The notes under the pieces: generated by a model
Seen by the model: only the letters and a program-made list of their open reading frames with translations
What the model was told of the DNA's origin: nothing
The model's database searches: none
Part shown: positions 1 through 64,000 of the stretch, piece after piece
Position numbering within the stretch: the first letter of the stretch is position 1
Layout: the number at the start of each line of letters is the position of its first letter
DNA from: Haloarchaeobius amylolyticus
GTDB lineage: Archaea; Halobacteriota; Halobacteria; Halobacteriales; Natrialbaceae
Length of the DNA stretch: 64,000 nucleotides
Reading direction: 5' to 3'
Assembly (NCBI RefSeq): GCF_026616195.1
Contig: NZ_JANHDH010000002.1
Span: 930,001-994,000, forward strand
Position numbers and translations under genes: made by a program

Positions 1-672
1 GACCGCGGTCCCGGTCCACTCGATGGCGGCGAACGACTCGCCGCGCCCGAGGCTGACGACGTGGAGCAGCCCGGCGCCGAGGAGCATCGACCAGCCCTCC
101 ATCGTCTGGACGGGGAGGCCGGTGTGCAGGGGGCGGGTGAGGACGCTCCCCAGCGCGAAACTGGTCCCCGCGATGAAGACGAGGAGGACGCCGATGAGAC
201 TGCTCGAGAGCGCGGTACCCGGTTCCGGCTGGACGACGACCACGACGCCCGCGATGCCACAGAGGAACCCGATGGCCCCGAGTGGCTGGAGCGGGTCGTC
301 GACCTTGAGGACGCTCCCGAAGCCCGCGGTCAGGATGGGCGAGAGGCTGATGACGACCGCGGCGACCGCCCCGGAGATGTGCTGTTCGCCGATGTAGAGC
401 AGGGCGTGGTACGCCGCGAAGACGAAGACCGCGGTGACGGCCGTCTGGAGCCACTCCTGGCGGGTCCGGGGACGCCAGCGGTCCGTCGAGTACAGGGCGT
501 ACCCGAGGACGATGAGCCCCGCCACGTCGTACCGCAACGCGGCGAAGAGGATGGGTGGGAAGTGGTGCAGACCGACCTCGATGGCGACGAACGAGGTCCC
601 CCAGAGGATTGCGAGAATCAGGAACATTCCGCTCGTATCTGAAAGTCTTCTCCAAAGGTTCGCGTGAATCAT
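1..672 (-). CDS. EamA/DMT-family transporter, C-terminus cut by window edge
   Basis: Integral membrane transporter of the drug/metabolite transporter superfamily, probably exporting a small metabolite; the substrate cannot be read from sequence. The visible 224 residues carry the family's N-terminal signature (WGTSFVAIEVGL), about six hydrophobic helices and the start of the second EamA repeat (ALGSVLTRPL). The frame runs off base 1, so the last helices are missing. A TATA-like box on this strand at 703-710 places transcription start close to the ATG at 672, which is why I prefer it over the internal ATG at 627. The gene is divergent from an Lrp/AsnC regulator, a common arrangement for Lrp-controlled amino-acid exporters; that link is inference. 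Confidence 0.85.
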   Translation of the reverse strand, partial: MIHANLWRRLSDTSGMFLILAILWGTSFVAIEVGLHHFPPILFAALRYDVAGLIVLGYALYSTDRWRPRTRQEWLQTAVTAVFVFAAYHALLYIGEQHISGAVAAVVISLSPILTAGFGSVLKVDDPLQPLGAIGFLCGIAGVVVVVQPEPGTALSSSLIGVLLVFIAGTSFALGSVLTRPLHTGLPVQTMEGWSMLLGAGLLHVVSLGRGESFAAIEWTGTAV

Positions 673-702
673 GTTCGTATCTGCAACTACGGACGATTGC
701 CG

Positions 703-710
703 ATATTAAA
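703..710 (-). promoter_or_regulatory. TATA-like box for the EamA transporter
   Basis: On the minus strand this reads TTTAATAT and lies about 30 bases before the ATG at 672, the spacing expected for a nearly leaderless haloarchaeal transcript. Recognised by eye only. Confidence 0.5.
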
Positions 711-751
711 GAGTTGCGCAAGGGGAACAGAATTAGTGGTCTGAATAGTGA

Positions 752-805
752 GAATATTCGGGTTTGTAAACAGTATCTACGAGAATCTAGATTATATTCG
801 AATCT
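752..805. promoter_or_regulatory. Palindrome cluster between EamA gene and Lrp gene
   Basis: An AT-rich stretch in the divergent promoter region holds several perfect short palindromes: GAATATTC (752-759), AATCTAGATT (784-793) and ATTCGAAT (796-803). AGATT at 789-793 and AATCT at 801-805 also form an inverted repeat with a 7-base gap. The TATA-like TTATATT at 792-798 sits inside the cluster. Lrp/AsnC regulators bind AT-rich dyads as multimers and usually autoregulate, so this is a reasonable operator candidate. It has not been tested. Confidence 0.45.
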
Positions 806-861
806 GGTTCGAAACAGAATGTGCCGAACGTTCATTACGGTGGCTACCGACCCCTCACGCA

Positions 862-1347
862 ATGGACGAACGCGACGTGCGCTTGCTCAAGGCCATCGCC
901 GAACTGGGGACGGGCAGTCCCGAGAAACTCCACGAGGAGACGGGTATCCCGGTGTCGACCATCCACTACCGACTGAACAACCTCAAGGAGGCCGGCGTGG
1001 TCGAGAACGACCTCTACGACATCGACAAGGAGGCGTTCGGCCTGAGCGTCACCGTCATCGTCGAGGTGCTGGCCGACTACAGCGGCCCCCACGAGGTCGT
1101 CTCCGACCAGTTGCGCGACATCGAGGGCGTCACGCAGGTGTTCTCGACGATGGGCGAGACGGACTTCATCGCCATCGCGCGCCTGCGCGACAGCGACATG
1201 GTCGGCCGCATCATCCGGGACTTCGAGGAGGTCCCCGAGGTCCAGCGCACGAACTCCACCTACGTCATCGACACGCTGTGGGACGACCCGCGCGGGCTCC
1301 AGAGCTACAGTCTGGAGACGCTGCTGGATGAGTTCACCGAGGACTGA
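862..1347 (+). CDS. Lrp/AsnC family transcriptional regulator
   Basis: DNA-binding regulator of 161 residues, the usual length for the family. An N-terminal winged helix-turn-helix occupies roughly residues 3-50 (core VSTIHYRLNNLKEAGVV), followed by an RAM/Lrp effector domain from about residue 65 to 140 (VTVIVEVLADY, GVTQVFSTMGETDFIAIAR). The ATG at 862 was chosen because the family sequence begins at MDERDVRLLKAI; the longer upstream reading has no family similarity. It is divergent from the EamA transporter, with palindromes between them, so autoregulation and control of the transporter are likely but unproven. The effector, often an amino acid, is unknown. Confidence 0.92.
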   Translation: MDERDVRLLKAIAELGTGSPEKLHEETGIPVSTIHYRLNNLKEAGVVENDLYDIDKEAFGLSVTVIVEVLADYSGPHEVVSDQLRDIEGVTQVFSTMGETDFIAIARLRDSDMVGRIIRDFEEVPEVQRTNSTYVIDTLWDDPRGLQSYSLETLLDEFTED

Positions 1348-1403
1348 CCCCCCAGTTCGGCACGCGGGGAACGTTTTTGCGCCCCCACGCCCGACCCGCA
1401 GGT

Positions 1404-1667
1404 ATGGACGACGACGCGGTCGAGCGCGAACTCCGGGCCCAGCTCACGGCCGCGCTGGAATCCGCGGAGTACCCCGTCGCGGACCCCTTCGACCTCGTAC
1501 CGGCGATTCCCGGCGGGCCACAGACGCGGTTCGAGGTGGGCGAGGAGCGCTACAGCGCGATGGAGCTGGCGGTCCGGCTCGCCGACTACCAGTCGTTCCC
1601 GTACGAGTCGGTTGACGAGGTCGTCGACGACGTGATCGCGGCGATGCGAGAAGAAGGGCTGCTCTGA
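1404..1667 (+). CDS. MTH865-like family protein
   Basis: Small acidic protein of 87 residues resembling the MTH865-like family, an archaeal family of EF-hand-like fold with no assigned function. Recognisable parts are the N-terminal helix with AALESAEYPV, the central VPAIPGGPQTRFEVG segment and the C-terminal SVDEVVDDVIAAM helix. A T-rich box (GTTTTTG, about 1373-1379) lies 25 bases before the ATG, consistent with a leaderless transcript of its own. It lies 56 bases beyond the Lrp gene on the same strand and converges on the E1-alpha gene. Confidence 0.8.
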   Translation: MDDDAVERELRAQLTAALESAEYPVADPFDLVPAIPGGPQTRFEVGEERYSAMELAVRLADYQSFPYESVDEVVDDVIAAMREEGLL

Positions 1668-1689
1668 CTCGCGGTCGGAACGGCGCCGG

Positions 1690-2754
1690 TCAGTGGTCGA
1701 CGCGCGGTTCGTCGACCATCTCGCGGCGCTGGCGCCGCAGGTGGTCCGGCATCTCGGCGTAGGCGTGCTCGAACATCTCCTCGGGCTCGTACCCGGTGTG
1801 CTCCTCGGCCGCGCTGACGGCCGCGGCGACCTCCTCTTTCGCCCACTGGTGGACAGCCTCCTCGTCCTCTGCGGACCAGTCGAACTCCTCCTCGAGGTAG
1901 GTGCGCGACCGGTCGAGAGGGTCCTCCTGCAGCCAGTCGGCGGCGTCGTCCTCGTCGCGGTATTTCGAGGGGTCGTCGGTCGTGGTGTGGGCGCCGCGGC
2001 GGTAGGTGACGGCCTCGATGAGCGTCGGCCCGCCGCCGTTCCTGGCCTTCTCGAGCGCCTCGGTGATGACCTCGTGGACGGCGAACACGTCGTTCCCGTC
2101 GACGCGGACGCCCTCGAAGCCGTAGGCCTGGGCCTTCTGGGCGATGGTCGCGCTGGCGGTCTGGCGCTCGCGCGGCACCGAGATGGCGTAGCCGTTGTTC
2201 TGGCAGAAGAACACCGTCGGGGTGTTGAACACGCCCGCGAAGTTCAACGCCTCGTGGAAGTCGCCTTCGGAGGTCGCGCCGTCACCGAAGGAGACGAGGG
2301 AGGCGACGTCGTCGCCCTTGAGCTGGGCGGCCATCCCGATGCCGACGGCGTGGGGGAGCTGGGTCGCGATGGGGATGGTGATGGGGAACGTAGTGAGGCC
2401 CGCCGGGTCCTCGCGGTCGATGTACTGCCCGTCGCCGAGCAGGTGCAGGAGGACCTCGCGCAGGTCGATACCGCGCTGGACGAACATCGCGTGGTCGCGG
2501 TACGTCGGGAACAGGTAGTCCCGGTCTGCGAGGGCGGCGGCCGCGCCGATCTGGGCGGCTTCCTGCCCGCGCATGGGGGCGTAGGTGCCGATACGCCCCT
2601 GCCGGTGGAGGCTGATGGCCTTCTCGTCGAATGTCCGGGCGAGCACCATCGTCTCGTAGAGGGACTTCGCCTCCTGTTCCGAGAGCTGACGGTCACCGAC
2701 GGCAGAGCCGCCCGGGGACATAACACGAACGAGATTTTGGGCCTCACTTGACAT
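1690..2754 (-). CDS. pdhA: Thiamine-diphosphate-dependent 2-oxoacid dehydrogenase E1 alpha subunit
   Basis: Alpha subunit of the E1 component of a pyruvate or branched-chain 2-oxoacid dehydrogenase, which decarboxylates the oxoacid with thiamine diphosphate. The ThDP motif runs from GDG at residues 157-159 to NN at 186-187 (SFGDGATSEGDFHEALNF, then CQNNGYAIS). The length of 354 residues is normal. The ATG at 2754 follows GGTGGTC and is preferred to a GTG three codons earlier. No E1-beta, E2 or E3 gene is adjacent, although these usually form an operon, so the partner subunits must be encoded elsewhere. The oxoacid specificity cannot be decided from sequence; the symbol reflects the family. 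Confidence 0.88.
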   Translation of the reverse strand: MSSEAQNLVRVMSPGGSAVGDRQLSEQEAKSLYETMVLARTFDEKAISLHRQGRIGTYAPMRGQEAAQIGAAAALADRDYLFPTYRDHAMFVQRGIDLREVLLHLLGDGQYIDREDPAGLTTFPITIPIATQLPHAVGIGMAAQLKGDDVASLVSFGDGATSEGDFHEALNFAGVFNTPTVFFCQNNGYAISVPRERQTASATIAQKAQAYGFEGVRVDGNDVFAVHEVITEALEKARNGGGPTLIEAVTYRRGAHTTTDDPSKYRDEDDAADWLQEDPLDRSRTYLEEEFDWSAEDEEAVHQWAKEEVAAAVSAAEEHTGYEPEEMFEHAYAEMPDHLRRQRREMVDEPRVDH

Positions 2755-2771
2755 TAGGACCACCTGAGGGT

Positions 2772-2803
2772 CTATCGGATGATAGGGCCAATAGGTAATA
2801 AAA
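2772..2803 (-). promoter_or_regulatory. TATA-like box and dyad before the E1 alpha gene
   Basis: On the minus strand a TTTTATTA box covers about 2794-2801. It would place transcription start near 2775, inside a perfect inverted repeat CTATC-GGAT-GATAG at 2772-2785. A dyad over the start site is a typical repressor position. This is inference from spacing alone. Confidence 0.35.
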
Positions 2804-2964
2804 CATCGCCTCGGCAGGGTTTCGGCGAGGAATAGTAGACTCAGTATTTAAACTCGGGTGCAGTATGTTGCGAGTAACGGCCGAATCGACACTCTCCAAT
2901 GAAAAATCGTTAGCCATGTGCCGGAGTCGCAATCCTTACGCGTGGCGGGCCCACACGGCTGACC

Positions 2965-4293
2965 ATGTCTACCTGGATCGGCCGCACGTTCGTCAGCGAC
3001 ACCGGATGGGACCACCTCGAGCGGCTCGTCGACGTCGGCAACCGGATGGCCGGGTCCGCGGGAGAGCGGGACGCGGCCGAGCTGACGCGCGACGCACTCG
3101 CCGAGGCCGGCGCGCGCGACGCGCACCTCGACGAGTTCGACATCCAGGGCTGGGAACGGGGCAGCAGTTCGGTCGACGCCGGCGACGAGACCTTCTCGCA
3201 ACAGCACGAGTGCATCGCGCTCCCCCGGAGTCCGGGCGCGTCGGCGAGCGGCGACCTGCTCGACCTCGGGTACGGCCTGCCCGAGGACTTCGAGGACGCC
3301 GACTGCGAGGGCAAGGTCGTCATGGTCCGGTCCGACATCCCCGACCACTACGACCGCTACATCCACCGACGCGAGAAGTACTACCACGCCGTCGAGGCGG
3401 GCGCCGCCGCCTTCGTCTACCGCAACCACGTCGAAGGGTACCTCCCGCCGACCGGCTCGGTCGGCACGCAGGAGGACCCCATCGGCGAGATTCCGGCCGT
3501 CGGCGTCGCCGCCGAGACCGGCGCACAGCTCGCCCGGCAGTACGACGGCGAGGCCGTGACCGTCTCGGTCGAGGCCACCACGGACGACGCGACCAGCCAG
3601 AACGTCCACGCCGAACTCGGCCCCGACACGGACGAGGCGGTCCTCGTGACGAGCCACGTCGACGCCCACGACATCTCGACCGGCGCGATGGACAACGGCG
3701 CCGGCACCGCCATGGTCGTCGAACTCGCGCGCCTGCTCGCCGACCGCGAGGACGAACTCGACACGCGCGTCCGGTTCGTCTGCTTCGGCGCCGAGGAGGT
3801 CGGGCTCGTCGGGGCCGAACACGAGGCCGACCAGACCGACTTCGACGACGTCAAGGCGGTCCTCAACAACGACGGCGTCGTTCAGGCCCGCGACCTCGCG
3901 TTCTACACCCACGGCTTCCCGGAGCTGTCGGACGCGCTCGACACCGTCGGCGACCGACTCGACCACCCGCTCAAGGCGGTCCCCAAACAGGGCCCACACA
4001 GCGACCACTGGCCCTTCGTCCAGTGGGGCGTCCCCGGCTACCACGTCTACGGCGAGTCCAGCGGGACCGGCCGCGGCTGGGGACACACGCACGCGGACAC
4101 GCTCGACAAACTCGAGAAGCGCGACCTGCGCGAACAGGCCATCCTGCTCGGCGACCTCGCGGTCCACCTCGCCAGCGACGAGTTCGCGGCCGCCCACCGC
4201 CGGCCGGACGAGATCGCGGCCGCGCTGGAGGACGAGGACCAGGCCGAGGGCATGCGCATCACCGGCGACTGGCCCTACGACGAGTCCGAGTGA
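2965..4293 (+). CDS. M28 family zinc metallopeptidase (aminopeptidase type)
   Basis: Co-catalytic dizinc exopeptidase of family M28, 442 residues. A PA-like insertion spans about residues 95-200 and the peptidase core about 205-420. Metal and catalytic residues are visible in order: H231 with D233 (SHVDAHD), D243 (AMDNGAG), E277/E278 (GAEEVG), D303 (LNNDG) and H376 (HTHADT). No signal peptide is seen, so it is probably cytoplasmic, trimming peptides or carrying out a related hydrolysis. The gene is divergent from E1-alpha. The start fits the first ATG, and a CCTTACG box lies about 28 bases upstream. Peptide specificity cannot be inferred. Confidence 0.9.
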   Translation: MSTWIGRTFVSDTGWDHLERLVDVGNRMAGSAGERDAAELTRDALAEAGARDAHLDEFDIQGWERGSSSVDAGDETFSQQHECIALPRSPGASASGDLLDLGYGLPEDFEDADCEGKVVMVRSDIPDHYDRYIHRREKYYHAVEAGAAAFVYRNHVEGYLPPTGSVGTQEDPIGEIPAVGVAAETGAQLARQYDGEAVTVSVEATTDDATSQNVHAELGPDTDEAVLVTSHVDAHDISTGAMDNGAGTAMVVELARLLADREDELDTRVRFVCFGAEEVGLVGAEHEADQTDFDDVKAVLNNDGVVQARDLAFYTHGFPELSDALDTVGDRLDHPLKAVPKQGPHSDHWPFVQWGVPGYHVYGESSGTGRGWGHTHADTLDKLEKRDLREQAILLGDLAVHLASDEFAAAHRRPDEIAAALEDEDQAEGMRITGDWPYDESE

Positions 4294-4365
4294 GGCGACA
4301 CGGGTCACCCCGGACCCGACGACGGAGTGGAGCCTTTTTTGTCGGCGGGGGCGCCACTACGACAC

Positions 4366-5133
4366 ATGGACAGCGTGGTGGGTGACGAGGAGTCGTCGCC
4401 GTCGGTGGGAGTCGCAGGTGAGCCGGAGGCTGCGCGCGTCGCCGCGGCCGAGTCAGCCGTCGCCGACGCCGGTGGCGTTCCGCTCGTGGACGACCCGGCG
4501 ACCCTCGTCGGCGCGTCGCCGTCGTTCGTCGTCGCGCTCGGCGAGTCGGCCCTGCTCGACCTCGTCCGCGCCGGTATCGACGTGCCCGTCCTGCCCGTCG
4601 ACGCGGGGCGGGGCGTCCGGTCGGTCCCGAACCACGCCCTCGCCGAGGCACTCCAGCACGCGCTCGGGGGCGAGGCCACGACCGAGTCCCGCCGCTGCTT
4701 CGACGTGACCATCGACGGCGAGGACGCGGTCGCCCTCTTCGACGTGACGCTCGTGACTGCAGAGCCTGCGCGCATCTCCGAGTACGCGGTCCGGTCCCGC
4801 GGCGACCTCGTCTCGCAGTTCCGCGCCGACGGCGTCGTCGTCTCGACCCCGACGGGCAGCCACGGCTACGCGAAGGCGGCCGGTGGCCCGACGCTCGAAC
4901 CCGGGACCGGAACCGGCGTCGTCGTCCCCATCGCGCCCTTCGCCATCCAGGCCGACCACTGGGTCGTCGCGGACGACGACCTCCAGCTCTCCGTCGAACG
5001 TGACGAGGGGACCGTGTCGCTGCGCGTCGACGACCGCGCACTCCGCGAGGTCGGCCCCGCGGTCACCGTCTCGCTCTCTGCGGGCCCCGAACTCACCCTC
5101 GTCTGCACGGCCGAGAGCGGTGCCCGATGGTAG
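4366..5133 (+). CDS. NAD kinase family protein with degenerate catalytic motifs
   Basis: Homologue of ATP-NAD kinase, 255 residues. The C-terminal domain is clear: [17 protein letters not shown] (about residues 159-175) matches the family's STPTGSTAY...AGGP signature, followed by PIAPFAIQADHWVV. The N-terminal glycine-rich GGDGT motif, which carries the catalytic aspartate, is replaced by VALGESAL at about residues 56-63, and the usual NE pair reads FD in VALFDVTL. It may therefore not phosphorylate NAD and could be a regulatory or divergent member; a canonical copy should exist elsewhere in the genome. The ATG at 4366 is about 26 bases after a T-rich box, which supports this start over one 13 codons upstream. 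Confidence 0.75.
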   Translation: MDSVVGDEESSPSVGVAGEPEAARVAAAESAVADAGGVPLVDDPATLVGASPSFVVALGESALLDLVRAGIDVPVLPVDAGRGVRSVPNHALAEALQHALGGEATTESRRCFDVTIDGEDAVALFDVTLVTAEPARISEYAVRSRGDLVSQFRADGVVVSTPTGSHGYAKAAGGPTLEPGTGTGVVVPIAPFAIQADHWVVADDDLQLSVERDEGTVSLRVDDRALREVGPAVTVSLSAGPELTLVCTAESGARW

Positions 5134-5178
5134 GCCGCTTTGGAAAAACTCTAATGGAACCACCACCGAGACACGAAC

Positions 5179-5637
5179 ATGGATCCAGATACGATGTTCG
5201 GACCCCTCGACCAGGTGCTCGCCCAGGAGGTCGTCGGCGGGGTCCTGGCGATCGAGTACCTGTTGCTGGTGCTCGTCGTGGTCAACATGGCCACGCGCTT
5301 CCTCGCGTACCGTAACGACGTGAAGCAGGCCGAAGACGAGGACACCGAATCGCTCTCGCGCTACCTGCCCCACGAGGCCACGAACGTCGTGCTCATCCTC
5401 GCGACGTTCTACTACACCACCGTCGAACAGCACGGCGGCATCGTCCTCTCGATGCTCATCATCGGCATGTTCCTCGCCGACTTCTTCGAGTTCGAGGTCC
5501 GCGAGGTCGACGTCCGCAAGGACGCGAAACCCCGTGCCCCGAAGGGCGCCCTCGGCGCCTCCGTGTTCGTCCTCGCCTACGCCGGGTTCCAGTCCCTGTT
5601 CTTCCTCGTGAAGGACGTCTGGACGGCCATCGTCTGA
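5179..5637 (+). CDS. Haloarchaeal conserved membrane protein (DUF7313-like)
   Basis: Unrecognised function. A 152-residue protein with about four hydrophobic helices: residues 18-45 (VVGGVLAIEYLLLVLVVVN), 68-85, 89-106 and 127-148, and a charged cytoplasmic stretch after the first helix. From memory, proteins of this kind near the haloarchaeal bc-complex locus were given a consecutive series of DUF numbers (about 7313-7322); I could not check this. It lies 45 bases after the NAD-kinase-like gene on the same strand and may be cotranscribed with it. A link to the respiratory genes that follow is suggested only by location. Confidence 0.7.
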   Translation: MDPDTMFGPLDQVLAQEVVGGVLAIEYLLLVLVVVNMATRFLAYRNDVKQAEDEDTESLSRYLPHEATNVVLILATFYYTTVEQHGGIVLSMLIIGMFLADFFEFEVREVDVRKDAKPRAPKGALGASVFVLAYAGFQSLFFLVKDVWTAIV

Positions 5638-6073
5638 ACCGGCGACTCCATCCTCTCGCGTTCGGCGCCGCCCAGCCAGCGGGCCGCCACTCTCGACGGT
5701 CCGTCCCTCGTCCCTGTCCTCCCCGCGTGTCTCCACCTGTTCCTCCCTCGCTCCAGTGTCGCGTCGCTCTCGTCCGCTTCTGAGGGGCGGCTCCGCGACC
5801 GCGAATCACGGCCGTCTCGCACACTCTCGAACCTGACTCGTACCGGTGTCGCTATCTGGTCTCTGCGAGTGCCCGGGATGTCGCATCCGCACCGCCAGCA
5901 GTATCGCATTCGTCGTGACTGGCGCAACCACCTTACTGCGGGCGCGACGGACGGACTCGCATCGCGAGTCGTCCATCCGTCCTGCGGTCACGCTGCGCCC
6001 GGCCAACCGCGACGCGCCCTGCCGACCGCGACACGCGTCGCTGGCCGGCTGGAGAACGACAGGAGAGAAGCCG
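5638..6073. other. 436-base gap without a convincing gene
   Basis: Space between two convergent genes. Short open frames here have compositions unlike haloarchaeal proteins. The only structure I see is a hairpin at 5946-5981: GACTCGC, loop ATC, GCGAGTC (5954-5970), with an outer GACGGA/TCCGTC stem. It could be a bidirectional terminator or a small RNA element, but no T-tract follows it. Confidence 0.5.
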
Positions 6074-6331
6074 TCACTCGGCGAGCTGTCCCTGCAGTTC
6101 GCGCGCGGCCGGGATGACGACCCAGAAGGTCAGCATCCCGAGGACGGCGAACCAGAAGAGGCCGTTCTTGACCATGACGCCGAGGGCGTCGTACGCGCCC
6201 GGGTTCTCCGGCCCCGGGCCGGTCAGCTGTGCGCCCTCGAAGCTCGGCGTGTTGTACCATCCGGCGAGCACCATCCAGATGAGGCCAGCGCCGGTGCCGA
6301 TGGCGAGGCCCTTGCCAAATTCGTCAGCCAT
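6074..6331 (-). CDS. Small membrane protein of the bc-complex cluster
   Basis: An 85-residue protein with two hydrophobic helices, at residues 8-25 (AIGTGAGLIWMVLAGWY) and 49-75 (VMVKNGLFWFAVLGMLTFWVV), separated by a Pro/Gly-rich loop. It is the last gene of the minus-strand cluster that encodes the Rieske protein and cytochrome b. Its start overlaps the end of the preceding gene by 8 bases, so translation is probably coupled. An accessory subunit or assembly role in the quinol-oxidising complex is inferred from position. The start at 6331 (MADEFGKG) is preferred because the upstream extension lacks haloarchaeal composition. Confidence 0.75.
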   Translation of the reverse strand: MADEFGKGLAIGTGAGLIWMVLAGWYNTPSFEGAQLTGPGPENPGAYDALGVMVKNGLFWFAVLGMLTFWVVIPAARELQGQLAE

Positions 6332-6647
6332 TGTCTGAATCTTCGGAGGAGTCGTCTTTAGACTTTCCCATTCCCGCGGTGCGAAAGCGGGTCGAGAAGG
6401 CGTAGACGGCCGCACCGCCGACGATGAGTGCCAGCCCGACGAGTGCGAGCACGACGTTCACCTCGGAGAGTTCGGCCGTCGCGCGGTTCGTCGCCGAATC
6501 GAGCAACACGAATCCAGCGATGACGCCGACCATCGCCAGCAGCGTGGCGACCACTGTCACCGTCTTGTACACGCGCATCGGGACCTCGACCTCGCGGCCC
6601 CGCGGGCCACTCGGTTCTGTCGACTGTGCGTCGTCTGTATCGTCCAT
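6324..6647 (-). CDS. Small two-helix membrane protein of the bc-complex cluster
   Basis: A 107-residue protein with an acidic N-terminus, two membrane helices at about residues 26-50 (KTVTVVATLLAMVGVIAGFV) and 63-85 (VNVVLALVGLALIVGGAAVY), and an acidic tail (DDSSEDSDNG). It starts 21 bases after the cytochrome b C-terminal gene and overlaps the next gene. Function unknown; the fixed position suggests a small subunit or assembly factor of the bc-type complex. Confidence 0.78.
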   Translation of the reverse strand: MDDTDDAQSTEPSGPRGREVEVPMRVYKTVTVVATLLAMVGVIAGFVLLDSATNRATAELSEVNVVLALVGLALIVGGAAVYAFSTRFRTAGMGKSKDDSSEDSDNG

Positions 6648-6668
6648 GGGAGGAGAGAACGGGAGGTG

Positions 6669-7433
6669 TTACTTCGGCGGGCGCAGGCGGTAGTAGCGCC
6701 GGTTGAGGCTGTACATGTAGCCCTCCTGCATCGACTTGAAGACCGCGTAGGCGACCAGCCCGGCGATGGGCGGGATGAGCCACGTCAGGTCGAACAGCAG
6801 GTGGGAGTCCATCGGCACCAGATTCTTGACCGACAGCACGGAGATGGTGAACGCGAACACCACGCCCATCACACCGACTGCGGCCCAGAACGGCTGCTCG
6901 ACGGGGCGGCGTGCACTCCCCTTGTTCAGGAAGGGCACGATGGCGATGAAGCCGACGACCACCACGTTCGCGAGCACACCGTAGGTGCGGTCGGAGACGA
7001 GCTTCTTCCCGCCGAGGATGCTCAGCTCGGGGTTGAGGGGACCGAGCTTCAGCAGGCCGAACGACCAGTAGAGATACCAGTCGGGCAGGATGATGGCCGG
7101 CGTCGTGGACGGGTCGGCCGGCGGCCCGATGTGGGGCGGGAGCGTGGCCGAGAGGAAGATGATCATCCCGACGAAGAAGCTCGTCAGGGCGAGGTTGCGG
7201 ATCATCTCGTGGGGCCACGTCGGGAAGCCGAGCACGTCACGTTCGACGTAGTCGGACTCCATGCGCAGGTCCTGGTCCTCGCGGCGTGCGCGCTCGAAGT
7301 ATTCGTACGTCAGCCGGGAGAGGCCCTGCGTGCGCTCCTTGCGCTCGCGCCACGTCGGGACCTCGTCGTCCGGCGCGACGATGCCAGTACCGCTGCCGTC
7401 CGTCATAGGTTCGTTGTCGTTTTCGTCTGCCAT
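6669..7433 (-). CDS. petD: Cytochrome b C-terminal subunit (subunit IV-like)
   Basis: C-terminal half of cytochrome b, encoded separately as in b6f complexes. It contributes to the quinol-oxidation site. 254 residues: a hydrophilic N-terminus of about 80 residues, then three or more membrane helices. The Qo-site PEWY motif appears as PDWY in IILPDWYLYWSFGLLKL (about residue 117), with Asp in place of Glu. The gene lies 4 bases after the N-terminal half. The long N-terminal extension and the extra C-terminal helix are longer than plastid subunit IV. It acts in the cytoplasmic membrane with the Rieske protein. Confidence 0.93.
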   Translation of the reverse strand: MADENDNEPMTDGSGTGIVAPDDEVPTWRERKERTQGLSRLTYEYFERARREDQDLRMESDYVERDVLGFPTWPHEMIRNLALTSFFVGMIIFLSATLPPHIGPPADPSTTPAIILPDWYLYWSFGLLKLGPLNPELSILGGKKLVSDRTYGVLANVVVVGFIAIVPFLNKGSARRPVEQPFWAAVGVMGVVFAFTISVLSVKNLVPMDSHLLFDLTWLIPPIAGLVAYAVFKSMQEGYMYSLNRRYYRLRPPK

Positions 7434-7437
7434 GGTT

Positions 7438-8232
7438 CTAGTGCGGTTCCGCGATTCCCTGCATCCAGACGATGCCGATGTGGATGGCGATGAGCGTCGT
7501 CACCACGAACGGCAACACGAACACGTGCAGGATGTACATGCGCTGGAGCGTCGCCTGGCTCAGCGAGAAGCCGCCGAACAGGAGCTGGGCGACCCACTCA
7601 CCCGCGAGCGGGATGGACAGCGACATCTCGACGCCGATCTGGCCCGCCCAGTACGCCAGCTGGTCCCACGGGAGCAGGTAGCCGGTGTACCCGAACACCA
7701 TCGTCAGGGAGATGAGGATGATGCCGAGGATCCAGTTCAGCTCGCGCGGCTCCTTGTACGCGCCCGTGAAGTAGACACGGAGCATGTGCAGGAACACCGC
7801 CGCGACCATCACCTGGGCCGACCACCGGTGGATGGACCGGAGCATGAACCCGAAGTTCAGGTCGGTCATGATGAACACGATGCTGTTGTACGCGGTCGAC
7901 GGGTCGCCCGTCGTCGCCGGCGAGTAGTAGAACCCGAGCAGCGCGCCAGAGAGCGCGGCCACCACGTACGCTATCGTGGAGAAACTCCCCAACGCGTACA
8001 ACGGGTACCAGTACCAGAACTTGTTGTCGAGGTTGTACTGCTCCGTGTGGCTCTTGGGCATCTGGAGGTTGACCTTGTAGTAGAGGTTCTCGACCAGCTC
8101 CAGGTAGTCCACGAGCCGAAGACGCTTGTCCATCCAGATGAGGACGGTCAGGTACGTCTTCTCCACGGGCGTGAGGTCCTTCGTCTTCATCCACCCGCCG
8201 TGGTCGTATTCGTCTTTCTTCTCGAGACTCAT
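7438..8232 (-). CDS. petB: Cytochrome b N-terminal subunit (b6-like)
   Basis: Diheme cytochrome b N-terminal half, 264 residues, four core membrane helices. The four heme-ligating histidines are present: H135 and H149 (SIHRWSAQ, FLHMLRVYFTG), H236 and H251 (ILHVFVLP, IAIHIG). The last pair has 14 intervening residues, the spacing of b6 rather than mitochondrial cytochrome b. GYTGYLLPWDQ, conserved in the family, is at about 181-191. An 80-residue hydrophilic N-terminus precedes the first helix. It starts 2 bases after the Rieske gene stop, and the two are certainly cotranscribed. It carries electrons from quinol across the membrane. Confidence 0.95.
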   Translation of the reverse strand: MSLEKKDEYDHGGWMKTKDLTPVEKTYLTVLIWMDKRLRLVDYLELVENLYYKVNLQMPKSHTEQYNLDNKFWYWYPLYALGSFSTIAYVVAALSGALLGFYYSPATTGDPSTAYNSIVFIMTDLNFGFMLRSIHRWSAQVMVAAVFLHMLRVYFTGAYKEPRELNWILGIILISLTMVFGYTGYLLPWDQLAYWAGQIGVEMSLSIPLAGEWVAQLLFGGFSLSQATLQRMYILHVFVLPFVVTTLIAIHIGIVWMQGIAEPH

Positions 8233-8234
8233 TG

Positions 8235-9119
8235 TTACTCCTTATCCGGACGTGGCAGTGCCACGAACGATGCTTCGACGATGTTGAACGGGTCGTACAC
8301 CGACTGGTGGCACTGGCAGTAGATCGCGTCTGCCGCGCCGAACTTGCCGGAGCCTTCCTTCTTGAACCCCGGCACGCAACAGAAGTGCGTACACTTGTTC
8401 AGGTGTGCCATCACACCCTTCTCGGTGCTGGCGGCGAGCCAGCTGTCGGGGTTCTCCTTCGCCAGTTGCTCGATCTTCTCGGAGCGGATGACCTCGACCG
8501 GCATCGTCTCTGCCGGCTCGAGGCCTTCCGAGCGCCAGGTGCCCGTCGCCGGCTTCCCGATACCGGGCGTGCCGACGCCGTTCTCCCAGGTCTTGTAGTC
8601 CTCGAAGTCGCTGAGCTTCATGCGGTCGCCACCGCTGACATCGTTGGACTGCCACTCGTACTGGGAGCTGTTGGTGTACCGGAAGTAGTTCGTCAGGTCG
8701 GAGTTCTCCTCCGCCGCGTTGGGGTAGACGCCAGAGTACGTCTGGACGCCACAGTACTGGAACCACTCCGAGGAGTAGGTGACGCCACCGAGTTGCTGCT
8801 TGGCGACCGTGACCTCACGGCCCTGCTGGTTCTCGGTGGACACCTCGGGCCAGAGGCCCTTGATGTAGAAGTCGTCTTCACCATCGATGGGTTCGAGCTC
8901 GATGGGAATCTGTGGCATCCCGCGGGGTGCGGGACCGTCCGTGTTCTCGACCGCCCGGAAGGTCGTCGTCCCACCGCCTTCACCGCTCGGGGCTGTCGCG
9001 GAGTTCACTGCGGCGGACCCCGCGGTCGTGATGCCCGCGAGTGTCGCGCCGCCCACGACGCCCTTCACGAAGCGGCGACGGTCCGATTCGACCGGATATT
9101 TGTCTTCGTCAACTGGCAT
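8235..9119 (-). CDS. petA: Rieske iron-sulfur protein of the bc-type complex
   Basis: [2Fe-2S] subunit that takes one electron from quinol and passes it on. Cluster ligands C243 and H245 (CTHFCC) and C268 and H271 (CQCH), with C248 and C270 as the disulfide pair, are all present. The N-terminus has a twin-arginine-like start (DRRRFVKGVVGGATLAGI), typical of Rieske proteins inserted by Tat. At 294 residues it is longer than usual because of a polar insertion between the anchor and the cluster domain. It lies 3 bases after the upstream small membrane protein, within the minus-strand operon. Confidence 0.95.
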   Translation of the reverse strand: MPVDEDKYPVESDRRRFVKGVVGGATLAGITTAGSAAVNSATAPSGEGGGTTTFRAVENTDGPAPRGMPQIPIELEPIDGEDDFYIKGLWPEVSTENQQGREVTVAKQQLGGVTYSSEWFQYCGVQTYSGVYPNAAEENSDLTNYFRYTNSSQYEWQSNDVSGGDRMKLSDFEDYKTWENGVGTPGIGKPATGTWRSEGLEPAETMPVEVIRSEKIEQLAKENPDSWLAASTEKGVMAHLNKCTHFCCVPGFKKEGSGKFGAADAIYCQCHQSVYDPFNIVEASFVALPRPDKE

Positions 9120-9122
9120 GGT

Positions 9123-9512
9123 TTACTTCTTGTAATATGGGTAGACCGCACGTTTGAGTGTGTCCATGGCGGAGCCGCCGCCGAGGCTCACGCCATCGAC
9201 GTCCTCCTCACGGATGTAGAGGTCCTCCCACTTGCGACGGCGCTTCTTGACGATCATCACGTCGGGGAGGAACTCCTTGCGGTACAGCAGCAGGATGAAC
9301 GCGAGGTCGATGAAGATGATCGCGAGGAGGAATCCGAGGTACATGTTCCCGACCTCGTCGAGGCCCCAGCCGCTGACGAGTCCGTAGGTGAACACGCCGA
9401 CGAACACGACCTCGATGACGGTCAGCAAGACGATCGCGACCGCGGCAGCCGTGCTCTCGCGAGCCGGTTCGTACCGGTGGATGTCACCGTAGTTGCTTCC
9501 TTTCGTGGACAT
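9123..9512 (-). CDS. Small membrane protein between copper protein and Rieske genes
   Basis: A 129-residue protein with two membrane helices at about residues 21-46 (ESTAAAVAIVLLTVIEVVFV) and 56-76 (MYLGFLLAIIFIDLAFILLL), then a basic cytoplasmic segment (KKRRRKWEDLY). It is packed between the halocyanin-like and Rieske genes with gaps of only 3 bases. Function unknown. A role in assembling the quinol-oxidising complex or anchoring the copper protein is inferred from this position. I recall a DUF7318-type name but cannot confirm it. Confidence 0.8.
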   Translation of the reverse strand: MSTKGSNYGDIHRYEPARESTAAAVAIVLLTVIEVVFVGVFTYGLVSGWGLDEVGNMYLGFLLAIIFIDLAFILLLYRKEFLPDVMIVKKRRRKWEDLYIREEDVDGVSLGGGSAMDTLKRAVYPYYKK

Positions 9513-9515
9513 GGC

Positions 9516-10187
9516 TTACTTCCTCCCGGGGCTACTGCTGTGTGCAGATTCCCCGTACTTGACGATGTAGAACGTGAACATCAGCGAGGCGAGGATCGCG
9601 AGGATGGTCGCGATGCCGACCCAGTGGGCCTGGAACGGCACGCCCATGTGCTCGGGGTCGACCTCACCGCCCCCGCCACCGCTGGAGGGGGCCTGGCCGC
9701 TGTCGTTGACGATGATGGACCCCTTCATGCCGAGCCCGGCGTGTGGGTCACACTGGTACTCGTAGGTCCCCTTCGTCTCGAACGTCGAACTGAATGAGAA
9801 GCCGGTGTTCTCGATGGGCTTGTGGCCCTCCCAGGACGCGCCCTCGGGGACGCTCGTGGGGTTCACGTTGTGGTTGTCGGACTCCCAGACGAACTCGACG
9901 GTCGTCCCGGGCGTGATGTACAGCGGACTGTCCGTGCCGGGTGTGTACACGTAGTTCCCGCCGGGGCCGACCTTGACGGTCTCTGTGCCTCCGCCGCCGC
10001 CTCCACCGGAGGTGCCGGTGCCGGTACCAGTGCCGGTCCCAGTACCTGTGCCGGTCCCCGTGGAGGTGCCGGACGTTCCGGAGGTCGTCGTTGTCTCCTC
10101 CTGCCCGGCAGCAGACGCCGCCGTGCTCGCTGCTGCAGCGCCTCCGGCAACGCCGCTGGCAGCCTTCAGAAAGTCCCGCCTATTCAT
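9516..10187 (-). CDS. Halocyanin-like blue copper protein, membrane anchored
   Basis: Type 1 copper electron carrier, 223 residues, presumed acceptor from the bc-type complex in place of cytochrome c. Order: Tat-type signal (MNRRDFLKAASG), a low-complexity linker of about nine Gly-Thr pairs then seven glycines (residues 43-67), a cupredoxin domain (about 68-162), a Gly-rich spacer and a C-terminal membrane helix (190-210). Copper ligands are H106 (DNHNV), C146, H149 and M154 (YQCDPHAGLGM). First gene of the minus-strand cluster; a TATA-like box lies at 10213-10220. The C-terminal helix means it is tethered, so a soluble shuttle may still be needed. Confidence 0.92.
   Translation of the reverse strand: MNRRDFLKAASGVAGGAAAASTAASAAGQEETTTTSGTSGTSTGTGTGTGTGTGTGTGTSGGGGGGGTETVKVGPGGNYVYTPGTDSPLYITPGTTVEFVWESDNHNVNPTSVPEGASWEGHKPIENTGFSFSSTFETKGTYEYQCDPHAGLGMKGSIIVNDSGQAPSSGGGGGEVDPEHMGVPFQAHWVGIATILAILASLMFTFYIVKYGESAHSSSPGRK
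10013..10063 (-). repeat. Degenerate 6-base repeat coding for Gly-Thr linker
   Basis: About eight to nine copies of a GGNACN-type hexamer in the copper protein gene, encoding alternating Gly and Thr. Third positions differ between copies, so the protein pattern is kept while the DNA repeat is broken up. Such tracts can vary in length between strains. Confidence 0.7.
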
Positions 10188-10212
10188 ACATGAAATGCTC
10201 AGGATTGGGTTC

Positions 10213-10220
10213 GCTTAAAC
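10213..10220 (-). promoter_or_regulatory. TATA-like box for the bc-complex cluster
   Basis: Reads GTTTAAGC on the minus strand, about 27 bases before the copper protein ATG at 10187, and sits within a near palindrome GGGTT...AACCC. It would drive a leaderless transcript of the whole minus-strand cluster. Confidence 0.5.
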
Positions 10221-10247
10221 CCACCGATGCCGCCGCCGAGAACGGGT

Positions 10248-11090
10248 TTACGAATCCGGCTCGGGGGGAGATTCAGACGGTTCGTCCAGCGTGCGCCGCG
10301 TCTCGGGACGGGAGTCCTCGAGGAACTCGACGTCCGGGAGGAACTCCGGGCGCTCCCCGTCCTCGAGGCCGACGGCGCGCAGCCGTTGCTTGTACTCCTT
10401 CGCCCGGAACCGGTCCGAGAGGCGGGCGTTCGCGACCGTCAGGAAGAGCACGATGGCGGTGAGGAGGAAGATGATGCCGGCGACGACCATCACTCCGCGA
10501 GCGATGGCCGAGTCACCGGTCAGCCCCGGGTTCGAGAGGAACGCCGCACCGCCGAACAGGGCGAGCGCGCTCAGCGACAGCACGAACGCGACGGCCTGGA
10601 GCATCCAGTTCCCGAGCTGGCCGCTGCCCTCGGGCACCTCCTCCGGGTGCGGGAGGACGGCGTTCGCCTGGGCCTCCGAGGGCTCGTAGTCGTCCATCGA
10701 GCAGAGTGCGACCGTCGGTTTCACGTCGCGGAGGACGGTGCCGAACCCGTCGGTCGACCCGTCGGGGAACACCAGCGCGTACCCCTCGTCGGAGTACGCG
10801 AGGACGCACTCCTCGCCCTCGTACCGGACGCGCTCGACGATGGCGAACACGTCGCGGGCGGCGACCTGCGCGCGGAGGTCCTGCTGGACCCGTTCGAGCA
10901 ACTCCTGGCCGACGATCCAGGAGTCGGGGTCGAAGACCGCGTCCCACTCCTCGTAGGACATCTCCGCCATGTCCTGCGGGCCGAAGTTCTCGAAGTCGTA
11001 GGTCTCCTCGACGCGTCGGCGGAGTTCCTCCTCTGACGGGTCCGGGACGTCCGCGTCGGTCCCGCCGTCCGCCCGTATCGGTCGAGTCAT
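10248..11090 (-). CDS. Haloarchaeal membrane protein near the bc-complex cluster (DUF7319-like)
   Basis: Function unknown. 280 residues: an acidic soluble N-terminal region of about 150 residues (SYEEWDAVFDPDSWIVGQEL, YALVFPDGSTDGFGTVL), two membrane helices at about 162-185 (LQAVAFVLSLSALALFGGAA) and 196-222, and an acidic C-terminal tail. The start at 11090 (MTRPIRADGG) is preferred because the 37 residues encoded upstream are basic. It lies 60 bases upstream of the copper protein gene on the same strand, and that gap holds its own TATA-like box, so it may be transcribed separately. Confidence 0.75.
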   Translation of the reverse strand: MTRPIRADGGTDADVPDPSEEELRRRVEETYDFENFGPQDMAEMSYEEWDAVFDPDSWIVGQELLERVQQDLRAQVAARDVFAIVERVRYEGEECVLAYSDEGYALVFPDGSTDGFGTVLRDVKPTVALCSMDDYEPSEAQANAVLPHPEEVPEGSGQLGNWMLQAVAFVLSLSALALFGGAAFLSNPGLTGDSAIARGVMVVAGIIFLLTAIVLFLTVANARLSDRFRAKEYKQRLRAVGLEDGERPEFLPDVEFLEDSRPETRRTLDEPSESPPEPDS

Positions 11091-11187
11091 CTGCCGACCC
11101 TTGGGCCCGGACCGGTAAACGCTTTCCGAACGCACGACCCCGCCCGGTTTCAGACGGTTTAACCCGACGGCCCCCCGAGGGACACGT

Positions 11188-11682
11188 ATGGTCGGCGACA
11201 CGACGATCGCGACGGTCGCGCTGGCGCTCGTGACCGCGAGTTTCCCGTTCTACCTCTACGGCGCCTGGATCATGATCGACGCCGACGTGGTGACGTGGGG
11301 GGTGCTCACCTACCACCTGAAGTTCATCGTCACCGGACTGGTGCTCAACACCGTCCCGGTCGTCACGTGGATGGCTCCACGGCTGTTCGAGCAACTGGGT
11401 GGCCTGGCGGCACTGCACGCCTTCCTCGGGCTCCAGGCGTACGCGCTGCTGGTGTTCGCGCTCACGGGCATCTACCGTATCCTCCGCGCGAAGATGCGCT
11501 ACAACCTGTACAACGACCCCGACCAGGACGTGGACCTGGACGAGCTCGGCGAGGACATGTCGCACTGGCGTCGCCGCCTCAGGATCGGCGTGTTCGGCTA
11601 CGTCGTCTTCTGGCTGCTCGCCTACGTGCTGGGCGTCGGACGCTACCTCATCCGGTACGGGTTCCTCGAGGCCCCGTTCTGA
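11188..11682 (+). CDS. Four-helix membrane protein with conserved-looking histidines
   Basis: Function unknown. 164 residues with four predicted membrane helices (about 5-28, 38-62, 72-96 and 132-156). Histidines H43 (TYHLKF) and H77 (ALHAFLG) lie at the edges of helices 2 and 3, an arrangement that could bind heme or quinone, but this is speculation. A cytoplasmic acidic loop (DPDQDVDLDELGED) separates helices 3 and 4. It is divergent from the minus-strand respiratory cluster with a 97-base gap. I recall a DUF7321-type name for such proteins, unverified. Confidence 0.72.
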   Translation: MVGDTTIATVALALVTASFPFYLYGAWIMIDADVVTWGVLTYHLKFIVTGLVLNTVPVVTWMAPRLFEQLGGLAALHAFLGLQAYALLVFALTGIYRILRAKMRYNLYNDPDQDVDLDELGEDMSHWRRRLRIGVFGYVVFWLLAYVLGVGRYLIRYGFLEAPF

Positions 11683-11695
11683 GCCCCTCGCGGCG

Positions 11696-11995
11696 TCAGT
11701 TCGGCCCCTGGTTCGGCATCTCGTCGGGGCCGTTGTCGTCGTTGGTCTGGTTCTCCGCGGTGGTGTTCATCTTGTCTGTGTTCTTGTGCTGGCCCGGTTC
11801 GAGCTCTTCCTCCTCGCGCTCTTCCATCGCCTCCTCGTGTTCCTCTTCGACCTCGCCTTCCTCGTCGTCCGGGACTGCATCGGCCGTCTCGTCGGGTGGG
11901 TCCTCGCCCGGCTCTCCGAGCTCGTCCGGGATACCCTCCTCGTTGCGCTGTTCGACGTGGGTGTTCTGGTCGGCGTCTGTCGAATCGTCCGTCAT
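11696..11995 (-). CDS. Very acidic hypothetical protein
   Basis: A 99-residue protein made almost entirely of Asp, Glu, Pro, Gln and Asn, with a Glu-rich stretch (EEEHEEAMEEREEEELEPGQ) that could be helical. No membrane helix, no motif. The composition suits a disordered haloarchaeal protein, and the opposite strand reads as implausible Leu/Val/Ser runs. It converges with the four-helix membrane protein, 13 bases apart. The starts at 11995 and 12016 are both possible; I chose the shorter. Whether it is translated is uncertain. Confidence 0.5.
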   Translation of the reverse strand: MTDDSTDADQNTHVEQRNEEGIPDELGEPGEDPPDETADAVPDDEEGEVEEEHEEAMEEREEEELEPGQHKNTDKMNTTAENQTNDDNGPDEMPNQGPN

Positions 11996-12142
11996 ATCCC
12001 GACGTTGTCCGGCCATCGAGGTGAGGGCCCGGCCTATTCGGCTAGCCTCCGGGGAGTGCATTAATCAGCAAGCCGTGTTTTTATATTCTGGACAGAATTA
12101 TCTATCATCCAACTGTTCCGGTTGGGGGAACAGGGGGTTACC

Positions 12143-13732
12143 ATGCTTTGCAACGCCCGGGGGTTACGACTGACGAGACGGGTATCGATAGACGAACAGG
12201 GACTCACGCGGGTCCGGCTCGACCTCGATTCGCGGTACGACGTGCCGGTCGACGTCCAGCTGGTCGAGGCAGTCCCCGAGGACCTCGGCTTCGACCACGT
12301 CGGCGTCCCGGAGACGCCGGGCGACTGGCGCGCCTTCGACGACGGGTCGCTGGTCTGGCAGGGCCGCGTCCCGCCAGAGGAGACGACGACCGCCGAGTAC
12401 GCGGCCGTCGTCACCGACCCGGCGGTGGTCGAATCGCTCGACACGCGCCCGACGGTCGCGTCGGTCCAGCGGGTCGATGCCGTCGACGAACCGGACGACC
12501 TGCCGGTCGACCAGACGGTCGAGACGGTCGACCTCCAGCCGGTCGACGCGCTGCCGAGCGACGAGCGCGTCCCGGAACCGGTGTTCTCCGCCGTCCACGA
12601 CATCTCGGAGGCCGACGGCGACGAGCAACCGGCCACGCCCGAGGGGCTGTACCGCTTCGAGATACGCTTCGTGGAGGGGTCCGGCTCCCGGCAGTACCGG
12701 GTCGTCCGCGAGCTGCTGAACGGGACGGACGTGTTACAGACCGAGCCCGACCTCTCGGCCATCGAGGCGCGAGACGACGGGTCGCTCGTGCGGGTGGTCG
12801 TCTGTACCCGCCTCCCGCACGTCGTGGTCGAGGACGCCCTCTCGTCCATCGAGGGCGTCGAGGGGGTCGAGACCTCGGTGCTCCGCGAGCGCCAGCCGAC
12901 GGCCGAGGACGACGCGGCCTCGGCGTCGCTGCGCCAGACGTTCGAGTCGCTCCGCGAGACGGTCGAGCAGGCCGACTACGACGACCTCCGGGAGGACCTC
13001 ACCGAGGCGGGGTTCGAACAGCGGGCGGCCCCAGAGGACACCAGCGACGACGACGAGGACCTCCCGTTCGACGACCTCAGTTTCGACGAACTGGTCGACG
13101 CCGACGCGGGTGACAAGGCGGACGCCGACGCCACCACGACCACCCGCGACGACGGGATGGTCGAACGACTGCTCGCCGAACTCGAGGAGGGGTCGGTCTC
13201 GGAGGACGAGCGCATCACGCTGCGCCGGAAGCTCGGGTTCGACCCACGGACGAGCACCGAGGTCCGGCTCGACCACCTCCAGTCCCGCGTCGAGCGCTTC
13301 GCCGCCTACGCGGACGCGATGGAGACGTTCCTCGACGAGAACGGGACCGGCAAGGACCTCCTCGAGGACCTGCAGGAGGACATCGAGACGCTGGAGGCCG
13401 AGCAGGCCGACCTCGCGGAGGAACTGAGCGCGGAGCGCGAGGAGCGTGCGACCCTCGGCGAGTCGGTCGAGGCGAACGCTGCGGAACTGGACCGCATCGA
13501 CGACCTCGAAGAATCGATGGAGACGCTCCGGTCGGACTTCGAGGAGCGCTCGGAGGCCCTGACGGCCGAGTTGCGAGAACTCGGGGACGCGGTCGACCGG
13601 CTGACCGGCGCCATCGAGGAGGTCGACGACCGGCTCGACGACCTCGACGCGCGGGTCGAAGAGAACGCGAAGGTCCGGCAGGCGCTCGCGGGGCTGGCGC
13701 CGTCGGAGCCGACGCCGGAGCAGGAAGGCTAG
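12143..13732 (+). CDS. Large acidic coiled-coil protein
   Basis: I do not recognise this 529-residue protein. The first 120 residues resemble a beta-rich domain (RVRLDLDSRYDVPVDVQLVE, WQGRVPPEETTTAEYAAVVT). A second small alpha/beta module at about 175-255 includes RQYRVVRELLNGTDVLQ and VVVCTRLPHVVVEDAL. Acidic low-complexity sequence follows, then a long heptad-rich coiled coil from about 365 to 515 (DLQEDIETLEAEQADLAEEL). No membrane helix. The ATG at 12143 follows a purine-rich GGGGGAACAGGGGG stretch. The long coiled coil suggests a scaffold or surface-associated assembly role, unproven. It converges on endonuclease III. Confidence 0.75.
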   Translation: MLCNARGLRLTRRVSIDEQGLTRVRLDLDSRYDVPVDVQLVEAVPEDLGFDHVGVPETPGDWRAFDDGSLVWQGRVPPEETTTAEYAAVVTDPAVVESLDTRPTVASVQRVDAVDEPDDLPVDQTVETVDLQPVDALPSDERVPEPVFSAVHDISEADGDEQPATPEGLYRFEIRFVEGSGSRQYRVVRELLNGTDVLQTEPDLSAIEARDDGSLVRVVVCTRLPHVVVEDALSSIEGVEGVETSVLRERQPTAEDDAASASLRQTFESLRETVEQADYDDLREDLTEAGFEQRAAPEDTSDDDEDLPFDDLSFDELVDADAGDKADADATTTTRDDGMVERLLAELEEGSVSEDERITLRRKLGFDPRTSTEVRLDHLQSRVERFAAYADAMETFLDENGTGKDLLEDLQEDIETLEAEQADLAEELSAEREERATLGESVEANAAELDRIDDLEESMETLRSDFEERSEALTAELRELGDAVDRLTGAIEEVDDRLDDLDARVEENAKVRQALAGLAPSEPTPEQEG

Positions 13733-13760
13733 TCGCAGCCGCGGTGGGAGCCGACGCCGG

Positions 13761-14444
13761 TCACCAGGGGTCGCCCGACGCCAGGTCGACCGCGCCGTCG
13801 CCCTTCTCGGACGGACAGATGTCCGCGAGAACGCACTCCCCGCAGTCCGGGTTGCGGGCGGTACACACCGCCCGGCCGTGGTCGATGAGCAGGTGGGTGA
13901 ACTGCTGCCAGTGCTCCTCCGGGACGACCGGCATGAGGTCGTCCTCGATGGCCTCCGGTCGCTCCTCCTCGGTCAGGCCGAGCCGGCGCGAGATGCGCTG
14001 GACGTGCGTGTCGACGACGATACCCTCGACGATGTCGTGGCCGTGCTGGAGGACCACGTTCGCTGTCTTGCGGCCGACCCCCGGGAGGTCGGTCAGCTCG
14101 TCCATCGTGTCGGGCACCTCGCCGTCGTGTTCCTCGACCATGATGCGGCCGGCCTCGGTGAGGTAGCCCGCCTTGTTGTTGTGGAAGGTGATGCCGTAGA
14201 TGTCCTCGGCGAGTTCCGCCTCGTCGGCCGCGGCGTAGTCGGCGGCGCTCTGGTACTTCTCGAAGAGGTCCTCGGTCACCTTGTTGACGCGCTCGTCGGT
14301 ACACTGCGCCGAGAGGACGACCGCGACCAGCAGTTCCAGGCGGTTCCGGTACCGCAGGGAGATGGTCGAGTCCGGATACTCCGCCTGCAATCGGTCGACG
14401 ACCGCCTCGGCCTGTGCCGTCCGCGTGTCGAGTGGCGTGCCCAT
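13761..14444 (-). CDS. nth: Endonuclease III (DNA glycosylase/AP lyase)
   Basis: Base excision repair enzyme that removes oxidised pyrimidines and cleaves the abasic site. 227 residues. The helix-hairpin-helix LPGVGRKTANVV carries catalytic K126, and the catalytic aspartate is D145 (VVDTHVQRISRRLGL). The [4Fe-4S] cluster cysteines C194, C201, C204 and C210 have the exact C-x6-C-x2-C-x5-C spacing. The ATG at 14444 (MGTPLDTRTA) was chosen because the 18 codons upstream do not resemble the family. Single gene, convergent with the coiled-coil gene. Confidence 0.96.
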   Translation of the reverse strand: MGTPLDTRTAQAEAVVDRLQAEYPDSTISLRYRNRLELLVAVVLSAQCTDERVNKVTEDLFEKYQSAADYAAADEAELAEDIYGITFHNNKAGYLTEAGRIMVEEHDGEVPDTMDELTDLPGVGRKTANVVLQHGHDIVEGIVVDTHVQRISRRLGLTEEERPEAIEDDLMPVVPEEHWQQFTHLLIDHGRAVCTARNPDCGECVLADICPSEKGDGAVDLASGDPW

Positions 14445-14849
14445 GGTGCTGTGTTCGAGGGCCCGGATTTCAGCGATTCGGTTCCCGCGGTGGGGCACCT
14501 GAGGCGTAAAGCCGCACCGTTTTGCCCGTCAAGAACAATCATCTACGTGAGGCGTTCCCCGGCCGACCTTGCCGGCCGGCCGTCGTCGAGCAACCGTCAG
14601 GCACCCATACACACGCTCCAGCACGGCCGGCTGGCGGGTAGGGGGGTCCGGGGGAGCCTCGTGCCCGAAGCACCTTGCGAACCGATACGACTGGACCCTG
14701 TCCGGCCACGACTACCGGGCGTCCACCGACTGCTACTGCCGACCCACACCGGGGCGCCCGGCACTTCGTTCCAGACCACAGACACCGCGAGCGACAGGGT
14801 CGAGACGCTTGCCGTGACTTTTAAGCGCGCACTCGTTGCGTACAAACGT
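14445..14849. other. 405-base divergent intergenic region
   Basis: Region between nth and the decarboxylase gene. It has G-rich and GGCCGGC-rich palindromic patches (CCGGCCGACC...GCCGGCCGG around 14560-14582, GCACGGCCGGC at 14622-14632) but no convincing gene on either strand and no tRNA fold. I looked for SRP RNA and RNase P RNA signatures and did not find them. The only element I can call is the TATA-like box at its right end. Confidence 0.45.
14819..14825 (+). promoter_or_regulatory. TATA-like box for mevalonate-pathway decarboxylase
   Basis: TTTTAAG ends 24 bases before the ATG at 14850, ideal spacing for a leaderless haloarchaeal transcript, and it supports that start against the much longer open frame upstream. 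Confidence 0.6.
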
Positions 14850-15857
14850 ATGAAAGCAACCGCGATGGCGCACCCGATCCAGGGCCTCGTCAAGTACCAC
14901 GGTATGCGAGACTCCATCGAACGACTCCCCTACCACGATTCCATCAGCGTGTGCACAGCCCCGAGCCACACGAAGACGACGGTGGAGTTCTCGATGGACT
15001 ACGACGAGGACGTCTACATCGTCGACGGCGAGGAACTCGACGGCCACGCCTACGACCGCGTCGAGCGCGTCGTCGAGAAGGCGCGCTCGATGTCCGACGC
15101 CGCCCACACCGTCTACCCGGTCAAGCTCGAGTCCGAGAACTCCTTCCCCTCGAACGTCGGGCTGGGCTCCTCCTCCTCGGGCTTCGCGGCCGCCGCGATG
15201 GCCCTCGCGGAGGCTGCCGAACTCGACGCCACGCTCGGTGACGTCTCGACCATCGCCCGCGTCGGCTCCTCCTCTGCGGCCCGTGCCGTGACAGGCGGCT
15301 TCTCCTACCTGAGCGCCGGCCTGAACGACGAGGACTGTCGCTCGCACCGCATCGAGACGAAGCTCGACGACGAACTGAAGACCATCGTCGCGCTCGTCCC
15401 CGCGTACAAGAACACGGACGACGCCCACGAGGAGGCCGCCGACAGCCACATGTTCGACGCCCGGCGCGCCCACGTCCAGGACCAGCTCGTCGAGATGAAG
15501 GACGCGCTGCACGACGACGACCTCGACCGCGTCTGTGAGATCGCCGAGCACGATTCCCTCTCGCTGGCGGCGACCACCATGACCGGCCCCGACGGCTGGG
15601 TCTACTGGCAGCCGGCCACGCTCGCCGTGTTCAACAAGGTACGCGAACTCCGCAACGAGGGCTACCCGGACGACGACGACGTCGACTCGGTGCCCGTCTG
15701 GTTCTCCACCGATACCGGCGCGTCCGTCTACGTGAACACGACCGCCGAACACGCAGAGCGCGTCAAGGAACAGGTCGCCGAGACTGGCGTCCGCACGACC
15801 ATCTGGGAGGTCGGCGGCTCCGCGACGCTCCTCGACGAGGACGAGGCACTCTTCTAG
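14850..15857 (+). CDS. mvaD: Phosphomevalonate decarboxylase
   Basis: GHMP-superfamily enzyme of the haloarchaeal mevalonate route to isopentenyl phosphate, feeding archaeal lipid, squalene and carotenoid synthesis. 335 residues. The ATP-binding loop is PSNVGLGSSSSGFAAAAMAL (about residues 100-119), followed by VGSSSAARAVTGGFSYLSAG. Family knowledge: the Haloferax volcanii homologue acts on 5-phosphomevalonate rather than the diphosphate, and I assign this one by similarity. The open frame continues 324 codons upstream, but the leaderless promoter and family start at MKATAMAHPIQGLVKYHG mark 14850. It converges on the MFS gene, whose last bases overlap it by 4. Confidence 0.92.
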   Translation: MKATAMAHPIQGLVKYHGMRDSIERLPYHDSISVCTAPSHTKTTVEFSMDYDEDVYIVDGEELDGHAYDRVERVVEKARSMSDAAHTVYPVKLESENSFPSNVGLGSSSSGFAAAAMALAEAAELDATLGDVSTIARVGSSSAARAVTGGFSYLSAGLNDEDCRSHRIETKLDDELKTIVALVPAYKNTDDAHEEAADSHMFDARRAHVQDQLVEMKDALHDDDLDRVCEIAEHDSLSLAATTMTGPDGWVYWQPATLAVFNKVRELRNEGYPDDDDVDSVPVWFSTDTGASVYVNTTAEHAERVKEQVAETGVRTTIWEVGGSATLLDEDEALF

Positions 15858-17131
15858 CCGAGCGACCCCGGTTCGACCGCCGTGGGTGCGTCGAAGGTCC
15901 GGAGCGACGGCACCACCAGCCAGTACGCCGCCGTGAGGACCGTCCCGGCCGCGCTCGCGAGCAGGACCGACCACGCGCCGACCAGTTCGCCGAGGAGCCC
16001 GCCGAGGAGCACGCCGACAGGCGAGACGAGACTGGACGCACTGGAGAGCACCGAACTCACGCGCCCGAGCCGGTCGTCTGGCACGCCGGACTGGAGCGTC
16101 GCCAGCACCGAGACGTTGTAGATGCCCACCGGAACCCGCGAGAGCGCGAAGAGTGCGACCGACGCGAGCGGGCGGGCGACGAGCACGCTGGCCGCGAACA
16201 GCACCCCCGATGCCGTCAGGCCGACGATGGTCGTCCGGCCGAGTGGAACCGACTCGACCCACGACGAGAACAGCGAGCCGACGACGGTGCCGCCGGTCAG
16301 CCCGGCCAGCAGCAGGCCGTAGGTGCCCGCACCGCCGAGGTCGGCGGCGAACGAGGGAAGGACCGCGAAGGCGACGCCGAAGAGGAAGTTCGCGAACAGG
16401 CTCCCGACCAGCATCAGGCCGAGGACCGAGTCCGTGAGCGTCGCGATGCCCTCGCGCAGGTCGCGGACGTACGCCTCGCGGTCGAACGGGTCGTGGTCCC
16501 CTGTCTGGGATGGGCCCTCGGACTCGCCGCCATCGGCACTCGCAGAACCCGGCACGTCGAGGCCGACGAACAGCACCGCGGCGACCAGGAAGGTGACCGC
16601 GTCGACGACGTAGACCCCGACCGCACTCACGAGCACGACGAGCGCGCCCCCGATGCCGCGGGCGAGCGCGTCGACCGTCTTCCCGACCGCCGTCGCCGCC
16701 GCGTTCGCGCGCACCAGCGACCCGTCGGGGACCAGCCGGGGGACCGCCGCGGTCTGGGCCGGTCCGGCGAACAGGCCGACCAGCGACAGCACGGGCATGG
16801 TCGCGAGCACGACCGCGACAGTCAGCGACTCGGCGAGCCACGCGAGAGGGACGACGAGGACGACCACGCCCTGTGCCACCTCCGAGAGCGTGAGCACCCG
16901 GTCGAGCCGGGACCGGTCGACGATGGGGCCGACGAACAGCGAGAGCACGCCCGGAATCTGGGTGAGGAAACCGGCGAGGCCGGTGTAGGCGGTCGACCCG
17001 GTCAACTCGAAGACGAGCCACATCGCGGCGACGGTGTAGAGGCCGTCGCCGAGGACGCTGACGGTCCGGCCGGTGAGCAGCCGGCGGAACCCGCGGTGGC
17101 GGAGGACGGCGAACCGTTCGGGGAGGGTCAC
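15854..17131 (-). CDS. MFS transporter
   Basis: Major facilitator superfamily permease of 425 residues with 12 predicted membrane helices, resembling the group annotated as drug/macrolide effluxers (enterobactin exporter-like). Typical features are the N-terminal FRRLLTGRTVSVLGDGLYTV and the acidic central cytoplasmic loop (about residues 195-225, SADGGESEGPSQTGDHDPFD). It begins at a GTG; another GTG at 17149 would add six residues and cannot be excluded. The substrate is unknown. It is divergent from a small winged-helix regulator, which may control it. Confidence 0.88.
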   Translation of the reverse strand: MTLPERFAVLRHRGFRRLLTGRTVSVLGDGLYTVAAMWLVFELTGSTAYTGLAGFLTQIPGVLSLFVGPIVDRSRLDRVLTLSEVAQGVVVLVVPLAWLAESLTVAVVLATMPVLSLVGLFAGPAQTAAVPRLVPDGSLVRANAAATAVGKTVDALARGIGGALVVLVSAVGVYVVDAVTFLVAAVLFVGLDVPGSASADGGESEGPSQTGDHDPFDREAYVRDLREGIATLTDSVLGLMLVGSLFANFLFGVAFAVLPSFAADLGGAGTYGLLLAGLTGGTVVGSLFSSWVESVPLGRTTIVGLTASGVLFAASVLVARPLASVALFALSRVPVGIYNVSVLATLQSGVPDDRLGRVSSVLSSASSLVSPVGVLLGGLLGELVGAWSVLLASAAGTVLTAAYWLVVPSLRTFDAPTAVEPGSLG

Positions 17132-17239
17132 GTCCCACGCCTCGGCCACGGCGCACTTGGCCGTTCCGCGAACGCCAGTTCTGTAGCCGAGGTGACAGCA
17201 GACACGAGATATATCACGACCACCGACCAGCGCCGACGT

Positions 17240-17608
17240 ATGGACGACGCGGACGCGACCGACGCCCTCGAGGTCCTCGGGAACGAGCTCCGGATGCGCA
17301 TCCTGCGCGAACTCGCCGCGGCCGAGGAGCCACTCCCGTTCTCGACCCTGCGCGAGCGCGCCGGCATCCGGGACACGGGCAAGTTCAACTACCACCTCAC
17401 CCGGCTCTGTGAGTACTACGTGCGCGAGGTCGCGGACGGGTACGAACTCGGTCACGCCGGGACGCGCGTCATCGCCGCGGCCGAGCCGATGCAGGCCGAG
17501 GACGGGGACGCCCCGGCGACCGATGCCGCGAGCGACGCCTGCCCGGTCTGCGGCGACGACGACTGCGAACGCCTCTTCCACGTGCACCTGACCCCACCGT
17601 GGGCCTGA
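17240..17608 (+). CDS. Winged helix-turn-helix regulator with C-terminal CxxC motif
   Basis: A 122-residue protein with an ArsR-type winged helix at about residues 5-80 (ALEVLGNELRMRILRELAAA, FNYHLTRLCEYYVREVADGY), followed by an acidic linker and a short cysteine-containing tail (ACPVCGDDDCERLFHVHL) that could bind zinc with the nearby histidines. Likely a transcription factor. It is divergent from the MFS transporter 108 bases away, making that gene a plausible target. The ATG at 17240 starts exactly at the wHTH domain. Confidence 0.82.
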   Translation: MDDADATDALEVLGNELRMRILRELAAAEEPLPFSTLRERAGIRDTGKFNYHLTRLCEYYVREVADGYELGHAGTRVIAAAEPMQAEDGDAPATDAASDACPVCGDDDCERLFHVHLTPPWA

Positions 17609-17620
17609 TTCTCCGGTCCC

Positions 17621-18307
17621 CTACCAGAACGAGGGCCGCCAGTACAGCAACACGACGGTCACGACGAACACCGCCGTCGAGAGCGGGAGCGACTGCTGCA
17701 TCGCCGCGGTCGCCAGTGCCGAAGAACTACCGGCGACGCCGGTGACGATGGTCGCGAGGACGGGCCAGCTACAGGAGACACACGAGAGCAGTCCGAGCAC
17801 GCCCGACACCGCCGAACTGGCCGCGTCGATGACCGTCACGTACACGAGGTACGTCAGGGCGACGTAGCCGACGACCTTGTACGGCAGGATGGTCAGGTTC
17901 ACCAGCTGGCTCTCGTAGGAGATCGCCGGGCCGAAGCCGGGTGGGAGCGCGGTCGAGACGTACCAGCCGAAGGAGGGCTGGTACGCGCCGGTCTCGAAGA
18001 ACATGTAGCCCTGGCTCCAGAGCCCGCCGAAGTACGCGAGGACGAGGCCGTAGCCGACCGCGATGGCGGCCGCGCGTCGCTTGCGCTTCGCCGGGGCCGG
18101 GGCCGGTTTCGCGCGCCAGAGCGCCCACAGCCCGAGGTTCACCCAGACGAGCGGGAGGAGGAGCAGGTCGAGTGCCGCGGTCCCACCGTTGGCGAGGTAG
18201 AGGCCGAGCAACAGGGCCTCACCGGTGAGGACGATGAAGAAGGCGAAGAGCGTCTCCGGTTCCGGCACGACCGTCTCCGGGTCGAGGTCGACGCGTTCGA
18301 ACGCCAT
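17621..18307 (-). CDS. Haloarchaeal membrane protein next to heme synthase
   Basis: Function unknown. 228 residues with six predicted membrane helices and a short basic loop (KRKRR) after the second. The C-terminal half includes SCVSCSWPVLATIVTGVAGS, where two cysteines flank a helix start. The gene overlaps the stop of the CtaA-CtaB fusion by 1 base, so it is in the same transcript. A role in heme or oxidase assembly is inferred from this coupling. I recall such proteins carrying a DUF7546-type label, unverified. Confidence 0.75.
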   Translation of the reverse strand: MAFERVDLDPETVVPEPETLFAFFIVLTGEALLLGLYLANGGTAALDLLLLPLVWVNLGLWALWRAKPAPAPAKRKRRAAAIAVGYGLVLAYFGGLWSQGYMFFETGAYQPSFGWYVSTALPPGFGPAISYESQLVNLTILPYKVVGYVALTYLVYVTVIDAASSAVSGVLGLLSCVSCSWPVLATIVTGVAGSSSALATAAMQQSLPLSTAVFVVTVVLLYWRPSFW

Positions 18308-19728
18308 CAGAAGGCGAGGGAGTCGACCACGATGGCCACCAGCAGCGCGCCGAGGTAGGCGTTCGACGCGTGGAAGGCGCGGAACGCGGCGTCGGTGGTC
18401 TGCTCGTGGTGGAGTTCGACGACCGTCCAGAGGAACACCGCACCGATGGCGACGCTGACGAACGCGTACAGCAGCCCCAGCGAGGAGACCGCCGAGAGCA
18501 CCACCGCGCTGACCAGCGTGGCCGCGAGGTACCAGACGATGTGCTTGCGCGTCACGGCCTCACCGCGGACGACCGGCAGCATCGGGAAGCCGCCGCGGGC
18601 GTAGTCCTCCTTGTACGCCAGCGCGAGGTTGTAGAAGTGCGCCGGCGTCCACAGGAAGATGACGCCCGCGAGGGCGAGCCCCGGCAGACCGATGGTCTCG
18701 GTGACGGCGGCCCAGCCGATGAGCGCGGGGAGCGCGCCGGCGGCACCGCCGATGACGGTGTTCGAGACGTAGTTCGGCTTCAGGACCAGCGTGTACACGA
18801 CGCTGTAGAAGATGATGGCGGTCAGGCCCAGGCCCGCGGCGAGCAGGTTGAGCTGGGCGAACGCGAACAGCGACGCCGCGGTGAGCAGGAGGCCGAACGC
18901 GAGCGCGTTCCGGACCGGAATCACGTCGACCGCCAGCGGGCGGTCGGAGGTCCGCTGCATCCGGCGGTCCACGTCGCGCTCGAGGACGTGGTTGAACGTC
19001 CCGCTCGCACCGATGGAGAGGACCCCACCCAGCAGCGTCCAGAGGACGGTCTCGACGCGGAGTTCCTGCCCGGCCGCCAGCGCCATCCCGGCGGCGGCGA
19101 CCAGACACAGCAGCCACATCAGGCGTGGCTTCATCATCCGGAAGTACATCCCGGTCTTGAGTTTCGCGCGTGCGAGAACTCCCGACGGCAGTTCGATGCC
19201 CCCGTCGTCTGCGGGTTCGTCGACGGGCTCCGGGTCGGGCATCGGTTCCCAGTCCGGCTCGTCGGCGGTCTCGGCCTCGAGCGTCCACGCCAGCGCGACG
19301 ACGATGGCGGCGAAGATGCCGACGCCGACGGTCAGGTGGACGGCCGACAGCGTGCCGGTCGACCCCGTCGTCGCGGCGACCGCGCCGAGGGCGACCTGCA
19401 GGGGGTACAACAACAGCGCGAGCGTCAATGCAACACGGACGCGACGGTCGGTGTCACCCAGCCAGGCGACGGCGACGGTCGCGAGGACGGCGCCCCCCAC
19501 GAGCAGGGCCGCGACCCGGTGTCCCCACGCGATGGCCAGCGTGGTGTCCGAGAGTGGGACGAGCCACTGCCCGTTACACGCCGGCCACGTCGGGCACGCG
19601 TCGGCGGCACCCGTGACGGCCGTCGTCGCCCCGACGATGATGAGCAGGTAGACGCCCATCGCCGCGACTGCGAGCAGCCCGGTGAAACGGGCGTGGGTCC
19701 TGACGGGGGTCGGGAATGTGCGAGACAC
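18307..19728 (-). CDS. ctaB: CtaA/COX15-like domain fused to protoheme IX farnesyltransferase
   Basis: A two-domain membrane enzyme for oxidase heme synthesis, 473 residues. Residues 1-150 form four helices resembling half of heme A synthase, with H70 (AWGHRVAALLVG), H131 (LSAVHLTVGVG) and a cysteine pair (CPTWPAC, 45-51). An acidic linker of about 30 residues leads to a UbiA-type prenyltransferase (about 190-473) with N246...D252...D254 in NHVLERDVDRRMQRTSDRP, the CtaB signature; it farnesylates heme B to heme O. GTG start at 19728, with a TCTAAGTA box about 30 bases upstream. It lies beside coxB, transcribed divergently, as expected for oxidase biogenesis. Confidence 0.92.
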   Translation of the reverse strand: MSRTFPTPVRTHARFTGLLAVAAMGVYLLIIVGATTAVTGAADACPTWPACNGQWLVPLSDTTLAIAWGHRVAALLVGGAVLATVAVAWLGDTDRRVRVALTLALLLYPLQVALGAVAATTGSTGTLSAVHLTVGVGIFAAIVVALAWTLEAETADEPDWEPMPDPEPVDEPADDGGIELPSGVLARAKLKTGMYFRMMKPRLMWLLCLVAAAGMALAAGQELRVETVLWTLLGGVLSIGASGTFNHVLERDVDRRMQRTSDRPLAVDVIPVRNALAFGLLLTAASLFAFAQLNLLAAGLGLTAIIFYSVVYTLVLKPNYVSNTVIGGAAGALPALIGWAAVTETIGLPGLALAGVIFLWTPAHFYNLALAYKEDYARGGFPMLPVVRGEAVTRKHIVWYLAATLVSAVVLSAVSSLGLLYAFVSVAIGAVFLWTVVELHHEQTTDAAFRAFHASNAYLGALLVAIVVDSLAF

Positions 19729-19814
19729 GGCAATCAGTGGATGATTCGGCTCCGCGTACTTAGAGCCCGCGCTTTCCCCCCACAGCGCGGTCCCCGGTGG
19801 CGAAAGTCAGCACA

Positions 19815-19821
19815 TATTTAA
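19815..19821 (+). promoter_or_regulatory. TATA-like box for coxB
   Basis: TATTTAA, 27 bases ahead of the coxB ATG at 19849; consistent with a leaderless transcript. Confidence 0.6.
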
Positions 19822-19848
19822 CCCCGTCTTCCTAACCCTCGAACCGAC

Positions 19849-20640
19849 ATGAACGCAAAGCGGCTAGCCCCGACTGCCCTGCTCGGGGCGGCGTTCCTGC
19901 TGCTGCTCGCGGACCCGGTCGCAGCGCAGGCGTCGACAACGGAAGAGGCGATTCGGGGACTGAACGAGAAACTGCTCGTCGTCGCCATCCCCATCACGGT
20001 GCTCGTCGAGGGCGTCCTCATCTACACCGTCCTCAAGTACCGCAAGAACGACGAGGCGAAGCCGACGCGGGAGAACCGCCGGCTCGAGATCACCTGGACC
20101 GTCGCCACGGCGGTCATCCTGCTGTTCGTCGGCCTCTCGGCCACGATGACGATGGCGAACCCCGCCGTCATCACCGACGACGTGAACGACCGGGCCGACG
20201 TGCCCCAGGACGCAGAGCACGTACAGGTCACCGCGGAGACCTACGCCTGGACGTTCACCTACGACAAGCACAACGTGAGCTCCAGTAACAAGCTCGTCAT
20301 CCCCAAGGGACAGGAGACGTACTTCAACGTCACGACCAAGGACTGGCTGCACGCGGTCCACGTGCCCGGACTGGGTCTGAAGCAGGACGCGGTCCCCGGC
20401 CAGCACCACTACATCATGACCGAGGCGACGACCGAAGGCACCTACCAGGGCTACTGTGCCGAGTACTGTGGTGTCGGCCACTCGGGCATGATGTTCGAGG
20501 TCGAGGTCATGTCCCAGGAGGACTACCAGGACTGGCTCAAGAGCCAGTGCGAGGACGCTGGCGGTAGCTGGGACGCCGGCTCCCAGACCTGTACCGCGGG
20601 CAACAGCTCGTCCGGCTCCGGCTCCGTCGCTGCGGCCTGA
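19849..20640 (+). CDS. coxB: Cytochrome c oxidase subunit II-type protein
   Basis: CuA-bearing subunit II of a heme-copper oxidase, 263 residues. Signal peptide (residues 1-26), two membrane helices (about 41-63 and 82-102) and an extracytoplasmic cupredoxin domain. CuA ligands: H168 (DWLHAVHVPGLG), C203, C207, H211 and M214 (CAEYCGVGHSGM), so it accepts electrons from a carrier such as halocyanin. It ends in an unusual Ser/Gly-rich tail with two further cysteines (about residues 231-255). Subunit I is not adjacent; subunit III follows after 139 bases with its own promoter. Its divergent neighbour makes the heme. Confidence 0.93.
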   Translation: MNAKRLAPTALLGAAFLLLLADPVAAQASTTEEAIRGLNEKLLVVAIPITVLVEGVLIYTVLKYRKNDEAKPTRENRRLEITWTVATAVILLFVGLSATMTMANPAVITDDVNDRADVPQDAEHVQVTAETYAWTFTYDKHNVSSSNKLVIPKGQETYFNVTTKDWLHAVHVPGLGLKQDAVPGQHHYIMTEATTEGTYQGYCAEYCGVGHSGMMFEVEVMSQEDYQDWLKSQCEDAGGSWDAGSQTCTAGNSSSGSGSVAAA

Positions 20641-20749
20641 GCGCTCTGGACTCGCTTTCTCTCGTTCTCTCCACCCTGCTGAGCCGACGGATTCGTCGCA
20701 CGGCCCCACGCTTGCTGTGAGATAGCCCGGGCGAACACGCTTGGATGGA

Positions 20750-20755
20750 TTTTTA
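20750..20755 (+). promoter_or_regulatory. TATA-like box for coxC
   Basis: TTTTTA, about 25 bases before the ATG at 20780, suggesting coxC is transcribed independently of coxB. Confidence 0.5.
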
Positions 20756-20779
20756 GTAGTCGGGTCGTAAGCCCCGTGT

Positions 20780-21628
20780 ATGACAGTCGCGGAAGACGCT
20801 GACGACCACGGTCACGGGCACCACCTGCCGGCCGTCGAGGACTGGCCGAAGGGGTTCGGCGAGGCCAGCTGGTGGCCGTTCGTGACGGCCATCGGCGGGG
20901 GCGGCATCTACCTCGCCGCGGCCCTCTACGTAATGGCTATCAAGGACATCATCGGCATGGGCGCGTTCTCGGCGGTCGCCATCGGGAGCACGTTCCTGTT
21001 CCTGGCTGGCCTGTTCGGCTGGCTCTACCACACCTTCGTCAGCACGTTCTGGGAACGCGGCGCGAACGAGAAGAGCGAACACAAGCTCCGCTGGGGGATG
21101 GTCGCGTTCCTCGGGAGCGAGGTCGCCACGTTCAGTGCTGGCTTCATCTACTACTTCTTCATCCGGGTCGGCGGCCTGGGTGAGCTTCCGCACCTGTTCG
21201 GGAGCCTCGTCATCGTCAACACCCTGATACTGGTGCTGTCGAGTGTCACCATCCACTTCGCGCACACGTCGCTGCTGAAGGGCAACCGTCGGCGCTTCAT
21301 CGGCCTGCTGGGCGCGACGCTCCTGCTCGGGACCGTGTTCATCGGCGGGCAGGTGTACGAGTACTACGTGTTCATCGCCGAGGAAGGCTTCACGCTCGGT
21401 GCCGAGGCGTTCGACCAGACCTTCGCGTCCGGCTTCTACGCCCTGACCGGCCTCCACGGCCTGCACGTGACCCTCGGTGCCGTCCTCATCGGCATCGTGT
21501 TCGTCCGCGCGCTGCGCGGGCAGTACTCCGCGGAGCGCCACGTGTCCGTGAGCACCGTCTCGATGTACTGGCACTTCGTCGACGCCGTCTGGATCTTCCT
21601 CGTCGTCGTCCTGTACGCCGGCGCGTAA
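20780..21628 (+). CDS. coxC: Cytochrome c oxidase subunit III-type protein
   Basis: Membrane subunit III of the heme-copper oxidase, 282 residues with seven predicted helices. Family segments are recognisable: WPFVTAIGGGGIYLAAALYV, FLGSEVATFSAGFIYYFF, FYALTGLHGLHVTLGAVLIG and SMYWHFVDAVWIFLVVVLY; the last two carry the conserved histidines. The N-terminus is His-rich and acidic (DDHGHGHHLPAVEDWP). It stabilises the oxidase and has no redox centre. Two membrane-protein genes follow closely and may belong to the same transcript. Confidence 0.93.
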   Translation: MTVAEDADDHGHGHHLPAVEDWPKGFGEASWWPFVTAIGGGGIYLAAALYVMAIKDIIGMGAFSAVAIGSTFLFLAGLFGWLYHTFVSTFWERGANEKSEHKLRWGMVAFLGSEVATFSAGFIYYFFIRVGGLGELPHLFGSLVIVNTLILVLSSVTIHFAHTSLLKGNRRRFIGLLGATLLLGTVFIGGQVYEYYVFIAEEGFTLGAEAFDQTFASGFYALTGLHGLHVTLGAVLIGIVFVRALRGQYSAERHVSVSTVSMYWHFVDAVWIFLVVVLYAGA

Positions 21629-21652
21629 GCCAGTCACAACCTTTCGTTCTCG

Positions 21653-23041
21653 ATGACCCGCCAGACACGTAGCCGCCGCGCACTCGTCGCCGTCCTCGGA
21701 GTGGTGACGCTGGCGTCCGGGACGGCACTGGCCCACGGGGGGTCGCTGCGCGGCCAGGCGGAGACGCTGGCCATCCCGACGTGGCTCTTCCTGCTGACCG
21801 GCGGGGCCGCGGTCGGCGCATCGTTCCTGCTGGCGACGCTGGTGACGGACCGTCGCTGGATCGCGACCATCGACGACTGGCACCGGTTCTTCGGGCGGCT
21901 CCCGGGCGCCGTCGGCACGTACCTCGCGCCGGTCGTCGGCCTCGCCGGGCTGGCGGTCGTGCTCGGCTTCGGCTTCTTCGCCCGGTCGCTCGGGGTCGAG
22001 GCGCCGCTTCGCAACCTCAGCATCCTGCTGGTCTGGGTGGGCTGGTGGGCCGGCTACACCATGTCGGTCTACCTCGTCGGCAACACCTGGCCCGCGCTGA
22101 ACCCGTTCCGGACCCTCGCGCGCCTGCTGCCGAGCCTCGGTCGCTCGTACCCGGCCGGTGTGGGCGCGTGGCCGGCCGTCGTCGGCCTGCTCGCGCTGGT
22201 GTTCGTCGAGGTCGTCAGCCCGCTGGCGGACGACCCGCAACTGCTCGCCGGGGTCGTGGCGGCCTACGGCCTCCTGACGCTGGCCGGTGCAATCGTCTTC
22301 GGCCACGAGACGTGGTTCGAACGCGCCGACCCCGTCTCGCGGGTCTTCGAGGCGTACGGCCGGGTCGCGCCGCTCTCGCGCACGGACGACGGCCTGCGAC
22401 TCCGCCTGCCCGGGATGGCGCTCTCCGACGCGGGCGAGCACCGGGGGGCGGGAGAGGTCGCGTTCGTCGTCGCGCTGCTGTGGGGGACGACCTACGACGG
22501 GTTCGTCACCACGCCGGCGTGGGGCGACATCGCCCGGGCCGCGGTCGCGGCAGGGGTGCCGGCGCTGCTGGTGTACCTCCTGACGTTCCTCGCCGGGTTC
22601 GGCGTGTTCCTCGGCGCGTACCTGCTCGCGGCCCGGCTGGCCCGTCGGACCGGGAACACCTACCTCACGACGCGCGAACTCGCGCTCCGGTTCGCCCCGC
22701 CCCTGCTCGCCATCGCGGCCGGCTACCACCTCGCGCACTACCTCGGGTACTTCGTCTCGCTGTCGCTCCCCCTCTCGCAGGCGCTCGCGAACCCGTTCGC
22801 GCCGCCGCTGAACCCGCAGCAGTTCGTGCTGCCGGCGTGGGTCGGCGGGCTCGCGCTCGCGTTCGTCCTGCTCGGCCACCTGCTCGCCATCTGGGTCGCC
22901 CACGCCGCGGCCTACGACCTCTTCCCGAGCCGGCTGCAGGCGGTCCGGAGCCAGTACCCCTTCATCGGCGTGATGGTGCTGTACACGATGGCGAGCCTGT
23001 GGATCGTCGCGGAACCGAACCAGCTCCCACCGTTCCTATGA
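21653..23041 (+). CDS. Large haloarchaeal membrane protein downstream of coxC
   Basis: Function unknown. 462 residues with about 11-12 membrane helices and a possible signal peptide (residues 1-27, ending TALAHGGS). No transporter signature is visible. Histidines occur near several helices (GYHLAHYLGYFVSLSLPL, LLGHLLAIWVAHAAAYDL), which would allow metal or heme binding, but this is only a possibility. It lies 24 bases after coxC and overlaps the next gene by 4 bases, so an association with oxidase biogenesis is suggested by context. Confidence 0.75.
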   Translation: MTRQTRSRRALVAVLGVVTLASGTALAHGGSLRGQAETLAIPTWLFLLTGGAAVGASFLLATLVTDRRWIATIDDWHRFFGRLPGAVGTYLAPVVGLAGLAVVLGFGFFARSLGVEAPLRNLSILLVWVGWWAGYTMSVYLVGNTWPALNPFRTLARLLPSLGRSYPAGVGAWPAVVGLLALVFVEVVSPLADDPQLLAGVVAAYGLLTLAGAIVFGHETWFERADPVSRVFEAYGRVAPLSRTDDGLRLRLPGMALSDAGEHRGAGEVAFVVALLWGTTYDGFVTTPAWGDIARAAVAAGVPALLVYLLTFLAGFGVFLGAYLLAARLARRTGNTYLTTRELALRFAPPLLAIAAGYHLAHYLGYFVSLSLPLSQALANPFAPPLNPQQFVLPAWVGGLALAFVLLGHLLAIWVAHAAAYDLFPSRLQAVRSQYPFIGVMVLYTMASLWIVAEPNQLPPFL

Positions 23042-23319
23042 CACGCAGAACCGACCACGCAGCACTCGAGACGGACGTGCCCGCCGACGAGGAGCCGTAT
23101 CGCTGCCCGTACTGCGACCGACCCTTCCGCGAGACGGAGTACCGGACCCTGCACGTCGGGTTGACCCACTACGACGTGATGACCGACGACGAGCGCGACC
23201 GGTTCCAGGACGCCTACCGCGACGAGTCCGACGACCTCGGGCTGTTCCGGCTCCGGACGTTCGCGGTGCTGGTGCTGTTGTACTTCGGGATGCTGATGCT
23301 CTACTCCGTGGTCACCTGA
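23038..23319 (+). CDS. C2H2-type zinc-finger protein with C-terminal membrane helix
   Basis: A 93-residue protein. A zinc-finger-like segment C-x2-C-x12-H-x4-H (CPYCDRPF...TLHVGLTH, about residues 23-44) is followed by an acidic helix and a single membrane helix at about 73-91. Such tail-anchored zinc fingers are common in haloarchaea, and their role is unknown. The ATG overlaps the stop of the preceding membrane protein (ATGA), so the two are translationally coupled. It could assist assembly of the upstream oxidase subunits. Confidence 0.78.
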   Translation: MTRRTDHAALETDVPADEEPYRCPYCDRPFRETEYRTLHVGLTHYDVMTDDERDRFQDAYRDESDDLGLFRLRTFAVLVLLYFGMLMLYSVVT

Positions 23320-23436
23320 GGAAAACGCGACGCGAAATCGCGTCACCGCGTCGGGTTTGCTATGGAAAGTCGACGCGGACTTGGTGCTTACCGGGGACCC
23401 CGGATAAGCCTTCTTTTGTGTGGTTGTTCACGCGGG

Positions 23437-23712
23437 TCACATCCCCATGTCTTCGGCGGCCTCGGGGACGGGGAGGTCGTGCTCGGAGACGCCGAGCAAC
23501 TCGGCCACGTGGTCGAGCGCCATGTCGAAGCCGTAGTAGCGTTCGAGTTCGTCGCCGTCGGCACTCGGGCGGACCTTCAGCATCGCGTAGCCCTCGATGT
23601 TCTGGGCGACCGCGGCCGTCGTCCCCCCTCTGTCGAACTCCAGGAGCCGTTCCGTCTCCGTCTCGGAGTACCGTGCCGTGATGCCGTTCGCCTCGGCCGT
23701 GTCGTCGCTCAT
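23437..23712 (-). CDS. Haloarchaeal conserved hypothetical protein
   Basis: A 91-residue acidic soluble protein, unrecognised function. The body is a compact alpha/beta sequence (ARYSETETERLLEFDRGGTT, AMLKVRPSADGDELERYYGF) ending in a proline-rich tail (LPVPEAAEDMGM). It resembles a family found singly in haloarchaeal genomes (possibly labelled DUF7111, from memory). The ATG at 23712 is preferred over a long basic upstream extension. It is divergent from a PadR-like regulator, with 110 bases between them. Confidence 0.7.
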   Translation of the reverse strand: MSDDTAEANGITARYSETETERLLEFDRGGTTAAVAQNIEGYAMLKVRPSADGDELERYYGFDMALDHVAELLGVSEHDLPVPEAAEDMGM

Positions 23713-23822
23713 ACCCCCGCTTGGGACCGGTGGGTTTCGTACGTACCGGTTCCGTGCGACCCTGCCGACTCTGTCGGCCGCCAAGCGAAACACACCTGTT
23801 CTCGCACCCGCTCGACTCGCCC

Positions 23823-24119
23823 ATGACGAAGTGGCTCCAGAGTGGTCGCCGCCGCGACCTCTGCTTCCTCCTCGCCGACGCCGGGGAACTGCCGGCACAG
23901 CGGCTGAAGACGCGGCTGGAACAGCATTACGACGACCGCATCGACCCGAAGTCGTTCTACGGGACGCTGGAGGCGATGGTCGACTCGGGCTTCCTGACGA
24001 CGCGGACCGAGGGCCTGCACGACGTGTACGCGCTGACCGAGGCTGGCGAGGCGCGGCTCCGCGAGCACTACGCGTGGGTCAGTTCGTGCGTCGAGGGCGA
24101 ACCCCGCGGCGACGAGTAG
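23823..24119 (+). CDS. PadR-like winged-helix transcriptional regulator
   Basis: A 98-residue DNA-binding protein with a PadR-type winged helix: LCFLLADAGELPAQRLKTRL, then DPKSFYGTLEAMVDSGFLTT and the wing YALTEAGEARLREHYAW. It lacks the long C-terminal dimerisation helix of full-length PadR proteins, as is usual for the short haloarchaeal forms. The target is unknown; the divergent hypothetical gene is the nearest candidate. Confidence 0.85.
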   Translation: MTKWLQSGRRRDLCFLLADAGELPAQRLKTRLEQHYDDRIDPKSFYGTLEAMVDSGFLTTRTEGLHDVYALTEAGEARLREHYAWVSSCVEGEPRGDE

Positions 24120-24169
24120 CCAGACAGCTCACCGTCTCCGGGTGGAGTCAAGTGACGAGGATAGCTGCG

Positions 24170-24349
24170 TCAGGCCCGGAACACCGCCCGGAACAGCCCG
24201 ACCCCGAGCAGCGCCCCGGCACCGACGAACCCGGCCGCGAGGAACACCGCGGGGCCGTCGAAGCCGGGCACCTGAGCGAGCAGCATCGCGACGAAGAAGA
24301 GGCCGCCGAAGATACCGACTCCGAGCACGCCGGCCCGGAGCAGTGCCAT
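24170..24349 (-). CDS. Small two-helix membrane protein
   Basis: A 59-residue protein consisting of two membrane helices (residues 3-26, AGVLGVGIFGGLFFVAMLLA; 32-57, AVFLAAGFVGAGALLGVGLF) joined by a short polar turn. It begins 4 bases after the acyl-CoA dehydrogenase stop and is probably cotranscribed with it. No function can be assigned. Confidence 0.62.
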   Translation of the reverse strand: MALLRAGVLGVGIFGGLFFVAMLLAQVPGFDGPAVFLAAGFVGAGALLGVGLFRAVFRA

Positions 24350-24353
24350 CGGC

Positions 24354-25496
24354 TCAGTCGAGCAGCTGCTGGGCGATGGTGTTGCGCAGCACCTCGGAGG
24401 TGCCCTCGTAGATCTCGTTGAGCTTCGCGTCGCGGTAGAACCGCTCGGCGGGGAAGTCCTTGGTGTAGCCGTAGCCGCCGTGGATCTGGATGCCCTCGTT
24501 GGCGACCTCGCGGCTGATCTCCGAGGCGTAGAGCTTGGCCTGTGCGGCCTCCTTGATGAACGTTTCGCCACGGATCTTCTTGTCCGCGGCCTGGTGCATC
24601 AGCAGTTTCGCGCACTGGACCTTCGTGTCCATGTCGGCGAGCTTGTGCTGGATGGCCTGGAAGTCCGAGATGGGCTGGTCGAACTGCTCGCGCTGCTGGG
24701 CGTAGTCGAGCGCCTGCTCCAGCGCGGCGCGGGCGATACCGACCGACCGGGCCGCGATGGTGATGCGGCCGCCGTTGAGGGTCTTCAGCGCGTGGACGAA
24801 CCCGTCACCTTCCTCGCCGAGGCGCCGGTCGGCGGGGATGCGCATGTCGTCGAAGCGGAGTTCGGCGGTCGGACAGCCCTTGTCGCCGAGCTTGTCCTCG
24901 GTCCCCTCGACGATGAAGCCGTCGTCCTCCTCGGGGCGGACGATGAACGAGGAGATGCCCTTCCTGCCGGCGTCGGGGTCGGTCTTGGCGAAGACGGTGA
25001 CGGTGTCGGCGACGGAGCCGTTGGAGATCCAGAGCTTGCCACCGTCGATGACGTACTCGTCGCCCTGCTTCTCGGCGGTCGTCGACATGGCGGGCACGTC
25101 GGAGCCGGCCTGGGGCTCCGAGAGCGCGAACGCGCCGATGTCCGTGCCCTCCGCGAGCGGTGTGAGGTACTCCTGTTTCTGCTCTTCGTCACCGAACTCG
25201 TATATCATGTTGCCCGCCAGCGAGATGTGGGCGGCGACGATGGTGCCGAGGCCGCCGGAGCCCCGGGAGATCTCCTCCAGCCCAATGGCGTAGGAGTGGT
25301 AGTCAAGTCCCGCTCCGCCGTACTCCTCGGGGAACGGCATTCCCATGAGCCCAAGTTCCGCCATCTCCGAGACGAGGTCCGCGGGGAACTCGTCGTCGTG
25401 GTCGATGTCCGCGGCGACGGGAACGACCTCCTCGTCGACGAACTCCGCGACCATGTCACGAATCTGCTTTTGCTCGGCAGAGAGACTGAAGTCCAT
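24354..25496 (-). CDS. Acyl-CoA dehydrogenase
   Basis: FAD-dependent enzyme of beta-oxidation or branched-chain amino acid breakdown, 380 residues, the normal length. All parts are visible: an alpha-helical N-domain, FALSEPQAGSDVPAMSTTAE (flavin/substrate contact, about 128-147) and the C-terminal catalytic segment HGGYGYTKDFPAERFYRDAK followed by IYEGTSEVLRNTIAQQLL, whose Glu in IYEGTSE is the catalytic base in short- and medium-chain enzymes. Chain-length preference is not decidable. The ATG at 25496 starts the family sequence MDFSLSAEQKQIRDMV. Confidence 0.95.
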   Translation of the reverse strand: MDFSLSAEQKQIRDMVAEFVDEEVVPVAADIDHDDEFPADLVSEMAELGLMGMPFPEEYGGAGLDYHSYAIGLEEISRGSGGLGTIVAAHISLAGNMIYEFGDEEQKQEYLTPLAEGTDIGAFALSEPQAGSDVPAMSTTAEKQGDEYVIDGGKLWISNGSVADTVTVFAKTDPDAGRKGISSFIVRPEEDDGFIVEGTEDKLGDKGCPTAELRFDDMRIPADRRLGEEGDGFVHALKTLNGGRITIAARSVGIARAALEQALDYAQQREQFDQPISDFQAIQHKLADMDTKVQCAKLLMHQAADKKIRGETFIKEAAQAKLYASEISREVANEGIQIHGGYGYTKDFPAERFYRDAKLNEIYEGTSEVLRNTIAQQLLD

Positions 25497-25739
25497 ACTC
25501 GAAGGTACGGCCGTCGACCCTTTACTCTTGCTACAACCCGCGCGAAAATACCTGATATTCCCGGGTGTGAGACGGCTGTACGCCGGGGTCGCTGGCTCGC
25601 CTGCGGTCCCGAAAGGTAGAAACGACTTCGGGCCTGCTTTCACGAGTATGGAGCATCCGGTTCGTCGACAGGGCCACCGCGCCGTCGAAGGTATCACGGC
25701 AGGTGGGTTTTTCAGAGTGGAATACACAGGGGTTAGTGG

Positions 25740-26801
25740 ATGAACGAGGAACAGGCCGCGTATCCCGTGGACGACGACCTCGCGTGGTGTTACGACGCCG
25801 TGCAGGGCGTCTCCCGGACGTTCGCCATCACCATCGAGGAACTCGAGGAACCGACGGCCCGTCACATCTGTCTGGGCTATCTCCTCTGTCGCGTCGCCGA
25901 CACCGTCGAGGACGCGGGCCACATCCCGCCGACCGAGAAGGCGGAACTGCTGCGGATGTATGCGGACGTGCTGGACGAGGACGACCCGACCACCGCCGCG
26001 GCGTTCCGCGAGCAGGTCGACCCGTGGCTCCCCGAGGAGCTGGACGACGACTGGGAGGTCGTCGCCGAATCGCCGCGCGTCGTCGAGACGTATCGCAACC
26101 TGTCGCCGGAGGCTCGCGAGGACATCCTCCCGCCGGTGCTCGAACTCACCAACGGTATGGCCGAGTTCGTCGAACGCCACGCCGACTCCGGCGGCCTCCG
26201 CATCCAGACGCTGGAGGAACTCGAGGAGTACTGCTGGTACGTCGCCGGGACGGTCGGTTCGCTGGTCACTGGCCTGGTGACCCGCGACACCTCGGAGTCG
26301 CGCGAGTCCCGCCTCTGGGACAACGCCCGGTCGTTCGGGCTGCTGTTGCAGCTCGTCAACGTCGCCAAGGACGTGAGCGACGACTACCAGGAGGAGAACA
26401 ACGTCTACCTCCCGGCGGAGTGGCTGGCCGAGGAGGGCGTCGACCGCGACAACGTCCTCGACCCCGAGAACGAGGAGGAGGTCGCCTCCGTCATCGAGCG
26501 CGTCGTCGACCACGCCTCTGGCTACCTCGACGACACGCAGACATACCTCGAGGCGCTCCCCGAGCACCGCGGGAACCGCCTCTCGGCCTGGGGCATCCCG
26601 TACCTGCTCGCGGTCGCGACCCTGCGCGAACTGCGCAAGCGGCCCGCCGACGTGGTCCGCGAGGGTGGCGTGAAGATCTCCCGGATGGAGGTCGTCGCCA
26701 TCATCAGCTGGTTCCGCCAGCACGGCGACCGGCAGGCACTGGAGCAGGTCCGGCAGGTCATCGAGGACAAGCCCCTGCACGAAGCCGACGTGTCGGTGTA
26801 G
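25740..26801 (+). CDS. Squalene/phytoene synthase family protein (probably squalene synthase)
   Basis: Head-to-head condensing prenyltransferase of 353 residues. Both aspartate-rich motifs that bind diphosphate and magnesium are present: RVADTVEDAGH (D54, D58) and VNVAKDVSDDYQE. The central YCWYVAGTVGSLVTGLV and the C-terminal layout look more like squalene synthases (farnesyl diphosphate as substrate) than phytoene synthases, but no phytoene desaturase or reductase neighbour settles this. Squalene is a major neutral lipid of haloarchaea. Divergent from the acyl-CoA dehydrogenase; a GTTTTTC box is about 25-30 bases upstream of the ATG. Confidence 0.88.
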   Translation: MNEEQAAYPVDDDLAWCYDAVQGVSRTFAITIEELEEPTARHICLGYLLCRVADTVEDAGHIPPTEKAELLRMYADVLDEDDPTTAAAFREQVDPWLPEELDDDWEVVAESPRVVETYRNLSPEAREDILPPVLELTNGMAEFVERHADSGGLRIQTLEELEEYCWYVAGTVGSLVTGLVTRDTSESRESRLWDNARSFGLLLQLVNVAKDVSDDYQEENNVYLPAEWLAEEGVDRDNVLDPENEEEVASVIERVVDHASGYLDDTQTYLEALPEHRGNRLSAWGIPYLLAVATLRELRKRPADVVREGGVKISRMEVVAIISWFRQHGDRQALEQVRQVIEDKPLHEADVSV

Positions 26802-26832
26802 GGCTCTTTCTACGCGTCCACCATCTCGGCCG

Positions 26833-28137
26833 TCAGAACTGTGGTTCGAAGCCGCGGGACCCGGCGACGGCCCGCCCGAGCGCGAACAGTGGCGTCCCCA
26901 CGAGGAGCGTCCCGGCCGCCCAGGCGAGGAACGCCGGCAGCAACAGGAACTCGAACCCCGTCAGGGGGACGAACTGCGTCGTCACGAGGAGCGGCCACGA
27001 CACCACCAGCAGCGTGTGCGCCCGCCACGCGCGAGTACGCGTTCTCGAATCGGCCGCCAGCCCGCCGGCCGGGAAGAACAGCAGTGCCGGCAGGAGGAGC
27101 GCACTTGCCCCACCGCCGGCGAAGCCGGCGAGTCCCCACCCGAGCCCGACCGCGTCGGCGGCAACCAACTGGGCGAGCAGCGTCAGCCCGACGAGCGCCA
27201 GCATCCGCCGGGGCGAGAGCCAGTCCGCCACCGCCACGGCCACGAGCGGAATCACGAGCAGCGGGAGTGCCATGACGAGTCGCGCCGCGAGTGTGCTGGT
27301 GACCGTCACCGTAGAGACCGCCAGACCGAGGAGTGGCAGGCCAGCCGAGACCGCGGCGGCGGTCGAGAGAGACCACTCCGCGAAGCGGTCCGACCCCCGG
27401 AGCGAGCCGAGGGCGGCGGCGAACAGCAACGTCGGCGCGGTCGCGAGGAGGAGGGCGTCCCGGACCAGCCGCGGGCCGACCGCCAGGGCGACGCTGGCCT
27501 CTGCGGCGGCGCGCGAGGCGGCCCCGTCGTCGTCGGCGAAGACGACGAACGTCTCCTGGGTGTACCCCCTGTCACTCTCCCAGCTGGCGAGCCCGTCGCC
27601 CACGCCCGGGTCCCCCGGCGGGTCGTTCGCGACGACGGTCTCGCTGGGCCCGGCGACGACGAACTCGTCCGCGTTGAGCATCGTGTACCGCCCACCGATT
27701 GTGTGGAAGTAATCGACGACCAGCACGCCGCCGACCCCGCGGTGTGCCACGTCCGGGACGGTGAACCCGACCACCGCCGTCCGGTCCTCGAACCGCACCG
27801 AGACGTTCCGGGGGTCCTCGACGAGGTTGTTGTGCGCCTCGAAGGCGGTGTCGACGACCTCGCGGAGCTGGGCCGGGTCGTCGCGGTAGGTCGGGGCCGT
27901 CTCCGGGGAGAGGGTGACGCGGGCGGTCCAGCGGCTGCTCCCGTCGTCCCGGACGTCGACGCGGAGGCTGGACCGGTCGACCGTCGCGTTCAGGTCGAGT
28001 TCGTGCGCCGCCTCCTCGAACTGCTGGTCACAGACCGGGCAGACTCGCTCCGGGGGGCTGCTCGCCGTGGCCGCGGGGACGAGGCTCCCGGCGAGGACGA
28101 GCACGAGGAGGGCGGCGACGACGGGGACGCGGGACAT
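26833..28137 (-). CDS. Signal-peptide membrane protein, paralogue A
   Basis: Function unknown. 434 residues: a signal peptide (1-25), a CPVC pair just after it (CPVCDQQFEEAAHEL), an extracytoplasmic domain of about 190 residues with VRFEDRTAVVGFTVPDVAHR, then seven to eight membrane helices. The next gene on the same strand encodes a clear paralogue with the same order (CGVCGPAFERAAEDA, TVAWTVPDAAHR). An outward-facing CxxC domain followed by a helical bundle suggests a sensor or redox-active surface protein, but no family is recognised. The gap to its paralogue is only 38 bases. Confidence 0.78.
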   Translation of the reverse strand: MSRVPVVAALLVLVLAGSLVPAATASSPPERVCPVCDQQFEEAAHELDLNATVDRSSLRVDVRDDGSSRWTARVTLSPETAPTYRDDPAQLREVVDTAFEAHNNLVEDPRNVSVRFEDRTAVVGFTVPDVAHRGVGGVLVVDYFHTIGGRYTMLNADEFVVAGPSETVVANDPPGDPGVGDGLASWESDRGYTQETFVVFADDDGAASRAAAEASVALAVGPRLVRDALLLATAPTLLFAAALGSLRGSDRFAEWSLSTAAAVSAGLPLLGLAVSTVTVTSTLAARLVMALPLLVIPLVAVAVADWLSPRRMLALVGLTLLAQLVAADAVGLGWGLAGFAGGGASALLLPALLFFPAGGLAADSRTRTRAWRAHTLLVVSWPLLVTTQFVPLTGFEFLLLPAFLAWAAGTLLVGTPLFALGRAVAGSRGFEPQF

Positions 28138-28175
28138 CTACCCGAAGCTCTCGGGGAGAAAGTAAATGTCTTCTG

Positions 28176-29540
28176 TCAGGCAGAGGTCGGCCGCGTGTCG
28201 GCCGGCTCCTCGGCGGGTGCGGAGGCCTCGCGCCCGAGGCGTCGGCCCAGGACGAACAGCGGGACGCCGAGCAGTGCGCCCCCGACCAGCACCACGCCGA
28301 ACAGTCCCGGCGTGACGAACACGACGCCGACCCGGGGGACGAGGGGGAGCGCGGCGACGCCGGCGCCGAGGGCCGCCACCGGCGGGAAGAGCCAGCGCGC
28401 CGGGTGGCCCGCGCCCGCGAGGACGCCGTAGGCCAGGAACGCGAGGGGGCCGAGCAACAGCACGAGGACGGCACTCGCCGGGGCGCCGAGGACGAGCACG
28501 AGCGGCCAGCCGACCGCGGCGACGGCCGCGACGGTGGGCAGCCGGCGGCCGGGGTCGAGGTCGACGCGAGCCGCGAGCCCGACGATAGCCGCGGTCAGGA
28601 CCGCCGCCGGGGCGAGCCCCATCGAGACGAGTGCGAGCACGATGCCGAGCTCGCCCCACTCGCCGCCGACCACGCCGCCACCGACGCCGAGGGCGACGAT
28701 GCCCCCGGCTGCCACGAGGATGGCCTGGACGGTCCGGCGGGCGAACCGGTCGTCGAACCGGAGACGGCCCCCTGCGAGGAGCAGCCCCGCGGCGACCAGG
28801 CCGACCAGCAGTGCCGGCCACTGCGCGTAGGCACGGAGTTCCGACTCGACCAGCCCGAGGGAGTGGCTCCGGACCGCGAGCGCGGTCGCGGCCTGCGCGG
28901 CGAGGCCGCCGTCGGGGGCGAACGCGATGGTCGCGTGGCGACCGAGGTCCGGGTGGTAGTCGCGGTCGTCGGCGTCGGCCCAGACGATGCGGTTCCCGCG
29001 GGTAGTCCCGCCCTCGGGGGCGTGCGTGACGACGCTCCCTTCGGGCCCACGGACCGCGAGGCTGTCCGAATCGACGTACGCCTCGCCCTCACCCTGGTCC
29101 TGCGTGAACACGTCGAAGAGCAGGACGTCGCCAGTTCGGCGGTGTGCCGCGTCGGGGACCGTCCACGCGACCGTCAGGGTCCGGCCGTCGAGGCGCGTGG
29201 AGAGGTTCCGCGGGTCGTCGACGACGGTGCGATAGGAGTCGAAGGTCTCGCGGACGACCCGGTCGAGCAGGCTCTGGTTCGCCGCGAACCGGTCGGCGGC
29301 GGCCGGGTCGAGGTCGACGACGGCGGTCCAGCGGCTGTCGCCATCGGCGGCGACCTGGACCGCGAGTTCGCTCTCGCCGACGCTCGCGTTCACCCCGGCG
29401 TCTTCGGCGGCGCGTTCGAACGCCGGGCCGCAGACGCCACAGACGCCCTCGGGCGGCGGGGCGCCTGCGCTGGCGGGGGCGAGCGCGGGGACGAGGAGGA
29501 GCAGCGCGACGACCGCGATGGCTGCGTGTGGAGGGCGCAT
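28176..29540 (-). CDS. Signal-peptide membrane protein, paralogue B
   Basis: Paralogue of the downstream gene, 454 residues. Signal peptide (about residues 1-27), CGVCGPAF directly after it, an extracytoplasmic domain containing LDRVVRETFDSYRTVVDDPR and RTLTVAWTVPDAAHRRTGDV, then about eight membrane helices and an acidic tail. Shared signatures with paralogue A include NLSTR/NVSVR after VEDPRN or VDDPRN and the VPD-AHR motif. The pair arose by tandem duplication and is likely cotranscribed. The function is unknown; the CxxC could form a disulfide or bind metal on the outside. Confidence 0.78.
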   Translation of the reverse strand: MRPPHAAIAVVALLLLVPALAPASAGAPPPEGVCGVCGPAFERAAEDAGVNASVGESELAVQVAADGDSRWTAVVDLDPAAADRFAANQSLLDRVVRETFDSYRTVVDDPRNLSTRLDGRTLTVAWTVPDAAHRRTGDVLLFDVFTQDQGEGEAYVDSDSLAVRGPEGSVVTHAPEGGTTRGNRIVWADADDRDYHPDLGRHATIAFAPDGGLAAQAATALAVRSHSLGLVESELRAYAQWPALLVGLVAAGLLLAGGRLRFDDRFARRTVQAILVAAGGIVALGVGGGVVGGEWGELGIVLALVSMGLAPAAVLTAAIVGLAARVDLDPGRRLPTVAAVAAVGWPLVLVLGAPASAVLVLLLGPLAFLAYGVLAGAGHPARWLFPPVAALGAGVAALPLVPRVGVVFVTPGLFGVVLVGGALLGVPLFVLGRRLGREASAPAEEPADTRPTSA

Positions 29541-29611
29541 CGGCTAGGTCGTCTCACTGTCTCGACAAATAGTTTCCGCGGGTGCGAGGTCGGGGGCCGA
29601 GGACTGGCCAG

Positions 29612-30475
29612 TCAGTCGTACTCGTAGAAGCCCGTGCCCGTCTTCTTGCCGAGGTCGCCCGCGTCGACCTTGCGCTTGAGCAGGTACGCCGGCTTGTAGC
29701 GGTCGCCCAGCTCCTCGTGGAGCGTCTCGGTCGCGTGCAGACAGATGTCCAGACCGATGTGGTCGGCGAGCTGGAGCGGGCCCATCGGGACGTTCGTCCC
29801 GAGTTTCATCCCCTTGTCGATGTCCTCCTTCGTGGCGACGCCCTCGTCGAAGGCGCGGATGCCCTCGTTGATCCACGGCATGAGGATGCGGTTGGCGACG
29901 AAGCCGGGCTTGTCGTCGGACTCCCAGGTCTCCTTGCCGAGCGCCTCGGCGAGGTCGTGGGCGAGCGAGAGCGCCTCGTCGCTGGTCTTCTCCCCGTAGA
30001 CGACCTCGACGCCCTGCATGACCGGGACGGGGTTCATGAAGTGGAGGCCGACGACGCGCTCCTCGGAGTCGATGGCGGAGGCGATGGTCGTGATGGAGAG
30101 CGTGGAGGTGTTGGTCGCGATGAACGCCTCGTCGTCGACCACGTCCTCGAGGTCCGCGAAGATGTCCTGTTTGACGTCCATGTCCTCCAGTGCGGCCTCG
30201 ACGACGGCCTGGCAGTCCGCGAGGTCGTCGAGGGCGGTCGTCCCCTCGATGCGCTCCATCGTCTCTGCCTTCTCGCTCTCGCTCAGTTTGTCCTTGGCGA
30301 CGAAGCGGTCGAGCGAACTCTCGATGCTGTCGAACCCGTTCTGGACGTACTCGTCCTCGATGTCGCGCATGACGACGTCGTAGCCGTTCATCGCGGCGAC
30401 CTGTGCGATGCCGCTGCCCATTGTCCCTGCGCCGATGACGCCGATCCGCTCGATGCTGTCGAGGTCGTACACCAT
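29612..30475 (-). CDS. hbd: 3-hydroxyacyl-CoA dehydrogenase (3-hydroxybutyryl-CoA type)
   Basis: NAD-dependent enzyme oxidising 3-hydroxyacyl-CoA in beta-oxidation, 287 residues, the size of the stand-alone form. N-terminal Rossmann fold with GVIGAGTMGSGIAQVAAMNG at residues 11-30, the catalytic-site region STLSITTIASAI followed by GLHFMNPVPVMQGVEVV with the catalytic His, and the C-terminal dimerisation domain with GFVANRILMPWINEGI. The ATG at 30475 (MVYDLDSIERIG) matches the family start. It fits functionally with the acyl-CoA dehydrogenase 4 kb away, although the two are not in one operon. Confidence 0.94.
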   Translation of the reverse strand: MVYDLDSIERIGVIGAGTMGSGIAQVAAMNGYDVVMRDIEDEYVQNGFDSIESSLDRFVAKDKLSESEKAETMERIEGTTALDDLADCQAVVEAALEDMDVKQDIFADLEDVVDDEAFIATNTSTLSITTIASAIDSEERVVGLHFMNPVPVMQGVEVVYGEKTSDEALSLAHDLAEALGKETWESDDKPGFVANRILMPWINEGIRAFDEGVATKEDIDKGMKLGTNVPMGPLQLADHIGLDICLHATETLHEELGDRYKPAYLLKRKVDAGDLGKKTGTGFYEYD

Positions 30476-30555
30476 GTCTCGCAATTCTTGCGAACCGTCC
30501 CTAAGCTTGCCGGTCCCGGGCAAGGGCCAACCCCCTGCCTCGCCTCTCTGCGCAC

Positions 30556-32415
30556 GTGACGGAACTGTTGACGGTCGTGGTCGCCGTCGTCGGCCTGGGC
30601 GTCGCCGCACAGGTCATCGCGGACCGGCTCCGGCTGCCCAGCATCCCGTTCCTGGTGCTCGTCGGGCTCGCACTCGGGCCGGAGGGGCTGGCGCTCGTCC
30701 GGCCCGAGACGTTCGGCGACGCGCTCTCGGTCATCGTCGGCATCAGCGTCGCCATCATCGTCTTCGAGGGCGCGTTCAACCTCAAGGCACAGACGTTCAG
30801 GCGCGCCCCCTCGGCGACGGTCGCACTCGTCACGGTCGGCGTGCTCGTCTCGTTCCTCGGGACCGCGGTGGCGGTCCGGGTGTTCCTCGGCGCGACGTGG
30901 GGCGTCTCCCTGCTGACCGGGGCACTGCTGGTCGCGACCGGCCCGACCGTCATCACGCCCATCCTCTCGGTGGTCCGGGTCCGGCCGCGCGTCGCGGCCA
31001 CCCTGGAGGTCGAGAGCATCCTCAACGACGTGACCGCGGCCATCCTCGCCGTGGCGATGTTCGAGGCGGTGACCGCCCCGAACCCGACGCTCGCAAACGT
31101 CACGATGGCGTTCGGCCACCGGCTCCTCGTCGGTGCGGTCATCGGGGGGGTCGTCGCCGGTGTCCTCTGGTACCTCTTCGAGACGGTCGAGCACTCACCG
31201 TGGAACGCCCCACAGAACGCCCGGTTGCTGGTGCTGGCGAGCGCGGTCGTCGCCCATGGAACCGCCGAGACCGTCGCCGGCGAGGCCGGCATCGCGGCCG
31301 CCGCCACGGCGGGCGTCGTCCTCGGGAACGCGAACCTCGCCTACGAGGCCGACATCGCGACGTTCAAGGACGACGTGACGGTGCTGTTGCTCTCGTTCGT
31401 CTTCATCGTCCTGACCACGCTCGTCAGTTTCGCGGAGTTGGCCGTCCTCGGGCTCGGCGGGGTGGCGGTCGTCGCGGCCGTCCTGCTGGTCGTCCGGCCC
31501 CTGTCGGTGTTCGTCTCGACCTGGGGGAGCACCTTCGACGTGCCCGACAGACTGTTCATGAGCTTCGTCGCCCCGCGCGGCATCGTTCCGGCGAGCGTCG
31601 CGACCCTGTTCGCGCTCGAACTCCGGGAGTTCGACCCGGCCGGGGCGGCCATCCTCGTCGGCACCGTGTTCCTCGTCATCATCACCAGCGTCGTCGTCGA
31701 GGGCGGGCTGGCCCGGTCGCTCGCCGACCTGTTCGAGGTGACGCCGCCCCGCGTCCTCGTCGTCGGCGGTGGGACGGTCGGGCGCGCCCTCGCGCGGCAG
31801 TACGAGGCCGGCGGCGAGCGCATCGAACTGGTCGAGCGCGACCCGGGGGCGGTCGAGACCGGACGGAACGCGGGGTTCACCGTCCACCGCGGCGACGCGA
31901 CCGACCCGGCCGTGTTGCGCGCCGCGGGTGCGGCCGACGCGGACCGGGCCGTCGTCGTCACCGGCGACGACCGGACCAACGTCCACGTCACCCGGCTGCT
32001 TCGCACGCGCTTCGACGTTGACCCGGTGTTCGTCCGGGCGGACGACCCCGACGCCGTCCAGACCGCGGAGGCGCTCGGCGGCCGCCCCCTGACGGGCTCC
32101 GTGTTGCACCTCTGGGCCATCGAGGGCATCACCCCACGCGAGACGACGGCCAGGCCCGGCTGGCTCACCGCGCTGCTCCGCGAGGGCGACATCAGGCAGT
32201 TCGTCGTCCCTCCGGGGCTGGCGGGCCGGACGGTCGAGGAGGTCGAGGCCCAGCTCCCGCCCCGGGCCCTCCTCGTGACGCTCACCCGCGGCGACCAGAC
32301 GCAGGTACCGGCGGGGGACGACCGGCTGGAACACGGCGACCGAATCACCTTCGTCGGGGAGGAGGCGGCGGTCGAGACGGCCCTCCAACGACTCACCGAC
32401 GAGTCGCGCTGGTAG
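30556..32415 (+). CDS. CPA1-type cation/proton antiporter with C-terminal TrkA module
   Basis: Membrane antiporter exchanging Na+ or K+ for H+, 619 residues. About 12-13 helices fill residues 1-395, with the ion-site Asn-Asp in ESILNDVTAAILAV and the family segment LVATGPTVITPIL. A cytoplasmic RCK/TrkA-N domain follows (about 398-515; VLVVGGGTVGRALARQYEAG, nucleotide-binding), then a TrkA-C domain (about 540-619). The RCK module suggests gating by NAD(H) or other nucleotides. GTG start at 30556, chosen because the family sequence begins at once. Divergent from hbd, with 80 bases between. The transported ion cannot be inferred. Confidence 0.92.
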   Translation: MTELLTVVVAVVGLGVAAQVIADRLRLPSIPFLVLVGLALGPEGLALVRPETFGDALSVIVGISVAIIVFEGAFNLKAQTFRRAPSATVALVTVGVLVSFLGTAVAVRVFLGATWGVSLLTGALLVATGPTVITPILSVVRVRPRVAATLEVESILNDVTAAILAVAMFEAVTAPNPTLANVTMAFGHRLLVGAVIGGVVAGVLWYLFETVEHSPWNAPQNARLLVLASAVVAHGTAETVAGEAGIAAAATAGVVLGNANLAYEADIATFKDDVTVLLLSFVFIVLTTLVSFAELAVLGLGGVAVVAAVLLVVRPLSVFVSTWGSTFDVPDRLFMSFVAPRGIVPASVATLFALELREFDPAGAAILVGTVFLVIITSVVVEGGLARSLADLFEVTPPRVLVVGGGTVGRALARQYEAGGERIELVERDPGAVETGRNAGFTVHRGDATDPAVLRAAGAADADRAVVVTGDDRTNVHVTRLLRTRFDVDPVFVRADDPDAVQTAEALGGRPLTGSVLHLWAIEGITPRETTARPGWLTALLREGDIRQFVVPPGLAGRTVEEVEAQLPPRALLVTLTRGDQTQVPAGDDRLEHGDRITFVGEEAAVETALQRLTDESRW

Positions 32416-32493
32416 GAGGTCGTCGTCCCGGTCCGGGCCCGGGCGCCACGGCAAGATTGAAGTCGGATTACCAGTAGTTACAGACGAGTAGAC

Positions 32494-33057
32494 ATGGGTG
32501 CCGACGACCACGGTGGACGGGAGCTGGTGGGCGACGCGAACACCGTCGACGCCCTCGAGGGCGTTCCCCCGGACGCAGCCGCAGAACTGGCGGACGCCGA
32601 CGTGACGCCGACCGACCTGACCGAGAAGGCCGTCACCTACATGGACCTCGTGGAGGCCGGCGTCGACCGGGAGGTCGCCGGCGAGATACGCAGACACTAC
32701 TCCCTGACCTGGGCGTCCCGCATGGGCGACGGGCTCGACGACCGGGCCGAGGAGATGGGCGGCCTCCAGCAGGGCGAGCGCGACTGGGTGGCCGCGAGCA
32801 CGGCCGACTGGGAGGACCTCGGCGTCCCCGAGTACGACCCGGTCGAGCGCGAGCCCATCGACTTCTGGGCCGACCACGAGCGCCCGACCCCGGTCGAGAC
32901 CGTCGTGAACGACTGGGTCGCCGAGCGACTGGCCGAGGCCGGCATCTCGTCGGTCCGCCAGCTCGCGTGGGTCGACGCCAGCGCGCTCGCCGAGGCGCTG
33001 GACGTGAACGTGATGCAGGCCCGGACGTGGCGGTTCGCGGCGCGCGACGCCCGGTGA
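32494..33057 (+). CDS. Helix-hairpin-helix protein, haloarchaeal (DUF7409-like)
   Basis: A 187-residue acidic protein with two helix-hairpin-helix-like modules, at about residues 17-62 (VDALEGVPPDAAAELADADV, YMDLVEAGVDREVAGEIRRH) and 143-185 (AEAGISSVRQLAWVDASALA, VNVMQARTWRFAAR). HhH modules contact DNA backbones or mediate protein contacts, so a DNA-related role is plausible. It follows the antiporter on the same strand after 78 bases. No catalytic domain is visible. The DUF number is from memory and unverified. Confidence 0.7.
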   Translation: MGADDHGGRELVGDANTVDALEGVPPDAAAELADADVTPTDLTEKAVTYMDLVEAGVDREVAGEIRRHYSLTWASRMGDGLDDRAEEMGGLQQGERDWVAASTADWEDLGVPEYDPVEREPIDFWADHERPTPVETVVNDWVAERLAEAGISSVRQLAWVDASALAEALDVNVMQARTWRFAARDAR

Positions 33058-33145
33058 AACCGGGGCTGTTCTGAGGGGGTGCACCACCGCCGACGAGCGG
33101 GGTCGAGACCGCCGGTTCGACGCTCTGCTCCCGCCGACAGATTTT

Positions 33146-33263
33146 TACTATACCTGTAGTGGTTTTCCCGAATCTCGCGGCGGCCCGCAGATGCGTTTAT
33201 CCGGTCGATAAGGCGATTTTAGGCGATATCTTCCGGACGAAAACCGACCACCAATCTTATATA
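33146..33263 (+). promoter_or_regulatory. Promoter region of the aldolase-bisphosphatase operon
   Basis: TATA box TTATATA at 33257-33263, 25 bases before the aldolase ATG. Upstream lie two direct heptamers AGGCGAT (33211-33217 and 33221-33227), one helical turn apart, and at 33146-33161 a TACT-N8-AGTG element close to the TACT-N7/8-GAGTA site described for the haloarchaeal sugar regulator TrmB. Gluconeogenic genes are expected to be activated when sugar is absent; the binding assignments are inference. Confidence 0.5.
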
Positions 33264-33288
33264 GGCAGTTACGGGTATGTCCAACTGA

Positions 33289-34074
33289 ATGCGCCCCATC
33301 GACGACTCTCCCATCGTGCGTGACGGAAAGGTACTGATTCTGGCGATGGACCACGGGCTGGAGCACGGCCCGGTCGACTTCGAGCCGGTCCCCGAGACGG
33401 TGAACCCGGAGACGGTGTTCGACGTCGCGACCCACGACGCCGTGACGGCCTTCGCCGTCCAGAAGGGCGTCGCCGAGACGTACTACCCCTCCTACGAGGA
33501 CGACGTGAACCTCCTGTTGAAGCTCAACGGCACGTCCAACATGTGGATGGGCGAGCCCGATTCTGCAGTGAATTGCTCGGTCGAGTACGCCGCCGAACTC
33601 GGCGCCGACGCGCTCGGCTTCACGCTGTACGGCGGTTCCAACCACGAGATAGAGATGGCCGAGGAGTTCCGCGACGCCCAGGAGGAGGCCCGCGACTACG
33701 ACCTCCCGATGGTCATGTGGTCGTACCCGCGCGGCCAGGGCCTGAAGAACGACCGCTCGCCCGACACCATCGCCTACGCCGCCCGGCAGGCGCTCGAACT
33801 CGGCGCGGACATCGCGAAGGTGAAGTACCCCGGCACGCCCGAGGCGATGCAGTGGGCCGTCGACTCGGCGGGGAAGGTCAAGGTCGTCATGTCCGGCGGG
33901 TCGAAGACCTCGGACTACGAGTTCCTCAAGCAGGTCGAAGAGAGCATGAACGCGGGTGGCAAGGGCCTCGCCGTCGGCCGGAACGTCTTCCAGCGGGAGG
34001 ACCCCGTCGCCATCCTCGACGGCCTCGAGCAGGTCATCTTCGAGGGTGCGTCCGCCGAGGAAGCGCTCGAATGA
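33289..34074 (+). CDS. Archaeal class I fructose-1,6-bisphosphate aldolase
   Basis: Schiff-base aldolase of the archaeal DhnA/class IA family, 261 residues. Family features: [18 protein letters not shown] near the N-terminus, [29 protein letters not shown], and the Schiff-base lysine in [14 protein letters not shown], followed by phosphate-binding [11 protein letters not shown] and [13 protein letters not shown]. The same family includes enzymes of the alternative aromatic amino-acid route (ADH synthase), but the overlapping fructose-bisphosphatase gene strongly favours a glycolytic/gluconeogenic role. The stop overlaps the next start (ATGA). Confidence 0.9.
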
Positions 34075-34931
34075 TGCACACGGCCGACCGCCGGTCCGCG
34101 GTCGATGCAGTCATGGACACGGTCGCGACCGCCGCCCCGCAGATCCGTCAGGGGCTGGTGGGTCGCCGGACCAAGGTCGACGAGGAGAACCCCAGCGGCG
34201 AGACGCAGGCGGCGGCGGACGTCTGGGCCGACAAGCTCCTCGAGAACGCCATCACGGCCATCGACGGCGTCGGCCAGTACGCCAGCGAGGAGCGCGAGGA
34301 CATCGTCGAGTGCGGCGAGGGCGTCTCGGTCGCGGTCGACCCCCTCGACGGCTCCTCGAACCTCAGGCCGAACGCGGCGATGGGGACCATCGTCGGCATC
34401 TACGAGCAACCCCTCCCCGCGAAGGGGGAGGACCTCGTCGCGGCGGCGTACGTCCTCTACGGCCCCATCACCACGATGACGGTCGCGCGCGACGACACCG
34501 TCACCGAGTACGAGATCAGCGACGGCGAGCGCTCGGTCGTCCGCGAGGACATCGTGCTCCCGGACGACCCGGTCGTCTACGGCTTCGGCGGGCGCGTCCC
34601 GGACTGGCCGGGCGACTTCGAGGCGTACGCCCGGGAGATAGAGGACGAACTCAAGCTCCGCTACGGCGGTGCGATGATATCCGACGTGAACCAGGTGGTC
34701 ACCTACGGCGGCATCTTCGCGTACCCGGCGCTGGAGTCCGCCCCGAACGGGAAGCTCCGCCTGCAGTTCGAGGGTATCCCGATCGGCTACATCATCGAGA
34801 CGGCGGGCGGCGCGTCCTCGGACGGGGACAGGTCGCTGCTCGCGGTCGAGCCGACCGAACTCCACCAGCGCGTCCCCGTCCACATCGGGAACGAGGCGCT
34901 CATCGAGCGCCTCGAAGCAGCGCTGACGTAG
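34071..34931 (+). CDS. fbp: Class 1 fructose-1,6-bisphosphatase
   Basis: Gluconeogenic phosphatase converting fructose-1,6-bisphosphate to fructose-6-phosphate, 286 residues. The metal/phosphate motif [20 protein letters not shown] (about residues 90-109) is diagnostic. Upstream residues [20 protein letters not shown] and [11 protein letters not shown] supply further metal ligands, and [17 protein letters not shown] lies in the C-terminal lobe. Translation is coupled to the aldolase by a 4-base overlap, giving consecutive reactions from one transcript. Two in-frame ATGs are adjacent (34071 and 34074). Confidence 0.95.
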
Positions 34932-34949
34932 CTGCTCCTCGCTTCTCTG

Positions 34950-35339
34950 TCAGAGCAGGCTCGCGCCGGCGACGATGACGGTCATGTTGTTCGCGACCAG
35001 GAAGACCCCGAGCAGCAACAGCGCCGCGATCCAGAGTTCGAACAGCAACAGGAACGGCCCGCGGACCCGGGCGGGCGTGTCGCGGATGGCCTCCAGCAGT
35101 GCGGAGAACAGGCCGACGACGAGCACCACCGCCACCAGGTTCAACAGCACCACGACGTGGACGCCCTGTTCGAGGGCCCACCGCACGATGGGGTTGGCCT
35201 CGCCCTCGACCCCGACCAGCTGGGCCGCGACCAGCGTGGTCCCGAGGTCGAGCGCGACGAGGACGAACAGCACCGCGCCGAGCCACCACCAGTAGCCGCG
35301 GAGGCGCGTGTCGATGTCGTCCGGCGAGGCGGGATACAT
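34950..35339 (-). CDS. Membrane protein, DUF5658-like
   Basis: A 129-residue protein with four predicted membrane helices. The motif ALDLGTTLVAAQLVG...EGEANPIVRW (about residues 29-54) matches the pattern D-x2-T-T...E-x-N-P of DUF5658-type membrane proteins. Function unknown. It converges on fbp with an 18-base gap and appears to be a single gene. Confidence 0.7.
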   Translation of the reverse strand: MYPASPDDIDTRLRGYWWWLGAVLFVLVALDLGTTLVAAQLVGVEGEANPIVRWALEQGVHVVVLLNLVAVVLVVGLFSALLEAIRDTPARVRGPFLLLFELWIAALLLLGVFLVANNMTVIVAGASLL

Positions 35340-35461
35340 CAGACTACGATGTAGTCCCGCAACGGTGATAGCTAATCGCGAACTTACGAGTAACGAGACT
35401 ACGTAACGGTCGGATTCTCAGGCTACCGTCTCGTTATCACCGTCCCGTATCGACCGAACGG

Positions 35462-35791
35462 TCAGATACTGGACTCCTCGTCGACCAGCTCGCGCCGGTA
35501 GCTCACGTCGATGGTGAAGCCGCCGTCGCGCAGCTCGAAGCAGACGCTGTCGAGGTTGGTCTCGTACACCTCGTAGTGGTTCCCGCCCTCGTCGACCTTC
35601 GGCCGCGATTCGAGCAGGTCGTACTCCTCGAGGACGTCGATGCGCCGGTAGACCGTCGCCTCGGAGGCGTCACAGCGGTCGACGAGTGCCTGTGCCGAGA
35701 GGGGCTCGACGGACGTGAGCGCGAGGATGCGCCGGGCCGTCTCCCGTTCGAAGACGTCGAACAGCGTGTCGGCGTCCCACTCGTTTGTCAC
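35462..35791 (-). CDS. ArsR-like winged-helix regulator
   Basis: A 109-residue haloarchaeal wHTH protein: TLFDVFERETARRILALTSV, then SAQALVDRCDASEATVYRRI and a wing with VDEGGNHYEVYETNLDSVCF. The C-terminal beta segment (FTIDVSYRRELVDEESS) is typical of the family. Two GTG starts are possible, at 35791 and 35812; I chose the shorter, where similarity begins. Target genes unknown; the neighbours do not suggest one. Confidence 0.82.
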   Translation of the reverse strand: MTNEWDADTLFDVFERETARRILALTSVEPLSAQALVDRCDASEATVYRRIDVLEEYDLLESRPKVDEGGNHYEVYETNLDSVCFELRDGGFTIDVSYRRELVDEESSI

Positions 35792-36027
35792 GGGAGATAG
35801 ATGCGGAGCCACGGTGAAAAGGGTGCAGCCTCGGTAGTTTCACCACGTGAGAACGCTGTCGACACCGGGACGTTCACGGTTTCGGGACGATTTCGGCGGC
35901 CTGACCGGGGGCAACGGAACGCGAGTGTGAACGTGCCGCATGGATATCCGGGGAGGACCGACGAGTACCGCCCAGCGACCGGCTGTGGCGGTTTCGCCGT
36001 TCCAGAACCGTCGCCGCGTCCTTTTGT

Positions 36028-36039
36028 ATGGTCGACCAT
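36028..36039. promoter_or_regulatory. 12-base perfect palindrome before a small membrane protein gene
   Basis: ATGGTCGACCAT, extended imperfectly to GTAT...ATAC, between a CTTTTGTA box and the ATG at 36055. The position near the expected transcription start suggests an operator. By-eye call only. Confidence 0.35.
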
Positions 36040-36054
36040 GATACAGTTGGAAAC

Positions 36055-36366
36055 ATGGCACAACGCTACTACGGGCGGCAGGGGACGTCCTCGACAGAGT
36101 CGATAGACTTCGAACTCGACCGCGACACCATCGGGCAACTGCTGACCAGGCGCCCATGGGTGGTGCGGTGGGTCCTCGCCGAGGTGTTCCTCGTCGGGCT
36201 GGCCATGACCATCCCGCTGTTTTTCACCAGCGAACTCGCGAAGGTCGCCTTCGGGATGGTACTCGCGATGGCGGTCCTCTCCGGGCTCGTCGGGCTCGTC
36301 GCCGGTGCCGTCTCGCTCGGCCGTGCGGCCCGCCGGGCGCTCCGCCGCCGGCGCGCCGAGGTCTGA
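36055..36366 (+). CDS. Small two-helix membrane protein
   Basis: A 103-residue protein: a polar N-terminus (YYGRQGTSSTESIDFELDRD), two membrane helices at about residues 39-58 and 64-88, and a basic C-terminus (RAARRALRRRRAEV). The ATG at 36055 is preferred to one nine codons upstream that lies within the palindrome. Function unknown. It precedes the carboxyltransferase gene by 142 bases on the same strand. Confidence 0.65.
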   Translation: MAQRYYGRQGTSSTESIDFELDRDTIGQLLTRRPWVVRWVLAEVFLVGLAMTIPLFFTSELAKVAFGMVLAMAVLSGLVGLVAGAVSLGRAARRALRRRRAEV

Positions 36367-36508
36367 GGCATAAACGAACCCCGGACTGGGACGGTACCAC
36401 GGCACACCCGGCCGGAGACCGTGACGCGGTCGCCCGCGAGACTGGTGGCAACATTCGTGCCTACCGGAAAGGGAAACCTTTCTCACCGCACCCTTCGCAT
36501 GGCGATGC

Positions 36509-38308
36509 ATGAAGGTGCGTATCAGCGAGGGTGCGTCCGAGGAGGAGGCCTCCGCCATCGCCGCGGCGCTCGCCGAGCACGTGGGCGACGAGGTCGAGGT
36601 GTACGTCGGCCGGGCCGACGACCCCGCGGCGGTCGAGGCGGCTCCGGAAGGGGCGGCCGCGACCGCTGGGGGCGCCAGTGCCGGCGGGTCGACCGCGTCG
36701 GCCGGCGACGACGACGACCTCGGGCCGACCGAACGCGAGGAGAAACTCATCGAGGAGATCGAGGAGATTCTCGAGGGCGGCCCGGAGAAGTACAAAGAGC
36801 GACTCCCCGAACAGGGCAAACTGTTCGTCCGTGACCGCATCGACCTCTGGTTCAATCCCGAGCAGGGCTCGGCAGGCGACCAGACGGAGTCCGGTCACGG
36901 GAACGACGGAGTGCTGTTCGAGGACGGCAAGTTCGCCGAGTTCGACAACGAGGACCAGATCCCCGCCGACGGCCTCATCACGGGCGCGGCCGAGTTCGAG
37001 GGCCGCGACGTCCACTTCATGGCCAACGACTTCACCGTCAAGGCCGGCTCGATGGCGTCGAAGGGCGTCGAGAAGTTCCTCCGGATGCAACAGCGCGCCC
37101 TGAAGACCGGCAAGCCGGTGCTGTACCTGATGGACTCCTCCGGGGGTCGCATCGACCAGCAGACCGGCTTCTTCGCCAACCGCGAGGGCATCGGGAAGTA
37201 CTACTACAACCACTCGATGCTCTCCGGGCGCGTCCCGCAGATCTGTGTCCTGTACGGCCCGTGTATCGCCGGCGCGGCGTACACGCCCGTCTTCGCGGAC
37301 TTCACCATCATGGTCGAGGGGATGTCCGCGATGGCCATCGCCTCCCCGCGGATGGTCCAGATGGTCACCGGCGAGGAGATATCCATGCAGGACCTCGGTG
37401 GCGCCCACGTCCACGCCGAGGAGTCCGGCAGCGCCGACCTCGTCGCCGAGGACGAGGAGCACGCCCGGGAACTCGTCTCCCAGCTCGTCACCTACCTGCC
37501 GAGCAACTCCGACGAGAAGCCGCCGCGCGCCGACCCCGTCGACCCCGCGAAGTCGCCTGCGGGCATCGACAGCATCGTGCCCCAGGAGCCCAACCGCGGC
37601 TACGACATGACGGAGGTCATCGACCGGGTCGTCGACGAGGGCTCGTACTTCGAACTCCGCCCGGACTACGGCGAGGAGATAATCACGGCCTACGCCCGCA
37701 TCGACGGCCGCCCGGTCGGCATCGTCGCCAACCAGCCTGCCCACCGCGCCGGCGCCATCTTCCCGGACGCCGCCGAGAAGGCAGCCGAGTTCATCTGGAA
37801 GTCCGACGCGTTCAACATCCCGCTGCTGTACCTCGCGGACACCCCCGGCTTCATGGCCGGCTCGCAGGTCGAGAAGGACGCCATCCTCGAGAAGGGCAAG
37901 AAGATGATCTACGCCACCTCCAGCGCGACGGTGCCGAAGCAGTGCGTCGTCGTCCGCAAGGCGTACGGCGCCGGCATCTACGCGATGTCCGGGCCCGCGT
38001 ACGACCCCGAGAGCACCATCGGGCTGCCCTCGGGCGAGATCGCCATCATGGGCCCCGAGGCCGCCATCAACGCGGTCTACGCGAACAAGCTCAACGACAT
38101 CGACGACCCCGAAGAGCGCGCCGAGCGCGAGGCCGAACTCCGCGAGGAGTACCGCGAGGACATCGACATCCACCGCATGGCCAGCGAGGTCGTCATCGAC
38201 GAGATCGTCCCGCCGTCGTCGCTGCGCACCGAACTCGAGAACCGCTTCCGGTTCTACGAGACCGTCGAGAAGGAGCTGCCGGACAAGAAGCACGGTACCA
38301 TCCTCTGA
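36509..38308 (+). CDS. pccB: Acyl-CoA carboxylase carboxyltransferase subunit with extra N-terminal domain
   Basis: Carboxyltransferase (beta) subunit of an acyl-CoA, probably propionyl-CoA, carboxylase, 599 residues. The crotonase-fold body starts at about residue 75 (LGPTEREEKLIEEIEEILEG) and shows VLYLMDSSGGRIDQQTGFFA, GPCIAGAAYTPVFADFTIMV and the acyl-CoA-binding GAGIYAMSGPAYDPES. The first 40 residues (MKVRISEGASEEEASAIAAA...VEVYVG) look like the small haloarchaeal acc-operon/PccX protein, normally encoded separately and resembling actinobacterial epsilon subunits, joined here by an Ala/Gly/Ser linker. The biotin carboxylase partner is not in this window. Confidence 0.88.
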   Translation: MKVRISEGASEEEASAIAAALAEHVGDEVEVYVGRADDPAAVEAAPEGAAATAGGASAGGSTASAGDDDDLGPTEREEKLIEEIEEILEGGPEKYKERLPEQGKLFVRDRIDLWFNPEQGSAGDQTESGHGNDGVLFEDGKFAEFDNEDQIPADGLITGAAEFEGRDVHFMANDFTVKAGSMASKGVEKFLRMQQRALKTGKPVLYLMDSSGGRIDQQTGFFANREGIGKYYYNHSMLSGRVPQICVLYGPCIAGAAYTPVFADFTIMVEGMSAMAIASPRMVQMVTGEEISMQDLGGAHVHAEESGSADLVAEDEEHARELVSQLVTYLPSNSDEKPPRADPVDPAKSPAGIDSIVPQEPNRGYDMTEVIDRVVDEGSYFELRPDYGEEIITAYARIDGRPVGIVANQPAHRAGAIFPDAAEKAAEFIWKSDAFNIPLLYLADTPGFMAGSQVEKDAILEKGKKMIYATSSATVPKQCVVVRKAYGAGIYAMSGPAYDPESTIGLPSGEIAIMGPEAAINAVYANKLNDIDDPEERAEREAELREEYREDIDIHRMASEVVIDEIVPPSSLRTELENRFRFYETVEKELPDKKHGTIL

Positions 38309-38828
38309 GGCGACTCGCCCGGGTTGCCGGACCGGCGAAGGCCCGAACCGACCCGGTTCCGCCCTCCTTACCGACGGCCCGACGATGGTAGCGTCGCCGT
38401 AGCAGGAAACCGGCCGACGGAACCGGCACTTAAGCTACCCTTCAGCGCGGGTAGCGCCCCACTACCGTTCCCGAGGGGCCGGTTCGGTCGCCCTGCCACC
38501 GGACAAACGGATATTTTCCCTATCCGAACCGGTACCTCGTGAGCCCATAGTGGGGCCATACATTTGTTCGATGGTGCCCTTGGTACGTATGCCCACGGCG
38601 ATAGTGGGGTCGTCACGACCGGTTCGACACCGATCTGGCATGGGGGAAGGTGACGACCCATCGGTTCACACAGCCACACCGGGTCACACGCGAATGGGGG
38701 TTCGCGACCCGGTCGTCATCCCGGGCCGACCGACGCGGTTGCGTGGTCGGCTAGCGGGGTTTCAGACACAGTCGCGCCCCGGGGGGAGCGCGGCCATGTA
38801 CACACGGTCGCCGTGGGTTTTCGTACCG
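38309..38828. other. 520-base gap with a repeated short motif and no clear gene
   Basis: Space between the convergent carboxyltransferase and PH-domain genes. Open frames here have atypical composition. TAGTGGGG occurs at 38548-38555 and 38602-38609 and, inverted, at 38457-38464. AT-rich patches (CACTTAAGC near 38428, ATATTTTCCCTAT near 38511) could be promoters of an unannotated RNA. I found no tRNA, SRP RNA or RNase P RNA signature. Confidence 0.45.
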
Positions 38829-39401
38829 TTATCGCGTTCTCGTTCCGTCGGACCGTTCGACCGCACGCCTGAGCCGACGCACCTCGTCCCGGACCGCCTG
38901 CCACTGCTCGAGGCTGCCGGGGATGTCGTCGGACGACTGGTGGCGCTGTTTCTGTGAGAGCACGAGTCGCTGGACGCTCCCGGGGTCCTCGACGTTCCAG
39001 AACGTCAGCTCGGTGCCGCCGCCGGCGGCGGTGTCGACCTCGACGGTACCGTAGCCGAACAACGCCCCGAGCGCGGGCTGTTCGTACGAGGAGTTCTGGA
39101 CGCTCTCGAAGTCGGCACTGAGGACTGTCCGGGAGAGCCCGCCGGTCTTCCGGTAGCAGGCCTGGTTCGTCACGACGAACTCGGTGTTGACCACGCGGAA
39201 GTACGCCACGAGGGGCGGGAGGATGCCGAGGACGACCCCGGGCAGGATGACGAGTGGCTCCTCGATGACCCAGGCGAACCCGGCGGCGACGGCGAGGGCG
39301 ACCAGCCCGGCGACGAGCGCCGGGATGACCGACTGGATGCGGGGCTTCGCCGACCACAGCACCTCCTCGTCGTCGTCGGGCGTGAACCACTGACCGGTCA
39401 T
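38829..39401 (-). CDS. PH-domain membrane protein (bPH2 type), second of pair
   Basis: A 190-residue protein: a short acidic N-terminus (WFTPDDDEEVLWSAKPR), two membrane helices at about residues 24-67, then a bacterial PH domain of the YdbS/bPH2 type (TEFVVTNQACYRKTGGLSRT, FGYGTVEVDTAAGGGTELTF) and a basic helix. It overlaps the preceding paralogue by 4 bases. The function of such proteins is unknown; they are thought to scaffold membrane complexes. Confidence 0.82.
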   Translation of the reverse strand: MTGQWFTPDDDEEVLWSAKPRIQSVIPALVAGLVALAVAAGFAWVIEEPLVILPGVVLGILPPLVAYFRVVNTEFVVTNQACYRKTGGLSRTVLSADFESVQNSSYEQPALGALFGYGTVEVDTAAGGGTELTFWNVEDPGSVQRLVLSQKQRHQSSDDIPGSLEQWQAVRDEVRRLRRAVERSDGTRTR

Positions 39402-40075
39402 CGCTCGTCCTGCCAGTCGAACTCGTCGGACTGCCGGCCGGCCGGGTCCCCCGGTTCGTCCTCACCGGCGCCGCCGGTCGGCCCCTGCGAGGTGGGCGCG
39501 GCGCCGGCGTCGGCGGTGCCGGTGTCGGCGCCGGTGTCCTGCCCCTCGATGCCCTCGAAGGACGCGCGGATGGCGCGCAGCTCGGTCAGTATCTCGTCGA
39601 GCACCTGCTCTTTGTCCTCCTCGCCGTCGGACTGCGAGCCACGGGCCTGCTTGATGCGCCTGTTGATGAGCTCCTGGACCTGCTTGGGGTCCGAGACGGC
39701 CATGAACTGCATCTCGACGCCGGAGCCGCCGGCGGTGGAGATGTCGACGTTCCCGAAGCCGAACTGCTTGCCGAGGAAGCTCTCGCTGAAGGAGATGTTC
39801 TGGACCTTGTCGAAGTCGATCTTCTGGACGTCACGGGAGAGGATGCCGGTCTTCTTGTAGAGCCCGTCGGTCGTGACGACGTACTCCGTGTTCTCGCGCT
39901 GGAGGTACGCGCCGACGACGATGGGGATGCCGACGAGGACCAGACACAGCGGCAGCCCGATGATGAGGGCGGGGTAGATGCTCTTCTGGTCCGGGATGCC
40001 CGACCAGACGATCTCCTCGTCCTCGTCGAGCGTCAACCAGTCGTAGGTGGACTCGGTCGCGGGGGTGTCGCTCAT
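39398..40075 (-). CDS. PH-domain membrane protein (bPH2 type), first of pair
   Basis: A 225-residue paralogue of the following gene: acidic N-terminus (YDWLTLDEDEEIVWSGIPDQ), two membrane helices at about residues 32-60, and a PH domain (TEYVVTTDGLYKKTGILSRD, FGFGNVDISTAGGSGVEMQF). It ends in a long disordered Asp/Gly/Ala-rich tail not found in its partner. The 4-base overlap suggests they are made together and may form a heteromeric membrane complex. Confidence 0.83.
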   Translation of the reverse strand: MSDTPATESTYDWLTLDEDEEIVWSGIPDQKSIYPALIIGLPLCLVLVGIPIVVGAYLQRENTEYVVTTDGLYKKTGILSRDVQKIDFDKVQNISFSESFLGKQFGFGNVDISTAGGSGVEMQFMAVSDPKQVQELINRRIKQARGSQSDGEEDKEQVLDEILTELRAIRASFEGIEGQDTGADTGTADAGAAPTSQGPTGGAGEDEPGDPAGRQSDEFDWQDER

Positions 40076-40146
40076 ACCGGGTCGATGCGCCCCGTGTCAG
40101 CAAAGGTGTTGGGAATTCGAGACGAGTCGGGGCCTGCGACCCGCGG

Positions 40147-42468
40147 TCAGTCCGCCTCGTCGGGCGCGACGCGGGCCAGCCGCATCGCGTTCCCGGTGAC
40201 GGCGGTCGTCATGCCGACGTCGCCCGCGAGTACGACCAGCCAGAGCGGGATGGCGAAGACCGGGATGAGGACCGCGAGTGCGGCCTTGACCGCGAGGCTA
40301 CCCCAGACGTTCTGGCGGATGACGCTGTTTGCCTTCCGCGAGAGGTCGACGAGGTAGGGGAGCCGGGAGAGGTCGTCGGTCAGCAGCGCGATGTCGGCAG
40401 TCTCGATGGCGGTGTCGCTGCCGGCCGCGCCCATCGCGATACCCACGTCGGCCGTGGCGAGCGCGGGCGCGTCGTTCACGCCGTCGCCGACCATCGCGAC
40501 CGTCCCCTGCTCCTTGAGTTCGGCGACCGCGTCGGTCTTGTCCTCGGGCAGCAGGTCGGCGCGGTACTCGTCGATGCCGAGTTGCTCGGCGACGGCCCGG
40601 GCCGTCCCCTCGTTGTCGCCGGTGAGCATCACGACCGAGAGGCCGCGCTCGCGGAGGGCGGCGACGGTCTCGACCGCGTCGTCCCGGATGGTGTCGCTGA
40701 CCGCGATGACGCCCTCGAGGGCGTCCTCCGTTCCCACGAGGACGACGGTCTTGCCCTCGCCCTGGAGGCGCGGGATGGTGTCCTCGACGAGGTCGAGACA
40801 GCCCTCGCGCTCGCACTGGCGGCGCATCTCGGGCCGGCTGACGCCGCCCTCAGTCGTCAGGTGGACGTGGTCGAGGTCGAACCCGAGGTCGGTGAACAGG
40901 CCGGGCTTGCCGGCGTAGTGGGGCACGTCGCCGAGGGTCGCCTTCACGCCCTCGCCGGTCAGGCTCTCGAAGCCGGACACGTCCCGGTGCTCGACCCCGT
41001 TCCGTGCGGCGTGGGCGACGATCGCGTCGCCGATGGGGTGTTCGGACCGGCTCTCCAGCCCGCGGGCACACCGGAGGACGTCCTCCTCGCTGTTCCCGTT
41101 GAGGGGCACGACGTCGGTGACGGCGAGTTCGCCGGTCGTGAGTGTCCCCGTCTTGTCGAGCGCGACGATGTCCACGTCGCCCATCGTCTCCAGCCGGTCC
41201 CCGCCTTTCACGAGGACGGCACGCTTCGCGGCGCTGGTGACCGCGGAGACGACGCTGACGGGCGTCGAGATGACGAACGCACACGGGCAGGCGATGACGA
41301 GCAGCCCGATGCCGTTGACCGCCCAGTGGACCCAGTCCGCGCCGAAGAACAGCGGCGGGACCGCGGCGACCAGTACGGCCAGCCCCGTGACCAGCGGGGT
41401 GTAGTACTGCGCGAAGCGCTCGACGAAGCGCTCGCGCTCGGTCTTGTTCGACTGGGCGTCGGTGACGAGGTCGACGATGCGCGCCAGCGTGGACTCCCCG
41501 GCGGGGCTGGTCGTCTCGACCTCGAGGTAGCCCTGTTCGTTGACGGTGCCGGCGTACACCTCGTCGCCGCGGACCTTGTCCACCGGGACGGACTCGCCCG
41601 TGATGGGTGCCTGGTTCACGGCGGATTCGCCGTCGCGGACGACCCCGTCGACCGGAATCTTCTCCCCCGGCTGGACGAGGACGACCTCGCCGACGCGGAC
41701 CTCGTCGGCCGGAATCTCGACCTGCTCGCCGTCGCGGCGGACCACCGCGGTGTCGGGCGCGAGGTCGAGCAGGTCGTCCAGCGAGCGCCGGGCGCGCTGG
41801 ACCGAGGCGCGCTCTAACAGCTCGGCGACGTTGAAGAGGAACGCCAGCGAGGCGGCCTCGATGAGGAGGTTCTCGCCGGGGACGAAGACGGTGATGCCCG
41901 TCGCGGCGAGGATGGCCGCCGTCATCAGGAAGTCGATGTCGAGGCTCAGGGTCCGGGCGGAGTAGTAGCCGTTCCGGAGGATGACCTGCCCGCCGGCGAC
42001 GACCGCGCCGAGCAACAGCACGTCCGAGAGGGCGTAGGACTGGTCGAGGACGGTCACCACGACGGGGTTGACGCGGACGAGGATGACCAGCAGGGCGAGC
42101 GCGACGAACGCGCCGGAGGCGATGGTCTTCAGCCCGCGGGCACTCGTCCAGACGGCCTCGTCACCGTCCTCGTCGTCGTCGCGGACCGCGTAGCCCGCGC
42201 CCTCGACGGCCGCCACGACCGTCTCGCGGTCGGTCGCCTCGGGGTCGTAGCCGACGACGAGGGTCCCGGTCGTCGGCCGCGGGTCGACGGCGAGGACGCC
42301 GGAGAGGCCGGAGACGGCCCCCTCGACCTTGCTCGCACACGACGGACAGTCCATGTCCGGCACGTCGAGCCGCAGGGTCGCCGGCGCGTCCGCGACGCTT
42401 TCGGCCCCGGTGCCGGCCGTCCCGGCGTCGTCGCAGCCGCAGGACTCGGTCGTGCAATCGTCGCTCAT
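40147..42468 (-). CDS. zntA: P1B-type heavy-metal exporting ATPase (Zn/Cd/Pb class)
   Basis: Metal-efflux ATPase of 773 residues. The N-terminus carries a Cys-rich start (DDCTTESCGCDD) and one heavy-metal-associated domain with MDCPSCASKVEG (C41, C44). Eight membrane helices follow, with the translocation motif ACPCAFVISTPVS typical of the Zn/Cd/Pb (P1B-2) group, then the phosphorylation site DKTGTLTTGEL, the nucleotide-domain HP in SEHPIGDAIVAH, and GDGVNDAPALATADVGIAMG. A TATA-like box lies about 25 bases upstream and a 7-7 palindrome further up, likely a metal-responsive operator. No metalloregulator gene is adjacent. Confidence 0.94.
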   Translation of the reverse strand: MSDDCTTESCGCDDAGTAGTGAESVADAPATLRLDVPDMDCPSCASKVEGAVSGLSGVLAVDPRPTTGTLVVGYDPEATDRETVVAAVEGAGYAVRDDDEDGDEAVWTSARGLKTIASGAFVALALLVILVRVNPVVVTVLDQSYALSDVLLLGAVVAGGQVILRNGYYSARTLSLDIDFLMTAAILAATGITVFVPGENLLIEAASLAFLFNVAELLERASVQRARRSLDDLLDLAPDTAVVRRDGEQVEIPADEVRVGEVVLVQPGEKIPVDGVVRDGESAVNQAPITGESVPVDKVRGDEVYAGTVNEQGYLEVETTSPAGESTLARIVDLVTDAQSNKTERERFVERFAQYYTPLVTGLAVLVAAVPPLFFGADWVHWAVNGIGLLVIACPCAFVISTPVSVVSAVTSAAKRAVLVKGGDRLETMGDVDIVALDKTGTLTTGELAVTDVVPLNGNSEEDVLRCARGLESRSEHPIGDAIVAHAARNGVEHRDVSGFESLTGEGVKATLGDVPHYAGKPGLFTDLGFDLDHVHLTTEGGVSRPEMRRQCEREGCLDLVEDTIPRLQGEGKTVVLVGTEDALEGVIAVSDTIRDDAVETVAALRERGLSVVMLTGDNEGTARAVAEQLGIDEYRADLLPEDKTDAVAELKEQGTVAMVGDGVNDAPALATADVGIAMGAAGSDTAIETADIALLTDDLSRLPYLVDLSRKANSVIRQNVWGSLAVKAALAVLIPVFAIPLWLVVLAGDVGMTTAVTGNAMRLARVAPDEAD

Positions 42469-42492
42469 TGCCTGACGGTAGTCGTCCGGACG

Positions 42493-42499
42493 TTATTAA
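42493..42499 (-). promoter_or_regulatory. TATA-like box for the metal ATPase
   Basis: TTAATAA on the minus strand, about 25-30 bases before the ATG at 42468; consistent with a leaderless transcript. Confidence 0.55.
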
Positions 42500-42536
42500 T
42501 TCGGCTGCTACAGAACCGGGTCAGGATAGCAGTTCT

Positions 42537-42556
42537 TAACAAAATCGCGTTTGTTA
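42537..42556. promoter_or_regulatory. Inverted repeat upstream of the metal ATPase, operator candidate
   Basis: TAACAAA, six-base spacer ATCGCG, TTTGTTA: perfect 7-base arms. It lies about 38 bases upstream of the ATPase TATA box in an otherwise GC-rich region, so it could bind an activator or a metal-sensing repressor. The adjoining TAGTTAGTAG half-repeat extends the AT-rich element. Confidence 0.5.
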
Positions 42557-42657
42557 GTTAGTAGCACTGTGGCGAGGTGGGGGCCTGCGGTGGGCGAAAC
42601 TCGAACGTCGGAGACCGCCCGACGTGGAGCAGGCGCGTTCGCCGTGGACTGAAAACT

Positions 42658-42663
42658 CATATA
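42658..42663 (+). promoter_or_regulatory. TATA-like box for the zinc-repeat/J-domain gene
   Basis: CATATA, 24 bases before the ATG at 42688, standard leaderless spacing. Confidence 0.5.
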
Positions 42664-42687
42664 CCATGAAACCCAACGCTTCGAGCG

Positions 42688-43677
42688 ATGGCCGTGGCCG
42701 ACAGGCAATCTTGCGACGGATGTGACCGACAGTTCGCCGTCGAGCGACTGTCGACCGTCACGATGCCGGGGGGGTCACAGTCGGTCTGCTGCCCGGACTG
42801 CCGGCGGTTCGCCGAGTCCGCGCGGTCGAAGGCCGAACTCGACCGGGACGAACACGAGTGCGACGGCTGCTCGCGGACGTACCCGCTCTCGGAGCTCTCG
42901 GTCGTCGACATGCCCGGTGGCTCGCAGTCGGTCTGCTGTCCGGAGTGTCGGACCTACGCCGAGTCGGTCGGGACGACCGCCGAACTCGGGCAGCGCCGCC
43001 GGGAGTGCGACGGCTGTTCGAGGGAGTTCGCGCTCGACAACCTCGCCGTCGTCGACATGCCGGGTGGGACCCAGTCGATCTGCTGTCCCGAGTGCAAGTG
43101 GTACGCGGAGTCGGTCAGCACCACGGCGGAACTCGGCGACCGACAGCGCGAGTGCGACGGGTGCACCACGACGTTCCCCGTCTCCGAACTCGAAGAGATC
43201 GTGCTCTCGGACGGGACGAGCGTCCTCTGCTGTCCGACCTGCCGGGAGCACGCGCCCGAGCCGACAGCGACCGACGAGGTCGACGACGAGCAGCGCAAGG
43301 ACGCAGAGCGCGAGACGGCGTCGGAACTCGCCGAGAAGGACCCCTCGAAGGCGATCCAGACCCGGAACCTCTGCACGCAGTGCAAGGAGTGGTGCTCGGT
43401 CGAACTCTACCCCGCCGAGATCAACGACAGCCGGACCGAGAACCTCTGTCCCGACTGTCTCGAGATAGCCCGGAGCCGCGGCATCGTCACCGAGGTCGGC
43501 ATGCGGCGTGCCGATGCCTACGACGCACTCGGCATCGAGCCGGTCGACGACGCCGGCGAACTCCGTGACGCCTACATCGACCGGGTCAAGGACGTCCACC
43601 CCGACCGCGCCGGCGGGAGCCGCGAGGCGTTCAAGCGGGTCCAGCGGGCGTACGAACGCCTCGAATCCGAGTTCTAG
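42688..43677 (+). CDS. Five-repeat zinc-binding protein with C-terminal J domain
   Basis: A 329-residue protein that I cannot assign to a named family. It has five cysteine modules of the form C-x2-C ... C(C)-x2-C at residues 9-38, 58-87, 107-136, 157-185 and 229-257. The first four repeat every 49 residues with near-identical cores (VDMPGGSQSVCCPEC). An acidic, charged linker (190-222) precedes the fifth, and a J domain closes the protein (about 275-329) with the HPD tripeptide at 304-306 (DVHPDRAGG). J domains stimulate Hsp70/DnaK, so the array probably selects a client. It converges tail to tail with a TIR/zinc-ribbon gene, overlapping by 4 bases. Confidence 0.88.
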   Translation: MAVADRQSCDGCDRQFAVERLSTVTMPGGSQSVCCPDCRRFAESARSKAELDRDEHECDGCSRTYPLSELSVVDMPGGSQSVCCPECRTYAESVGTTAELGQRRRECDGCSREFALDNLAVVDMPGGTQSICCPECKWYAESVSTTAELGDRQRECDGCTTTFPVSELEEIVLSDGTSVLCCPTCREHAPEPTATDEVDDEQRKDAERETASELAEKDPSKAIQTRNLCTQCKEWCSVELYPAEINDSRTENLCPDCLEIARSRGIVTEVGMRRADAYDALGIEPVDDAGELRDAYIDRVKDVHPDRAGGSREAFKRVQRAYERLESEF

Positions 43678-44297
43678 ACCTGCTCCTGCTCGGCGGGGTC
43701 CTCCCGGCGGACGTACCCGAGCGTCCCCGGGTTGAAGAGGTAGCGCGACCCGCACTCGCCGCAGGTCGCCACGAGCGGCTGGTTGTGCTCGTACTGCTGC
43801 CAGAGGTCCTTCTGTTGCTGTTCGACGTCGAGCACCACGCGGTGGCCACAGCCCTCGAAGTTGCAGGGGAACTCCAGGTACCAGTTCGGGGTCGAGAGCG
43901 TCCCGAGCGGGGCGATTTCCGCCCGGAGCCGGCAGAGCAGGTTGAACACGGTGACCGGAACCTCCTCGCGGTCGAGCTGGACGCCCTCGACGTTCGCGAG
44001 GTAGCCCGGCCGGTCGACGGGCGGTTCGTAGAGCGGGAGCACCGGGATACCGCGGGCCGTGGCGAAGCCGATCTCCTGGTTGACCCAGTGGTCGGCGACG
44101 CCCTCGGCGGTGAGCACGGCGACGACCACGTCGGCGTTCGCGAGTCGCCCCTTGAGGTCGCTCCGCGTCCGGCCGGCCTCGAGTTCCTCCATGGCGAGGT
44201 GGACCCCGACCGGGAGGTTCCGGACCGTCCCGAACAGGTCCTGGGCCAGGTCGAGGTCTTCGCTCGCGTGCGTGACGAAGACCTGCGCGTCGGTCAT
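43674..44297 (-). CDS. TIR-domain protein with C-terminal zinc ribbon
   Basis: A 207-residue soluble protein. Residues 4-95 form a TIR domain: QVFVTHASEDLDLAQDLF, the loop MEELEAGRTRSDLKGRL, NADVVVAVLTAEGVADHW and VNQEIGFATARGIPVLPLY. E75 in WVNQE occupies the place of the catalytic glutamate of NAD-cleaving TIR domains. A C-terminal zinc-ribbon-like unit follows, with C145, C150, C179 and C182. TIR proteins act in NAD depletion or nucleotide signalling, including anti-phage defence; which applies is unknown. A GTTTTGTAC box is about 25 bases upstream. It shares its 3' end with the zinc-repeat/J-domain gene. Confidence 0.82.
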   Translation of the reverse strand: MTDAQVFVTHASEDLDLAQDLFGTVRNLPVGVHLAMEELEAGRTRSDLKGRLANADVVVAVLTAEGVADHWVNQEIGFATARGIPVLPLYEPPVDRPGYLANVEGVQLDREEVPVTVFNLLCRLRAEIAPLGTLSTPNWYLEFPCNFEGCGHRVVLDVEQQQKDLWQQYEHNQPLVATCGECGSRYLFNPGTLGYVRREDPAEQEQV

Positions 44298-44467
44298 AGC
44301 TGAACCTCACCCGAGACGTACAAAACCCTTACTCCGGGCGGGGTCGGTCGTGACGGGGGACAGGGGGTCACGAGGGCGTGCCGGGCGCTGTCGCTCCCCT
44401 GCGAACCAGCGACAATCGGTTGACAGATACGGGCCTGCCGGCCCGCCGGGCGACCCGGTGGTGGCAG

Positions 44468-45112
44468 TTACAGCGGCGAGACGAGGTCCTCGAGCGCGGC
44501 GCGCGGGTCGTCGGCCTTGGCGACACCGGAGGCGAGGAGCACGCCGGTCGACCCGAGTTCGCCCGCGGCCTCGAGGTCGTCGCCGGTCGAGATGCCGGCG
44601 CCACAGAGTACGTCGACGCTCTCGTCGACGGCCTTGGCAGCCTCGACCGCGCCGGTGACGACGTCCGGGTCGGCCTGGCTGACGGGCGTGCCGGTGCCGA
44701 TGAGTTCCGGCGGCTCGACCGCGACCGAGTCCGGGCCGAGGGCGGCGGCCGCGCCGATCTGGCGCGGGTTGTTCGCGCAGACGATGGTCTCGAGGTCGGC
44801 GCGCTCGGCGGCGCGCAGCGAGCTATCGATGTCCGCGAGTTTCAGCCGGTTCTCGGAGTGGTTCAGGAGCGTGCCGACCGCGCCGGCGTCGGCGGCCGCC
44901 TCCGCCAGCGTGCTCCCGGTGTGGCTGCCGTGCTCGACCGGGCTGACGTGCTGGGCCCAGGTCTCGACGCCCGTCTCGGCCACGCGCTGCAGGTGCGCGG
45001 CCTGCGGGGCCACGGCGATACGCACGCCAGAGTCGTCGCTCACGTTCGCTGCCGCCGTCGCGACCCCGACCGGGTCGCACGGGTACGCCTTCAGGTTGAC
45101 GAGTACGAACAC
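44468..45112 (-). CDS. tpiA: Triosephosphate isomerase (archaeal type)
   Basis: Interconverts dihydroxyacetone phosphate and glyceraldehyde 3-phosphate. 214 residues, the short archaeal form. Active-site residues: N6 and K8 (VNLKAY), the electrophilic His in LLNHSENRL, and the catalytic Glu in [12 protein letters not shown]; the phosphate-binding loop is [17 protein letters not shown]. It is a stand-alone gene; a CTATTTTAC box lies about 25-30 bases upstream of the ATG. It works with the aldolase and bisphosphatase encoded 10 kb away. Confidence 0.95.
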
Positions 45113-45173
45113 GTCGTAACCGCCACGAGCGTCGGTAAAATAGCTACCTGTTCCGCCAGCGCTTGCCTCTGGT

Positions 45174-45572
45174 TCAGTCGTTGCAGCAGCCGGAGGCCTC
45201 GTCGGCGAAGTCGAGCCCGATGACCTCGGAGAGCGTGTCGTTGACCTGCTCGAGCTTCACGTCGAGGCGGTTCTGGGCGTCGAGGTACTCCTCCATCACG
45301 GGGATGTCGTGCAGTTCCTGCTGGGTCTCCTGGAGGTGCTGGAGGTCCTCCTGGGAGGCCTGGCCGGTCTGGCGCGCCAGCATGAACTCCTGGCGGACCT
45401 GCTCGAACTCGTCGATCTTCTCCTGGGCCTCCTCGGACTGCTCGACGGCCTCCTGGGCCTCCTGGAACCGCTCGAACTCGGGCAGGTTGCGGATGGCCTC
45501 ACCGAGTTCGCGGGCGCGCTCGTCGACCGTGTTCGTCTCCTCGGCTGCGTCCCCGCTCGTTTCGATGCTCAT
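45174..45572 (-). CDS. YlbF family protein
   Basis: A 132-residue, highly charged helical protein of the YlbF/YmcA (DUF964) family. In Bacillus, relatives form a complex that aids RNase Y-mediated RNA processing and development; the archaeal role is unknown. The sequence is almost wholly helical ([40 protein letters not shown]) and ends with a Cys-Cys pair (ASGCCND) that could bind an iron-sulfur cluster or zinc. The ATG at 45572 begins the family sequence. It lies 80 bases downstream of the HTH regulator on the same strand. Confidence 0.85.
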
Positions 45573-45652
45573 GGACGCGGCTTGGGAGCCGATGGGTTTC
45601 AACGTGTTGGAAGCAGATTCCCGGCAGGAATCCGTCGGTTCGACGCCCGGCG

Positions 45653-46378
45653 TCACCGGATGTCGTTCAGCAACTTCGCCTCGGCCTTGCGGAGGTGCTC
45701 GGTGAACGTCGTCTTCGAGATGTCGAGTTCGTCCGCGAGGTCCTGCAGGGACACCTCGCGGGGCCACTGGTAGTAGCCCTCCCGGCGAGCGAGTTCGAAC
45801 ACCTCCCGCTGGCGCTGGGAGAGCAGGCGCAGGTACTGGGTCGACCCGCCGGAGTGCGACCGCCCCGAGGAGATGTGCTGGACCTCGATGGTCGCGTCCA
45901 TGCGGTCGCGGACGGTCGCCAGTCTTTCCTCGAGGTCGGCGCGGTCGCACTGGGCGACCACGGGCCAGTACTCGTACCCGTCGTAGATGCGGACCGGCCC
46001 CTCGTGGATGAAGCCGGCCGAGGTGAGCGCCGGCTCGATGCTGTCCTCCTCGGAGTACTCCACGAAGATGTCCTGGGTCGCGTTCCCGGGGTCGAACCCC
46101 TCGGCGTGGGTCTGCAGCCCGCTGGAGAGTTCGACCACCGACTCGGTGAGGGCGGAGGCCCGCGTCGCCTCGACCAGGTCGTTCACCTGCGCGCGGGTGT
46201 CCCCGAACGCGGTGAACAGCCCCCTGATGTTCCCCTCGGCGAGCGGGAAGGCCCCGTGGTTGATGAGGCCGCCGTCGTGCCGGTCGGTCACCTGGAGCGA
46301 CCAGCAGTCCGGGTGTGCGACCTTCAGCGTGAGTCGGAGGACCTCGGCCTCGTCCGTCGCGTCGTCCTGCCCAGTCAT
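45653..46378 (-). CDS. Bacterio-opsin-activator-type HTH regulator
   Basis: A 241-residue haloarchaeal transcription regulator. An N-terminal sensor-like region of about 175 residues (LKVAHPDCWSLQVTDRHDGG, TQDIFVEYSEEDSIEPALTS) precedes the HTH_10 domain (LSQRQREVFELARREGYYQW, SLQDLADELDISKTTFTEHL). No phosphoacceptor or PAS domain is obvious. The ATG at 46378 is chosen because a TTTTATC box at 46403-46409 makes it leaderless. It is divergent from a HalX protein; three TGAACG motifs lie between. Confidence 0.88.
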   Translation of the reverse strand: MTGQDDATDEAEVLRLTLKVAHPDCWSLQVTDRHDGGLINHGAFPLAEGNIRGLFTAFGDTRAQVNDLVEATRASALTESVVELSSGLQTHAEGFDPGNATQDIFVEYSEEDSIEPALTSAGFIHEGPVRIYDGYEYWPVVAQCDRADLEERLATVRDRMDATIEVQHISSGRSHSGGSTQYLRLLSQRQREVFELARREGYYQWPREVSLQDLADELDISKTTFTEHLRKAEAKLLNDIR

Positions 46379-46402
46379 CAGTGGGTACTGCACGGCCAGT
46401 GC

Positions 46403-46409
46403 GATAAAA
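46403..46409 (-). promoter_or_regulatory. TATA-like box for the HTH_10 regulator
   Basis: TTTTATC on the minus strand, 25 bases ahead of the ATG at 46378. Confidence 0.5.
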
Positions 46410-46482
46410 GCCGTCGACCGCCCGCCGGACGCTGGACCGGCGAGCGGAGGAATCTCCGGAGTCCACCTGTTTCGCGCTATTT

Positions 46483-46509
46483 TGAACGGTCTGAACGATT
46501 CATGAACGG
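46483..46509. promoter_or_regulatory. Three TGAACG repeats in a divergent promoter region
   Basis: TGAACGG at 46483-46489, TGAACGA at 46492-46498 and TGAACGG at 46503-46509, just upstream of the HalX TATA box. Spacings of 9 and 11 bases put them on nearly the same helical face. Likely a binding array for a regulator, perhaps the adjacent HTH_10 protein; unproven. Confidence 0.45.
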
Positions 46510-46520
46510 GCTCACCACTT

Positions 46521-46527
46521 GATATAC
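46521..46527 (+). promoter_or_regulatory. TATA-like box for the HalX protein gene
   Basis: GATATAC, 24 bases before the ATG at 46552; supports a leaderless start there rather than at 46519. Confidence 0.55.
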
Positions 46528-46551
46528 GTTCGGGCCGTCGTGGAAACTACG

Positions 46552-47055
46552 ATGGTCGAGCGCACCCCGATGGTACTGGTCGTCGCAGACGACGAACTGA
46601 TCCGACAGCGCTGTTCGGCGTGGCTCGAGGACGGCGACTACGACGTGGTCGCCACGGGCATCCTCGACGAGGCGCTCGCGACCGCAAAACGGGCAGCGGT
46701 CGTGCTCGTCGCGGGCGGTGTCGGCCGGGCGACCCACGACGAACTCGTCCGGATGGTCGGCCGCCACGGCCGCGAATGCGCGGTGGTCTCGCTCGCCTCC
46801 TCGGCGAGCTACGACCTCCCCTACGACGCGCGCCTGTCCTCGCCGGTCCGGGAGGCCGAACTCCGGCAGGTGGTCGAGCGCCTCGTGACCCGGGCGACCT
46901 ACGTCGACCGGCTCGACGCGCTGCTGGCGGCCGCGCGCCGGGCGACCGGCAACCACGGCCGACTCTCCCGGCTCCGGTCGGAGACCCGCGACCTCCAGGA
47001 CGGGTTCGAGCCGGCGGACTACGAGGCGGTCTTCCGCACCATCGACCCGTCGTAG
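46552..47055 (+). CDS. HalX-domain protein with degenerate receiver domain
   Basis: A 167-residue protein of the haloarchaeal response-regulator/HalX type. The receiver-like part (about 7-112) starts MVLVVADDELIRQRCSAWLE and ends with a KP-like region SSPVREAELRQVVERLV. The phosphoacceptor strand reads AAVVLVAGGVG, with no aspartate where LLDxxMP is expected. The C-terminal HalX helices follow (YVDRLDALLAAARRAT). It may be a phosphorylation-independent regulator. Divergent from the HTH_10 regulator. Confidence 0.82.
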   Translation: MVERTPMVLVVADDELIRQRCSAWLEDGDYDVVATGILDEALATAKRAAVVLVAGGVGRATHDELVRMVGRHGRECAVVSLASSASYDLPYDARLSSPVREAELRQVVERLVTRATYVDRLDALLAAARRATGNHGRLSRLRSETRDLQDGFEPADYEAVFRTIDPS

Positions 47056-47182
47056 CGTCGCCGCAGGGTCGCACAGCACTCGACAGGACGCCTCCGGACC
47101 GTTCTCCCCGACAACAGGGCACATAGGCCACAGACCGGCCGTTCCCGAACCGCGGAAGTTAACCGTCCGCCCCAGTTATGCG

Positions 47183-48226
47183 ATGCTAATGAGCAACGAG
47201 TCGTTCTCCGAGGGAGACCTCAGGAACACAGGCATGTCCCTCAAGCACGACCGCGAGTGGGACTACGAGCTCGAGCGCATCATCGAGGCGGTCGAGGAGC
47301 GCGACGCGACCAAGGTGGGCCTCCAGTTCCCGGAGGGCCTGAAACGCCGCGGCCCGAAGGTCGCCGACGACCTCCGCGAACTGCTGCCCGAGGACGTGAC
47401 CGTCCTCATCTCCGGCCAGCCCTGCTACGGCGCGTGCGACCTCGACACCTTCCTCATGCGCCGCACCGACGTGTTCGTCCACTTCGGCCACTCCCCCATG
47501 AAGGAGTCGGACAAGATCATCTACGTGCCGCTGTTCTCCAACGTCGAGGTCCGCCCCATCATGGAGCGCGCCGTCGAGGAGGAACTCGAGGAGGGCGACG
47601 TGGGCCTCGTCACGACCGCCCAGCACATGAACCGCTTCGGCGAGATGAAAGAGTGGCTCACGGAGCAGGGCTTCGACGTCCACACCCGCAAGGGCGACGA
47701 CCGCCTCACCCACGAGGGGCAGGTGCTCGGGTGCAACTACGCCTCCGCGGACATCGACGCCGACCAGATCCTCTACGTCGGCGGCGGGAAGTTCCACCCC
47801 CTCGGACTCGCGATGGAGCACCCCGACAAGACGGTCGTCATCGCCGACCCCGTCAACAACGTCCTCACCGTGGCCGACACGGAGAAGTTCATGAAGCAGC
47901 GCTACGCCTCGGTCCACAAGGCGATGGACGCCGAGAAGTTCGGCGTCATCTTCTGTACGAAGATCGGCCAGGGGCGCTGGGAGATCGCCGAGGAGATCGT
48001 CGACAACAACGAGAACGCCTACCTCATCACGATGGACGAGGTCACCCCCGACAGGCTGCGCAACTTCGACATGGACGCCTTCGTGAACACGGGCTGTCCG
48101 CGTATCACGACCGACGACGGGCCGCAGTTCCACAAGCCGATGCTCACGCCCCAGGAGTACAGGATCGCCATCGGCGAGGAACCGCTGGAGGACCTCGCGT
48201 TCGACACCTTCCACGGGACGTGGTGA
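47183..48226 (+). CDS. dph2: Diphthamide biosynthesis enzyme Dph2
   Basis: Radical-SAM-like iron-sulfur enzyme (2-(3-amino-3-carboxypropyl)histidine synthase) that begins diphthamide formation on elongation factor 2. 347 residues. The three cluster cysteines lie in the three repeats of the fold: GQPCYGACDLD, LGCNYASADIDADQ and NTGCPRITTDDGP. Other family segments are KVGLQFPEGLKRRGPKV and HFGHSPMKESDKIIYVPLFS. Two close ATGs are possible (47183 and 47189), and a further Met (MSLKHDREW) may be the true family start. A GAAGTTAAC box precedes them by about 28 bases. Confidence 0.94.
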   Translation: MLMSNESFSEGDLRNTGMSLKHDREWDYELERIIEAVEERDATKVGLQFPEGLKRRGPKVADDLRELLPEDVTVLISGQPCYGACDLDTFLMRRTDVFVHFGHSPMKESDKIIYVPLFSNVEVRPIMERAVEEELEEGDVGLVTTAQHMNRFGEMKEWLTEQGFDVHTRKGDDRLTHEGQVLGCNYASADIDADQILYVGGGKFHPLGLAMEHPDKTVVIADPVNNVLTVADTEKFMKQRYASVHKAMDAEKFGVIFCTKIGQGRWEIAEEIVDNNENAYLITMDEVTPDRLRNFDMDAFVNTGCPRITTDDGPQFHKPMLTPQEYRIAIGEEPLEDLAFDTFHGTW

Positions 48227-48250
48227 CCGGCTGAAACGCGCTTCTCTCTC

Positions 48251-49249
48251 CTACTCGGATTCCAGTTCTTCCGACGTTATCTCGTAGGTCTGCCCGTCGT
48301 ACGCGACGTGGCGCGCCTCGTCGATGCCGAAGGGCGGGTAGGCGCCGTTCTCCTCGACGAACCGGACCGTCTCGACGCCGGATTCGAAGAACGCGAGGGC
48401 ATCTCGGAGGTTCCGCATCCGGAGTACCTGCTCGGTGATGAACTCGTACGGGTCGGCCGCGCTCTCGACCCGGGTGACGCGGTACTCGCACGTCCGGCCG
48501 TTGTAACCGGATTCGAGGTCGCGGTCGACCGTGACCACGTCGCCGTCGCGCGTGGTCCCCGTGACCTTCTCGGATGGCTCCAGTTCGACCGCGGGTCCCT
48601 CGATGCTGAACCGCGCCGCGAGGGCGGTCTGGTGCTCGTGGTCGGTCGACTCGAACCAGCCGCCGGCGGTGAAGGCGTACTCGCCACCGCCGAGGCCGCC
48701 GACGGTCACGTCCGCGGTCCCCTCGGTGAACGCGAGGGCGCTGGTGTCCGCGTTGTCGACGGTCAGGGTCCAGGTGTGGGACTGGGCGGGGTCGACCATC
48801 ATCGCCGGGACCGGGATGCGTCGTGGCGCGACACTGTACCACTCGCCGTCGACCCGTTTCCTGACCCGCCAGTCGTAGAAGTTCGTGGTGAATGTCGTCT
48901 CGGTGTCGTTCCGCAGGGTGAACGCGAGGTCGCCGGTCGGGAGCGAGAGGCTGTCCCCGGACGCCGAGAGGACGAGCGGCGAGTCGGCCATCGCGGGCCA
49001 GCAGACGACGCGGCTCGTGTTCTCCTCGCCGTGGACCGGGCAGTCGGTCTCGGAGGCGGGGACACCGATATCGGCTGGCTCCAGCGCGGTGGTCTGGTCG
49101 CCGGTGGTCGGGTGGGTCGTCGTGTGCGTGTCGGTGTGGCTGGTGGGCGGGCTGGTCGTGGTCTGCGACTCCGTGCTGGAGCCGGGGAGGGTGCTCGCAC
49201 AGCCGGCGAGGCCGACGGCGAGCGTGGAGAGGAGGGCACGTCGTTTCAC
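48251..49249 (-). CDS. Hypothetical lipoprotein
   Basis: Function unknown. 332 residues with a lipobox (LSTLAVGLAGCAST, Cys at about residue 16), a Thr/Ser/His-rich linker (SHTDTHTTTHPTTGDQTT) usual for haloarchaeal surface lipoproteins, and a beta-rich body with LVLSASGDSLSLPTGDLAFT, YDWRVRKRVDGEWYSVAPRR and a small C-terminal domain (YPPFGIDEARHVAYDGQTYE). A single GTG at 49249 places the signal peptide correctly. It is divergent from rpoL and faces the dph2 stop across 24 bases. Confidence 0.8.
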   Translation of the reverse strand: MKRRALLSTLAVGLAGCASTLPGSSTESQTTTSPPTSHTDTHTTTHPTTGDQTTALEPADIGVPASETDCPVHGEENTSRVVCWPAMADSPLVLSASGDSLSLPTGDLAFTLRNDTETTFTTNFYDWRVRKRVDGEWYSVAPRRIPVPAMMVDPAQSHTWTLTVDNADTSALAFTEGTADVTVGGLGGGEYAFTAGGWFESTDHEHQTALAARFSIEGPAVELEPSEKVTGTTRDGDVVTVDRDLESGYNGRTCEYRVTRVESAADPYEFITEQVLRMRNLRDALAFFESGVETVRFVEENGAYPPFGIDEARHVAYDGQTYEITSEELESE

Positions 49250-49351
49250 ACGTTGGACGTGTCCGAACGATTGTAAATGCTTTCTGCCGCGTGCACCAGG
49301 CGCCACACACGTTCCGAAACCTGTAAACGCCGCCACCGACCACGAGGACAC

Positions 49352-49636
49352 ATGGAACTCACCGTCACGGAGAACCTCGAGCAGGAACTCCACGTCGAGA
49401 TCGCTGGGGAGGACCACACGTTCATGAACGTCCTCAAGGGTGCGCTCCTGGAGACGGAGGGCGTCAGTGCCGCGACCTACGACATGAACCCCGAGCAGTC
49501 CGGTGGGCAGACAGAGCCCATCCTCACCGTCAAGACGTACGAGGGGACCGCCCCGCTCGACGCGCTGGAGACCGCCGCAAAGCGCGTGCAGGAGAAGACC
49601 GACGCGTTCCGCACCGCGTTCGAGAACGCGGCCTGA
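49352..49636 (+). CDS. rpoL: DNA-directed RNA polymerase subunit L
   Basis: Archaeal RNA polymerase assembly subunit, homologous to eukaryotic Rpb11 and to part of bacterial alpha; pairs with subunit D. 94 residues, complete. Family features: [20 protein letters not shown] (HTxxNxL-like motif) and the C-terminal helix [20 protein letters not shown]. The ATG at 49352 starts the family sequence MELTVTENL. Divergent from the lipoprotein gene. Confidence 0.95.
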
Positions 49637-49708
49637 TTCTTCGACCAGTCTCCTCGTCTCGGCCGTCTCGACAGTGAGCGACGCATTCGGTCAGGGTCGA
49701 CGGGAGCC

Positions 49709-50488
49709 TCAGCAGAACAGGTGGGCCACGTAGATGCGGCCGTCGGGCGCGACGTGCACGTCGACGGCGTAGGTCGTGTTCGCGTCGAGGACCGTCTGTC
49801 TGGACTGGGAGCCGGTGAGCAGCGACTGGGCGACGCTGTCGGCCAGTTCCTGGGTGGTCTCGTAGTCGCCGATGCGTGACCCGTCGGTGCCGTCGACGGA
49901 GCCGAAGAAGTACCCTCGCGGCTCACAGCCCGGCGAGAACTCGCCCAGGCCGCCGCGGACCTGCCCGCCCTCGTAGTCCTCGGCGACGCGTTGCTGGTTG
50001 GCGAACGTCGTCATCGCGGCCAGCGTCTCGTCCTCCGCGAGGTCGCTCTCGCCCTGTTCGGCCCGGAAGTCGTTCACCTGCCGGTGGACGTTCGTCTCGA
50101 CCGCCGCGAGGTCGATGCCGTTCGCGGTCGTCGCGTTCCCCGGGACGTTCTCGACGGTCGGGGTCTGGTCGCCGAGGGGGAACGGGACGACCCCCGTGGC
50201 GAAGAGTGCAGCGACGAGCAACATGACCGCGATGAGGGGGGCGAAGGGCCTGGCGACGGTGAGCCACCCGACCCCGGCGGCTTCGGACTCGACGTCCTCG
50301 TAGTCCGGTTTGCGCTTCTCGAGGCCCATGTTGCCACAGCGGACACAGGGCGGGTTGTTCCGGGTCGACTGCTTGCCGCACTCGGTACAGACCCAGACGA
50401 AGCCGGTGTACTCGCCGTGTTCGTGCCCGCACTCGTCGCAGGGCGGTGTCGTCGAGACCGTCCCGCAGTTGTCGCACTCCCAGCCCAT
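49709..50488 (-). CDS. Double zinc-ribbon membrane protein with CAP-like domain
   Basis: A 259-residue protein. Two zinc ribbons open it: C5-C8-C17-C20 (CDNCGTVSTTPPCDEC) and C34-C37-C48-C51 (CTECGKQSTRNNPPCVRC). A membrane helix follows (about 83-103). The outer domain (about 123-259) resembles the CAP/SCP fold: ETNVHRQVNDFRAEQGESDL and LAAMTTFANQQRVAEDYEGG, with the C-terminal YAVDVHVAPDGRIYVAHLFC typical of that fold. The ribbons would be cytoplasmic and the CAP-like part outside. The role is unknown; CAP domains often bind lipids or have peptidase-like activity. Confidence 0.78.
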   Translation of the reverse strand: MGWECDNCGTVSTTPPCDECGHEHGEYTGFVWVCTECGKQSTRNNPPCVRCGNMGLEKRKPDYEDVESEAAGVGWLTVARPFAPLIAVMLLVAALFATGVVPFPLGDQTPTVENVPGNATTANGIDLAAVETNVHRQVNDFRAEQGESDLAEDETLAAMTTFANQQRVAEDYEGGQVRGGLGEFSPGCEPRGYFFGSVDGTDGSRIGDYETTQELADSVAQSLLTGSQSRQTVLDANTTYAVDVHVAPDGRIYVAHLFC

Positions 50489-50575
50489 TCTCTAGCCTAC
50501 AGTACGGTGTCACGTGGAAATACCTGCCGTTCGACGGGACGAGAAACGGCCGAGAACGGGCCCGTGGTTGCCGGG

Positions 50576-51391
50576 TCAGAGCCGGACCGGGACGCCGTGG
50601 TCGTCGAGGTACTCCTTGACCTCGCGGATGGAGTACTCGTCGAAGTGGAAGATGGAGGCGGCGAGGGCGGCGTCCGCGCCGGCGTCCTCGAACACCTCGC
50701 GGGCGTGCTCGGGGCCGCCACAGCCGGAGGAGGCGATGACGGGCGTGTCGACCGCGTCACAGACCGCCTTCGTCAGCGGGATGTCGTAGCCGTCCTTGGT
50801 GCCGTCGGTGTCGATGGAGTTGACGAACAGCTCGCCGGCGCCGCGTTCCTCGGCCTCCTGTGCCCACTCGATGACGTCGCGGCCGGTGCCCTCGCGCCCG
50901 CCCTTGACGGTGCACTCGAACCAGCAGGACTCGCCGTCGACCGTGGCGTAGTACTCGCCGTCGTCGTCGTACCGGCGACGGGCGTCGACCGAGATGACGA
51001 TGCACTGGTTGCCGAAGGCGCGGGCGCCCTCGTTGATGAGGTCCGGGTTCTCGAGCGCGCCCGAGTTGATGGAGACCTTGTCCGCGCCGGCCCGCAGCGT
51101 CTCCTTGATGTCTTCTTTCGTCCGGATGCCGCCACCGACGGTGAGGGGGATGAACACCTCGTCGGCGACCGCACTGACCGTGTCGAGCATCGTCTCGCGG
51201 CCCTCCGCCGAGGCCGTGATGTCGAGGAAGACGAACTCGTCCGCGCCGGATTCGTTGTACTGCCGGGCCATCTCGACCGGGTCGCCGGTGTACTCGAGGT
51301 CCTCGAAGTTGACGCCGGTGTACACCGCGGCGTTGCCGTCCTCGTCCAGGTCCACGTCGATACAGGGGATGATACGCTTCGTGAGGGGCAT
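50576..51391 (-). CDS. hisF: Imidazole glycerol phosphate synthase subunit HisF
   Basis: Cyclase subunit of histidine biosynthesis, making imidazole glycerol phosphate and AICAR with ammonia from HisH. A TIM barrel of 271 residues, slightly long. Catalytic aspartates: D12 in IIPCIDVDL and the one in [17 protein letters not shown]. Phosphate-binding glycines are in [13 protein letters not shown] and [21 protein letters not shown] haloarchaeal insertion ([19 protein letters not shown]) enlarges the loop after the second aspartate. Other his genes are not nearby, as in most haloarchaea. Confidence 0.95.
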
Positions 51392-51484
51392 CTACTACGT
51401 GGGGGTTCGGGCGTGTGGCGTTTGACCGTTTCGACCGTGGTCAGTTTCGATACTTTCAGGTAGCCAGTGGGGGTACTCCGGCGT

Positions 51485-51664
51485 ATGAGCGACGAGACCG
51501 AGCACGCTGACCACGGACACGACGACCACCACGACCACGGCGACGAGGACGGGCGCGTGACCTCCCCGATGCAGGACTTCGACACGAGCGCGGCCGGCAT
51601 CGGCTTCGTCACGATGCTCGTCGGCATCATCGTCACCATGGCCGTCCCCCTGCTGCTGATCTGA
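51485..51664 (+). CDS. Small His/Asp-rich single-helix membrane protein
   Basis: A 59-residue protein. The N-terminal half is a His/Asp cluster (DHGHDDHHDHGDEDG) that could bind metal ions; the C-terminal half is one membrane helix (AAGIGFVTMLVGIIVTMAVP). Start at 51485 (MSDETEHADHG). Function unknown. It lies between divergent hisF and the Agl23-like gene, 91 bases upstream of the latter. Confidence 0.65.
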   Translation: MSDETEHADHGHDDHHDHGDEDGRVTSPMQDFDTSAAGIGFVTMLVGIIVTMAVPLLLI

Positions 51665-51755
51665 GTCACTCCGTTCTGCAGTCTTCGCCACGTCCCCGAG
51701 TCCCGACCGTCGCGAACCCAAAAGGTTTCAACCTCGGAAGACGCTTCCGTCGCCA

Positions 51756-53894
51756 ATGGCTGCGGATCCGGTGGGGACCGACGAGCACGCAGGCGGGCCC
51801 GGTGGGACGGAGACGGGCGAGACGACGGACCGACTCCTCGACGCGGTCCGGCTCCGGACGCCCGAGCGAACCGCGACCGCGAACCGCTGGCTGCTGTGGG
51901 GACTGCTCGCCATCACGGCGCTCGCCCTGGCGGGGCGGCTCCTCTGGCTCGGTCGCCGCCCGGCACACTGGAGCGAGGCGCGGCTCGGGTACGGGGTCCT
52001 GACCTACGTCGAGACCGGGGCGTGGACGTACCGGCCGGTCATGCAGGGCCCACTGCTCGCGCACGCGAACGAACTACTCTTCTCGGCCTTCGGGCCGTCC
52101 GATGCGCTGCTCCGGCTGGTCGTCGCGGTCGTCGGCGGGCTCGTGCCACTCACCGCGTGGCTCTTCCGCGACCACCTGCGCGACGGCGAGGTGCTCGCGT
52201 TCGGCGGCTTCCTCGCGGCGACCCCGGCGCTCGTCTACTACTCGCGGTTCGCCCGGGCCGACGTGCTCGTCGCCGGTTTCGCCCTGCTCACGCTGGGGCT
52301 TCTCGTGCGACTCGCCGAGACGCGCTCGCCGTGGTACCTCTACGCGGCCGCGGTCGGCGCCGCGCTGATGGTCGCCTCGCAGGAGACCGCGCTGCTGTAC
52401 GTCGGTACGTGGGCTGTCGCCGGTCTGCTCGTGCTCGACCACCGGCTGTTCTGGCGCCACCCCGACTACGACCCGGTCGAGGACGGGGCGAACCCGGTCC
52501 CGGGGTGGCTGGCCGAGCGCGTCGACGGACCGGTCGGGCTGGTCGCGCTCCTGAACCCGGTCGTCGTCGCCCTGTTCGTGGAGTCGCGGTTCCTCGCCAT
52601 CGTGTTGCTGCTCGTCGCCATCCGCGGGACGCTCTGGGTCGTCCCCGGAGACGGCGAGGGATTCGACGTGAGTGTGCTCGTCGGCGCCGCCGGCGTGCTC
52701 GCGCTGCTCGGCGGCGTCGGGTCGATACTGCTGGTGTACACCCTCACGTGGACTGTGCTGGCCGGCTACGTGCTGGCCGTCGTCTTCCGGGGTTCCGACG
52801 TGGGGCGGGCGCTCCACCGCTGGCGCGCTCCGACCGTCTTCGCCGCGGTGCTGTTCGTGCTGGTGACCGTCCTCCTCTTCGCGCCCCGTGGGTCGGACGG
52901 GCTCGGGGCCGCCCTGACCGACCCGGCACTCCTGCCGGGGGTCGTCGAGGCGGCCCTGTTCGACAGCTGGGCCGACCTGTCGGCGCTGTACCTCGGCAAC
53001 GCCCAGGACCTGAGCTTCCTCGACTCGTTCGTCTTCTTCGCGCAGGCGCTCCGGGGTGGCGCGTTCGTCCTCCTGCTGTTCGCGGTCGTCGGGTTCCTCG
53101 CGGACCGCTACGGGGCCGGGGCACAGCGCGACCTCGTCTCCTTCGCGAGCTACTGGGGCTTCGCGGGCGTGCTCGCCTACCCCGTCCTCGTCGCGGTCAA
53201 GGGCCAGTGGGCGACCGCACACATGCTCGTCCCGCTGGCGATTCCGGCCGCGGTCGGCGTCGGCGTCGTCTGGCGCTGGGGCCGGCACGCCGTGGCCGAC
53301 CGGCGCATGGTGTCCGCGAGCCTCGTGGTGGTCGTCCTCGTGTTCACGGTCGGGCTCTCGGGCGCGACCGTGGCGACGACGGTCTACGATTACCCCACGA
53401 GCGCCGAGAACCCGCTGGTCCAGGGAGGCCAGCCCGGGACCGGCATCGAGCCGGTGGCCGCGGCCATCGAGACGGCGGCGGCCGAGAACCAGGGTGGTCC
53501 CGACGTGGTGTACTACGGGTCGTTCTTCGCGATGGACAACGAGAGTGCGGCCGACAGCCTTCCCGTCACGAACGGCGCGGGCTGGCGCAACGGGAGCTGG
53601 ACCGTCTACGCCGAGAACGAGAACTGGTACCACCGGCTCCCGCTCCCGTGGTACACCGCGCGGGCGGGTGCCGAGACCGCGAGTGTCCGCAACGTCTCCG
53701 AGCTGGAGGCGCACCTCGATTCGAATCCCCCGGTCGTCGTCACCCGCGTCACGAACACGAAGGCGGTCGGAGATGCCCTGCCCGCGGGGTACGACCGCCA
53801 CGCGTTCAACCTGACCGCGGGTGACACCGTTACAGTCGTGTTCGTGAATACATCCGTGTCCGACGACCGCCAGTCGGTACACGTCGATGCATAA
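51756..53894 (+). CDS. Agl23-like flippase activity-associated membrane protein
   Basis: GT-C-type integral membrane protein of 712 residues resembling the family annotated as flippase-activity-associated protein Agl23, which relates to protein-O-mannosyl and oligosaccharyl transferases. The first luminal loop carries RRPAHWSEARLGYGVLTYVE and YRPVMQGPLLAHANELLFSA. About 13 helices follow, then an extracytoplasmic C-terminal domain with LPLPWYTARAGAET. It probably takes part in lipid-linked sugar handling for N-glycosylation. No other glycosylation gene is adjacent. An AGGTTTCAACCT palindrome (51723-51734) lies where the promoter is expected. Confidence 0.85.
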   Translation: MAADPVGTDEHAGGPGGTETGETTDRLLDAVRLRTPERTATANRWLLWGLLAITALALAGRLLWLGRRPAHWSEARLGYGVLTYVETGAWTYRPVMQGPLLAHANELLFSAFGPSDALLRLVVAVVGGLVPLTAWLFRDHLRDGEVLAFGGFLAATPALVYYSRFARADVLVAGFALLTLGLLVRLAETRSPWYLYAAAVGAALMVASQETALLYVGTWAVAGLLVLDHRLFWRHPDYDPVEDGANPVPGWLAERVDGPVGLVALLNPVVVALFVESRFLAIVLLLVAIRGTLWVVPGDGEGFDVSVLVGAAGVLALLGGVGSILLVYTLTWTVLAGYVLAVVFRGSDVGRALHRWRAPTVFAAVLFVLVTVLLFAPRGSDGLGAALTDPALLPGVVEAALFDSWADLSALYLGNAQDLSFLDSFVFFAQALRGGAFVLLLFAVVGFLADRYGAGAQRDLVSFASYWGFAGVLAYPVLVAVKGQWATAHMLVPLAIPAAVGVGVVWRWGRHAVADRRMVSASLVVVVLVFTVGLSGATVATTVYDYPTSAENPLVQGGQPGTGIEPVAAAIETAAAENQGGPDVVYYGSFFAMDNESAADSLPVTNGAGWRNGSWTVYAENENWYHRLPLPWYTARAGAETASVRNVSELEAHLDSNPPVVVTRVTNTKAVGDALPAGYDRHAFNLTAGDTVTVVFVNTSVSDDRQSVHVDA

Positions 53895-53934
53895 AGCAAG
53901 CGTTAAGCGCCGGGCTGTGGAACCGCCGACCACA

Positions 53935-55089
53935 ATGCCCGCGACCCTACCAGGGCCGACGCTCGGCGTCGTCGGCGGCGGCCAGCTCGGGCGGATGCTG
54001 GCCGAGGCCGCCGCACCCCTGGGCGTCGACGTGGTGGTCTTGGACCCCACGCCCGACTGCCCGGCAGCGCCGGTCGCCCGCGACCAGCTCGTCGCCGACT
54101 TCGACGACCAGTCGGCCATCCGCGACCTGGCCGAACGCGCCGACTACCTCACCTTCGAGATCGAACTCGCCGACCAGGCGGCGCTGAACGAGGTCAGCGC
54201 CGACACGGGCGTCCCGTGTCACCCCGAGCCGGCGACGCTGGAACTCATCCACGACAAGCTCCACCAGAAGCAAGCACTCGCCGACGCCGGCATCCCCGTC
54301 CCGGAGTTCCGGGCGGTCGAGACGGCCGACGAACTGCGCGCGGCCATCGACGACCTCGGTGCCCCCGCGATGCTCAAGGCCCGGACCGGCGGCTACGACG
54401 GCCGGGGGAACGTCCCGGTCGAGAACCGCGAGGATGCCGCAGACGCCATCGAGGCCGTCGCCGGCCCCGCGATGCTCGAGTCCTTCGTCGACTACGAGCG
54501 CGAGGTCTCGGTCATCGCCGCCAATGGCGACGGCGAGGTCGCCACCTTCCCCGTCGGCGAGAACGTCCACGAGGAGGAGATCCTCCGCGAGACCATCGTC
54601 CCGGCCGGTTCGGACGACGAGGTCGTCGAGGAGGCCGAGGCGGTCGCTCGCGACGTGCTCGAACTCATGGAGGGCCGTGGTATCTACGGCATCGAGCTGT
54701 TCGAGACCCGCGACGGCGACATCCTCGTCAACGAGATCGCCCCGCGCCCGCACAACTCCGGGCACTGGACCATCGAGGGCGCGGTCACCTCGCAGTTCGA
54801 GCAGCACGTCCGGGCGGTGCTCGGCTGGCCGCTCGGCGCGACCGACCTGCGCGCGAACACCGTCTCGAAGAACATCCTCGGAACCGGTGACGAATCACGT
54901 GAGGCCGAGCTGGCAGGCGTCGAGAACGTCCTCGACACGCCAGGAGCGTCGCTGCACTGGTACGGCAAGCGCGAGGTGCGCCCGCTCCGGAAGATGGGCC
55001 ACGTCACCAGCATCGCGACCGCGGACGAATCGACCGACGAACTCCTGACGGGCACCCGCATGCTCGTCGACGACCTCACGTTCCGATGA
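53935..55089 (+). CDS. purK: 5-(carboxyamino)imidazole ribonucleotide synthase
   Basis: ATP-grasp ligase of purine synthesis that carboxylates AIR to N5-CAIR. 384 residues. N-terminal LGVVGGGQLGRMLAEAAAPL, ATP-grasp LKARTGGYDGRGNVPVENRE, the catalytic VNEIAPRPHNSGHWTIEG, and the C-terminal lid with LHWYGKREVRPLRKMGHVT. A GTTAAGC box 26 bases before the ATG gives it its own leaderless promoter after the Agl23-like gene. The stop overlaps the purE start by 4 bases (ATGA). Confidence 0.96.
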   Translation: MPATLPGPTLGVVGGGQLGRMLAEAAAPLGVDVVVLDPTPDCPAAPVARDQLVADFDDQSAIRDLAERADYLTFEIELADQAALNEVSADTGVPCHPEPATLELIHDKLHQKQALADAGIPVPEFRAVETADELRAAIDDLGAPAMLKARTGGYDGRGNVPVENREDAADAIEAVAGPAMLESFVDYEREVSVIAANGDGEVATFPVGENVHEEEILRETIVPAGSDDEVVEEAEAVARDVLELMEGRGIYGIELFETRDGDILVNEIAPRPHNSGHWTIEGAVTSQFEQHVRAVLGWPLGATDLRANTVSKNILGTGDESREAELAGVENVLDTPGASLHWYGKREVRPLRKMGHVTSIATADESTDELLTGTRMLVDDLTFR

Positions 55090-55727
55090 CCGACGAACTG
55101 GACTCCCTCATCGACGACCTGCACGCAGAGGCACAGCGCGACCGACCCGCCGACGAGACGCCCGACATCGGCATCGTCATGGGGTCGGACTCGGACCTCG
55201 ACGTGATGATGGGCTCGGAGACGGGCCGCGGCGGCGCCTACGACGCGCTCGTCGACGAACTCGGCTTCGCCGAGGTCACCGACTACGACGACCCGCCCGC
55301 GGAACGGTTCACCTTCGAGACGTACGTCGTCTCGGCCCACCGGACGCCCGAACTGATGTACGCCTACGCCGAGACCGCCGAGGCCCGCGGCATCGACGTC
55401 ATCATCGCCGGTGCCGGCGGCAAGTCCGCCGACCTGCCGAACATGACCGCCTCCATCGCCTACCCGCTGCCCGTCATCGGCGTCCCCGTCCAGGAGAAGT
55501 CCGTCGACTCCGTCATCGGGATGCCCCAGGGCGCGCCCCTGACCGCGGTCGACGCCGGGAAGTCGTTCAACGCGGCGCTCTCGGCGGCGATGGTCCTCTC
55601 CCGGCAGCACGACGAGTTGCGCGAGCGCCTCGTCGACTACCACGAGGGGCTCAAGGGCGACGTCGCCCGGACGTCCCGTGACCTCCACGAACTCGGGACG
55701 CCCGGGTTCAAGGACCGTCGCGACTGA
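55086..55727 (+). CDS. purE: N5-carboxyaminoimidazole ribonucleotide mutase
   Basis: Converts N5-CAIR from PurK to CAIR in purine synthesis. 213 residues, longer than the usual 160 or so. Motifs: IGIVMGSDSD, VVSAHRTPELMYAYAETAEA and IAGAGGKSADLPNMTASIAY; the His of SAHRTP is catalytic. About 22 extra residues lie between GSDSD and SAHRTP (METGRGG- to DYDDPPAERF-like region), and there is an acidic N-terminal and a C-terminal extension. Pairing with PurK identifies the mutase (class I) form. Translation is coupled to purK. Confidence 0.95.
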   Translation: MTDELDSLIDDLHAEAQRDRPADETPDIGIVMGSDSDLDVMMGSETGRGGAYDALVDELGFAEVTDYDDPPAERFTFETYVVSAHRTPELMYAYAETAEARGIDVIIAGAGGKSADLPNMTASIAYPLPVIGVPVQEKSVDSVIGMPQGAPLTAVDAGKSFNAALSAAMVLSRQHDELRERLVDYHEGLKGDVARTSRDLHELGTPGFKDRRD

Positions 55728-55872
55728 CCCGCCCACCGGGGGCACCCCGGTCGGCGTGGTACCGAACCGTCAGGACTAACCGTCGATTACGTAAACTATC
55801 CCAACTGTTCGGCTCTTCGTTTTTCCGGGGGTCCTACACGGTAGAAAACCCGAAAATCGCAAGAATCAACCC

Positions 55873-55878
55873 TTATAT
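55873..55878 (+). promoter_or_regulatory. TATA-like box for the complex I operon
   Basis: TTATAT, about 40 bases before the nuoA ATG at 55919, implying a short leader of about 15 bases. The flanking 100 bases are the most AT-rich in this part of the window. Confidence 0.6.
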
Positions 55879-55918
55879 GGGTGCGCTTCAAAGCCCCGGA
55901 TGTTACGGAGTAAACGGC

Positions 55919-56335
55919 ATGAATCCATGGATAGCCATCGGGGCGCTGGCTCTGGTTGGGTTGCTGATTCCGCTCAGTATGATGGCGGTTTCGGCACTCC
56001 TCAGACCTTCCGTCCCAGAAGACAGTAAACGCGCCACCTACGAAAGTGGCGAGGTTCCGACCGGCGGGACGCGCATCCGGTTCAACATCCAGTACTACAT
56101 GGTCGCGCTCCTGTTCGTCGTCTTCGACATCGAGACCGTCCTCATCTTCCCGTGGACGGTTATCTATCGCTCTGCTCTCGAAGGCGGCGTCGGACTCGTG
56201 ACGGTGCTGGCACCGATGCTCGTGTTCATCGGCGTTCTCGTGGTCGGCCTCGCATGGGCATGGCGCAATGGCGCAGTCAAGTGGGCGCGTAGCCCGCGCG
56301 CTGAACAAAGAAAGGGAGCACAGGCAGAACGATGA
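55919..56335 (+). CDS. nuoA: NADH-quinone oxidoreductase-like subunit A
   Basis: Membrane subunit A of the complex I-like quinone reductase, 138 residues with three helices. The conserved loop YESGEVPTGGTRIRFNIQYY (about 42-61) and helix 2 segment LLFVVFDIETVLIFPW (acidic residue pair) are diagnostic. The ATG at 55919 is preferred over the GTG/ATG upstream, which lies over the TATA box. First gene of the operon; it overlaps nuoB by 4 bases. Confidence 0.94.
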   Translation: MNPWIAIGALALVGLLIPLSMMAVSALLRPSVPEDSKRATYESGEVPTGGTRIRFNIQYYMVALLFVVFDIETVLIFPWTVIYRSALEGGVGLVTVLAPMLVFIGVLVVGLAWAWRNGAVKWARSPRAEQRKGAQAER

Positions 56336-57033
56336 GTAGCGACAACCCCACAGACAGTACGAGTACAGACGCGCTGACAAAGACGCGCGAAGCCCGGATG
56401 GGCGAAGGACTCGACGACCGGTTCAACTCGCGGCTTCGGGATGCACTCGGCTCCACGCCGTTCATCCTCACGAAGTTCGACAAGTTCATGAACTGGGTCC
56501 GCGGGTCCTCGATGTTCATGCTGCAGTTCGGTATCGCGTGCTGCAGCATCGAGATGATCCACACCTACGCGATCAAGCACGACCTCGACCGCTTCCACGC
56601 GGGTGTGCCCCGGGCATCGCCGCGACAGGCGGACGTCATCATCGTGCCGGGGACCATCGTCTCGAAGTTCGCCCCCCGGATGAAGCGGGTCTACGACCAG
56701 ATGGCCGAGCCCAAGTTCGTCGTCGGGATGGGCTCGTGTACCATCTCCGGTGGCCCGTTCCAGGAGGGGTACAACGTCATCAAGGGCGCCGAAGAGGTCA
56801 TCCCGGTCGACATCCACGTCCCGGGCTGCCCGCCGCGGCCGGAGGCGCTCATCTACGGCGTCGCGAAGCTCCAGGAACGCATCGCGAACGGCGAGTCCGC
56901 GCCCGTGACGGTGAAACCGTACGAGCTCGAGCAGTTCGGCGACATGGAGCGCGACGAGGTCGTCGACAAGCTCGCAGAGCAGATCGACGAGGACACACTC
57001 GCAATGCGCTACAACTGGGCTGATTCGCCATGA
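56332..57033 (+). CDS. nuoB: NADH-quinone oxidoreductase-like subunit B
   Basis: Peripheral-arm subunit carrying the terminal [4Fe-4S] cluster N2 next to the quinone site. 233 residues. Cluster cysteines in LQFGIACCSIEMIHTYAIKH, VGMGSCTISGGPFQEGYNVI and IHVPGCPPRPEALIYGVAKL. A disordered, acidic N-terminus of about 30 residues precedes the fold. It overlaps nuoCD by 4 bases. Confidence 0.96.
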   Translation: MSSDNPTDSTSTDALTKTREARMGEGLDDRFNSRLRDALGSTPFILTKFDKFMNWVRGSSMFMLQFGIACCSIEMIHTYAIKHDLDRFHAGVPRASPRQADVIIVPGTIVSKFAPRMKRVYDQMAEPKFVVGMGSCTISGGPFQEGYNVIKGAEEVIPVDIHVPGCPPRPEALIYGVAKLQERIANGESAPVTVKPYELEQFGDMERDEVVDKLAEQIDEDTLAMRYNWADSP

Positions 57034-58700
57034 GCCTGGAGAAACCCAGCGAACGGATGGTCACCGCCGAGGGCGACGTCGACGGCGACGCCATCCTCGA
57101 ACTGCTCGGCGACAAGGTCCTCGACACCGAGGAGCACCTGAACGCCGACCAGTCCGTCGTCGTGCGCCCGGACGAGGTCGAAGAGACGCTGCTCGCCCTG
57201 CGCGACGAGGCGGGCTTCGACCACTGTTCCTGCGTGACGGCACAGGAGTACGAGGACCGCTACGAGTCCATCTACCACCTGAAGAAGTTCGACGACCCGA
57301 CCCAGGAGGTCAGCGTCGTCGTGCCCGCCTCGAAGGACAACCCCGTCAGCCAGTCCGGCAACGCGGCCTACCGCACCGCCGACTGGCACGAGCGCGAGGC
57401 CTACGACCTCGTCGGTATCAACTACGAGAACCACCCGGACCTGCGCCGCATCCTGCTGCCCCAGACGTGGCAGGGCCACCCGCTCGGGATGGACTACGAC
57501 CAGGACCGGCCACAGATCGTCACGCTGGGCGAGTGGGACAACCCGATCCGTGACGACCACCTGGACGAGGAGTCGGACACGATGTTCCTCAACATCGGTC
57601 CGCACCACCCGGCGACCCACGGTGTCCTGCACGTCAAGACCGTCCTCGACGGCGAGCAGGTCGCGGACGTCGACCCCGACATCGGCTACCTGCACCGCTG
57701 CGAGGAGCAGATGTGCCAGCAGGGCACCTACCGCCACCAGATCATGCCGTACCCGGACCGGTGGGACTACGTCTCCGCCGGCATCCTCAACGAGTGGGCG
57801 TACGCCCGCGCGGCCGAGGACCTCGCGGACATCGAGGTGCCCGAGTACGCACAGGTCATCCGGACGATGTCCGCCGAGCTGTGCCGCATCGCGGCGCACA
57901 TGCTCGCGCTCGGGACGTTCGCGCTGGACGTCTACGGTGACTTCACCGCCATCTTCCAGTACGCGTTCCGCGACCGCGAGGTCGTCCAGAACATCCTCGA
58001 GGACCTCACCGGCCAGCGGATGATGTTCAACTACTTCCGCCTGGGCGGTGTCGCGTGGGACCTGCCGGAACCGCGCGAGGAGTTCTTCGAGAAGACGCGT
58101 GACTTCCTCGAGGACCTCCCGGGCAAACTGGAGGAGTACCACGACATGATCACGTCGAACGAGATCTTCCAGCTCCGGTGCATCGACACCGGCTACCTCG
58201 ACCCCGAGACGGCCAAGTCCTACGGTGCGACGGGCCCGGTCGCCCGCGGGTCGGGTATCGACTACGACCTCCGGCGTGACGACCCATACGGCTACTACGA
58301 CGAGCTCGACTGGGACGTCATCACCGAGGACGGCTGCGACAACTACTCGCGCGTCCTCGTACGCATGCGCGAGGTCGAGGAGTCCGCGAAGATCATCGAA
58401 CAGTGTGTCGACCTGCTCGAGGAGTGGCCCGAGGACGACCGGACCATCCAGTCCAACGTCCCGCGCACCCTCAAGCCGGAGGACGACACCGAGACCTACC
58501 GCGCCGTCGAGGGCGCGAAGGGCGAACTCGGCATCTACATCCGCGCCGACGGCACCGACAAGCCGGCCCGGTTCAAGATCCGCAGCCCGTGCTTCTCGAA
58601 CCTGCAGACGCTGCCCGAGATGGCACAGGGCGAGTACATCCCGGACCTGGTCGCCGCGCTCGGTAGCCTCGACATCGTGCTCGGGGAGGTGGACCGCTGA
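57030..58700 (+). CDS. nuoCD: NADH-quinone oxidoreductase-like subunits C and D, fused
   Basis: Fusion of the 30-kDa (C) and 49-kDa (D) subunits, 556 residues. The C part ends with DWHEREAYDLVGINYENHPD and RRILLPQTWQGHPLGMDYDQ (to about residue 155); the D part begins at about 182 (MFLNIGPHHPATHGVLHVKT) and contains EEQMCQQGTYRHQIMPYPDR and the C-terminal ARFKIRSPCFSNLQTLPEMA. The D part helps form the quinone pocket. Natural fusions of C and D are known in several lineages. It overlaps nuoH by 1 base. Confidence 0.96.
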   Translation: MSLEKPSERMVTAEGDVDGDAILELLGDKVLDTEEHLNADQSVVVRPDEVEETLLALRDEAGFDHCSCVTAQEYEDRYESIYHLKKFDDPTQEVSVVVPASKDNPVSQSGNAAYRTADWHEREAYDLVGINYENHPDLRRILLPQTWQGHPLGMDYDQDRPQIVTLGEWDNPIRDDHLDEESDTMFLNIGPHHPATHGVLHVKTVLDGEQVADVDPDIGYLHRCEEQMCQQGTYRHQIMPYPDRWDYVSAGILNEWAYARAAEDLADIEVPEYAQVIRTMSAELCRIAAHMLALGTFALDVYGDFTAIFQYAFRDREVVQNILEDLTGQRMMFNYFRLGGVAWDLPEPREEFFEKTRDFLEDLPGKLEEYHDMITSNEIFQLRCIDTGYLDPETAKSYGATGPVARGSGIDYDLRRDDPYGYYDELDWDVITEDGCDNYSRVLVRMREVEESAKIIEQCVDLLEEWPEDDRTIQSNVPRTLKPEDDTETYRAVEGAKGELGIYIRADGTDKPARFKIRSPCFSNLQTLPEMAQGEYIPDLVAALGSLDIVLGEVDR

Positions 58701-59773
58701 TGGCAGATACGGTCCTCTTCCCGGAGACCATCGAGAACGCGCTCGGGCTGGCGCCCTACGGCGTGCTCGGTGACGCCGTCGCGGCGTTCCTCGCGGCGTT
58801 CATCGTGGGCAGCGTCATGCTGGCCTACACCGGCGTCGCGGGCCCGTGGGCGAAGCGGAAGATCACCGCCGCGTTCACGGACCGCATCGCGGTCAACCGC
58901 ATCGGGCCGTTCGGCCTGGGGACCATCCCGGCGGACGCGCTCCGCCTGCTCTCGAAGGAGCTCATCGTCCCCGAGGACGTCGACCGCCCGGCGTACGACC
59001 TCGCGCCGCTCATCATCGCCAGCTCTGCGTTGCTCGGCTTCGCGGTCATCCCGATGGGTGGCCTCGGCCCGCTGAACATCCACCTGGCCGACCCCGATGC
59101 CGGCCTGGCGTACGTGTTCGCGGTGGCCTCCATCGCGACGCTCGGCCTGACGATGGCCGGCTACGCGTCGGCGAACAAGTACTCGATGCTCGGCGCGCTG
59201 CGTGCCATCGCACAGAACATCGCGTACGAGATTCCGCTCGTCCTGACGGGCGTGTCCGTCGTGCTGTTCTCGCAGTCGCTCCAGATGAGCGAGATCGTCG
59301 CCGTCCAGCAGGAGAGCCTGGTGACCATCGCCGGTCTCTCGATCCCCTCGTGGTTCGCGTTCGTGAACCCGTTCGCGTTCGTGCTGTTCATGATCGCGAA
59401 CCTCGCGGAGGTCGGACGGAACCCGTTCGACATCCCCGAGGCACCGACCGAGATCGTCGCAGGGTACCAGACCGAGTACTCCTCGGTCTACTTCGTCCTC
59501 ATCTACCTTGGTGAGTTCCTGCACATCTTCCTCGGCGGCGCCATCGTCGCGACGCTGTTCCTGGGCGGCCCGTCCGGGCCGGGCCCGGAATCCATCGGGT
59601 TCATCTGGTTCACGGTGAAGATCTGGGGCGTGTTCCTGTTCACCCAGTGGGCGCGCTCGGCGGTCCCGCGCGTTCGCATCGACCAGCTCATCGAGATCGG
59701 CTGGAAGGGGATGCTCGTGCTCTCCTTCGCGAACCTGCTGCTGACCGCACTCCTCGTGGGGGTGATCGCATGA
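58700..59773 (+). CDS. nuoH: NADH-quinone oxidoreductase-like subunit H
   Basis: Membrane subunit joining the peripheral and membrane arms and lining the quinone channel. 357 residues, eight helices. Conserved cytoplasmic loop AAFTDRIAVNRIGPFGLGTI (about 52-71), YEIPLVLTGVSVVLFSQSLQ, ANLAEVGRNPFDIPEAPTEI with the key acidic residues, and YQTEYSSVYFVLIYLGEF. It overlaps nuoI by 4 bases. Confidence 0.96.
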   Translation: MADTVLFPETIENALGLAPYGVLGDAVAAFLAAFIVGSVMLAYTGVAGPWAKRKITAAFTDRIAVNRIGPFGLGTIPADALRLLSKELIVPEDVDRPAYDLAPLIIASSALLGFAVIPMGGLGPLNIHLADPDAGLAYVFAVASIATLGLTMAGYASANKYSMLGALRAIAQNIAYEIPLVLTGVSVVLFSQSLQMSEIVAVQQESLVTIAGLSIPSWFAFVNPFAFVLFMIANLAEVGRNPFDIPEAPTEIVAGYQTEYSSVYFVLIYLGEFLHIFLGGAIVATLFLGGPSGPGPESIGFIWFTVKIWGVFLFTQWARSAVPRVRIDQLIEIGWKGMLVLSFANLLLTALLVGVIA

Positions 59774-60231
59774 TCGGTATACTCAAATCCATGGCGGTGA
59801 CGATGAAGCACGCACTGGACAACGAGACCTTCACGGTCGAGTACCCGGAGACGGCTCCGGAGGTGTCGCCGCGGTTCCGCGGTGTGCACAAGTTCAGCCA
59901 GGAACGCTGCATCTGGTGTCGCCAGTGCGAGAACGTGTGTCCGAACGACACGATCCACATCGTGACGGACGCACAGCGACAGGGTGAACAGTACAACCTC
60001 CACATCGGCCAGTGTATCTACTGCCGGCTGTGCGAGGAGGTGTGTCCGGTCGACGCGATTCTGCTCACGCAGAACTTCGAGTTCACCGGCGACACGAAAG
60101 ACGACCTGGTGTACAACAAGGACCAGCTTCGTGCGGTCCCGTGGTACAAGGACATCGACCCACTCGAGTCCCGCGAGCCCGATCGTGGCGCGTGGATCGG
60201 CGAGGGTGATGGCGAGGTCGATTACCACTAG
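59770..60231 (+). CDS. nuoI: NADH-quinone oxidoreductase-like subunit I
   Basis: Ferredoxin-like subunit with two [4Fe-4S] clusters (N6a, N6b), 153 residues. Motifs CIWCRQCENVCPND and CIYCRLCEEVCPVD are both intact. It is short, lacking the N-terminal helix of bacterial NuoI, and ends in an acidic tail. Start MIGILKSMAV at 59770, overlapping nuoH. The gap to nuoJ1 is 54 bases, the largest in the operon. Confidence 0.96.
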   Translation: MIGILKSMAVTMKHALDNETFTVEYPETAPEVSPRFRGVHKFSQERCIWCRQCENVCPNDTIHIVTDAQRQGEQYNLHIGQCIYCRLCEEVCPVDAILLTQNFEFTGDTKDDLVYNKDQLRAVPWYKDIDPLESREPDRGAWIGEGDGEVDYH

Positions 60232-60285
60232 TCGAGACGAACGTCTCGAAATGTTCAACAGACATCGAATGGAGAACTCAAAACA

Positions 60286-60555
60286 ATGGTAACCGCAGAA
60301 CTCGTCGCCTTCGCGCTCTTCGCCATCGTCACGGTGGGAAGTAGCCTCGGCGTCGTGCTCGTGGAGGACGTGTGGCACTCCGCACTCCTTCTGGGCACCG
60401 CGCTACTCAGCGTCGCGGTCTTCTACGTGATGGAGAACGCAGAATTCGTCGCTGCGATGCAGGTACTCGTCTACGTTGGCGGGGTCCTCATCCTCATCAC
60501 GTTCGCCGTGATGCTCGTACGAGACGAAGGCGAAACGGAGGTGGTACAGAGATGA
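60286..60555 (+). CDS. nuoJ1: NADH-quinone oxidoreductase-like subunit J, N-terminal part (J1)
   Basis: First part of a split subunit J, 89 residues with three helices. It includes the conserved LLLGTALLSVAVFYVMENAE and the helix VAAMQVLVYVGGVLILITFA with its pi-bulge-like Tyr-Val-Gly-Gly. It overlaps the second part by 4 bases, so the two halves are translated together. Confidence 0.93.
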   Translation: MVTAELVAFALFAIVTVGSSLGVVLVEDVWHSALLLGTALLSVAVFYVMENAEFVAAMQVLVYVGGVLILITFAVMLVRDEGETEVVQR

Positions 60556-61184
60556 CAACACGACCGAAACTGAAACTGGGGAACCATCTCGTCCCCGGTC
60601 TCGTCGCGGTCGCGCTGTTCGTCGTGATGGCGGCCGTGTTCATCAACGCGCCCATCACCGGCGAAGAACAGGGTTTCAACGAAGCGACCGTCAAGCTCGG
60701 GCCGGCGGACGAGATCGCCACCCAGCAGACGGACGGTGGCGCGTACGCACAGATCAAGCAGGCCAGCGGCTCGACGTACGCGGTGGTCGTCGACGGTGAC
60801 AGCGAGACGAAGAACGTCACGTTGTCCGACTCGACGAACGCCTCGGCGTCGCTGTTCACGCGTGACGGAGACGTCTACGCGGCGACCAGCGACGTCGACG
60901 GCGGCGTCACGGACGACCTCGGCTACCACCTGTTCGGCCTCGGCAGCACCGCCGAGCCGACGGTGCCCGGCGAGTCCTTCCTGGTCGCGTTCGAGATCAT
61001 CGACCTGGTGCTCGTCGCAGCCCTGGTCGGCGCCGTGATGCTCGCCCGCCGTGAGGTCGGCGGCGAGGTCGTCTCGGCGCTCGGCCTGGGCCTCGGTAGC
61101 GAGGACTCGGTCGGGAACAGCTCCGCGGCCGGCGTCGCCGCCGACGGTGGCGAGACGGTCGAGGACGACGGAGGTGATGCCTGA
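60552..61184 (+). CDS. nuoJ2: NADH-quinone oxidoreductase-like subunit J, C-terminal part (J2)
   Basis: Second part of split subunit J, 210 residues. Two helices (about 11-31 and 142-165; VAFEIIDLVLVAALVGAVML corresponds to the last NuoJ helix) are separated by about 110 residues instead of the usual 30-40. The added segment (about 36-118) is Thr/Asp/Ser-rich and should lie outside the cytoplasmic membrane. An acidic tail follows the last helix. It overlaps nuoK by 1 base. Confidence 0.88.
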   Translation: MTTRPKLKLGNHLVPGLVAVALFVVMAAVFINAPITGEEQGFNEATVKLGPADEIATQQTDGGAYAQIKQASGSTYAVVVDGDSETKNVTLSDSTNASASLFTRDGDVYAATSDVDGGVTDDLGYHLFGLGSTAEPTVPGESFLVAFEIIDLVLVAALVGAVMLARREVGGEVVSALGLGLGSEDSVGNSSAAGVAADGGETVEDDGGDA

Positions 61185-61489
61185 TGGCGGTTCCGGTCGA
61201 GTACTATCTCGTCATGTCCGCGGCCATCTTCTGCATCGGCCTCTTCGGCATCCTCACGCGCCGGAACGCGCTGATGTTCCTGATGTCGGTCGAGCTGATG
61301 CTGAACGCGGCGAACATCAACCTCGTCGCCTTCAGCCAGTACTGGGGCAACCTCACCGGTCAGACGTTCGCCCTCTTCGGGATGGCGCTGGCCGCGGCCG
61401 AGGTGGCCATCGGTATCGGCATCATCCTCGTACTGTATCGTAACTTCGAAGACGTAGACGTGGCCGACGCCACGACGATGAGGTGGTAA
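61184..61489 (+). CDS. nuoK: NADH-quinone oxidoreductase-like subunit K
   Basis: Proton-pump-related membrane subunit, 101 residues with three helices. Conserved features: MSAAIFCIGLFGILTRRNAL, MFLMSVELMLNAANINLVAF with the helix glutamate, and ALAAAEVAIGIGIILVLYRN with the second glutamate. Homologous to MrpC of cation antiporters; operon position settles the assignment. Confidence 0.96.
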   Translation: MAVPVEYYLVMSAAIFCIGLFGILTRRNALMFLMSVELMLNAANINLVAFSQYWGNLTGQTFALFGMALAAAEVAIGIGIILVLYRNFEDVDVADATTMRW

Positions 61490-61491
61490 CG

Positions 61492-63555
61492 ATGGCAGGA
61501 GAACTCGCATTCGAACTCGCGCCCGCGATCGCGGCGCTACCGTTCGCGTCGTTCCTGGTCGCTCTCGCGCTCGGGAAGTACATGCCGAAGAAGGGAGCCA
61601 TCGGTGGGATGGCCGCCACCGGCGGCTCGCTGATCCTGTCGCTGTGGCTGGCGGTCACCGTCTTCGGTGGCCACACGTACCACACCGAGCTCCTGACGTG
61701 GGGGCCCACGGAGGCGATCAACCTCCACTTCGGCGTGCTCATCGACCCGCTGTCGGCGATGATGCTCGTCATCGTCTCGCTCATCGCGTTCCTCGTCCAC
61801 ATGTTCAGCCTCGGCTACATGAACGACGAGGGCGAGACGGGCCTCCCGCGCTACTACAGCGAACTCGGGCTGTTCACCTTCTCGATGCTCGCGTTCGTCA
61901 TGGCGGACAACATCCTCATGGCGTTCATGTTCTTCGAGCTGGTCGGCCTGTGTTCGTACCTGCTCATCGGCTTCTGGTTCCGGCAGGACGGCCCGCCGTC
62001 CGCCGCGAAGAAGGCGTTCCTCGTCACCCGCTTCGGGGACTACTTCTTCCTCGTCGGCGTGGTCGGCATCATCGCGACGTTCGGGACCGGCATGTTCGTG
62101 AGCACGGAGTCCCAGCAGTCGTTCCCGGTCCTGGCCGAGGCGGCCCTGGCCGGTGAGACCCCCGAGGTCGTCGCCGGCTTCCTCGACATCGTCGGCATGG
62201 GCGCAGACGCCTGGTTCCCGATCCTCGGGCTCCTCGTCCTCGGTGGCGTCATCGGCAAGTCCGCGCAGTTCCCCCTGCACACGTGGCTGCCAGACGCCAT
62301 GGAGGGTCCGACGCCCGTCTCCGCGCTCATCCACGCCGCGACGATGGTCGCAGCCGGTGTATACCTCGTCGCCCGGATGTACGGCTTCTACGCGCTGCTC
62401 CCGACGGTGCTCGCGGTCGTCGCGCTCACCGGTGGGTTCACCGCACTGTTCGCCGCGACGATGGGTGTCGTGAAGGACGAGATCAAGCAGGTCCTCGCGT
62501 ACTCCACCATCTCCCAGTACGGCTACATGATGCTCGCGCTGGGTGGCGGTGGCTACGTCGCCGCGACCTTCCACCTCATGACCCACGCCTTCTTCAAGGC
62601 GCTGCTGTTCCTCGGTGCTGGCTCGGTCATCATCGCCATGCACCACAACGAGGACATGTGGGACATGGGTGGCCTGAAGGACAAGATGCCGGTGACCTAC
62701 GCGACGTTCCTCGCCGGGTCGCTCGCGCTCGCGGGTATCGTCCCGTTCGCCGGCTTCTGGTCGAAGGACGAGGTCCTGTTCAAGACGCTCGTTCACGGCC
62801 TCGGCACGGACGGCATGGTCGGTACCCTGCTGCTCGTGGCCTACGGGATGGGCCTGGTCTCGGTGCTGTTCACCGGCTTCTACACCTTCCGGATGGTCTT
62901 CCTGACCTTCCACGGTGAAGCACGGACCGACACCGCCCGCGACCCGCACGGGGTCCGCTGGAACGTGAAGGTCCCGCTCGTCGCACTCGGCGTGCTCGCG
63001 ACCTTCGCCGGGTTCGTCAACGCGGTGCCGGTGCTCGGCATCCACGAGCTCGAGCACTTCCTGAACATCGGCGCCCACCACGGCGGTGAGGCGTTCGCCA
63101 ACCTGTCGGTCGAGCACTACGAGACGCTCATCAAGGACAGCGCTGGCATCGGTACCGCCGAGTTCAGCATCTTGGCCAGCTCGGCACTCTCGCTGGCCAT
63201 CGCGCTGGCCGGCGTCGGGCTCGCGTACCTGCTGTACGGTCGCGACGCGACGCCGACCGAGCACACGGCCAAGCTCGGCCCGCTCAAGACGCTCTGGTAC
63301 AACAACTACTACCAGGACGAGTACCAGGTCTTCCTGGCCGAGAACGTGACCCTGCCCCTGTCGAAGGCCGCCGATACCTTCGACCAGGGCGTCATCGACG
63401 GCGTCGTCAACGGCGTCTCCAGTGTGAGCCTCTCCGGTGGGTCGCGCATGAAGAAGATCCAGACGGGTATCGTGACCAACTACGCGGCCCTGCTCTCGCT
63501 GGGCCTGGTCATCCTGCTCGTCATCGTCGGTATCACAGGGGGGTGGTTCGCATGA
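61492..63555 (+). CDS. nuoL: NADH-quinone oxidoreductase-like subunit L
   Basis: Antiporter-like proton-pumping subunit at the distal end of the membrane arm, 687 residues, about 16 helices with the C-terminal lateral helix region. Conserved: HMFSLGYMNDEGETGLPRYY, FFELVGLCSYLLIGFWF, GKSAQFPLHTWLPDAMEGPT and ALIHAATMVAAGVYLVARMY, holding the channel Glu, Lys and His residues. The ATG at 61492 lies 2 bases after the nuoK stop; an in-frame start three codons upstream would sit inside nuoK. Confidence 0.96.
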   Translation: MAGELAFELAPAIAALPFASFLVALALGKYMPKKGAIGGMAATGGSLILSLWLAVTVFGGHTYHTELLTWGPTEAINLHFGVLIDPLSAMMLVIVSLIAFLVHMFSLGYMNDEGETGLPRYYSELGLFTFSMLAFVMADNILMAFMFFELVGLCSYLLIGFWFRQDGPPSAAKKAFLVTRFGDYFFLVGVVGIIATFGTGMFVSTESQQSFPVLAEAALAGETPEVVAGFLDIVGMGADAWFPILGLLVLGGVIGKSAQFPLHTWLPDAMEGPTPVSALIHAATMVAAGVYLVARMYGFYALLPTVLAVVALTGGFTALFAATMGVVKDEIKQVLAYSTISQYGYMMLALGGGGYVAATFHLMTHAFFKALLFLGAGSVIIAMHHNEDMWDMGGLKDKMPVTYATFLAGSLALAGIVPFAGFWSKDEVLFKTLVHGLGTDGMVGTLLLVAYGMGLVSVLFTGFYTFRMVFLTFHGEARTDTARDPHGVRWNVKVPLVALGVLATFAGFVNAVPVLGIHELEHFLNIGAHHGGEAFANLSVEHYETLIKDSAGIGTAEFSILASSALSLAIALAGVGLAYLLYGRDATPTEHTAKLGPLKTLWYNNYYQDEYQVFLAENVTLPLSKAADTFDQGVIDGVVNGVSSVSLSGGSRMKKIQTGIVTNYAALLSLGLVILLVIVGITGGWFA

Positions 63556-64000
63556 TAAACGGAACGATAGAAGCGCTCATCGCGATAACGTTGGTCGGAT
63601 CGTTCGTCGTCATGGCCAGCCCCGACCGCTACGCGGCGAAGCTGGCGACGGCCTGGAGTCTGCTGCCGGTCGTCGGTAGCCTGTACATGTGGGCCAACTT
63701 CGACGGCGAGAAGAACGCACTGCTCGCCGACGGGAAGTTGGCCTACCAGAGCCAGGAGATGTGGCTCTCGCTGGGTCCGCTCCCGGACATCCAGTGGTAC
63801 GTCGGCGTCGACGGTATCAGCCTCCCACTGATCGTCCTGACGACCGTGCTCACGACGCTCGCGCTCGTGAGCGCGTGGACACCCATCGACGAACGGCAGG
63901 CCCAGTTCTTCGGACTGGTCCTGTTCCTCGAGGCGGGTCTCATCGGCGTCTTCACGGCGCTCGACTTCTTCGCCTGGTTCGTCTTCTGGGAGGCCGTCCT
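63552..64000 (+). CDS. nuoM: NADH-quinone oxidoreductase-like subunit M, cut by window edge
   Basis: First 149 residues of antiporter-like subunit M. Visible: three to four helices and the conserved LPDIQWYVGVDGISLPLIVL and LDFFAWFVFWEAVL, where the glutamate of the channel lies. It overlaps the nuoL stop by 4 bases (ATGA). The remainder, and probably subunit N, lie beyond base 64000. Confidence 0.93.
   Translation, partial: MINGTIEALIAITLVGSFVVMASPDRYAAKLATAWSLLPVVGSLYMWANFDGEKNALLADGKLAYQSQEMWLSLGPLPDIQWYVGVDGISLPLIVLTTVLTTLALVSAWTPIDERQAQFFGLVLFLEAGLIGVFTALDFFAWFVFWEAV

Follow-up and report, generated by a model that had tools for sequence, protein, structure and literature searches.

Prokaryotic TIR enzymes have mostly been studied as defence effectors. 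The TIR protein described here shares with the NAD+ hydrolases and cyclases AbTIR, BtTir, TcpB/BtpA and SARM1 the TIR fold and a W-x3-E motif that aligns with that of AbTIR, and differs from them in its C-terminal four-cysteine ribbon, its length of about 200 aa and its occurrence as a single copy in a block of housekeeping genes. NADase activity has been measured for the archaeal TIR proteins TcpA and TcpO, of which TcpA acts on both NAD and NAD-RNA, releasing nicotinamide from the latter, and TcpO only on NAD (PMC10937652); the TcpA and TcpO constructs comprise 327 and 341 aa versus 207 aa for our protein. Part of its TIR domain matches ThsB_TIR and the PADLOC models of the Thoeris protein ThsB with weak E-values, but unlike Thoeris components it is vertically inherited, not carried on an island, and lacks an adjoining ThsA-type partner. 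The protein encoded next to it has a J domain with an HPD motif in common with DnaJ and class C J-domain proteins, but departs from the DnaJ layout in that this domain is C-terminal and follows five putative zinc modules. In plants, RAR1, a co-chaperone built of tandem zinc modules, is tied to immune receptors that include TIR proteins. The control of immune receptors such as TIR-NLRs by RAR1-SGT1-HSP90 (PMC3475666) offers an analogy, in which we found no homology: the plant system uses HSP90, whereas the haloarchaeal pair has an Hsp70/J domain.

Both genes lie in a stretch of 64,000 nucleotides from Haloarchaeobius amylolyticus, the whole of which is called here the window. The relevant features are as follows:

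40147..42468, minus strand: heavy-metal P-type ATPase, transcribed divergently from J (context; same divergent order in Halostella)
42650..42665, plus strand: promoter element (BRE/TATA type) of the J gene (AGAACTAATATA-type consensus, positions -36 to -25, 71 loci)
42688..43677, plus strand: gene of the zinc-repeat J-domain protein (P0001, 329 aa; PF00226 above cut-off)
42712..42801, plus strand: cysteine module 1, aa 9-38, expansion copy (sequence; missing in most homologues)
42859..42948, plus strand: cysteine module 2, aa 58-87, expansion copy (PF12156 match at aa 57-94)
43006..43095, plus strand: cysteine module 3, aa 107-136, conserved (76 homologues)
43153..43242, plus strand: cysteine module 4, aa 156-185, conserved (76 homologues)
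43372..43458, plus strand: cysteine module 5, aa 229-257, conserved in homologues
43513..43665, plus strand: J domain, aa 276-326, with HPD at 43597-43605 (PF00226)
43674..43677, no strand: CTAG, interlocked stop codons of both genes (sequence)
43674..44297, minus strand: gene of the TIR-zinc ribbon protein (P0002, 207 aa; PF13676 above cut-off)
43752..43865, minus strand: putative zinc ribbon, C145, C150, C179 and C182 (conserved in 89 proteins)
43971..44282, minus strand: TIR domain, aa 6-109, with W71 at 44085-44087 and E75 at 44073-44075 (conservation; AbTIR alignment)
44468..45112, minus strand: tpiA, same strand as the TIR gene and upstream of it (context; cluster c1, near the TIR gene in most family loci)

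The initial annotation had described a tail-to-tail pair overlapping in the CTAG, with five cysteine modules joined to a J domain in one protein and a TIR domain joined to a zinc ribbon in the other, and all of this agrees with the sequence and the domain matches. The public annotation of the homologues from Natrinema thermotolerans goes no further than "J domain-containing protein" and "TIR domain-containing protein", and in the literature we found nothing on TIR together with DnaJ in haloarchaea. We propose, with a probability of roughly 40%, that the pair comprises a vertically inherited archaeal TIR-ribbon enzyme, which would cleave NAD, and a dedicated DnaK co-chaperone that accompanies it in haloarchaea.

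In the J-domain protein, modules 1-4 follow the pattern C-x2-C...C-C-P-x-C, mostly in the form C-D-G-C...M-P-G-G...C-C-P-x-C, while module 5 differs (C-x2-C...C-P-x-C). The match of the J domain to PF00226 (E 7e-9) scores 36.1 versus a cut-off of 27.8 bits. In the 76 homologous J proteins H304 and D306 of the HPD motif (aa 304-306) are conserved in 100% and P305 in 99%, and the same comparison gives 100% for C107, C110, C133 and C136 (97% for C132) in module 3, 100% for C156, C159, C182 and C185 in module 4, and 99% for C229, C232, C254 and C257 in module 5; such conservation, at 97-100%, is not due to chance. In most homologues two modules precede the fifth, while extra ones occur also in Halorubellus and in the window's nearest relative; modules 1 and 2 are an expansion. 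The cysteine modules are predicted to bind zinc; they match PF12156, a domain of cation ATPases with a putative metal-binding role. The structure model of the J domain agrees with solved J domains, and a fold search with the protein returned J domains and weak zinc-finger matches, and nothing else. Its score against the bacterial DnaJ equivalog TIGR02349 is 22.6 versus the 377.2 bits required, and the host genome contains six further J-domain matches. The spacing of the BRE/TATA-type element is compatible with a leaderless mRNA; we also considered this promoter as a special operator and rejected the idea, as the element is ordinary in kind and strength and those of control genes are equally strong or stronger.

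The TIR domain matches PF13676 (TIR_2) with an E-value of 1e-9 (39.3 versus a cut-off of 28 bits). W71, E75, H10 and R45, as well as the ribbon cysteines C145, C150, C179 and C182, are invariant in 89 haloarchaeal TIR proteins, and for W71, E75 and the cysteines chance can be dismissed as the cause. In the profile alignment W71 and E75 coincide with the W-x3-E of AbTIR, a protein deposited as an NAD(+) hydrolase, and the predicted structure (pLDDT 84.8) finds as its best Foldseek matches the TIR domains of SARM1, BtTir and AbTir, with a probability of 1.00. Invariance, alignment and fold match together show that the active site is conserved, and the catalytic glutamate, which had seemed intact in the initial annotation, indeed appears to be so, E75 being aligned with the catalytic Glu of AbTIR. 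Mutation of AbTir W204, the counterpart of W71, lowers the activity and yields some non-cyclic ADPR-RNA (PMC10937652). The protein probably cleaves NAD, and its four-cysteine ribbon is predicted to bind zinc. The same genome encodes a second TIR_2 domain (G000:C3:257845-258201, in a 376-aa frame), whose PF13676 match is better than that of the window protein.

A search with a profile of the TIR-ribbon family revealed 31 genomes from two further families of the phylum (f19 and f33), which we take to be methanogens, that encode full-length relatives some 190 aa long, and a named scan added relatives in metagenome-assembled genomes (MAGs) of Nitrososphaeria, located beside CBS-domain proteins. 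The N-x-E-[IVL]-G core that includes E75 and the four cysteines are retained in all aligned methanogen and Nitrososphaeria rows; W71 is missing in the methanogen-type ones. No J gene was found within about 1.5 kb on each side in f19 and f33, or within 4 kb in Nitrososphaeria. This wide archaeal spread without an adjoining J gene indicates that the TIR-ribbon proteins are an old archaeal family, to which haloarchaea add the zinc-repeat J protein as a companion; this archaeal family as such is the finding of wider scope. The domain might alternatively be a scaffold or a nucleotide binder (e.g. a regulator acting with the ribbon) that does not cleave NAD: it weakly resembles folds of the nucleoside deoxyribosyltransferase and ThsB types, W71 is dispensed with in the methanogen relatives, and a toxic NADase would not usually be passed on vertically as a single copy next to housekeeping genes. 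The retention of E75 in the 89 haloarchaeal proteins and in every aligned row from other archaea, and of W71 throughout the haloarchaea, argues against this alternative, which we regard as rather unlikely. As to the surroundings of these genes, in Nitrososphaeria the gene of the TIR-ribbon protein (192-194 aa) is flanked by those of CBS-domain proteins on one side and of a CBS-linked membrane protease on the other, in an order identical in three MAGs (L208, L209 and L211, at about 3860-4580), and the methanogen-type genes (L279-L296) have a variable context.

The distribution of both genes was surveyed in 392 genomes of the order (Halobacteriales, as judged from named relatives). The TIR protein, counted by strong scores with one further match (E 7e-4) left out, is present in 90 of them, i.e. 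in 83 of the 96 genomes of the window's family, in five of genus g31 and in two of genus g47. The zinc-repeat J protein, for which the zinc modules were searched without the J domain and one match at 4e-7 in a 1029-aa frame was left out, is present with strong scores in 78/392, of which 71 belong to the window's family and seven do not. According to a named scan, the family includes Natrinema, Natrialba, Halopiger, Haloterrigena, Halorubellus and Haloarchaeobius, and the genera outside it that possess the pair are Halostella and Salinarchaeum; the seven outside genomes, from two genera, are identical for the two proteins. Altogether both genes occur in 75 genomes, TIR only in 15, J only in three and neither in 299. 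The pair is no accident of a single genome: it is co-distributed and conserved across haloarchaea. The co-occurrence, which the initial annotation had proposed to check, is strong but lopsided, J being rare without TIR and TIR frequent without J. One of the three exceptions (G380) was set aside as a true case of J without TIR, because its J gene is located at the end of a contig and the genome lacks tpiA too, so that the TIR gene may be missing from the assembly.

In 68 of the 75 genomes with both genes these are side by side, convergent in 68/68, their 3' ends ranging from an overlap of about 30 bp to a gap of 178 bp; in the other seven (five of genus g19 and both of the Salinarchaeum type) they are apart. 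The neighbours, whose names we assigned by reading the sequences, are housekeeping genes and largely syntenic. On the TIR side they comprise a hisC-like aminotransferase, a CDP-alcohol phosphatidyltransferase, an MBF1-like HTH protein and tpiA. On the J side they are small membrane proteins, or the heavy-metal ATPase with a CorA-like transporter, and vary among Haloarchaeobius, Halorubellus, Halostella and the rest, with the TIR/J pair constant. Because the flanking housekeeping genes are largely syntenic, shared synteny accounts for part of the adjacency. This leads to a serious rival reading, in which TIR and J do not cooperate and merely belong to an old conserved chromosomal block, the J protein having other clients and the TIR-ribbon protein a job of its own. 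It draws on the order hisC - CDP-alcohol transferase - MBF1-like - tpiA - TIR - J, syntenic across the family, on the promoter-like element that each of the two genes has for itself, on the persistence of TIR without J and on the TIR homologues of other archaea with no J gene nearby. Less readily explained in this way are the scarcity of J without TIR (just 3/78 genomes, including the one at a contig end), the coincidence of both genes in the same seven genomes outside the family, two of which have them unlinked, and the survival of both after their separation in one genus of Natrialbaceae. We consider the block explanation a real possibility that falls short of even odds.

Joint absence of the two genes is seen at syntenic sites. 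In nine TIR-less genomes of the family whose tpiA is in its normal position (genera g3 and g16, and G243) both are gone from between tpiA and a membrane protein gene (c6), the remaining order being kept, and both are gone also from G063, where the flank on the J side is different. Such co-loss is weak evidence, since one deletion can take adjacent genes. A tree built from four housekeeping proteins of the neighbourhood gave seven state changes for TIR, ten for J and 12 for the joint state; J was lost alone about five times (in Natrialba, in G220, in part of Natrinema and in two small clades) and TIR alone once (in genus g9), numbers to be read with the provision that the tree alone cannot separate gain from loss. 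TIR proteins in J-less genomes keep the catalytic residues. A search of TIR-only genomes for J remnants yielded no recognisable cysteine modules, the matches being mostly on N-terminal extensions of over-long ORFs. A sign test on independent pairs pointed in the same direction and was not significant (median p 0.125). Rate coevolution (mirror tree) was discarded as evidence: the partial correlation for TIR-J is 0.39, versus 0.52 for TIR-CDP-alcohol transferase and 0.47 for the control of tpiA with the CDP-alcohol transferase, and a signal no stronger than that of control neighbours is uninformative. The paired system suggested in the initial annotation is accordingly upheld in part: TIR accompanies J in 75/78 genomes, all adjacent pairs are convergent and absences are shared, but TIR is kept without J in Natrialba and others, and the family in methanogens and Nitrososphaeria does without an adjoining J. 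A joint function, such as the client sensing and NAD-directed response suggested there, is possible.

Enrichment near defence genes, likewise proposed as a check, was not borne out in the window, where neighbours match no defence model; as the conserved flanking genes (tpiA, hisC, MBF1-like) are housekeeping ones, there is no defence island. An antiviral or abortive-infection module, with the J protein guarding a TIR effector, would find some backing in the ThsB-like PADLOC matches, weak for the window protein (E 1.5e-5) and reaching 1e-5 or better with PDLC00436 in 18 of 35 relatives, and in the Hsp70/DnaJ parts known from some conflict systems (PMC7159879). We find it quite improbable, given that neither the ThsA effector, a requirement of Thoeris, nor another defence gene adjoins the pair, that TIR is present in as many as 83/96 family genomes and that the genes are essentially immobile. 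A mobile defence module was rejected on the latter ground: among 72,556 plasmid records a single one matched, phage records and viral contigs gave no match, and the neighbours are housekeeping genes.

Under the reading we prefer, a TIR enzyme with a dedicated co-chaperone, the TIR-ribbon protein would be vertically inherited and normally single-copy, and E75 would serve as the catalytic residue in cleaving nicotinamide from NAD+ or an NAD-bearing molecule. The ribbon might bind the substrate, possibly RNA, or a partner, and either free NAD or NAD-capped RNA could be the target of the enzyme. J proteins with an HPD motif deliver clients to DnaK. In Natrialbaceae and their allies the enzyme would work with its own Hsp70 co-chaperone, whose zinc modules might bind the TIR protein or a complex containing its ribbon, and whose HPD would recruit DnaK so that the enzyme is kept inactive or its assemblies are taken apart. 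The physical interaction and the direction of control are presumed here; the near confinement of J to genomes with TIR, which itself manages without J, is consistent with a regulator that joined an enzyme of greater age. The NAD-RNAs of Haloferax volcanii, many of them on leaderless mRNAs (PMC10663502), and the de-capping of such RNAs by an archaeal TIR protein (PMC10937652) provide relevant background. The fuller version of the proposal, in which a core archaeal TIR enzyme acts via its ribbon on NAD or NAD-capped RNA and is restrained by the zinc-module Hsp70 co-chaperone, independently of plant RAR1/HSP90, is speculative and in our estimate unlikely; if true, it would mean that chaperone-controlled TIR signalling arose in archaea separately from that of plants. 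That a family whose catalytic glutamate is invariant passes vertically next to tpiA in haloarchaea, and occurs in methanogens and Nitrososphaeria too, raises the question of a role for a TIR enzyme in ordinary archaeal life. Through its J partner in haloarchaea, control of such an enzyme, if it exists, becomes directly accessible to genetics.

The J protein might instead participate in metal homeostasis, its modules sensing or carrying zinc in cooperation with the heavy-metal ATPase that is encoded divergently. That arrangement exists in the window, in its nearest relative and in Halostella, and the resemblance of the modules to PF12156 would suit it, but an adjoining ATPase is lacking for the majority of the family's J genes, and we hold the explanation to be improbable.

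Several further features of the neighbourhood were recorded. In roughly half of the loci, tpiA and the TIR gene are separated by a gene of cluster c9, whose product is a conserved hypothetical protein some 148 aa long (e.g. L102:8535-8981). In one genus of Natrialbaceae (L151, L152 and L155) the J gene has been relocated away from TIR to a position beside a succinyl-CoA ligase pair, accompanied by the neighbour c6 in two of the three loci read. The P-type ATPase of the window (40147-42468) has a CPC motif and a cysteine-rich start, and its order, found also in Halostella, may be ancestral. Adjoining it at 38829-40075 are two overlapping genes whose products, both small membrane proteins, resemble one another and look PH-like by eye, and this gene pair is kept in several Haloarchaeobius genomes.
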